From positions 1 to 27,220 of the IMG/VR virus record IMGVR_UViG_3300042914_002157: DNA of 27,220 nt; one strand, written 5' to 3'. Source of the stretch: a virus. Shown piece after piece: positions 1-27,220 of this stretch (its first letter is position 1; every line of letters starts with the position of its first letter). A program made the translations under genes and the position numbers. The notes below the pieces were generated by a model. It saw only the letters and a list, made by a program, of their open reading frames with translations, searched no databases and was not told where the DNA came from.

Positions 1-1
1 T

Positions 2-1498
2 ACTGCAAGCGGATCACCAGGAGGATCATCAACTCAGCTACAATACAATAACGCAGGGGCTTTTGGTGGCATTTCTGGGGCTACTACAAACGGGACTGCC
101 GTAACATTTGCCGCAGGTGCATTAATTGGAACAGACCTTAAAGCTAGTGGAAGCGGTGGCATTTCAATTCTTAATAATTCAGGTACTGAAGTTGCCTCAT
201 TCGGTTCTGCCGCAGGAACAGGTGCTTCCTTGAATGGTGCAACAAATATTGGTGCTGCCTCTGCCGATTACTGGGGATTTGCAGGAGGTACAGGAACGAT
301 TGCAATGACGGCAACCGGATCGTCATCAAACATCAATATAAACCTTGTACCAAAAGGAACGGGAGTTCTTCAGTCGAATGGCGTTGAAGTGGTAACGATA
401 TCAGGATCACAAACCTTAACCAATAAGACACTAACTTCTCTTGTAATCAATGTCGGATCGGATGCAACAGGTGACATATACTACCGAAATTCAGGTGGTT
501 TATTCACAAGGCTTGCGGCAGGAACAAACGGCCATGTATTAACTTTATCGGCAGGCATTCCTTCGTGGGCATCAGCAGGAGTAGCTACTATGGCAATCGG
601 TGGTTCAATCACAAGTGCCACAGCAGGAAGTGTTTTATTTGCAGGGCTTAGTGGGGTGTTGGCACAAGACAACTCCAATTTCTTTTTTGACGATACCAAC
701 AACCGATTGGGTATTGGATTTGGCACAACCATTTCTGCAAGATTGGCATTAGGAGCAGGAACGGCATCTGTTCCACACTTTACACTAACACCATCCTCTG
801 CGGCATTCACCGGAACAACTGATGGGATGCTGACATATCAGAATGTTTCCTCTGTTCCAAATCTGGTGCTTTACAAAGGCACGGGAGCAACCAATGTATT
901 GACAACGGCAAGGAACTCTGACTTTGCCACAGGTTCAGCCTCTGGGGTACTTATTGCCGATACATCTGGAAATCTTACCAAGTCAGGTGACTTGACGGCA
1001 TTGGGCATATTTACTCAGACCAATACAATAACGGTAGCCAATACAGCAACCTCTACAACACTACTTGGAACATTAATTGGAAGCTCCACATTACCTTCCA
1101 GTTTTTTTGCAGTAGGTAAGACGATTAAAATATTTGTATCAGGAACTTATAATCAAGACTCAGGGAGTCAAGATTGTGCTTTAAAATTGACCATCGGTGG
1201 TGTAGCAGTTGGAACAATAACCTTTTCCCACAATGGAGGTTTGACAACAGTATATTATGATGCAGAGTTTACATTAACTTGCAGAACAACTGGAGCATCT
1301 GGAACACTTCAATTTTTGGGAATCGGTAGACTAAATCATACCGGAAGTGATTTACAAAACTATTTTCAGGTAAGCAGTACCTCTGCATCAATCAATACCA
1401 CTGGAACACTTGCCATTGACTTGCAAGCCGATTGGGTGACCGCAAACGCTGCCAATTCTATTACTGCTTCAATTGTTACCGCTACCTATCTAAACTAA
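2..1498 (+). CDS. Phage tail fibre / structural protein, 5' end outside window
   Basis: The reading frame is open from the first bases of the window and ends at 1498, so the N-terminus is missing; at least 498 residues are present. The sequence is Gly/Ala/Ser/Thr-rich and low in charge. Near the start it has the S-T-Q-L-Q-Y-N-N-A-G-A-F-G-G pattern often seen in phage tail fibres and appendage proteins, followed by beta-repeat-like segments such as GSQTLTNKTLTS. The C-terminal 150 residues look like a beta-sandwich head domain, rich in Thr, Val and Ile with almost no charged residues. An ATG exists at 230, but the frame upstream has the same composition, so it is probably internal. The next gene begins one base after the stop. 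Likely role: a distal tail or virion-surface protein involved in host contact. This is inferred from composition and context, not from a catalytic motif. Confidence 0.72.
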   Translation, partial: TASGSPGGSSTQLQYNNAGAFGGISGATTNGTAVTFAAGALIGTDLKASGSGGISILNNSGTEVASFGSAAGTGASLNGATNIGAASADYWGFAGGTGTIAMTATGSSSNININLVPKGTGVLQSNGVEVVTISGSQTLTNKTLTSLVINVGSDATGDIYYRNSGGLFTRLAAGTNGHVLTLSAGIPSWASAGVATMAIGGSITSATAGSVLFAGLSGVLAQDNSNFFFDDTNNRLGIGFGTTISARLALGAGTASVPHFTLTPSSAAFTGTTDGMLTYQNVSSVPNLVLYKGTGATNVLTTARNSDFATGSASGVLIADTSGNLTKSGDLTALGIFTQTNTITVANTATSTTLLGTLIGSSTLPSSFFAVGKTIKIFVSGTYNQDSGSQDCALKLTIGGVAVGTITFSHNGGLTTVYYDAEFTLTCRTTGASGTLQFLGIGRLNHTGSDLQNYFQVSSTSASINTTGTLAIDLQADWVTANAANSITASIVTATYLN

Positions 1499-1499
1499 T

Positions 1500-2354
1500 A
1501 TGCCACTAACAGCACTTGGAGGACCGACCGGAACTGTAGTTGTTGGAGATGTCGGAACGGTTTTATTCCCTCAAATTTTACATCCAAATGTCTTTGCTTA
1601 TATCGATGCTCAAGCAAGCATCGGATATCAAATGACCAGGACTGAAATTAATGCCATTAATAATTTGGTGTGGGGACTTGTGAACATGGACTTGTGGAGC
1701 AGAATGCAAGTGATTTATCCATTTATTGGCAGTTCACTCAATGCTCAAAAATGGAATCTAAAAGACACTTCCACATTTAATATAACATTTACCGGAACGG
1801 GATTCACAACATCAACCGCTAACGGATTACAGAAGACAGTAGCAGATGCGTTAAGCTATGGCACTACCGGATACACTCCATCTGTAAATGCATCTGCTTT
1901 TGATTTTCATCAAAGCATTTATGTAGGCACTACACAAGCATCAAGCATTATCACACCAATTGGTGCGTTTTCTTCACCGACTAAACTTGGACTACTTACA
2001 GGTAATGGTGTAGGTGTTTTTGGAATCCAAAATATATCGTCCGCATCGGTTCAATATAATGTCTTCACGACCAGAAGTACCAATACGGGATTTGTCATTG
2101 GATCAAGAACCGCTTCAAATAACATTATGTTATTTATCAATAGCGTATTGATTGGATCAAATACCACAACTGCTACATCTAATATTTTACCAACAAATCA
2201 GGTGGCGATTGGAATTACCACATCCGGAGCAGCCTATCCATCAACTCAGGCATTTAGATTTGCAACTATTGGAACTGGCTTAAATCCAGATCAGGCAAGA
2301 AATTTATCCATTTTAGTTCAAGCCTTCAATACAACTCTTGCACGGCAAGTTTAA
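1500..2354 (+). CDS. Phage structural protein, probably tail or appendage associated
   Basis: A 284-residue protein starting at the ATG one base after the upstream stop, so probably co-translated with the tail-fibre gene. Residues about 40-90 have mixed helical character with Trp and Tyr. The remainder is a Ser/Thr/Asn-rich beta-type sequence with many short hydrophobic strands and the pattern G-F-V-I-G-S-R-T, suggestive of a concanavalin-like (LamG-type) jelly roll. That resemblance is weak, and no sugar-binding residues can be assigned. No signal peptide or membrane segment is present. It converges with the minus-strand SGNH hydrolase gene, with only four bases between the two stops. I do not recognise a named family; a virion role is inferred from neighbours and composition. 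Confidence 0.62.
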   Translation: MPLTALGGPTGTVVVGDVGTVLFPQILHPNVFAYIDAQASIGYQMTRTEINAINNLVWGLVNMDLWSRMQVIYPFIGSSLNAQKWNLKDTSTFNITFTGTGFTTSTANGLQKTVADALSYGTTGYTPSVNASAFDFHQSIYVGTTQASSIITPIGAFSSPTKLGLLTGNGVGVFGIQNISSASVQYNVFTTRSTNTGFVIGSRTASNNIMLFINSVLIGSNTTTATSNILPTNQVAIGITTSGAAYPSTQAFRFATIGTGLNPDQARNLSILVQAFNTTLARQV

Positions 2355-2358
2355 CATC

Positions 2359-3039
2359 CTAATAAACTTGTTTCCTAATCATCCGATTACCAACACGTAA
2401 TTCAACAATAGGAGTCTGGTCAATGAGGCTCTTTTCTTTTATCACAACGTCTCTCTTGCCTCTCCACCAAGCCACAAATGAAGAGGCCATCCTTGCATAT
2501 CCCCAATCATCTGGATGAATCCGGTCTGGGCTAAGAATGATGGATGGAAGTTGAGCAAAATTGCAGATTAATCCTTCTTGAGCCACAACCATAGGAGTGA
2601 TTAAAGTATCCAAACTCTTTTGAGGAATAAGGGGATGCCTTGATGCAATGGGTGTATTATGGATAATTAGTGCATCGGGCCACCATAGCTTCACTGAATC
2701 AATTACACGTTGATAAGCCCTTGGGACTTTTTTGCCACCTCCGTAGGGCAACTGTGCATCATTGGTTGGGCCTCCAAGAATAACAATGTCGAAGTGCTGA
2801 CCTTTCTGACTCCGCAATTGTGGGATTAGTCTATAGTTGGTGCTATCCAGATAAGTGGCGTTCGGTACTGCCTTGTTTACAACCTGCCATCCAAGTGCGG
2901 CCTTAACCCGTGGAACCCATCCAGAATCAAGATGTGTGGCTTTTAAACCGTAATCAATAGATGTCCCGACCACCAATACACGTTGTGCCTGTGCAGATCC
3001 TGTAATGAGGAAGGCTAGTAAAATAAGAATGCGTTTCAT
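2359..3039 (-). CDS. Secreted SGNH/GDSL-like hydrolase
   Basis: A 226-residue protein with a clear N-terminal signal peptide: basic M-K-R, a hydrophobic run, and a likely cleavage after A-Q-A near residue 18. The SGNH catalytic blocks are visible. Block I is GTSIDYG at about 25-31 (nucleophile Ser27), block III is GGPTND at 89-94 (oxyanion Asn93), and block V is D-R-I-H at 172-175 (Asp172 and His175). Block II is poorly conserved (KAVPNAT). The family comprises esterases, lipases and carbohydrate O-acetyl esterases, so deacetylation of a surface polysaccharide or peptidoglycan is plausible but not shown. The gene lies on the strand opposite to the surrounding tail genes and looks like an inserted accessory gene. 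TTTGC lies three bases before the ATG. The start was chosen because it gives a complete signal peptide. Confidence 0.8.
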   Translation of the reverse strand: MKRILILLAFLITGSAQAQRVLVVGTSIDYGLKATHLDSGWVPRVKAALGWQVVNKAVPNATYLDSTNYRLIPQLRSQKGQHFDIVILGGPTNDAQLPYGGGKKVPRAYQRVIDSVKLWWPDALIIHNTPIASRHPLIPQKSLDTLITPMVVAQEGLICNFAQLPSIILSPDRIHPDDWGYARMASSFVAWWRGKRDVVIKEKSLIDQTPIVELRVGNRMIRKQVY

Positions 3040-3124
3040 TTTGCAAAGAACGGGATTTCAGCTATGTATTTGTCTAATTTGGGTTCATGTTCGTATCTTT
3101 CCACCATTAAAGCAAAAAATCAGC

Positions 3125-3493
3125 ATGACAATCAAAATAAGCAAGGCGGCTCAATTGTACTTTGCCCTGAGTGATTTAACCAATAAAGAACTCTCATTTA
3201 CAACCGCATACCGCATCAAACGAAATCTCGACCGATTGAAATCAATTGGTGAAAAGTACACGGAAGAATTGAATGCTGAATTTGAAACGATACTGCCAAA
3301 AAAGGAAGTGTATGCTGAAGGCGAGTTAAAACAATACCACACAATTGCAGATTCAATAGTGTTCAAAAGATGGGATGAGTCGGGTGAAATGGAGGATTTG
3401 GATTTGAAAGTTCTTTCGCTTGAAACAGAAGACATCAAATTATCTGCCCGTCAAATTGAAGCCCTTGAATCAATCTTAACATTCGAAATCTAA
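3125..3493 (+). CDS. Small phage protein of unknown function
   Basis: A 122-residue protein. The frame is open further upstream, but that part overlaps the divergent SGNH gene and has non-coding-like composition. The ATG at 3125 (M-T-I-K-I-S-K) follows an A-rich stretch and is preferred. The protein is mostly helical and charged, with an N-terminal helix (AAQLYFALSDL), a central Arg/Lys-rich helix and an acidic C-terminal half. In size and pattern it recalls short phage proteins encoded near tail genes (DUF1617-like), but I cannot assign it. The stop overlaps the start of the next gene as TAATG, showing tight translational coupling within the tail module. Confidence 0.6.
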   Translation: MTIKISKAAQLYFALSDLTNKELSFTTAYRIKRNLDRLKSIGEKYTEELNAEFETILPKKEVYAEGELKQYHTIADSIVFKRWDESGEMEDLDLKVLSLETEDIKLSARQIEALESILTFEI

Positions 3494-4035
3494 TGGCACA
3501 GAAAACAAGAGAAGAACTTAATGCGGCTAATGCCGCCCTGTTTGTCAACAACGAAACTGGTGACATCACACCGGATGAAGAAAGGGCATACAACGAGGAT
3601 GTCAATGATTCCTTTGCAATTCGTTATGAGTTTGATGTAACCATCACAGACACGGCTGCAATTCAAGGGATGGCTACTAACCCAATTCTATTAGTAGAGG
3701 ATGACGGAGTTAGTTATCTGCAATTGATTGCAGCTACTATTCTAATGATTGATGACGGCACGACCCAATATGACTTTACGGGTTATATGTCAATTATTGG
3801 CACGGTTGAGAGTAATGTCAAAGCATTTAGTGCGACTATGGATGTTAGTATTGGTTCAGGAGTATCAATTATAACAACCTTTCCGGTGAATGTGCCAAAT
3901 ACACATAACTTGTTTTTGACCTATAAAGCAGCCGATAACTCAGGCGGTTTAGCACTCTCAGCTTTTTCGGATGCAACAGAAGGTGATCACACCCTTCGGG
4001 TTTACGGAACGTACACTAAATTCCCTATATCATAA
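3493..4035 (+). CDS. Phage structural protein of unknown function
   Basis: A 180-residue protein whose ATG overlaps the upstream stop (TAATG) and whose own stop overlaps the next ATG by one base. An acidic helical N-terminus (about residues 1-45, D-E-E-R-A-Y-N-E-D-V) precedes a beta-rich, Thr/Ile-rich C-terminal domain with alternating hydrophobic residues, typical of small virion or baseplate-type proteins. No catalytic motif, signal peptide or membrane helix is visible. Coupling on both sides suggests it is made in stoichiometric balance with its neighbours, possibly as a trimeric appendage protein. The exact role is unknown. Confidence 0.62.
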   Translation: MAQKTREELNAANAALFVNNETGDITPDEERAYNEDVNDSFAIRYEFDVTITDTAAIQGMATNPILLVEDDGVSYLQLIAATILMIDDGTTQYDFTGYMSIIGTVESNVKAFSATMDVSIGSGVSIITTFPVNVPNTHNLFLTYKAADNSGGLALSAFSDATEGDHTLRVYGTYTKFPIS

Positions 4036-6152
4036 TGGGCAACGCACATCCTTTCTACCGATTCAGTCCGGCCAATGTCAATGGTGGATTTGAACCAGGG
4101 TACAGTTTTCAGTCTGGTAAACTCAATGCGTTTTTGAACGAATACCTCGATGGGGATTTTATCGGAGACCCAATCGGTCAAGCAATTAAAGACTTTCAAA
4201 GTAAAATCGAGGTTAGAAATTCGCCTGCTAATGGCGGTGATATACGATTGGTTTATCCAAAGCCCTATCCAACTATTACAGGCGTTCAAACCTTGATTTT
4301 TTACGTTCAAAACGACCAACTGTATGCAGTTGATTCAACCCAAAGGGTGACTATTACATTAGACTTGAATAATGGTAACATCACAGCTTCAACCTTTGTT
4401 TTTTCGGGTATAGTTTCGGCCTCATCAAGTTACGATGACCCGATTGTAGATGTAGAATTGTTGGTAAAACGGGCCTTAGAAATCTATTATCAGAACGGTT
4501 CATCCATATTCCCGATTACCTATTCATTCGACCGGACAACGGGCATTGCAACCAGTTCAATTGCTAGAGGAAAGGATTGGGAGGTTGATCTGGACACGGG
4601 CTTTGTTGGTCGGTATCCGGCACAAACAAACCCATTCGCCCCGGTGAAATCCGTGACTTTTTCCGCTTTGACTCCGTCTCAGAATTACATCCTGTCTCTG
4701 ATGGAACGGATCATTTCTTTGACCATTGCTGACCAGACTTTGACGGCTAGTGATCTGATTAATGCTATCAATCTGTTACACTTGCCTGATGATTACACGG
4801 TGACCAATACAACGGATGCATCTGGGGGTACTGAACGAGTTTTAACTCTATTTACGGGTGAAAGGTCGTTTATCTTAATCGCACGTACTGACGGCACTTT
4901 CTGGTACTTTCAGAGGTTCGTGATTGATGATTCAACACCGACAAATAATTTTCTTGTTGCTTATGGCTTTGGAACATCACTTCCTTATGAGCCATTAGCC
5001 GGAGCATTATTCCCGAATGGTTGGTCAGACATGGATTTAATCCAGTTCGATAACGGATGTGAACCGGAAGACCTTGACACGTTCCAGATGCCAATCAAAA
5101 CGGGTGACACGTATCAATTCAACATCATTCCCGAACAGGCCAACCTGACCGGATTAACTTCTTGCCAAATCGGTCTGTTTGATGAGAACCTGAACTTTGT
5201 GAGTGAGATTGGATTAGTTAAATTGCCAGACTGTGGATTGATTAATACCGTTTCGGTGACCTTTGATACAGGTGGTATGAAAGCAGATATATTTGAATTA
5301 GAATTAGATGTGCTTTTTACATTTCACACTTGCGATTCGACAATAGAAATTACCGTTCCATTTGCAGAAATGGATTTTGCAACAAATCCAGCTTTCTGGT
5401 CATCACTATTTGATTATGTTGCAACGCAAGGTGATTACATTGGTTCATATATTGTTGGACCGGGTGTAAATGTTCCTACTACAGTAACATTTATAACAGG
5501 TCTTTCTCTGGGTATTCAATCAGTTGATTTTTTGGTAGTGACTGTTGGGTTGCCTTATGGAGGAACAGGTGAAAGTAATGGTAGGTGCTATCCTAATCAA
5601 TTACAAGGTACTGTCACAATCCCATCTGCACCTGATGGTTGCTATGTGTTCGGGCTATACGATGACAACTACCCTTACCAATCAATCTTTGCGTTCTCCA
5701 ATACACTTTACTTGAACAATGAGGATTGCTTCAGTTCAATGTGGCAATTCGGATCGTCTGAGGATGCCATTATTGAGGGCTTTGAGTATTACTCCGGTTG
5801 GATGCAACAGTTACGGCTACCCATCAACGGGGCAGGGCAGAAGCCAAAGATTGAAGAGTCAATTTATCGGAACTCAGACGGCACTTATCAAAGACCTTCC
5901 AATTATTCTGATTTAACCGTAGATTTGCATAGTGATTATTTGGACTTAGAAACACGGAATGCGGTATTTTCTGCCACAAGATGCCCAATCCTGATTTTCG
6001 AAGACAAATCCATATTTGTTTCGGGAGATTTGGACGTTGCCACCGTTCAGGACTTTTCAAACAAAACATCTTATAGAAAACTTGCTCAAATGAAGTTTTC
6101 CGCACTGATTCAGGGCTTTCAGCCTAACAACAACGCCTGCATAGGGTGTTAA
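4035..6152 (+). CDS. Large tail-associated structural protein
   Basis: A 705-residue protein, the largest complete structural protein in the window. It is rich in Thr, Ser, Asn, aromatic residues and beta-type alternation, with few Lys. Several regions repeat a pattern of short strands separated by F-D-x-G turns, and Cys residues are scattered through the C-terminal half (CEPEDL, DCGL, CDST, DCFSS, NNNACIGC). It ends in a C-I-G-C motif. No hydrolase motif could be found. It sits directly before a gene for a protein with an Ig-like C-terminus and upstream of the portal gene. Candidates are a tail-tip/hub protein or a receptor-binding appendage; a tape measure is unlikely because the long helical or hydrophobic segments expected there are missing. 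Confidence 0.65.
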   Translation: MGNAHPFYRFSPANVNGGFEPGYSFQSGKLNAFLNEYLDGDFIGDPIGQAIKDFQSKIEVRNSPANGGDIRLVYPKPYPTITGVQTLIFYVQNDQLYAVDSTQRVTITLDLNNGNITASTFVFSGIVSASSSYDDPIVDVELLVKRALEIYYQNGSSIFPITYSFDRTTGIATSSIARGKDWEVDLDTGFVGRYPAQTNPFAPVKSVTFSALTPSQNYILSLMERIISLTIADQTLTASDLINAINLLHLPDDYTVTNTTDASGGTERVLTLFTGERSFILIARTDGTFWYFQRFVIDDSTPTNNFLVAYGFGTSLPYEPLAGALFPNGWSDMDLIQFDNGCEPEDLDTFQMPIKTGDTYQFNIIPEQANLTGLTSCQIGLFDENLNFVSEIGLVKLPDCGLINTVSVTFDTGGMKADIFELELDVLFTFHTCDSTIEITVPFAEMDFATNPAFWSSLFDYVATQGDYIGSYIVGPGVNVPTTVTFITGLSLGIQSVDFLVVTVGLPYGGTGESNGRCYPNQLQGTVTIPSAPDGCYVFGLYDDNYPYQSIFAFSNTLYLNNEDCFSSMWQFGSSEDAIIEGFEYYSGWMQQLRLPINGAGQKPKIEESIYRNSDGTYQRPSNYSDLTVDLHSDYLDLETRNAVFSATRCPILIFEDKSIFVSGDLDVATVQDFSNKTSYRKLAQMKFSALIQGFQPNNNACIGC

Positions 6153-6167
6153 AATTCAAACATTCAA

Positions 6168-7010
6168 ATGAATATTACTCTCAATTGTCCTCCGGTTAGT
6201 TGCTATAAGAACTACCGTTGTGACGTGGATTATAAAGGTCGGATCATTGGGGCAGCATTGGTGAAAAAGACCGTTGCGAGCCTCATCGACAAGACAGATG
6301 CTACTACTCTTCTGGATTCAATTTTCTACCAAGCACTTGACGGGAATGCAATCATGTTCCTGAACATTGCAGGTGATAAGCCGAAACCAGAAACGGCAGA
6401 ACTTCCGGGTGTTGGATTGCGTATCAATCGACCAGGGGCGAAAACTCACACATTGAACTTCATCGATGCTCAAGTTATCGCCAACGTGGATTCGTACAAC
6501 AAAATCCTTCGTTCATCACAGAACTATGACCTGTACTACTTCACTCCAGAATTGTACTGGGATGCCTCTGGAACGCAGGTAACCGTCATCGGTGATCCAG
6601 TTATCCAGAATGACCTGACTCAGTTCATCAACGGTGAAACGATGATTAAATGGGTAGCAGATTCAAACCCTGTTCCATCTGATTTCGACACGGATAAATT
6701 ACTTGAAGGTCTGTTCTACGAGGTAAGCGGAGTTGATGCCATTGCTGCACCAATCGGCTTTATTCAGAGTGAAACGTATACAGCCTCTCTGAACTACGAT
6801 TTCGGTTCACAAAGTCTTCCATCGACTGTTTGGTCACTCGGTTCATCTGCTGCCGTTATTGCGGCCTTGGGTGCAACGATTGACGCAACAACTGGTTCAC
6901 TTGACATTGATCCGCAAGTTGTTGGGGATTATGTCTTGACCGTAGTTGCATCCAACGAAGCCGGATGTATCTTTGGAACTCTTGATGTATCAGTAACTGT
7001 AACTGCATAA
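6168..7010 (+). CDS. Phage structural protein with C-terminal Ig-like domain
   Basis: A 280-residue protein. Residues 1 to about 195 form an N-terminal domain with a Cys-rich start (MNITLNCPPVSCYKNYRC) and mixed alpha/beta character, including a predicted strand-rich centre. Residues about 200-280 resemble a bacterial Ig-like or putative-Ig (He_PIG/cadherin-like) domain: S-A-A-V-I-A-A-L-G-A-T-I-D-A-T-T-G is followed by a D-Y-V-L-T-V-V-A-S-N-E-A-G pattern and a terminal V-S-V-T-V-T-A strand. Ig-like decorations of this kind are common on phage tail-tube and capsid proteins and help attachment to cell-surface glycans. The gene lies 15 bases after the large structural gene and just upstream of the portal. 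A tail-tube or other oligomeric virion protein is likely. Confidence 0.65.
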   Translation: MNITLNCPPVSCYKNYRCDVDYKGRIIGAALVKKTVASLIDKTDATTLLDSIFYQALDGNAIMFLNIAGDKPKPETAELPGVGLRINRPGAKTHTLNFIDAQVIANVDSYNKILRSSQNYDLYYFTPELYWDASGTQVTVIGDPVIQNDLTQFINGETMIKWVADSNPVPSDFDTDKLLEGLFYEVSGVDAIAAPIGFIQSETYTASLNYDFGSQSLPSTVWSLGSSAAVIAALGATIDATTGSLDIDPQVVGDYVLTVVASNEAGCIFGTLDVSVTVTA

Positions 7011-7014
7011 TAAC

Positions 7015-8838
7015 GTGAACGAGCAACTTCTTTTGGGCATTATCAAACTTCTCTCTAAGGATAAAATCAGAGAGGGGCAATCAGAGTACATCCATGACAT
7101 CCGTGAGATTGCGGATGAACTTGAGCCGCACTTTGATGAGGACTACCCGAAGAAGTTGCTTCGTGTGCAGCATCCCGGGGAGCAGGATTGGATGAAAATC
7201 TACCGGAAGGAACGATGGCAACCCAAGACAAGAACCGCAACCGGACGGGTGTACACGACCCTGCAAAAGATTCAACAGGCCGATGATTTCAAAATCCTTT
7301 TCAAGAATGACTTTGCCGACATCGGGATAAGCGAGAGCAACCCGAAAGGGTTACCTTCCAAATACTGTTTGGAGAATCTGCCAAAGTTTGGCTCAATCGA
7401 AACATGGACTTTCTCTTTGGGCTTATCCAAGTACCTGGAGAATCCTAATTCGGTGGTATTTGTCGGCCCTGATCTCGAATCATGGATTGAAGACCCGACA
7501 CCAGGCAATGAAATGTTCATCAACTGGGAGAAACCATACCCACAAGTCTTTGAAGAAGATCATATCGTCTACAAGGCTGACGGTGGAATCATTTTCAAGT
7601 TAGATCAATACGAAAACAAGGACGGTGACAAGGTCAAGCGAAAGTATGACCAATTCCTTGCCGTATCAATGGAAGGTCTGGTTCTGGTTCGTCAGATAAG
7701 GCCGTACAACGGAAGCGAGGATGTATTTGATACATTCATCGCACCTTACGCATTCCTTCAATATCCAATCTATTCGGTTGGGTCGGTAATCTGTGAAATT
7801 GAAGACGGCCAAATCGTTTATGATTCAATCCTTACTCCTTGTCTTCCTGCATGGAATGATGCCTTGTTTACCAATGATGATTTGTTGGTCAATAAAGCCC
7901 TTCATTCGAACCCGATCTTCTGGCGTTATAAAAACAGCCCATGCAAGACCTGTAACGGATCAGGCTTGTTATCAGGAAAGGATAACACACAAAGAACTTG
8001 TGGAAGCTGTAACGGAAACGGACTGGGTTCAGAGGGTTCACCATTCGCCACCATCGAAATAAACCTTCAAAAGAAGAACGCAACCAATCCAGATGTCCAG
8101 TATCCAACTGGTCCGCCTGCCGGATATATTCAGCTCGACATTGCGGCACTGGAAGCCCAAAAGAAGGACATTGATGATGACATTTACCGAGGTTTTCAGG
8201 CAATTGGAATCGAACTGTTAGCCAATGTTCCTGCGGCTCAATCTGGAGTTGCGAAGCAGTACGACCGGAAGGAATTAAACACTTTCTTCTTTCAGGTTGC
8301 CGTTCACCTTGGTTATCTGATTGAAGAAATTTCCTTTGCTATATTCCTGCAACGCTACCGGACGGAAATAGAGTCAAGGCTCTTGACATTGGATCAGATC
8401 GAAGCCAATAAGCCGAAGGTTGTAATCCCGTCAGACTATGATGTGCTGACTACATCGGTCCTTTCTACCAACCTTTCTGATGCCATCAGAAACCAGTTTG
8501 ACCCCATAATTACAATGGGCCTTACTGCTCAGTACACGGAAAAGGTATTCGGTGAAAATAGCTATCAATTGAAGGTTTTGAAAATCAAGACGGCCATTGA
8601 TCCATTGCCTTACATGACCACCGAGGAAAAGTTGATCCTGAAGGATTCAATGGGTTGTACTGAACTTGACTACATCACATCTGCTTACCTAAATGCTTTT
8701 GTCACGGAGTTGATAGAGGCCAATATGGATTGGGTTAATGAGGCAAGGCCAAAGCAACGAGCCGATGTCAAAGCAATGGCAATCGAGAAACAGAAAGAGA
8801 TCAAAGCCGGATTGGTTACTTTGATGCCTGAAGAATGA
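7015..8838 (+). CDS. Portal protein with embedded DnaJ-type zinc-finger motif
   Basis: A 607-residue protein starting at GTG, five bases after the previous stop. Size, position before a MuF-like gene and the C-terminal pattern support a portal: S-G-V-A-K-Q-Y-D-R-K-E at about 410-420, followed by a helical stem and acidic end, matches SPP1-type dodecameric portals that form the DNA entry vertex. An unusual insertion at residues 310-336 carries two C-x-x-C-x-G-x-G units: Cys310, Cys313 and Gly317, then Cys329, Cys332 and Gly336. This is the pattern of the DnaJ zinc-binding module and could hold one Zn ion. The stop overlaps the MuF start (ATGA). I saw no protease or terminase motif. The portal call rests on context and the C-terminal pattern, so it is good but not certain. 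Confidence 0.74.
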   Translation: MNEQLLLGIIKLLSKDKIREGQSEYIHDIREIADELEPHFDEDYPKKLLRVQHPGEQDWMKIYRKERWQPKTRTATGRVYTTLQKIQQADDFKILFKNDFADIGISESNPKGLPSKYCLENLPKFGSIETWTFSLGLSKYLENPNSVVFVGPDLESWIEDPTPGNEMFINWEKPYPQVFEEDHIVYKADGGIIFKLDQYENKDGDKVKRKYDQFLAVSMEGLVLVRQIRPYNGSEDVFDTFIAPYAFLQYPIYSVGSVICEIEDGQIVYDSILTPCLPAWNDALFTNDDLLVNKALHSNPIFWRYKNSPCKTCNGSGLLSGKDNTQRTCGSCNGNGLGSEGSPFATIEINLQKKNATNPDVQYPTGPPAGYIQLDIAALEAQKKDIDDDIYRGFQAIGIELLANVPAAQSGVAKQYDRKELNTFFFQVAVHLGYLIEEISFAIFLQRYRTEIESRLLTLDQIEANKPKVVIPSDYDVLTTSVLSTNLSDAIRNQFDPIITMGLTAQYTEKVFGENSYQLKVLKIKTAIDPLPYMTTEEKLILKDSMGCTELDYITSAYLNAFVTELIEANMDWVNEARPKQRADVKAMAIEKQKEIKAGLVTLMPEE

Positions 8839-9701
8839 CCGAGAAGCAACTTGACATAATCAAACGGATTCAGACTCTTCAGGCTGAACTGGAAGAGGGC
8901 ATGAACTCTCGACTACCTGATATATTCAAAGGATTGTCCGATCAAGTTATTGAACTGACCAATGACCTGCCTTTAGACCCGAAGAAAAGGGCCGCAAACA
9001 TCAGGGCCATCATCGGACTGAAAACACAATTGACCAATGTCATTGTCACCAATCCCGAATATGTAAAAGAGGTTGGTCGGGTTCTGGATGGGTTCAAAGA
9101 CCTCAAGAAACTATCTGACCTTTACTTTAGTGAACTTATTGACGGGTTCAATGCGAAAGAATTGTTGTATCAGGAAATCCTAAAAGCCAATGTCGAGATC
9201 ACAAAAGATATGCTTCTTGGTTCAGGAATCAGGAACAACTTTGCAAATGCAATACAAGAGGTTTTGAAGGCCAATGCATCAGGAACTACTAACCGCACCT
9301 TGCTTCAGAAGACCCTTAAAGAGTTCATCACAGGCACGGATGCTGAAAAGGCATACCTGAACCGATACATTAAACAAACGGTCTCGGACAGTGTTATGAC
9401 ATTTTCAAGGGAGTATGACAACACCATCGCTGCTGATTTGAATTTACAGTTTTACTTCTATGCCGGAACATTGATTAAAGATTCCCGGCAATTTTGCAGA
9501 GCCAGAGCAGGACGGTATTTCAAGAAATCGGAGGTCGAAAATTGGGCTAACCTTGGGAATTGGGATGGGAGAAAAGAAAATACCACCAAAAGCACCATTT
9601 TTGCCTACTGCGGTGGATGGGGTTGCAGGCATCAACTGCACCCGATAACGAAGCTACAATATACCTTGGCCGAGAAAAGGGGATCAACCGGATTGAAGTG
9701 A
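8835..9701 (+). CDS. MuF-like minor head protein
   Basis: A 288-residue protein. The first 200 residues are almost entirely helical (leucine- and lysine-rich). The C-terminal part, about 205-280, shows the phage Mu gpF-like signature: F-Y-F-Y-A-G-T-L-I-K-D-S-R-Q-F-C-R-A-R-A-G-R-Y-F, then N-W-D-G-R, then G-G-W-G-C-R-H-Q. Mu F proteins are minor head components usually encoded directly after the portal. They act in capsid assembly or are packaged and injected, and in some phages the domain carries a fused toxin. No extra toxin domain is visible here. The ATG overlaps the portal stop. Its last 18 bases overlap the 3' end of the convergent methyltransferase gene. Confidence 0.85.
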   Translation: MTEKQLDIIKRIQTLQAELEEGMNSRLPDIFKGLSDQVIELTNDLPLDPKKRAANIRAIIGLKTQLTNVIVTNPEYVKEVGRVLDGFKDLKKLSDLYFSELIDGFNAKELLYQEILKANVEITKDMLLGSGIRNNFANAIQEVLKANASGTTNRTLLQKTLKEFITGTDAEKAYLNRYIKQTVSDSVMTFSREYDNTIAADLNLQFYFYAGTLIKDSRQFCRARAGRYFKKSEVENWANLGNWDGRKENTTKSTIFAYCGGWGCRHQLHPITKLQYTLAEKRGSTGLK

Positions 9702-10481
9702 TTCATATTCCGCAATTGATTTAAATATCTGAAACGCAACCTGAGGAACTATGGCGTTACCTGCCGCCTTTATGGATTCGTTTCGCCATTTAGAAAAGGT
9801 AATAGAGTCCAATCTGTTGGAAAGCCCATCATCCACAAAGGAAACTGAGGGTTCAATTGACCACGATAACCCAATCGATGAAGTTGTTCCGGCAATGATC
9901 CTGCGCTTCTGTTGTATCTCTTGAATAACATTGGTGAAGAAAGATTTACTCTTAATCCGTTCAGACCATCTGAAGCCGTTGGAGTAAGCAACCATGAAGC
10001 ACCGGGCACGGTGATGGCATCCACCGATCTCTGATGCTCTACACACTCTCCATTCACAATTGAACCCCATTCTTGCCAATTCACTGAGGATTGTTGCAAA
10101 ATCTCTTCCATTGTTGGTTCTGAGAATATTTTCAACATTTTCTGCGACAATAAATTTTGGTTTGACCTCTTCGATGGCTCTAACCATTTCTCTCCATAAT
10201 CCGGTTCTATTTCCTTCAAGTCCTTGCTGGCCTTTTCCATCTTGTTTTGCAATGGATGCATCTTGACAAGGGAATCCTCCTGTAAGAATGTCAATTGTGT
10301 TTTCATATTTTGTAAAATCTGTTTTTGTAATATCTCCAAAGCCTTCTGCTTCTGGAAAGTGATGCTTTAATACTTTCTGACCAAACTCATTCCACTCGCA
10401 CCAGGCAAGCGTTTCCCAACCCATCCACCGGGCAGCAAGGCTGAAACCGCCTATTCCTTCAAATAATCCTAAGTGCTTCAT
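9684..10481 (-). CDS. DNA cytosine-5 methyltransferase (Dcm type)
   Basis: A 265-residue protein that transfers a methyl group from S-adenosylmethionine to C5 of cytosine in DNA. The motifs appear in order. Motif I is LGLFEGIGGFSLA at about 4-16, motif IV is GGFPCQ at 68-73 with catalytic Cys72, motif VI is ENVENIL at 114-120, motif VIII is HHRARCF at 156-162, and motif X is AAGNAIVPQ at 239-247. The target-recognition region is short. The ATG at 10481 is preferred over one 36 bases upstream because motif I normally lies within a few residues of the start and a promoter-like site sits just before it. The gene stands alone on the minus strand between structural genes, with no restriction enzyme beside it, so it is probably a solitary phage methyltransferase for escaping host restriction. 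A second coding-like frame overlaps its 3' half. Confidence 0.93.
   Translation of the reverse strand: MKHLGLFEGIGGFSLAARWMGWETLAWCEWNEFGQKVLKHHFPEAEGFGDITKTDFTKYENTIDILTGGFPCQDASIAKQDGKGQQGLEGNRTGLWREMVRAIEEVKPKFIVAENVENILRTNNGRDFATILSELARMGFNCEWRVCRASEIGGCHHRARCFMVAYSNGFRWSERIKSKSFFTNVIQEIQQKRRIIAGTTSSIGLSWSIEPSVSFVDDGLSNRLDSITFSKWRNESIKAAGNAIVPQVAFQIFKSIAEYESLQSG
9770..9994 (-). other. Second coding-like frame overlapping the methyltransferase 3' half
   Basis: In the +1 frame relative to the methyltransferase, this segment reads W-L-L-T-P-T-A-S-D-G-L-N-G, later G-Q-L-N-P-Q-F and W-M-M-G-F-P-T-D-W-T, then a stop at 9770. I recognise this order (PTPTASD, LNP-F, EWMMGFP-WT) from the C-terminal region of many phage cytosine methyltransferases, where it directly follows motif VIII. 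A +1 slip just after the Cys-Phe of motif VIII (codon ending at 9996) would join the two smoothly. The main frame also encodes a sensible C-terminus with motif X. So this region carries either true dual coding, a programmed frameshift, or a relic of an ancestral form. No classical slippery site was identified. Confidence 0.5.
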
Positions 10482-10495
10482 CTTATTATTTGCAA

Positions 10496-10524
10496 CAAAA
10501 GTAATTAACTCAAACAATATTCAA
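10496..10524 (-). promoter_or_regulatory. Promoter of the methyltransferase gene
   Basis: On the minus strand TTG (10524-10522), an 18-base spacer and TACTTTTG (10503-10496) match the Bacteroidota consensus TTG-N17..23-TAnnTTTG exactly. The -7 element lies 14 bases before the ATG. A TTGCAACA motif (10490-10497) overlaps the -7 element. Confidence 0.6.
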
Positions 10525-10552
10525 TCGATTATTTTTACAAAAAAATAAAAGT

Positions 10553-11605
10553 ATGAATAGTTGTTTGGATGGATTCGTTGGTTTACGAGGTTGCTCAACC
10601 ACTGAACCAGAATCTGGTGTGTACATTAATCAGTATCCTGGTATGTCAACTGAACTGATTGACAAGGTTGCATCGAGCGATCAGGTGACCTTTTCACAGG
10701 TCTGGAAGGACATCCAACAAACGGCATATCTTGAACTGAAGACAAGTGTTCAGAAGGCTTTGAAGGACTTTGCAGGGGCTAGACTGGATCAAGTTCTATT
10801 TCAGACATCAAGACTATTCGTTCAACAATGGCAACAAATCAATCCCGTTCCTGAAGAAGCCATCTTCAAAGGTGTGTTCACATCAATCGCAGGATCAAAA
10901 TATGCCGGACTGAGAATCAAGAAAGCCTACATCTACAATTCCGGTGCAGTTGCCGTTGCTAATGTGCCAATCAAGATATTCCAATGTCAGGATGGTACGG
11001 TTCTTTGGGAAACAACCGTGACTGTTCAACCAGGGGCAAACACAATCAACATTGGTCAGACCTTCGGGTTGGTATTCGACAAGATCAACATCGCCATGTT
11101 GGTGGATTGCACCAACCTGCCAACGCTTACAGGTCAATTCATTGACAATGGATCATGGAACTGGCAAGGAATGGATGCTCAATGCGCCTCTCGTTACTAT
11201 TCTTGGCTGAACACATCCGGTTACAACATCTTCCCGGTGACCGCCCCTCTGAACTACGGTTTGGGTGAATTGTGGAACAATGACTTCAGCCAATCAGCTA
11301 TTTATTGGGATGCTGAACTGCTCTGCTCATTGGATTCATTCATCTGCGGACAAAGGGAGTTCCTTCTGGAATCATGGGGCAATTTACTGGCCGCACAGAC
11401 GCTCCGTTTCAAGTTAGGCTCTAATCGTGTCAATTACTTTACTCAATCCAACACAGAGCGCACAGAGCGTTCTCTGGTCACGTTTGAAGAGAAGTTCAAA
11501 GATGCCATTGATAATTGGGCTGAACAGTTGAACCTGGGTGCTGAAGGTTTGTGTTTTGACTGCGAAGATCAGGCGATGATTGCGACTACTGGAAGGAGGC
11601 CATAA
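10553..11605 (+). CDS. Phage structural protein of unknown family
   Basis: A 350-residue protein. The N-terminal part contains a short Cys-containing stretch (SCLDGFVGLRGC) and V-Y-I-N-Q-Y-P-G-M, then a helical region to about residue 100 (VWKDIQQTAYLELKTSVQKAL). From 115 to 200 it has a beta-sandwich-like segment (VANVPIKIFQC, VTVQPGANTINIG), and a Cys/Trp-rich C-terminal half. The composition fits a virion protein. It lies between the MuF/methyltransferase pair and the head-completion genes, so a head-tail connector or tail-sheath/needle-type component is possible, but I recognise no family. The ATG follows an A-rich leader. The stop converges with the glycosyltransferase operon end at 11608. 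Confidence 0.65.
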   Translation: MNSCLDGFVGLRGCSTTEPESGVYINQYPGMSTELIDKVASSDQVTFSQVWKDIQQTAYLELKTSVQKALKDFAGARLDQVLFQTSRLFVQQWQQINPVPEEAIFKGVFTSIAGSKYAGLRIKKAYIYNSGAVAVANVPIKIFQCQDGTVLWETTVTVQPGANTINIGQTFGLVFDKINIAMLVDCTNLPTLTGQFIDNGSWNWQGMDAQCASRYYSWLNTSGYNIFPVTAPLNYGLGELWNNDFSQSAIYWDAELLCSLDSFICGQREFLLESWGNLLAAQTLRFKLGSNRVNYFTQSNTERTERSLVTFEEKFKDAIDNWAEQLNLGAEGLCFDCEDQAMIATTGRRP

Positions 11606-11607
11606 AA

Positions 11608-12225
11608 TCAGATTGAAACTACAATATGCCGGACCAAATTAATGGTCCGGTCTGAAATTAGTTGATATTCCAAAGTATTCAATCCATCATTTGCATTAAT
11701 TGGATTGTGGAACTTTTCAACATTTTGAAAATAAGTAGTATCGTTTTTTTGATGAGGATGTTTTAAAGAAAGGAATCTGCAATTCCTTCTTTTTATTTTT
11801 AAACCCACAGTTTCAATTCTTCTCCTCAACTCATCATCTTCTGCACCCCATCCCCAAAAATCATTTGGGAAACCATTTGCCTGAATAAAATGATCATGAG
11901 CCAATATAGTCACGCCTCCAAAATACTCTGCATAAGGCATCTTATAATTGAACTGTTGAACCTTTGTAGCGATATGAACCGGACAACTGAAATCCGGTTT
12001 ATAATCGGCTAAAACCGGAATCATATCAACATCATGAAAAATGAAATAATCGTATTCAGTTGACTGATGAAATCCAATATTCAACAGTTTGCCACGATTA
12101 AATGGCTTTCCATTTTCCTGCTCAACAATAATGATTTGTTTACCGTTTTGGGATTTCAGAAATGCAGATAGATGGGCCTGCCTGTCTCGATATGGCACGA
12201 CTATAATTCCTTGTTTTTCTTCCAT
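11608..12225 (-). CDS. GT7-type glycosyltransferase (beta-1,4-galactosyltransferase-like)
   Basis: A 205-residue GT-A fold enzyme with the hallmarks of family GT7. FNRGKLLNIGF lies at about 42-52. The metal-binding FHDVDM at 63-68 contains D-V-D. FGGV is at 102-105, and GFPNDFWGWGAEDDELRRR spans about 118-136, where the WGWGxEDDD-type loop binds the acceptor and contributes catalytic Glu/Asp. Such enzymes transfer Gal, GalNAc or a related sugar from a UDP-sugar. No signal peptide or membrane segment is present, so it is probably cytoplasmic. It is the last gene of the minus-strand operon and overlaps the upstream glycosyltransferase gene by 25 bases. The 3' end contains a 7-bp GC-rich hairpin without a T run (11629-11650). 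Function in host-surface modification or virion glycosylation is inferred. Confidence 0.87.
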   Translation of the reverse strand: MEEKQGIIVVPYRDRQAHLSAFLKSQNGKQIIIVEQENGKPFNRGKLLNIGFHQSTEYDYFIFHDVDMIPVLADYKPDFSCPVHIATKVQQFNYKMPYAEYFGGVTILAHDHFIQANGFPNDFWGWGAEDDELRRRIETVGLKIKRRNCRFLSLKHPHQKNDTTYFQNVEKFHNPINANDGLNTLEYQLISDRTINLVRHIVVSI

Positions 12226-12806
12226 AATTCTAACGATTCCTGAAATCGGGTTTCAATTCTAGGTTGATGTTCAGCATCCCGTGAATACCAGGTATGAATC
12301 ATTGAGTTTGCCAGAATAGTTGAAATTCCATCTGAATGGGTTTCACCTTTTAAATCTAACCTGCCATATTCAAATAACTTTTCAAATAGTTTTTCAAATG
12401 GTTCTTTTTCAAATGAATTCAATTCATTCATAGAAATTTGATTAACAATTCTCCGACATTCTTTGACTTTGAAAACATTAAAAAACGGATTAGTCTGATT
12501 GTAATTGCCAAACCGATGAGGTGAGTTTTCGAAATTGTCTGGCATTCCGGCAAATACCATTGTTGATTCATCGAGTTGAGAAACTATTTGATTCACTATT
12601 GACCAATCATAGATGAAGCAATCAATATCTACATTCACAATATAATCATCATCTGAACTAAGAATGTCCAGAAGGTAGTACAACGCCCCTCGCCATGAGT
12701 CATAACCCCAAACCCTTGCACATTCAATTTCATCAGGAATAAATGTCTTCATTTTATCCCAAGTATCACCTTCCCTTGATCGGGAGTAAACTTTAATTTT
12801 TTTCAT
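12201..12806 (-). CDS. Putative GT-A glycosyltransferase
   Basis: A 201-residue protein. Y-I-V-N-V-D-I-D-C-F-I-Y at about 55-66 contains a D-x-D motif (Asp60, Asp62) at the end of a hydrophobic strand, as in GT-A glycosyltransferases that bind a nucleotide-sugar through a divalent metal. A second acidic/aromatic region, F-A-G-M-P-D-N-F, follows at about 110. The C-terminal half is helical, with a Phe/Glu/Lys repeat (FEKEPFEKLFEKLFEYG). It has no membrane segment. It overlaps its neighbours on both sides (4 and 25 bases), consistent with one polycistronic unit. The sugar and acceptor cannot be told. It could be a distant GT7 or GT2 relative. Confidence 0.6.
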   Translation of the reverse strand: MKKIKVYSRSREGDTWDKMKTFIPDEIECARVWGYDSWRGALYYLLDILSSDDDYIVNVDIDCFIYDWSIVNQIVSQLDESTMVFAGMPDNFENSPHRFGNYNQTNPFFNVFKVKECRRIVNQISMNELNSFEKEPFEKLFEKLFEYGRLDLKGETHSDGISTILANSMIHTWYSRDAEHQPRIETRFQESLELWKKNKEL

Positions 12807-13102
12807 TTGTTCTTCAAAATTCGTTGTTCAAAAAAATCTCTATGTTGTGGAAAATTAGCGGTAAACATCCTTGAATACATGGATGAATAGTTGTTGTTGA
12901 TCTTGAAGTCTTTTCCTCCCCTAATAACAGTATTGAACCGGATTGAATGAAGGATGGCATCCGCACTAAAATGATTCCTACCGACCCGAATCAACGCAAA
13001 GGTAGCATCTTTGAACTGCTGCCAGACTTCCGGATTCTTTGCGTGATACTTTTCGAATTTGACCTGTTTAGGGTCAACGGTAAATAGGTTTAATTGGCTC
13101 AT
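12803..13102 (-). CDS. Conserved small phage protein of unknown function
   Basis: A 99-residue protein with a pattern I recognise from many phages: N-P-E-V-W-Q-Q-F near residue 23, a basic helix, then A-I-L-H-S-I-R-F-N-T, then F-K-I-N-N-N-Y-S-S-M-Y-S-R-M-F, and finally F-F-E-Q-R. It has no membrane segment or enzyme motif. The function of this family is unknown to me. It may be nucleic-acid binding given its basic and aromatic content, but that is a guess. It overlaps the genes on both sides by four bases and so is translationally coupled in the glycosyltransferase operon, although it may not share their function. Confidence 0.65.
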   Translation of the reverse strand: MSQLNLFTVDPKQVKFEKYHAKNPEVWQQFKDATFALIRVGRNHFSADAILHSIRFNTVIRGGKDFKINNNYSSMYSRMFTANFPQHRDFFEQRILKNK

Positions 13103-13797
13103 CCGTGAACGTGTCTACCATTTCCACCAATATGCACTACATAGCCTTCCAATAGTGTTGCGGCCCTGTATCCATGCCGGAAGTATTGCTTGCCGACTAA
13201 TTGTTCAGCTTGCCAAGGATTAGATGGCGACCAATGGATGTCAGCATACATCGCTCTCGGAAAGAGTTTCTGGTAATCTGCCAACCTGCGAAGACCAGGA
13301 TTGAAGCTGAAGCCATGCCATACACCTCTAAACCCCGTCTTCATTAATTGATATTTGATACCAGATTCAAGAGTGATTACCTGCCCGATTGCCGGATGTT
13401 GATTCCTGTCATTTGGATGACGAATCCAGACCTGACAGGTCATTGGCTTTTCTTCCAAAATCGCAAGTGACTTCTGAATGAATCCGGTTCGTGTGAACTC
13501 CCAATCGTCTTCCAAATGAAATATGTAAGGAGTTGTGACTTGTTCATACATAATGTCAATTGCCTTAATCTGCCCGACCTTTCCGGTATAGATTTCAAAC
13601 GGCCATTGACCGTTTATAGACTTGCTGACAAGGTCATGCAGGATGGTCTTATGTTGATCCGTCAAATTTTGATCTTCGTAAATCAAAAACTTTTCGGGCT
13701 TTGGCCCATCCCAAAATTGAACCAGACTTTTGATGGTTGTTTCCAACAAATCCCACCGACCGCAGGATGTAAGGCATACTGTTATTTGATTTTCCAC
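13099..13797 (-). CDS. GT2-type glycosyltransferase
   Basis: A 232-residue GT-A enzyme. The N-terminus V-C-L-T-S-C-G-R-W-D-L-L-E-T-T-I starts the nucleotide-binding Rossmann-like half, as in family GT2. The metal-binding acidic motif is H-L-E-D-D-W-E-F at about 94-101. The C-terminal half contains F-R-G-V-W-H-G-F-S-F-N-P-G, typical of the acceptor side, and ends in the unusual His/Gly tail G-G-N-G-R-H-V-H-G. No transmembrane helix is seen, unlike GT2 enzymes that work on polyprenyl phosphate at the membrane. It could act on a protein, DNA base or soluble glycan acceptor. It overlaps the small downstream gene by four bases and the upstream 67-residue gene by 16. Confidence 0.78.
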   Translation of the reverse strand: MENQITVCLTSCGRWDLLETTIKSLVQFWDGPKPEKFLIYEDQNLTDQHKTILHDLVSKSINGQWPFEIYTGKVGQIKAIDIMYEQVTTPYIFHLEDDWEFTRTGFIQKSLAILEEKPMTCQVWIRHPNDRNQHPAIGQVITLESGIKYQLMKTGFRGVWHGFSFNPGLRRLADYQKLFPRAMYADIHWSPSNPWQAEQLVGKQYFRHGYRAATLLEGYVVHIGGNGRHVHG

Positions 13798-13985
13798 TTG
13801 CTTAAATTACTGATGTGTGTAAAAATTGAATCCTTGTAATCCCCAAATCGACAAACATTTGCCGTTCCTTCATTATCAATCGACAGAACGACAACCTGAC
13901 TATCTGGGCTAATGATCCGGCCCTTTTCGCCTCGAAGTAATCCTTTGGGGTAGTAAACACCATATTGATTAATTGGTGATTCCAT
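13782..13985 (-). CDS. Small hypothetical protein in the glycosyltransferase operon
   Basis: A 67-residue protein. It begins M-E-S-P-I-N-Q-Y-G-V-Y-Y, has a Gly/Arg turn, and then an S-Q-V-V-V-L-S-I-D strand pattern ending in a basic tail. It looks like a small beta-barrel (SH3-like) protein, but no family is recognised. Its start overlaps the 48-residue membrane peptide gene by 17 bases and its stop overlaps the GT2 gene start by 16, which supports it as a real coupled gene. A longer alternative frame over the same bases (13802-14056) does not fit the overlap pattern and was dropped. Confidence 0.55.
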   Translation of the reverse strand: MESPINQYGVYYPKGLLRGEKGRIISPDSQVVVLSIDNEGTANVCRFGDYKDSIFTHISNLSKWKIK

Positions 13986-14115
13986 AGTGACGCAGGATTT
14001 GAGGGGCTATAAAGTAAATCATGAATATAATCACACAGATGGTGATCATCAACCAACTGAAGAGTCCCAGATAGGACTCTTTCAGTTCGTTACGGGTTTC
14101 TCGGTTAGGAAGCAT
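13969..14115 (-). CDS. Single-pass membrane peptide (48 residues)
   Basis: A 48-residue ORF. A charged N-terminus (M-L-P-N-R-E-T-R-N-E-L-K-E-S) is followed by one hydrophobic helix at about residues 18-38 (SWLMITICVIIFMIYFIAP) and a short basic tail. It overlaps the upstream gene stop by 11 bases and the downstream gene start by 17, exactly as the rest of the operon is built. With a cytoplasmic glycosyltransferase cluster downstream, it could be a small membrane anchor or flippase accessory, or an unrelated holin-like peptide. No homology can be claimed. Confidence 0.55.
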   Translation of the reverse strand: MLPNRETRNELKESYLGLFSWLMITICVIIFMIYFIAPQILRHYGITN

Positions 14116-14443
14116 CTGAAACGATTAGATACTTATCATCTAAAATAGTCATGTTCGTACCTGCTGCCAATATTAGCATTTGATCTTTCAATGCATCCCT
14201 TTGCAGTTGACCTGCCTCAACCGATGTGTGGTGATGTGCCCAAAAATCACAATTCTTAAATGACCCCTGAACCGAGAGCATTGAACTAGTTTCTTTGATG
14301 CTGAGGTGTAATCTGCCGCCCCACAACTTGACCAATTCGGCAATGTCAGCCAATGAACCAGTTACTGATACAGACGTTCTCTTCGGCCCTTCTGCCAAAA
14401 GAGTTATGGCCGTGATGTGATAAATAGATGAATTTGTTTCCAT
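14105..14443 (-). CDS. Hypothetical protein, first gene of the glycosyltransferase operon
   Basis: A 112-residue protein with alternating beta strands and short helices: I-Y-H-I-T-A-I-T-L-L, V-S-V-T-G-S-L, A-E-L-V-K-L-W-G-G-R. It has a His-rich centre (FWAHHHTSVEAG) that could bind metal. No family is recognised. It begins 26 bases downstream of a good minus-strand promoter, making it the leader gene of the seven-gene operon that ends at 11608. It overlaps the membrane-peptide gene by 11 bases. The ATG is preceded by an A-rich stretch typical of Bacteroidota translation starts. Confidence 0.6.
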   Translation of the reverse strand: METNSSIYHITAITLLAEGPKRTSVSVTGSLADIAELVKLWGGRLHLSIKETSSMLSVQGSFKNCDFWAHHHTSVEAGQLQRDALKDQMLILAAGTNMTILDDKYLIVSDAS

Positions 14444-14468
14444 TTTTGTTTTATTTTGTTTTGTCCGT

Positions 14469-14500
14469 CAAATATAATGGAATCACTTTCAAATTTGCAA
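14469..14500 (-). promoter_or_regulatory. Promoter of the glycosyltransferase operon
   Basis: On the minus strand TTG (14500-14498), a 21-base spacer and TATATTTG (14476-14469) match the Bacteroidota promoter consensus. The -33 TTG is part of a TGTTGCAA motif (14502-14495). The overlapping + strand has CAAATTTG at 14490-14497, a one-sided -7-like match that may serve the divergent gene at 14517. Confidence 0.6.
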
Positions 14501-14516
14501 CAAATAATTTTAAGAA

Positions 14517-14981
14517 ATGCCAAAATATAATTCTCTCCAAGCGTTTGCGGCTCAACAACTGGCTAATTTCCAGAATGCTACGGATGCCAATAAAGTTTTG
14601 CGGCAGGCTGTGATTGTGGTTGTTCCAGAGATGAAACGCAGGATTCAGAATGACGGTAAAAACACGGCAGATGTGAAAATGCGGACTAAGTCATCAAAAA
14701 AATACGGTGCTTATTCAAGGGCTTATGGACGATTCAGGAACAAGAAAGGATTCCAGACCGCCATCATTGACCTGACTTTATCGGGTGCAATGATGAACTC
14801 ATTGAAGGCAGGGCCGACCGGACCGAATAGTTACGGCATTGGATTTCTTGGACCGGATGAATTCAAGAAGGCAGAATGGAATGAAGGGCGATTCGGAACT
14901 ATCTTTGATCCTTCAAAATATGAACTACAAGTCAGTCTTGATGTAATAAATCGGCAGGCTCAAAAACTCCTTTCAAAATGA
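14517..14981 (+). CDS. HK97 gp10-like / virion morphogenesis protein
   Basis: A 154-residue protein. The N-terminus is helical and basic; the middle has a polar, Lys-rich region. The C-terminal part holds the pattern L-T-L-S-G-A-M-M-N-S-L-K-A, then G-I-G-F-L-G-P-D-E-F-K-K-A-E-W-N-E-G-R-F-G. This is the layout of head-tail joining or tail-completion proteins (HK97 gp10-like), where a G-x-M-x-x-S turn is followed by a beta strand and a helix with the E-x-x-E-G-R-x-G pattern. Position fits: it starts the block leading to the scaffold and capsid genes. The start follows TTTGCAACAAAT. The stop overlaps the next gene (ATGA). Confidence 0.7.
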   Translation: MPKYNSLQAFAAQQLANFQNATDANKVLRQAVIVVVPEMKRRIQNDGKNTADVKMRTKSSKKYGAYSRAYGRFRNKKGFQTAIIDLTLSGAMMNSLKAGPTGPNSYGIGFLGPDEFKKAEWNEGRFGTIFDPSKYELQVSLDVINRQAQKLLSK

Positions 14982-15448
14982 CAACAGCTACCAACGACCT
15001 TTCTAAACTCTGCGATAAAATAAGCCTGAAATTCGGTATCAACTGCCTGAACTATGGAGAAGCTCACGAAGTCATCTTAGAGAATGAAGGTGCTAATTAT
15101 GCCAGTATTGAACAGGCCGTCCCTTGTGCCGTCAATGACAACTATGATCTGGTCTTGTTCATCGTTCGAACCGGATCAAGCCCAAAGGATCAGGTCAAAG
15201 GTGGCTACCGGAATAAGTTATCGAGAGAAGTCACGTTCAAACTGATTGGGAATTCAAAGAATGCTGATGCGGAATTCAACCTGACTGCAATCATCAACTC
15301 AATACCTGGATTAAATTACACCGGGACGGACAACGCTGCAAAATCAATTGCTCAGACCTATTTTGGGACTGAAGAGCATAACTTCGAAACGTACTTTTTC
15401 AGCATTGACTTCACGAACGTAGAAACGATTGTCTGCGAAAGGTGCTAA
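14978..15448 (+). CDS. Probable head-tail / tail-terminator protein
   Basis: A 156-residue protein overlapping the upstream gene (ATGA). It is a mixed alpha/beta protein with several Val/Ile strands, and T-F-K-L-I-G-N-S near residue 88 and S-I-D-F-T-N-V-E-T near the C-terminus. It ends in C-E-R-C. The size and the position directly after a gp10-like gene are those of the tail-terminator or neck protein that caps the tail before head attachment. I recognise no specific sequence signature, so the call rests on position and size. Trailing Cys residues could pair or bind metal. Confidence 0.5.
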   Translation: MTTATNDLSKLCDKISLKFGINCLNYGEAHEVILENEGANYASIEQAVPCAVNDNYDLVLFIVRTGSSPKDQVKGGYRNKLSREVTFKLIGNSKNADAEFNLTAIINSIPGLNYTGTDNAAKSIAQTYFGTEEHNFETYFFSIDFTNVETIVCERC

Positions 15449-15468
15449 CCTTTCTCGATTGCAACGTA

Positions 15469-15500
15469 TTTGAATAATCAAATATTCAAATGTAAATTTG
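15469..15500 (+). promoter_or_regulatory. Promoter and operator-like inverted repeat for the GT25 gene
   Basis: TTTG (15469-15472), a 20-base spacer and TAAATTTG (15493-15500) fit the Bacteroidota consensus. A perfect 8-bp inverted repeat, TTTGAATA (15469-15476) and TATTCAAA (15483-15490) with a 6-base spacer, starts on the -33 element and ends two bases before the -7, an ideal place for a repressor. The -7 element ends five bases before the ATG, so the transcript could be leaderless. Confidence 0.55.
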
Positions 15501-15505
15501 CAAAC

Positions 15506-16174
15506 ATGGTTTTGCCCTTCCAGAAAATCTATATCATCAGTCTAACCAAATCCACCAACAGACGAACAAACCTTTTTAAAGAGTTTGACCGGGTCGGTGG
15601 TGTTACTGATATTAACGGAAACGGGCCTATGATCTTTCCGGCCAACAACGGTTGCAAGTATGGTCATAGTGTTGATAATTCCATTAAGAAGCAGAATAGA
15701 AAGCAACTGATGAGCCAAGGGGAAATCGGATGCTTCGCTTCTCATCGTCAGGTCTGGTCTGACTTCATGGAATCGGGACTTGACAACTGTCTGATTCTGG
15801 AAGACGATATCCGGTTTGGTCAATTTGCTGAAAAGGTCTTTACCAACTTCGCAAAGATGCCGGATTGGGATTATGTGAATTTTGGCTACATCAGCAACAA
15901 CAAATCAATCAAAAACGAATTTAAGCCAGTCAAGAATGAATCATTCCCTCTGCTTTATGGTGGATGTGGTATGTGGTTAACCCATGCGTATTCGGTCAAC
16001 CAGACTGCGGCTAAGTTCTTCTTTGATGAAACCAAAGTTCAGACGGGTGGCATTGACTGGCAATTGACTGGATTGCAGGACAAGGTCAAGTCATTCGGGT
16101 TTCAGGGCAACCATGTCATCTGCCAGGCTAAGATTACCATGTGTAATCCATCTTTAATAAAGCACACTCAATAA
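15506..16174 (+). CDS. GT25-family glycosyltransferase
   Basis: A 222-residue protein resembling LPS/glycoprotein glycosyltransferases of family GT25. The N-terminus Y-I-I-S-L-T-K-S-T-N-R-R starts the fold. G-E-I-G-C-F-A-S-H at about 72-80 and L-I-L-E-D-D-I at about 96-102 are the two family hallmarks. G-G-I-D-W-Q-L near residue 180 is the third. Family members transfer galactose or glucose from nucleotide-sugars to lipooligosaccharide or to collagen-type proteins. No signal peptide is present. The ATG at 15506 is chosen because the promoter's -7 element ends at 15500; an in-frame ATG at 15470 lies inside the promoter. The gene sits between two late structural genes but has its own promoter and an operator-like repeat, so it probably is separately regulated, like a lysogeny-expressed accessory gene. 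Confidence 0.85.
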   Translation: MVLPFQKIYIISLTKSTNRRTNLFKEFDRVGGVTDINGNGPMIFPANNGCKYGHSVDNSIKKQNRKQLMSQGEIGCFASHRQVWSDFMESGLDNCLILEDDIRFGQFAEKVFTNFAKMPDWDYVNFGYISNNKSIKNEFKPVKNESFPLLYGGCGMWLTHAYSVNQTAAKFFFDETKVQTGGIDWQLTGLQDKVKSFGFQGNHVICQAKITMCNPSLIKHTQ

Positions 16175-16181
16175 AATTTAT

Positions 16182-16580
16182 ATGTCAGATCAATTAGCTT
16201 ACATCCGTCAAGCCATCGCAAGAGGTGAACGGGCAATGGTAATCCGCACTAAAATAAGTCCTGAAACGGGCCTTGTGAAAGTCGATGCCAAAATTGAAGT
16301 AAATGCTACCACCGCATTACAGTTCCTTTCCTTACCAGTTAACCAGAGACCTGCAATCTGGAAGCGTATCTATCCAATCGGGTACGAATCACAATTATCA
16401 GGCAAGACAATGGTTCAAACCAAGCAGGACACGAACCCATTGTCAGATGATGAACTGATCCAGAAGGTTCTTGCCAATCCTGAACTTCTGAAACAACTGA
16501 AGGCAGGCGAGAAGGCTTTAAAGAAAGCCGATAAAGAAACAATCGAGCCAGAAACCACCGAAAACAACCCTCTTATTTAA
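16182..16580 (+). CDS. Phage protein of unknown function
   Basis: A 132-residue, highly charged protein with an N-terminal helical segment (LAYIRQAIARGERAMVIRTK), a central beta segment and a Lys/Glu-rich C-terminal tail that is probably flexible (about residues 105-132). It follows the GT25 gene by seven bases and lies immediately upstream of the scaffold-like gene, so a role in head assembly or a small capsid component is possible. No motif is recognised. The gene is separated from the next by one base. Confidence 0.55.
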   Translation: MSDQLAYIRQAIARGERAMVIRTKISPETGLVKVDAKIEVNATTALQFLSLPVNQRPAIWKRIYPIGYESQLSGKTMVQTKQDTNPLSDDELIQKVLANPELLKQLKAGEKALKKADKETIEPETTENNPLI

Positions 16581-16581
16581 T

Positions 16582-17475
16582 ATGGCAACTGCACTCGATT
16601 TCATTAAGAGCATTGCGGCAAGAGCCGGAATAAAGGATAATCAGGAGTTTGATCTGGCATTGGCCGGATCAGCTGCCGATACATTGAAAGGGTTAGAATT
16701 ACCGGATTCAGTAGTGAACCAGGTGAACACAAACCTGATGGATTTCAACACGGCCAAATCTAATTTAGACCTGAAAAACCATTTCACCGGAATGGCATTC
16801 AACGGCATGGAATCAGCCGTATTCGATCAACTCAAGGCATCAGGATTTGACGATACCGAGATCGAAGAAATCAAAGCTGCTTCCAAATCTACCGGGCAAA
16901 GAATGAGTAAGATTCTGGATAAGTACAATTCCAGAATTGACGAGGCGAAGAAGCACAAGCCTGGATCGGATGAATACGTTCGTAAATTGTCCGAGGCTCA
17001 GAAAGCTTTAGAAGATGCGAAAGCAAAGTTTGAATCTGAAAAGTTCCAGATTCTGGAAACCCAAAAGGCCAAGCAACAAAACCTCTGGATGCGAAATCAA
17101 CTGGCATCGGTTCAATGGAATGATGCCATTCCTGAAATAGCCAGAGAGGCAACGTATAACGCTGCTATGTCTGCTCAACTTTCCAAGCTTGAAGCTAAGT
17201 TAGTATTTGATGCTGACACGCTATCAGCCCGATTAGTGAACGCCAAAGATGAAACATTGCCTTTGGTCGTATCTGGGAAAGAATTTGCATTTAATGACCT
17301 GCATTCAGTAATATTGCAGGAACATAAACTTATGAAGGAATCAGGAGGTGGCAATCCGAATCCTTCACCCACTCCCCCCTTTACCCCTCCTTCTGGAGTC
17401 GGTAGCACTCAGCCGAAGCAGCACCCAATGGTGACTAATGCTTTAGCGAACCTGAACATCCCTAATATGGGTTAG
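16582..17475 (+). CDS. Probable capsid scaffold protein
   Basis: A 297-residue protein with long amphipathic helices rich in Ala, Lys, Glu and Leu, especially about residues 95-175 (coiled-coil-like K-A-L-E-D-A-K-A-K-F-E-S-E-K-F pattern). A Pro/Gly/Ser-rich linker lies at about 250-275 (NPNPSPTPPFTPP), followed by a short polar C-terminus. Such helical scaffolds direct capsid assembly and are encoded immediately upstream of the major capsid gene, exactly as here (24 bases). There is no serine-protease triad, so it is not an obvious fused protease-scaffold. The family was not identified by motif; the call rests on architecture and position. Confidence 0.72.
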   Translation: MATALDFIKSIAARAGIKDNQEFDLALAGSAADTLKGLELPDSVVNQVNTNLMDFNTAKSNLDLKNHFTGMAFNGMESAVFDQLKASGFDDTEIEEIKAASKSTGQRMSKILDKYNSRIDEAKKHKPGSDEYVRKLSEAQKALEDAKAKFESEKFQILETQKAKQQNLWMRNQLASVQWNDAIPEIAREATYNAAMSAQLSKLEAKLVFDADTLSARLVNAKDETLPLVVSGKEFAFNDLHSVILQEHKLMKESGGGNPNPSPTPPFTPPSGVGSTQPKQHPMVTNALANLNIPNMG

Positions 17476-17498
17476 TTCGGTAATTCCATTTAAAAAAA

Positions 17499-18638
17499 AT
17501 GTCTGTTGCATTAAATAATATTAGCCTTGGGGTGCTTACCTCATTGACGGCTAACCTCATAAACAATGCTGAAACGGTCGGTATCAACACCGGAGCGTTG
17601 GGAGCATTGAACACCGCTGAGAACCTTGCCTCTGGTAAGATCATCCGGTTGGCGAACGATGACGGAACTGGACATCAAAAGCAAGTACGTGTTGTGACTA
17701 AGCAACGCCAGACTGCCGATGATACTGTTTCATCTAAGGATTGTACTCCTGGTTCTGAACTGTTGTACGAAGAAGAAGTTGTAACCATCACTGACTATGT
17801 CGGTGGTAAGTTCTTATTGAACGAATCAACTGTTCGTCAGTACGATTCTTCTTACTCTGAACTTGTACGTTTGACCGGATCAAAAGACCCTCGTCAGATC
17901 GTTATGAAAGCCTCTGAAATGGGTTCGGCCACAACTGAACTTTCTGTGATTCGTGAGATGTTCAGCGACTTCCAATTGTCAATGGATGCCATGATTCAGG
18001 CAGTAAACAAGAAAATCCTTGCTTACGCTGATGCGGCAAAAGGAACTTGGGTTGGTGGTGCTGCTTCCAAATCTTATGTTGTTCAGAACGGTTCAACGTA
18101 TGTGAATGGTGCAGGAAGCATTAACGCAGGTGGATTGATGAGTTTCCGTCAGGATGCTCGTGCAACCAAGTTCAACGGATTGCCTCACATCATCTCTGGA
18201 TATGGTGCGATGGATCGTATCTTTCAGCAGGATAGCCGCTACTTCGGACCAGGTGCAAATGGATTTGACTTCGCATCTGTTCGGGGTGCTGCCGGTCAGG
18301 AAATGCGTTTGTTCACAGATGAGAACGTAGTAGATCAATTCGCATCTGAAGATGCTGCAATCGTGTTTATGCCGGGTTCAATGTTGTACCTTCCGTTCCT
18401 TCAGTATGTTGGAAACTTCGGTGACATCGGGGTAATGAAGCGTTTCACAATGCCAATTCCACAGTTGCCAAACGTGAACATTGACGTTCGTATCCTTCCT
18501 GATGAGTGTTCTGAGAACTACGCAGTATTCTTGGATCAATTCTTCGAAATCTACACTCCATCAATGGAGTTGTTCAAATCAACTGACCGCCTAACTGGTG
18601 TGAATGGTGTTTTCGAAGCTGCTTTTACACAAGCCTAA
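17499..18638 (+). CDS. Major capsid protein (HK97-like fold likely)
   Basis: A 379-residue protein. It is the last gene before two terminators and directly follows the scaffold-like gene. Its Gly, Ala, Ser and Arg content, a long N-arm, and segments such as F-L-L-N-E-S-T-V-R-Q-Y-D and G-S-M-L-Y-L-P-F-L-Q-Y-V-G fit a capsid protein that builds the icosahedral shell. Codon use differs from the neighbours: arginine is mostly CGT and many codons end in the forms typical of highly expressed genes, as expected for the most abundant virion protein. No N-terminal protease-cleavage site can be defined. Little else is visible, but length and position make this the clear capsid candidate. Confidence 0.83.
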   Translation: MSVALNNISLGVLTSLTANLINNAETVGINTGALGALNTAENLASGKIIRLANDDGTGHQKQVRVVTKQRQTADDTVSSKDCTPGSELLYEEEVVTITDYVGGKFLLNESTVRQYDSSYSELVRLTGSKDPRQIVMKASEMGSATTELSVIREMFSDFQLSMDAMIQAVNKKILAYADAAKGTWVGGAASKSYVVQNGSTYVNGAGSINAGGLMSFRQDARATKFNGLPHIISGYGAMDRIFQQDSRYFGPGANGFDFASVRGAAGQEMRLFTDENVVDQFASEDAAIVFMPGSMLYLPFLQYVGNFGDIGVMKRFTMPIPQLPNVNIDVRILPDECSENYAVFLDQFFEIYTPSMELFKSTDRLTGVNGVFEAAFTQA

Positions 18639-18705
18639 ACCCTACTGGTAAATCGTATTCTGAAGGATATTCAGGCGGTTATTCATAGGTCTAAATAGGC
18701 TAAAG

Positions 18706-18736
18706 AGGGAGTCAAAACGACTCCCTTTTTATTTTT
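18706..18736 (+). terminator. Intrinsic terminator after the capsid gene
   Basis: GGGAGTC (18707-18713), loop AAAAC, GACTCCC (18719-18725), followed by a T-rich run. An A-T pair extends the stem to 8 bp. It closes the late structural transcript, 68 bases after the capsid stop. Confidence 0.85.
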
Positions 18737-18741
18737 AGGAC

Positions 18742-18778
18742 AAAAAAAGAGAGGGGCTAAGAACCCCTCTTTTTTTTC
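18742..18778. terminator. Bidirectional intrinsic terminator
   Basis: AGAGGGG (18750-18756), loop CTAAGAA, CCCCTCT (18764-18770), flanked by an A run on the left and a T run on the right. It can therefore terminate both the + strand late transcript and the minus-strand early transcript ending at 18813. Confidence 0.85.
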
Positions 18779-18812
18779 ACGTACTTTTTTCAACCAAAAA
18801 AATAACCAATTA

Positions 18813-19277
18813 TCAAATTATTGAAATCGCAATTCCAGTCTTTGATTCTTTGCGAGCAGGATAAACCGTAAAGACCTCTCCTGATTCCTCATCCAAAAAT
18901 GAGGTTTTTTCTTTTAAAGTTTTCAAAAAAGCTTGACGATCTTTTTCAGCCTTGCCTATCTGGTCTTTTTGCTCGGCAATTCGGGCAATGATTGGATCAC
19001 CCGTTTTATCAAAAAACCATTTACTGCCCATCTCCTTCACCTCAACCTTTGCGCCATAGATCGCAAATGACTTGCCGTGTTTCTGGGCTTCTGACAAGGC
19101 GAACTCTTGAATTGAGTCTATTGCCCCATCCAGAGCCTTGCTCATTGCCTTAAGCTTTACAAGCAGGAATAACGGGTCTTCAAACCCGTTTGTCACAGAA
19201 TCCAGTATTTCGTTCTGGAAATCTAAAATCTGATCCCCTGTGTGAGGACCGGATTTGATAAGTTCGATGTTGTTCAT
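18813..19277 (-). CDS. Hypothetical phage early protein, coiled-coil-like
   Basis: A 154-residue protein. The N-terminal half has a helical pattern (DQILDFQNEILDSVTNGFEDPLFLLVKLKAM). The centre, about 60-90, has E-V-K-E-M-G-S-K-W-F-F-D, and the C-terminal half is a charged helix (KDQIGKAEKDRQAFLKTLKEKT) ending in a beta-type tail. It resembles in shape the small helical proteins encoded with single-strand annealing or binding proteins in phage recombination modules, but no family is recognised. It lies 13 bases downstream of the SSB-like gene on the same strand and shares its promoter. Transcription ends at the bidirectional terminator. Confidence 0.6.
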   Translation of the reverse strand: MNNIELIKSGPHTGDQILDFQNEILDSVTNGFEDPLFLLVKLKAMSKALDGAIDSIQEFALSEAQKHGKSFAIYGAKVEVKEMGSKWFFDKTGDPIIARIAEQKDQIGKAEKDRQAFLKTLKEKTSFLDEESGEVFTVYPARKESKTGIAISII

Positions 19278-19290
19278 GGTTGTTTAATTA

Positions 19291-19947
19291 TTAAAATGGC
19301 ATATCATCTTCTTCCTGCGCAGCCGGACCAAAGTTTTCAATTTTATTCTTAATCTCTTCCATGTGCCGAATCTCTGGGCTGATCATGGTCTTGTACTCTT
19401 TGCTTTGACGAATCTTGTCTTTCAAGAAATCCGGCAAGGAATCAAACTTGGCCTGATCGAAATTCTCCAATGTGAACTCAAACGATGGGTTAATCTGTGG
19501 AGGCATGATCACACCTTTCATCACGGTTGAAACGGATGCAATTTTGTCGTAAATCCGTGACGGATCTTTCTTCCCTGGTTCGTGAACGATACTAAGCATA
19601 CAAGGAACTCCAAGAAGCTTTGTCACATCAAATGCCTTGGCTTCATCCTCTGTAAATCCCTTTCCTCTCCACGAGGTCAGGAAGGCCCGTAGGCTGCTCT
19701 TCTCATGCATACTTAGGGTGAACTCTTTTGAGATTGCTTGTGGTTGCTCACCCTTCTCTGGATTGAACACCTTTAACTCTGTTGGAAGTTCCCAAGTGAT
19801 CCTTACTTTATTCACCTGTTTCTCCAAACCTTGGAATTCTTCTTTAATAGTCCCAATCTGGACCATTGAGTAACATCTTGCCAGATACGTTCCGGCCGGA
19901 ATTGGCTCATAAGATGAGCCTCCTGAATTGGTTGCGGTTATCGCCAT
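19291..19947 (-). CDS. SSB-like single-strand DNA-binding protein candidate
   Basis: A 218-residue protein. An N-terminal beta-rich domain begins G-S-S-Y-E-P-I-P-A-G-T-Y-L-A-R-C-Y-S-M-V-Q-I-G, the opening seen in phage DUF669-like proteins that bind single-stranded DNA. A helical and basic middle follows. It ends in E-E-D-D-M-P-F, close to the acidic D-D-D-I-P-F tip of bacterial SSB that recruits replication and repair partners. Together with the neighbouring early genes this suggests a role at replication forks. Evidence is the terminal tip and the N-terminal pattern, so the call is moderate. The ATG follows an A-rich leader downstream of a good promoter. Confidence 0.6.
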   Translation of the reverse strand: MAITATNSGGSSYEPIPAGTYLARCYSMVQIGTIKEEFQGLEKQVNKVRITWELPTELKVFNPEKGEQPQAISKEFTLSMHEKSSLRAFLTSWRGKGFTEDEAKAFDVTKLLGVPCMLSIVHEPGKKDPSRIYDKIASVSTVMKGVIMPPQINPSFEFTLENFDQAKFDSLPDFLKDKIRQSKEYKTMISPEIRHMEEIKNKIENFGPAAQEEDDMPF

Positions 19948-19971
19948 TGTTTTTGTTTTTTAAAGTTTCGA

Positions 19972-20000
19972 CAAAGATAAATCAATTATTTCAATTGCAA
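19972..20000 (-). promoter_or_regulatory. Promoter of the minus-strand early operon
   Basis: On the minus strand TTG (20000-19998), an 18-base spacer and TATCTTTG (19979-19972) fit the Bacteroidota consensus; the -7 lies 24 bases before the ATG at 19947. The -33 TTG is part of a TGTTGCAA motif (20002-19995). Confidence 0.65.
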
Positions 20001-20020
20001 CAAAAAAAAGTAAAAAGGAC

Positions 20021-20048
20021 AAAAAAATAGGTCAGAAAATCCGACCTA
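20021..20048 (-). terminator. Intrinsic terminator of the upstream minus-strand gene
   Basis: Reading the minus strand, TAGGTC, a 9-base loop and GACCTA form the stem (20048-20028), followed by a seven-base T run (20027-20021). It lies 34 bases after the stop of the gene at 20082 and just before the promoter at 20000. Confidence 0.7.
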
Positions 20049-20081
20049 ATTTCAACATGAATAACAAATTGATAACCATTA

Positions 20082-20303
20082 CTATTTTCGAAACCGTTTG
20101 TGTCTTGTCGCTTCGATGTGTAGAGCAGCAAGTGCATTTTCCTCACAGTCAAGTATTTTCGGTTTACAACCTTCGACTGTTTCGGCCCACTTAAATCTGT
20201 CAGTATGCCTTGTGATTGCATACTTCGGTATATTATAAAGCCGTGAAAAGTCAGATGGCGTTAGAGCCATAACTACTTTTTCCGCTTGTCGTTTCTTTCC
20301 CAT
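20082..20303 (-). CDS. Small putative DNA-binding protein (helix-turn-helix-like)
   Basis: A 73-residue basic protein. The segment T-P-S-D-F-S-R-L-Y-N-I-P-K-Y-A-I-T-R-H-T-D-R has the shape of a helix-turn-helix: a helix, a turn at N-I-P, and a recognition helix. A basic C-terminus (RHKRFRK) follows. The start at 20303 is preferred over an ATG 30 bases upstream because it begins the basic segment and leaves room for the divergent regulatory region. It is divergent from the VRR-NUC gene, with an inverted repeat between them, as for a small autoregulator. The function is inferred from shape and location only. Confidence 0.5.
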   Translation of the reverse strand: MGKKRQAEKVVMALTPSDFSRLYNIPKYAITRHTDRFKWAETVEGCKPKILDCEENALAALHIEATRHKRFRK

Positions 20304-20316
20304 TTTCAAAATTTCT

Positions 20317-20334
20317 GTTGCAATACTATGCAAC
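20317..20334. promoter_or_regulatory. Operator-like inverted repeat between divergent genes
   Basis: GTTGCA (20317-20322), a 6-base spacer and TGCAAC (20329-20334) form a perfect inverted repeat in the intergenic space. It carries the motif TGTTGCAA that recurs in other promoter regions and overlaps the -33 element of the rightward promoter. Confidence 0.5.
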
Positions 20335-20348
20335 TTTTTTTAATATTG
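20318..20348 (+). promoter_or_regulatory. Rightward promoter of the VRR-NUC gene
   Basis: TTG (20318-20320), a 20-base spacer and TAATATTG (20341-20348, one mismatch to TAnnTTTG) fit the Bacteroidota pattern upstream of the ATG at 20373. Confidence 0.4.
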
Positions 20349-20372
20349 AAAGAAATAATGCCGGGTTTCTCA

Positions 20373-20750
20373 ATGTCAATTATACCATACAATAAATTAG
20401 GGGAGTTCCAACCCTACATCGGATCGGAGGATAATTTCCAGAAAGCCGTTGCTCGGTATCTGGATGCCAAAGGTGTGCTATGGTTTCATTGCCCGAACGG
20501 AGGGCATAGGAACGTAGCTGAAGCCGCTAAACTCAAAGCTATGGGAGTCAAGGCCGGAATCCCTGACATCCTGATTTTAGAGCCTCGCAAAAACTGCTAC
20601 GGGTTTGCGATTGAATTGAAGGTAGGTAAAAATAAATGCACAGATCACCAGAATGAAATGCGAAGGCACTTCATAGCCCACAATTGGCACGTTCTGGTCA
20701 GCTACTCACTCGACCAGGTGATTTTTGAAATTGATAAATATTTTAGCTGA
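20373..20750 (+). CDS. VRR-NUC domain nuclease
   Basis: A 125-residue protein that is almost entirely a VRR-NUC (PD-(D/E)xK) nuclease domain. After an N-terminal helix (E-D-N-F-Q-K-A-V-A-R-Y-L), the core reads G-I-P-D-I-L-I at 62-68 (Asp65), A-I-E-L-K-V-G at 79-85 (Glu81 and Lys83), and T-D-H-Q at 90-93. These are the catalytic metal-binding residues. Such small phage nucleases act on branched or single-stranded DNA during replication and recombination. The ATG at 20373 is preferred; one at 20358 in the same frame is also possible and adds five residues. The gene opens the rightward early operon. Confidence 0.88.
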   Translation: MSIIPYNKLGEFQPYIGSEDNFQKAVARYLDAKGVLWFHCPNGGHRNVAEAAKLKAMGVKAGIPDILILEPRKNCYGFAIELKVGKNKCTDHQNEMRRHFIAHNWHVLVSYSLDQVIFEIDKYFS

Positions 20751-20753
20751 TTA

Positions 20754-20785
20754 TTTGCAACAGAAAAAAATAGATTATTCATTTG
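20754..20785 (+). promoter_or_regulatory. Promoter of the coiled-coil membrane protein gene
   Basis: TTTG (20754-20757), a 20-base spacer and TTCATTTG (20778-20785, one mismatch) fit the Bacteroidota consensus; the ATG at 20812 follows an A-rich leader. The -33 TTG belongs to a TTGCAACA motif (20755-20762). Confidence 0.5.
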
Positions 20786-20811
20786 CAAAAAATAACAAAA
20801 ACAAAAAAAAC

Positions 20812-21312
20812 ATGGATACCATCGGAACAGGCAAGGCCAAAGAAAGCCTATTGACAAAAATTGATAAGTTGGAAAAGAAATCTGAATCCAGACGGAAGCA
20901 GGTCGAGTATTGGAAAGACAAATCAAATTCATGGGAAGAGAAATTCTTCTTCGTTCAAGATCAAATGGTCGCTGAAAATCAGGAAATAACCAAAAAACTT
21001 GAAGCCATTGAGACCAAATACAAATGGGCCAATGAAGCCCATAAGATTATGAAGCAATCCAACGAGGAACTTCTGGAGCGATGCCGATTTGCCGAGGGTG
21101 GTGAACTTGTTTCAAAAATGGAAGTGAAGAACCAGAATGTTGAAATCATGTTGATGAAAGGTGATTTGGAATTTTACCAAAACGAATTTGAAACTTTAAA
21201 GAAAGATCACGAAGAACTCCATAACGATCAGAAGTACACGAAGGTACTTACCTGGGTGGGTTGGATCATGTTCTTCACGACTCTTTTCGGAATGATATTT
21301 TTAAGACCGTAA
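20812..21312 (+). CDS. Tail-anchored coiled-coil membrane protein
   Basis: A 166-residue protein. Residues about 10-135 are a highly charged coiled coil (L-L-T-K-I-D-K-L-E-K-K-S-E-S, then repeated E/K/Q heptads). The C-terminus is one hydrophobic helix, V-L-T-W-V-G-W-I-M-F-F-T-T-L-F-G-M-I-F-L, ending after R-P, which makes it tail-anchored. This architecture is used by phage proteins that tie replication to the membrane (phi29 p1 is one coiled-coil example) and by some lysis proteins; its place in the replication block favours the former, but this is inference. The ATG at 20812 follows a promoter; an upstream in-frame ATG at 20725 lies inside the previous gene and is not preferred. Confidence 0.62.
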   Translation: MDTIGTGKAKESLLTKIDKLEKKSESRRKQVEYWKDKSNSWEEKFFFVQDQMVAENQEITKKLEAIETKYKWANEAHKIMKQSNEELLERCRFAEGGELVSKMEVKNQNVEIMLMKGDLEFYQNEFETLKKDHEELHNDQKYTKVLTWVGWIMFFTTLFGMIFLRP

Positions 21313-21314
21313 CC

Positions 21315-21596
21315 ATGACACAAGAAGAAATCAAATCCACGTTGCAACCTTTACTGAAGGCCATTCAAAAGGCTGAACAGGAATATGCAGAAGCCAAAGC
21401 GTTGATCAAAACGGCCATTGCAAAGCCGTATATGAATAAGCCTTGCAGGATTACCAAAGGTAACTTCGAAGACAAAGAAGGCCGGATTGTGAACGTGGTA
21501 ATTGATCCGAATTATGATGTCTGGTTTCTGGTACAAATTGGAGAAGATGCCCACTATTATCCAATAGAATATCTGGAAGTGTTTTTGGAGAAATGA
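21315..21596 (+). CDS. Small protein with KOW/SH3-like C-terminus
   Basis: A 93-residue protein. An N-terminal helix of about 40 residues (EEIKSTLQPLLKAIQKAEQEYAEAKALIK) is followed by a small beta barrel: K-P-C-R-I-T-K-G-N-F-E-D-K-E-G-R-I-V-N-V-V-I-D, where the G-x-x-x-x-x-x-G spacing is that of KOW motifs that bind RNA or ribosomal protein partners. The ATG at 21315 lies just after the previous gene stop; an ATG at 21261 would overlap that gene by 52 bases. The function is unknown, but nucleic-acid binding is plausible. The promoter of the next gene lies inside its 3' end. Confidence 0.55.
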   Translation: MTQEEIKSTLQPLLKAIQKAEQEYAEAKALIKTAIAKPYMNKPCRITKGNFEDKEGRIVNVVIDPNYDVWFLVQIGEDAHYYPIEYLEVFLEK

Positions 21597-21612
21597 ATAT
21601 TTAGTATATTTG
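21582..21612 (+). promoter_or_regulatory. Promoter of the structured leader and DUF1376 gene
   Basis: TTTTTG (21582-21587), a 17-base spacer and TATATTTG (21605-21612) match the Bacteroidota consensus perfectly. Initiation about 5-7 bases downstream would start the transcript at the first hairpin of the leader RNA. Confidence 0.7.
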
Positions 21613-21615
21613 CAA

Positions 21616-21719
21616 TGCCGAAAGGCAATCGGGGTAGGAGCCGATTCGAAAATATTGGTTTAAAACCAACAAAGCCTGTCCGATGGAGACTCCTACCTCC
21701 TGAAGACGGGCTTCTTTGT
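21616..21719 (+). ncRNA. Structured 5' leader RNA with loop-loop pseudoknot
   Basis: Four hairpins can be drawn. H1 is TGCC-GAAA-GGCA (21616-21627, a GNRA tetraloop). H2 is AATCGG/CCGATT (21627-21632 with 21641-21646) with loop GGTAGGAG (21633-21640). H3 is TTGGTT/AACCAA (21655-21669). H4 is a 9-bp stem (21672-21680 with 21705-21713, one G-T pair) with a 24-base loop. The H2 loop is perfectly complementary over 8 bases to CTCCTACC (21690-21697) in the H4 loop. CCGAT also recurs at 21680-21684 and could instead pair with ATCGG of H2, giving a mutually exclusive fold. It lies between a clear promoter and the initiator ATG at 21723, so it is probably a regulatory leader. I cannot match it to a known riboswitch or ribozyme family. 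Confidence 0.6.
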
Positions 21720-21722
21720 TTT

Positions 21723-22391
21723 ATGGCAAAAGATCCGGCTTTCTTATTTTATAGTTCTGATTTTCTGACTGGTACAATGTTCATGACAAATGAACAAGTA
21801 GGTCTTTACATTAGACTTCTTTGCGCTCAACATCAACATGGTGGAAGGATTGATACGAACGTATTACGAACGCAATGCGATTCAATTACTAATGGTTCTG
21901 TAGTTTATTCAAAGTTTGAACATGATGATACTGGAAGCTACTCTGTCAGGTTAGATGAAGAGATGAAAAAACGTAAAGAAAAAGGTATAAAGGCCAGAGA
22001 ATCAGTAAATAAAAGATGGAATAAAGATTTATACGATGGTAATACGAACGTATTACGTTCTGAAGATGAAAATGAAAATGTAAATGAAGATAAAACAGTA
22101 ATTGAAATTAAGAAAGAGAGTCCGAAAGAAAATCAATTTACAAAACCAACTATAAATGAAATATCAATTTACCTCTCTGAAAAATACCCAACTGCAAACA
22201 AAAATGCAATCAACACCTTTGCCGAAAAGTTCTGGAATCACTATGAAAACAATGGTTGGAAAGTAGGTAAAAACAAAATGAAAAAATGGAAACTTGCATT
22301 TACCTCTTGGTCTGAAACAATTCAAAAGGATTTATTCAATCGAACAACACAACCAATCGGAACACCAACTTTTTCCTCTAAAAATTATTAA
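21723..22391 (+). CDS. DUF1376 (YdaU-like) replication initiator/organizer
   Basis: A 222-residue protein. The N-terminal segment D-P-A-F-L-F-Y-S-S-D-F-L-T-G-T-M-F-M-T and the following G-L-Y-I-R-L-L-C-A-Q-H are the DUF1376 signature, a winged-helix domain in phage replication proteins. The middle is charged and variable (about 70-130). The C-terminal part (about 135-205) contains N-T-F-A-E-K-F-W-N-H-Y-E-N-N-G-W and W-K-L-A-F-T-S-W, typical of helicase-loader or organizer C-termini. Phages usually place it before the helicase gene, as here. The ATG at 21723 is chosen because the frame upstream, to 21615, is a structured leader starting at the transcription start. The peptide T-N-V-L-R occurs twice, coinciding with DNA repeats. 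The gene is notably AT-rich from 22060 onward. Confidence 0.82.
   Translation: MAKDPAFLFYSSDFLTGTMFMTNEQVGLYIRLLCAQHQHGGRIDTNVLRTQCDSITNGSVVYSKFEHDDTGSYSVRLDEEMKKRKEKGIKARESVNKRWNKDLYDGNTNVLRSEDENENVNEDKTVIEIKKESPKENQFTKPTINEISIYLSEKYPTANKNAINTFAEKFWNHYENNGWKVGKNKMKKWKLAFTSWSETIQKDLFNRTTQPIGTPTFSSKNY
21853..21868. repeat. First copy of 16-bp repeat in the initiator gene
   Basis: ATACGAACGTATTACG, an exact copy of the sequence at 22042-22057. It contains the 12-bp inverted repeat ATACG-AA-CGTAT. Possible binding site for the initiator protein. Confidence 0.6.
22039..22056. repeat. Perfect 18-bp palindrome in the initiator gene, candidate origin element
   Basis: GTAATACG-AA-CGTATTAC is a perfect inverted repeat with a two-base centre. 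It includes most of the 16-bp repeat shared with 21853. An extra ATACGA lies at 22031-22036. A strongly AT-rich stretch follows (about 22060-22210), as expected for a DNA unwinding element. In lambda, origin repeats lie inside the initiator gene in the same way. Confidence 0.5.
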
Positions 22392-22394
22392 CAA

Positions 22395-23732
22395 ATGAAA
22401 CAACCAGAACTTGAACAAGTCATCCTCGGATCAGTCATAATTGACCGGGATGCACAGATTGAATTTTTTGCCCTTGTGAACTCTGCTGATGTATTCACAG
22501 AGGACAAGCACAAAACGATTTATCAGGCTCTAAAAGCCTTGTATGATGATAACCTACCCATCGACATTTTGACGATCGCAGAATGGGCTAAAAAGGCCGG
22601 AACATACAAGGCCATCGGTGGTGGTAAGACATTGGCTCAATTGTCTGGCAAGGTTTCATCAGCTGCCCATTTCAGCATTCACATCCGCTACCTGTTGGAA
22701 GCCTACGTCAAACGAGGAATCGGATCGTTCGCACAACAACTACTGACCTCATCAGTCAATGATGTGGATGATGTTTTTGAACGGGTTGCAAAGGTTCAAA
22801 CCGGATTGGAAAACCTGATTAACCAGGTTGTCATAAAAGACGAAAAAAGCATCTCCGAAACCCTTCGTGAGATTCGTGAAAAATGGGAGATTGAAAACAT
22901 CTCAGGACTTGCAGGTATGTCAACCGGATTGAATACCCTTGACAAGGCCACAGGCGGACTTGTGGACACGGACTTGATCGTAATGGGTGCAAGGCCCGGA
23001 CAAGGGAAGACGGCCTTCCTGATGAGCCTAATTCAGTCCTACTGCAAGCGAGGCATTCCGGTTGGAATGTTTAGTTTAGAAATGGGTCAGGTTCAACTGG
23101 TTCAAAGGTTGCTCTCGATGGAGTCAGATGTCTTTGCCTATAAAATCCGAAACGATAAATACGATAATTACGACCGCCAACGACTTTATGATGCCGCATC
23201 GAGAATCGACAAATGGCCCTTGTACATCAATGACGAAGCCGGAATGACATTGAGACGATTACGGACGAGGGCGCACATCTGGAAGAAGCAACACGGCATC
23301 AAACTGCTCTGTGTGGATTACCTGCAACTTATGTCATCCGACAACAAGAAAGGCAATCGGGAATCTGAGATCAGCGAGATTTCAAGAGGACTTAAGATTT
23401 TAGCGAAGGATCTGCAAATTCCAATCATTGCCCTGTCGCAGTTATCGAGAGCCGTTGAAGCCCGGCAGGATAAGATGCCGCAATTGTCCGACCTGCGTGA
23501 GTCTGGAGCAATTGAACAGGATGCAGATTCAATCTGGTTTTTGATGAGACCTGGTTACTATCCGCAGTTCAGAGAATCCAGAACGACAATGGTTGAAGGT
23601 GATGAATACGAGACCGAAAACCTCTGCATACTTTCAATCGCTAAATTCAGAGCCGGAGAAACGAAACTATTGGCGTTAAAATGGGATTCTAACATCATGA
23701 AATTCTCAGACTATGCATCAACCACTTTCTAA
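22395..23732 (+). CDS. dnaB: Replicative DNA helicase, DnaB family
   Basis: A 445-residue hexameric ATP-driven 5'-3' helicase. The N-terminal domain (about 1-110) begins E-L-E-Q-V-I-L-G-S-V-I-I-D. A linker precedes the RecA-like motor. Walker A is G-A-R-P-G-Q-G-K-T at 198-206 (Lys205), and S-L-E-M-G follows. Walker B is L-C-V-D-Y-L-Q-L-M near residue 310. The C-terminal motifs I-P-I-I-A-L-S-Q-L-S-R and L-S-D-L-R-E-S-G-A-I-E-Q-D-A-D are the hallmark DnaB stretch. Its length is about normal. It follows the initiator by three bases. It unwinds phage DNA at the fork, probably loaded by the DUF1376 protein. Confidence 0.97.
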   Translation: MKQPELEQVILGSVIIDRDAQIEFFALVNSADVFTEDKHKTIYQALKALYDDNLPIDILTIAEWAKKAGTYKAIGGGKTLAQLSGKVSSAAHFSIHIRYLLEAYVKRGIGSFAQQLLTSSVNDVDDVFERVAKVQTGLENLINQVVIKDEKSISETLREIREKWEIENISGLAGMSTGLNTLDKATGGLVDTDLIVMGARPGQGKTAFLMSLIQSYCKRGIPVGMFSLEMGQVQLVQRLLSMESDVFAYKIRNDKYDNYDRQRLYDAASRIDKWPLYINDEAGMTLRRLRTRAHIWKKQHGIKLLCVDYLQLMSSDNKKGNRESEISEISRGLKILAKDLQIPIIALSQLSRAVEARQDKMPQLSDLRESGAIEQDADSIWFLMRPGYYPQFRESRTTMVEGDEYETENLCILSIAKFRAGETKLLALKWDSNIMKFSDYASTTF

Positions 23733-23877
23733 AGATAAATGCATCCAGATTCAACCTTTCGTGAATGCGTTGCAGAATCGGGTCAAAGATCAAACGGTCA
23801 CTAAGATGGACATTTCAATTTTCATAACCCTGGTTAAAGACATCTTGAAAAATGATAAACCAGAACAAAACCGGTAA
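23713..23877 (+). CDS. Small overlapping ORF (54 residues)
   Basis: A 54-residue ORF overlapping the helicase 3' end by 20 bases and the next gene by 26. The protein is basic at its C-terminus (K-D-I-L-K-N-D-K-P-E-Q-N-R) with an amphipathic helix in the middle. The overlap pattern on both sides is typical of compact phage early regions, and it fills an otherwise empty 119-base gap. No family is recognised. Confidence 0.45.
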   Translation: MHQPLSKDKCIQIQPFVNALQNRVKDQTVTKMDISIFITLVKDILKNDKPEQNR

Positions 23878-24100
23878 CGGCAATTCAAAGGACATCCGGT
23901 TGATTGAACAGATGATTGAATCGGTGATCAGGAAACGGGATCACCACTACGACAAAGCCAAAACATTAAAGACCAAAAGCCAGATTCAGGAACACAAGGC
24001 AAATGCTGAATTTTACGATTCACTATTTTGGATTTTAAAAGACCATAAACGACTAAAAACCAAAGAAATAAGCTATGCAAGTCTACCAAAAGAAAAATAA
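23852..24100 (+). CDS. Small helical phage protein
   Basis: An 82-residue basic protein with a helical pattern: D-I-R-L-I-E-Q-M-I-E-S-V-I-R-K-R-D, then Y-D-K-A-K-T-L-K-T-K-S-Q-I-Q-E-H-K-A. It is rich in Lys and lacks membrane segments. The function is unknown. It ends just before the RHH-like gene and could regulate or bind nucleic acid, but there is no direct evidence. Confidence 0.5.
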   Translation: MINQNKTGNGNSKDIRLIEQMIESVIRKRDHHYDKAKTLKTKSQIQEHKANAEFYDSLFWILKDHKRLKTKEISYASLPKEK

Positions 24101-24104
24101 AAAG

Positions 24105-24287
24105 ATGGTTGATTATTCTGCCAACCAGAAAATAAGCTTTATGATTGCAGATGACCAGTTCGACCGATATTTGAGGGCATTGGGCCATTTGAACCGTTCA
24201 CAGTTAATGCGTGATCTATTGATGAAGGCAGTACGAGAAAAAGAGTTGGAAAAAGTTTTTCAAGAAAATTCTAACTTTGATAGATGA
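24105..24287 (+). CDS. Small CopG/ribbon-helix-helix-like protein
   Basis: A 60-residue protein. K-I-S-F-M-I-A-D-D-Q-F-D-R-Y-L-R-A-L-G has the shape of the beta strand and first helix of a ribbon-helix-helix fold, followed by the turn N-R-S-Q-L-M-R-D-L-L-M-K-A-V, whose N-R-S-Q start resembles the second helix of CopG-type repressors. A start at 24075 in the same frame is possible but overlaps the previous gene; 24105 follows an A-rich stretch. Its stop overlaps the metzincin start (ATGA), so it may regulate its own transcript or act elsewhere on the phage DNA. Moderate confidence. Confidence 0.55.
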   Translation: MVDYSANQKISFMIADDQFDRYLRALGHLNRSQLMRDLLMKAVREKELEKVFQENSNFDR

Positions 24288-25552
24288 AAAACACATTGCT
24301 ATTTATCATTCTTGCGCTTGTCTATCTTACAGGATGCACAAAGCAAACGCCTGAAAAGGCATCAGCCACCACCGATTCAACATTCATTGCGCCCGATCTT
24401 GGCGATGATGAAGTTGAAGTGAAAGAGGATCATCCACGCTACCTTTCCAGAGGTCAGGCTGAACCCAACTTCTGGGACCCCACTTATAAGTCAAGAAAAG
24501 TAATGAACGTCTACATTGAACTAGACTACTCTTTGACAGCCGCATGGGGTGCGAATGCCGATGCCAATCTGCAAAGGCTGTGCAATTCATCATCTCAGAT
24601 ATTGGAGCGTATAGCAGGGCCGAAAATCAATCTGGTGAAGGTTAAGAAATGGACAACGCCTGATCCGTATGCCATCTATCCCGATGCAATGAGTGTGTTG
24701 TATAATTGGGCCAACGCCAATCCGTTGAAGCAGGACACATTCAATGTGTTTATCTCTGGCAAAAACTTTGGCGGTATTGCCTACATCAGCCGTGAGAATG
24801 TGACAACCGTCAAATACTCTGTGTGTGGGTTTGGTCAATCCATTCCGGGAGATGCCTTCAATTACACCTATTCGGTGTATTGTTTCACTCATGAATTGCT
24901 TCATAATTTAGGCATCTCACATACGCAAAACTGTTGTGCATGGAAATCCCAAACAGGTGTGTCATTGGGCCGTCTGGATAGTTGCTATTCGGCCGAGATC
25001 ACCTGCTCACCAACGCCTGTAAATTGCGGAAGCACGACAAAAAGAATGTCGGGTGGATTGAATAGTTATTGCCATTTGTACAGTACAATGCAGTATACCC
25101 TGCATCCTGCCGTTGTACCAGTATTACACAAATCATTGTTTTATTCAAACCTACCGGATTATTCAACCAATCCACCTCCTCCACCACCACCAACCGGAAC
25201 CAACACTTTTAGAATTGCCGGAACGCCATATCAGCCCGGATACACAAGAGCAGACACGGCAAAAGCTGTTGATGGCAACGAGGCCACCAGATGGCTCACG
25301 GCAGGGGCTACAACGCTTACATGGAATTATGCTCAGGCAGTAACACGGACGCAGGTTTATTTGAGTTCAGGATTCAATGGTGGCAGCCCGAACCAGACAT
25401 TGACATTAACGGTTGATGGCGTGAATGTGCCTTTGGGATTTGACAAGAAAATTAAGTTTACCAAGGCCATCAACGTAACCGGGAAGCGGTTTGTGCTTAC
25501 CACAACAGGAACAAGTAATATCAGCAGAATATTTGAAGTGAGTTTGAAATGA
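24284..25552 (+). CDS. Lipoprotein metzincin-type zinc protease with discoidin-like C-terminus
   Basis: A 422-residue protein. The signal peptide has a lipobox ending at Cys18 (L-T-G-C), so it is probably exported and lipid-anchored. The protease motif H-E-L-L-H-N-L-G-I-S-H at 203-213 is the metzincin HExxHxxGxxH zinc site with Glu204 as base. A possible Met-turn is Met269 in S-T-M-Q-Y. Many Cys residues between about 215 and 270 suggest disulfides. A seven-proline linker at 297-303 leads to a C-terminal domain (about 310-422) with A-V-D-G-N-E-A-T-R-W, the pattern of F5/8 type C (discoidin-like) carbohydrate-binding domains. It follows the small RHH-like gene with an ATGA overlap. It is not a standard replication gene and may be an accessory factor that modifies the host cell surface or surroundings. 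Confidence 0.83.
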   Translation: MKNTLLFIILALVYLTGCTKQTPEKASATTDSTFIAPDLGDDEVEVKEDHPRYLSRGQAEPNFWDPTYKSRKVMNVYIELDYSLTAAWGANADANLQRLCNSSSQILERIAGPKINLVKVKKWTTPDPYAIYPDAMSVLYNWANANPLKQDTFNVFISGKNFGGIAYISRENVTTVKYSVCGFGQSIPGDAFNYTYSVYCFTHELLHNLGISHTQNCCAWKSQTGVSLGRLDSCYSAEITCSPTPVNCGSTTKRMSGGLNSYCHLYSTMQYTLHPAVVPVLHKSLFYSNLPDYSTNPPPPPPPTGTNTFRIAGTPYQPGYTRADTAKAVDGNEATRWLTAGATTLTWNYAQAVTRTQVYLSSGFNGGSPNQTLTLTVDGVNVPLGFDKKIKFTKAINVTGKRFVLTTTGTSNISRIFEVSLK

Positions 25553-25584
25553 CACCTAATGACGGCCCGGAAAGACGGGTAAAT

Positions 25585-25660
25585 GGTGGAGGGGCGTAAT
25601 GAGGCAAGGCTGGCCGAGGCCCGTGTGGTTGCTATTCCGGTTCGATTCCGGACTCCACCG
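25585..25660 (+). ncRNA. tRNA-like element
   Basis: GGTGGAG (25585-25591) pairs perfectly with CTCCACC (25653-25659), and TCCGG-TTCGATT-CCGGA (25636-25652) is a canonical T arm. A discriminator base G follows, and the length of 76 bases is right for a tRNA. However, I cannot draw a normal D arm or a 5-bp anticodon stem with a U33-containing loop; the middle is GGCC-rich instead. It is therefore either a degenerate tRNA or a tRNA mimic. A hairpin, CCCG-GAAAGA-CGGG (25566-25579), precedes it. CCA is not encoded. Confidence 0.45.
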
Positions 25661-25684
25661 CTTATATGGGTTGAAAAGGTAAAT

Positions 25685-25712
25685 GCCTCTGCCTTTGGTA
25701 GGGGCTTTTTTT
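25685..25712 (+). terminator. Strong intrinsic terminator
   Basis: GCCTCTGCC (25685-25693), loop TTT, GGTAGGGGC (25697-25705): nine pairs including two G-T pairs, then seven T. It ends transcription of the metzincin and tRNA-like RNA where it meets the convergent lysis cassette. Confidence 0.85.
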
Positions 25713-25929
25713 ATTCACCCTGTTTCGGTGGTTGGGATTCAATCCGATTCCGTTTCTTGACCATATCCCAAAAACCAGTAATAAACTGGCCAAGGACATA
25801 GATTAGTATAGCATCAGACTTGTCTACCTTTTCGAATTTATAGAGCCATCCAAGGCCGAATAGAAGCCCTGCCGTCATCAGAGTGACAACGGCAAAGGTT
25901 ATCGCCTCCATCCACCTCTGGAAGGTCAT
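25711..25929 (-). CDS. Holin-like membrane protein
   Basis: A 72-residue protein with two hydrophobic helices: about 9-30 (AITFAVVTLMTAGLLFGLGWLY) and about 40-56 (AILIYVLGQFITGFW). A charged C-terminal tail (KKRNRIESQPPKQ) follows. Size, two membrane spans and its place at the end of a lysis cassette are what holins that permeabilise the inner membrane look like. It overlaps the spanin-like gene by one base. Holins have little sequence conservation, so the call is by architecture. Confidence 0.65.
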   Translation of the reverse strand: MTFQRWMEAITFAVVTLMTAGLLFGLGWLYKFEKVDKSDAILIYVLGQFITGFWDMVKKRNRIESQPPKQGE

Positions 25930-26240
25930 TAAAGACCAGGAAAAAGTCCCTTAATCAGACCGCCAATAAACCGACCTCGTTTTTCTGCCCTCTCTGACTT
26001 TGGCCCTTTCGCCAGATTAACAGAATCGAGGTATTGAACGCACAAGGCCAGATCATGAATCTGATGAGCCAATGAATCATTGTTATTCTGCAAGACCTGG
26101 ATTCTGACCGACTGAACCAACATTAATGAATCAACCTTCCGGTCAATCTTGGTTCGTTTCTGGATGTTGGACTGGATTTGATATTCGATGCCTCCAAGGC
26201 CCATTGCAAGGACTGATAAGCCGATGATAACGTATTTCAT
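25929..26240 (-). CDS. Spanin-like membrane-anchored coiled-coil protein
   Basis: A 103-residue protein with an N-terminal membrane helix (about 3-18: YVIIGLSVLAMGLGGI), followed by a periplasmic coiled coil about 25-80 (QKRTKIDRKVDSLMLVQSVRIQVLQNNNDSL). A basic, Gly-rich C-terminus (GRFIGGLIKGLFPGL) follows. It resembles inner-membrane spanin subunits (i-spanins), which join inner and outer membranes in Gram-negative lysis. No matching outer-membrane lipoprotein gene was found nearby. The architecture and location support the role but do not prove it. Confidence 0.5.
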   Translation of the reverse strand: MKYVIIGLSVLAMGLGGIEYQIQSNIQKRTKIDRKVDSLMLVQSVRIQVLQNNNDSLAHQIHDLALCVQYLDSVNLAKGPKSERAEKRGRFIGGLIKGLFPGL

Positions 26241-26575
26241 AAAATTGATTTGATAAATTTTAAAAATCTATTCCAGAGTGACAATCTGCGTTGCCGGATC
26301 GCATCCTTTAAAATCAAAGGTTTGATCTGGGTTTCCCATTCCGGCTTACTAACATCCCTGACCCGTTTGTAGGTGTCCAAACTGGCATTGAAGCAACGCC
26401 AAACAAGCAGGATCAGCCAACCATGATAAAACAGAAAGCCTTCGACCGATGAAAAACTGATATTCACATCAGCGAGTGAATACATCATTCTCATTGACCA
26501 ATACGAGCATTGATCACCAACGGCATGAAACGAATCCTGCCGCAGGTTGCAGACAAATGTTGATAGTATCTTCAT
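26237..26575 (-). CDS. Hypothetical membrane-associated protein of the lysis cassette
   Basis: A 112-residue protein beginning M-K-I-L-S-T-F-V-C. It has one aromatic, hydrophobic stretch around residues 46-60 (GFLFYHGWLILLVWRCF), so it may insert in the membrane. A basic C-terminus (RQRRLSLWNRFLKFIKS) follows. The ATG at 26575 overlaps the endolysin stop as TAATG and is preferred over one 12 bases upstream, which would lie inside the endolysin gene. It could be a holin, antiholin or membrane modulator, but no family is recognised. Confidence 0.55.
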   Translation of the reverse strand: MKILSTFVCNLRQDSFHAVGDQCSYWSMRMMYSLADVNISFSSVEGFLFYHGWLILLVWRCFNASLDTYKRVRDVSKPEWETQIKPLILKDAIRQRRLSLWNRFLKFIKSIL

Positions 26576-26934
26576 TACTTTGACCAAATAACGTGCGAAG
26601 GTAATGCAGGATCACAGTCAACGTGAATCCATGATTTGTAAATCCCAATCCGATTGAACCCGACCGCCTGAAGTGAGCAGAGAATCCTGTATCCTTCCGT
26701 TCCTGACGAATAGCCGATGTCAGCCGCCCAACCTTTCGTATGCGATGAATTAGCCTCACCACCGACCGCCTTGTTATGAGCCGGAGTCCGATAACCTGAA
26801 TTAATCTTGAAAGGAATTCCGCATAAAGCACGGGCCTTGTCAAGTTTGAGCAAAAAGTCCGGCTGCATTTGTGAACCAGAACCAGGGGAATCTTTCGAAT
26901 CAAATTCTGCAAGAGTGAAATGTTTCAGTACCAT
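26575..26934 (-). CDS. Endolysin, peptidase M15-type
   Basis: A 119-residue zinc peptidase that cuts peptidoglycan peptides. After the N-terminal F-T-L-A-E-F-D-S-K-D-S-P-G-S-G, typical of phage M15 endolysins, the core S-G-Y-R-T-P-A-H-N at about 46-54 is followed by S-H-T-K-G-W-A-A-D at 64-72 (His65 and Asp72) and W-I-H-V-D at 102-106 (His104). His65, Asp72 and His104 are the zinc ligands of the family. No signal peptide is present, so the holin must release it. It heads a four-gene cassette in which every gene overlaps the next, and it has its own promoter. Confidence 0.9.
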   Translation of the reverse strand: MVLKHFTLAEFDSKDSPGSGSQMQPDFLLKLDKARALCGIPFKINSGYRTPAHNKAVGGEANSSHTKGWAADIGYSSGTEGYRILCSLQAVGFNRIGIYKSWIHVDCDPALPSHVIWSK

Positions 26935-26938
26935 AAGG

Positions 26939-26970
26939 CAAATTTTAACCTAAAAATTATGTAATCAAAA
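26939..26970 (-). promoter_or_regulatory. Promoter of the lysis cassette
   Basis: On the minus strand TTTTG (26970-26966), a 19-base spacer and AAAATTTG (26946-26939, one mismatch) match the Bacteroidota pattern. The -7 ends only four bases before the endolysin ATG, implying a leaderless or very short leader transcript. Confidence 0.5.
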
Positions 26971-27033
26971 CGCCCTGAAAATCAGACGGATAAAAAATAA
27001 TTGAAAAATATTTTACATTTCTTTTCAAATATG

Positions 27034-27064
27034 TTTGCAGAATTGAAAAGTAGTATTACCTTTG
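27034..27064 (+). promoter_or_regulatory. Rightward promoter at the right edge
   Basis: TTTG (27034-27037), a 19-base spacer and TACCTTTG (27057-27064) match the Bacteroidota consensus exactly. It drives the gene starting at 27098, after an A-rich leader. Confidence 0.65.
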
Positions 27065-27097
27065 TCTCAACGAAAACAAGAAAACAAAAACAAAAAA

Positions 27098-27220
27098 ATG
27101 GAAACAACAAAATCAAAAACTTACAGAATATACGAAAATCAATTGGTTGTTTTGGCTCAAGTTGGAATGCCAATTGAAAACACTTTTGGAAAAACTGGAT
27201 TAACTCTTTGCAAAAACTTT
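27098..27220 (+). CDS. Partial CDS, right edge of window
   Basis: An ORF of at least 41 codons runs off the window. It begins M-E-T-T-K-S-K-T-Y-R-I-Y-E-N-Q-L-V-V-L-A-Q. The start is supported by the upstream promoter and a very A-rich leader. No family can be assigned from the visible part. Confidence 0.55.
   Translation, partial: METTKSKTYRIYENQLVVLAQVGMPIENTFGKTGLTLCKNF

Follow-up and report, generated by a model that had tools for sequence, protein, structure and literature searches.

A kissing-loop leader RNA before replication and other early genes of Bacteroidota phages

Directly before a replication gene of the window (the whole 27,220-nucleotide stretch analysed here, IMG/VR virus record IMGVR_UViG_3300042914_002157), two hairpin loops are perfectly complementary to each other over 8 bp. 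Is this complementarity an accident of sequence or a helix within a leader RNA and, if the latter, what would the leader do? On our reading of the sequence the leader RNA extends from 21617 to about 21722 (Table 1), and the ATG of the downstream gene lies at 21723. The protein encoded there scores 17.6 bits against Pfam DUF1376, under the cut-off of 30.1, and matches phrog_9327 (primosomal) at 1.8e-8; a DnaB-like helicase gene (22395-23732) comes next. Also in this early region, ORF 24284-25552 resembles an M12-type metallopeptidase (Reprolysin_5).

Table 1. Features of the leader region in the window.
Feature	Position	Strand	Basis or remark
Candidate -33 element TTTG	21584..21587	+	sequence; consensus from PMC6847099
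-7 promoter box TATATTTG	21605..21612	+	sequence; published geometry T-12..G-5
H0, GNRA-capped hairpin TGCC-GAAA-GGCA	21616..21627	+	at predicted 5' end
H1 hairpin, 8-nt loop	21627..21646	+	stem AATCGG/CCGATT (21627-21632/21641-21646)
5' kissing sequence GGTAGGAG, the H1 loop	21633..21640	+	pairs with 21690-21697; double compensatory changes
H2, small hairpin TTGGTT/AACCAA in A/T-rich linker	21655..21669	+	close-homologue alignment
H3, terminator-like hairpin AAGCCTGTC/GACGGGCTT	21672..21713	+	arms 21672-21680/21705-21713; two double-changed pairs
Apical hairpin GGAG/CTCC, loop ACTCCTAC	21685..21700	+	fold; invariant in close-homologue alignment
3' kissing sequence CTCCTACC in H3 apical loop	21690..21697	+	complements 21633-21640
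U-rich tail TTCTTTGTTTT, putative termination site	21712..21722	+	sequence; abuts start codon
Downstream gene, DUF1376-like / primosomal (replication) protein	21723..22391	+	Pfam, PHROG matches

The promoter is of the Bacteroidota TAnnTTTG type rather than sigma-70, and for this reason a sigma-70 scan misses it; neither that scan nor one for short-loop terminators fits the elements of this leader. In F. johnsoniae the -7 box spans T-12 to G-5 (PMC6847099). Because this geometry puts the G of the box at -5, the predicted +1 is 21617, the first base of the GCC-GAAA-GGC hairpin, in agreement with the sequence-only reading that had placed a GNRA hairpin at the expected transcription start. The candidate -33 element stands 17 nt before the -7 box, within the 3' end of the upstream ORF 21261-21596, and a TAnnTTTG-type box also precedes the leaders of most relatives. 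An ATG at 21615 was rejected as a conserved coding start: it occupies -2 to +1 of the predicted transcript, is replaced by TTG in L002, and its frame closes after 4-5 codons in L001 and L321.

The leader folds more stably than shuffled sequence (z -3.2), and a sequence check bore out every position given earlier for the hairpins, the loops, a second CCGAT and the ATG. H0 is unchanged in five close homologues, and its stem has gone from GCC/GGC to GTC/GAC in L041 and L321. In the alignment of the close homologues 95% of the H2 cells are paired, and L009 and L010 have a related linker. The apical GGAG/CTCC stem encloses other loops in L288 and L309. The U tract of the window's tail is interrupted (TTCTTTGTTTT).

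The complementarity of the loops is not due to chance, and three independent lines of evidence agree on this. The first is the alignment of the five close homologues, which were found by a pattern search and have unrelated genes behind them. The full fold, kissing helix included, is paired in 98.8% of its cells, and five pairs are changed on both sides: one in the H1 stem (in L318), two in the kissing helix (A-U to C-G in L314, GGTCGGAG/CTCCGACC, and G-C to C-G in L322, GGTACGAG/CTCGTACC) and two in the terminator stem H3 (U-A to A-U and C-G to A-U). None of 500 shuffles reached the observed covariation score, and when the partner was slid by one base as a control the pairing collapsed. Homologues of the window leader thus keep both the complementarity and its covariation. 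The second line comes from 127 non-redundant regions upstream of DUF1376-type genes, in which T-tailed hairpins with a long loop were picked blind to kissing. In the 41 leaders so identified, pairing of the upstream strand with the loop of its own leader averages -13.6 kcal/mol, compared with -9.6 for the loops of other leaders, a difference that 0 of 10,000 permutations matched. The remaining 86 upstream regions lack the defined hairpin, partly because other genes come first in the operon. The third line is a search for two hairpins with complementary loops, which returned 40 unique cases with promoter and T tail, versus one in shuffled sequence. Neither promoter nor T tail played any part in selecting these hits, and a T-rich tail follows 40 of 46 kissing hits that have a promoter, compared with 77 of 301 that do not.

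Two further proposals of the sequence-only reading were rejected on comparison with the homologues. It had suggested a mutually exclusive switch in which ATCGG pairs with the second CCGAT (21680-21684), a segment that is lost in L314, L318 and L322 (three of the five). It had also pointed to ACCTCCT as a mimic of the anti-Shine-Dalgarno core; one of the five lacks this motif, as does the wider family, and mRNAs of Bacteroidota are described as being without SD sequences (PMC6847099). As for the antisense-type control that it raised, such control of the leader is possible, though no opposite-strand promoter was found: a TAnnTTTG box on the opposite strand near the 3' end occurs in 0 of 40 leaders, where 3.3 would be expected.

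The same architecture, with differing kissing sequences, recurs in dozens of phage leaders and, judged from these sequences, the kissing leader is a large family of Bacteroidota phages that is not specific to DUF1376. The leaders precede several kinds of replication protein (DUF1376/primosomal, DUF6291, O-like, DnaD-like and Lin1244-type) and also helicase, methylase and HNH genes. A structured leader at a regulatory position before a replication gene is thus upheld; its restriction to DUF1376 is not, since leaders of this kind stand before many early genes. This breadth also bears on whether the element could be part of a replication origin, or a single-stranded DNA structure, instead of an RNA control. 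The window's site, before replication genes and near the DnaB helicase, would suit such a role, but the element starts at the +1 of a promoter, stands before HNH, methylase and helicase genes as well, and can be present in several copies per genome, and we consider this explanation very improbable.

HNH/NUMOD genes with their own promoter and kissing leader were seen at L029 (minus strand, 10272), L311:1599, L317:9891, L327:5052, L331:13649 and L334:40354; inserted genes therefore seem to bring the element along. At L205:3191-3340, two overlapping promoters, each with its own 5'-end pseudoknot (GCATGAC, AGCCGGCTTC type), serve one gene. Other arrangements were seen near DUF1376 genes. In L201 (locus 3001), a tight terminator (AGCACTGTG/CACAGTGCTTTTTTT) sits about 120 nt upstream of DUF1376, nested in a longer AAATCTTCCCTAAT/ATTGGGGATTT helix, possibly another type of attenuator, and L011-L018 share an unrelated conserved leader (GGGTTGCTTAGGCATAAGCG...GCACGTT...AACGTGC) about 90 nt before DUF1376, with no kissing pattern. 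In the Bacteroides phages BU2-1 and C2_18_80S2P (L329:2501-2530 and L330:2501-2530), a promoter is followed by AATGTCGAAAGG / AATGCCAAAAGG; this start, promoter and a few bases, resembles the window leader, and the two were rejected as members because the fold is absent.

Family members fall into two types. In type A, to which the window leader belongs, the kissing strand is a hairpin loop of 7-8 nt, and GUNNNAG with CUNNNAC is a frequent combination. The type B strand is a bare 5' end, the first ~10 nt from +1, that pairs into the terminator loop; of 14 such arms, 7 have the predicted +1 as their first base and 11 begin somewhere from +1 to +3, an agreement that was not a selection criterion. 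Structures that begin exactly at the predicted +1, and in type B sequester the 5' end itself, are what would be expected if the fold shielded the RNA's 5' end against nucleases, the tail being a mere U-rich spacer. Kissing could indeed stabilise the RNA instead of terminating transcription. We nevertheless regard 5'-end protection as improbable, as it does not account for the GC-rich stem and T tail that nearly all members place directly before the ATG, or for the diversification of the kissing sequences.

Type B leaders often contain an ORF of ~30 codons that runs from the end of the arm through the hairpin to the start of the next gene. Coupling of a leader ORF to the next gene is clear in many leaders of type B and also exists in some of type A. 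In L003, L004, L007, L041, L081, L083 and L230, among others, the ORF stops at most 16 nt from the next start; the window's own subfamily has no coupled leader ORF. Directly after the 5' kissing arm, ORFs of ~30 codons were noted in L003, L004, L006, L007, L041 and L046, and likewise in L081, L083, L230 and L319; these ORFs end in ATGA/TGATG-type overlaps with the next gene. A conserved leader peptide was considered and rejected: the peptides are mostly not conserved, since the reading frame shifts inside the leader (L003/L004, L088/L094), with L081/L083 and L065/L066 as exceptions that have similar peptides.

With its own promoter, a terminator-like end, a length of ~105 nt and a place before many unrelated genes, the element might alternatively be an independent small RNA gene that acts on RNAs of other phages or the host, the downstream gene being read through by chance. 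There is little to recommend this option when one RNA contains both partners and the two covary, leader ORFs are coupled, and the next ATG is only 5-30 nt away in nearly all cases. Its absence from known RNA families, suspected from the sequence, was confirmed: neither the window leader nor 20 relatives matched Rfam 15 at gathering score, and at E up to 10 there were only chance matches, so that a known riboswitch, ribozyme or c4 family was rejected. Members share no aptamer core with a conserved ligand pocket such as a riboswitch would have, and what recurs is the architecture and the GU...AC edge of the kissing helix. A PMC literature search found no paper on DUF1376, phage and leader together. 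Many viruses of Bacteroidota have this design, in changing yet matching letters, before their early genes, and it therefore looks like a class of regulatory RNA not described before.

Comparison of related genomes points to modular exchange. Identity between the window phage and L320 is ~90% as far as 21626, breaks down in the leader and returns at 93% from 21723 onward; L314 shares the window leader, and another gene replaces DUF1376 behind it. The kissing arms also change quickly. Between L043 and L264, changes affect 4 of 12 positions in the arms, all of them compensated, and 4 of 548 elsewhere; between L043 and L044 the figures are 6 of 12 and 11 of 438. The same holds for L003/L004 and L073/L075, and fast arm change is absent in L023/L025, L088/L094, L171/L173 and the window phage with L002. 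Pooled over pairs that were not chosen on arm differences, 34 of 201 arm positions are changed versus 222 of 3894 in the surroundings (odds ratio 3.4), a rate of change about threefold higher in the kissing sequence; the pooled p-value is optimistic because one pair enters twice and the Fisher tests assume independence of the two sides in each pair.

All eight named, isolated flavobacterial phages that were examined, two of them over the first 20 kb only, carry at least one leader, with 12 leaders in total versus 0.2 expected from block-shuffled genomes. Cultured phages with a leader include the Flavobacterium mumin/hemulen/morran and elemo groups, FCV-1, Cellulophaga phi13:2 and Polaribacter Danklef_1. 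Phages of one host set have different matching alleles: on hosts LMO6/LMO9, mumin/snusmum, hemulen/filifjonk/hattifnatt and morran differ (mumin GTGGAACG/CGTTCCAC, hemulen GTGAGACG/CGTCTCAC, morran GTGAGAAG/CTTCTCAC), as do elemoA, elemoA_13-1A and elemoE on host BAL314. Single mumin or elemo pairs give a weak signal of arm change on their own. The rapid paired change of the kissing sequence, together with its differences among phages on a common host, suggests a trans-acting specificity tag.

A purely cis-acting attenuator would need complementarity alone. Kissing would then only tune folding and termination, and the changing sequence would reflect neutral compensatory drift and recombination of leaders, with no action in trans; genomes do swap whole leaders, and several close pairs show no arm change. 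We think this rather unlikely, as the arms outpace both unpaired and coding surroundings though each change needs a matching one, L043 and L264 differ almost only in the arms, and one phage can hold several leaders with different tags.

The architecture, the covariation, the +1 placed by promoter geometry, the U tail at the ATG, the modular exchange and the fast paired change are features of the sequences; the mode of action that follows is our proposal. We put at roughly 0.6 the probability of the reading in which 21617 to about 21722 is a self-contained leader RNA that restrains the replication gene downstream. The nascent RNA would fold H1 first, and the loop-loop contact of 7-8 bp would arise as the apical loop emerges. 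This contact would organise the long-loop hairpin and favour termination, block the start region, or both, so that only a fraction of the transcripts would yield the initiator. Translation of the leader ORF in type B, or another event, would open the structure. In F. johnsoniae, structure lying between about -20 and +20 affects initiation (PMC6847099). In a further and more speculative step, since terminated leaders would carry both complementary loops, they could pair in trans with same-tag leaders of other genomes, functionally like P4 CI RNA or plasmid incompatibility RNAs, the kissing sequence being a specificity tag that diversifies among co-circulating phages.

More tentatively, and with a better chance of being wrong than right, we propose that the kissing sequence serves as an RNA tag of self and non-self: when two phages infect the same cell, terminated leaders of one would pair in trans with leaders of the other that match and would silence (or unlock) the early or replication genes of that other phage, and phages that share a host would therefore diversify their tags by paired mutations. 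Lysogenic immunity is excluded as a general role because mumin-type phages are reported to be strictly lytic (PMC7077304); competition during co-infection would fit.

Whatever its action, this structured RNA class, missing from Rfam, recurs at early operons of Bacteroidota phages, cultured ones included. Should the leader attenuate replication genes, it would serve as a general point of control in a group of phages of whose regulation very little is known. Should the fast-changing matched loops work in trans, they would constitute a new form of RNA-based phage-phage exclusion and a widespread system of RNA-based competition or incompatibility, even in strictly lytic Bacteroidota phages, which is testable with existing isolates that have common hosts and different tags.

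Among known systems, the leader would work most like the replication leader of phage P4 and the rep leaders of plasmids. The likeness is incomplete because the leader has no second target site, no opposite-strand antisense promoter and no Rfam c4 match, and so lacks defining features of each. In PMC4825925, which cites the primary work, the P4 replication operon is described as controlled by leader-RNA pairing and premature termination, with complementary segments in one transcript. The processed CI RNA of P4 pairs with two sites, seqA and seqC. As in P4, complementary segments lie within the leader of a replication operon; P4 has two target sites and a processed RNA, whereas here one loop pairs with the loop of one terminator-like hairpin and the RNA is not known to be processed. 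The family leaders examined have one complementary pair each and no P4-type second site (flanking seqA/seqC), and window-type phages belong to the Bacteroidota, several related ones being strictly lytic.

In the rep leaders of IncI-alpha (ColIb-P9) and IncL/M plasmids, long-range loop pairing before the replication initiator gene forms a pseudoknot that activates translation, with a coupled leader ORF, variable loop specificity and control by an opposite-strand antisense RNA. Loop pairing before an initiator and variable loop specificity are common to both systems, and the translationally coupled leader ORF recalls type B. The primary papers on these rep leaders are cited in PMC10724649. Their antisense RNA comes from the opposite strand, whereas our leaders have a U-tailed hairpin and no opposite-strand promoter (see above). 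The c4 RNA of P1/P7 (RF01695) is encoded on the same strand, and sequences matching its loops lie close to a leader ORF to which the regulated gene is coupled. Same-strand loop matching is shared, but here there is one complementary pair, not two, and the hosts differ; the RF01695 covariance model matched neither the window leader, even at E 10, nor the 20 relatives. The kissing loops of ColE1 and R1 (RNAI/RNAII, CopA/CopT) are likewise 7-8 nt long and fully complementary, and the loop sequence sets specificity. Their partners are opposite strands of the same DNA, whereas here both reside in one RNA and matching must therefore be kept by paired mutations. What distinguishes this leader is that the two partners of a single RNA stay matched in this way while their sequence turns over.
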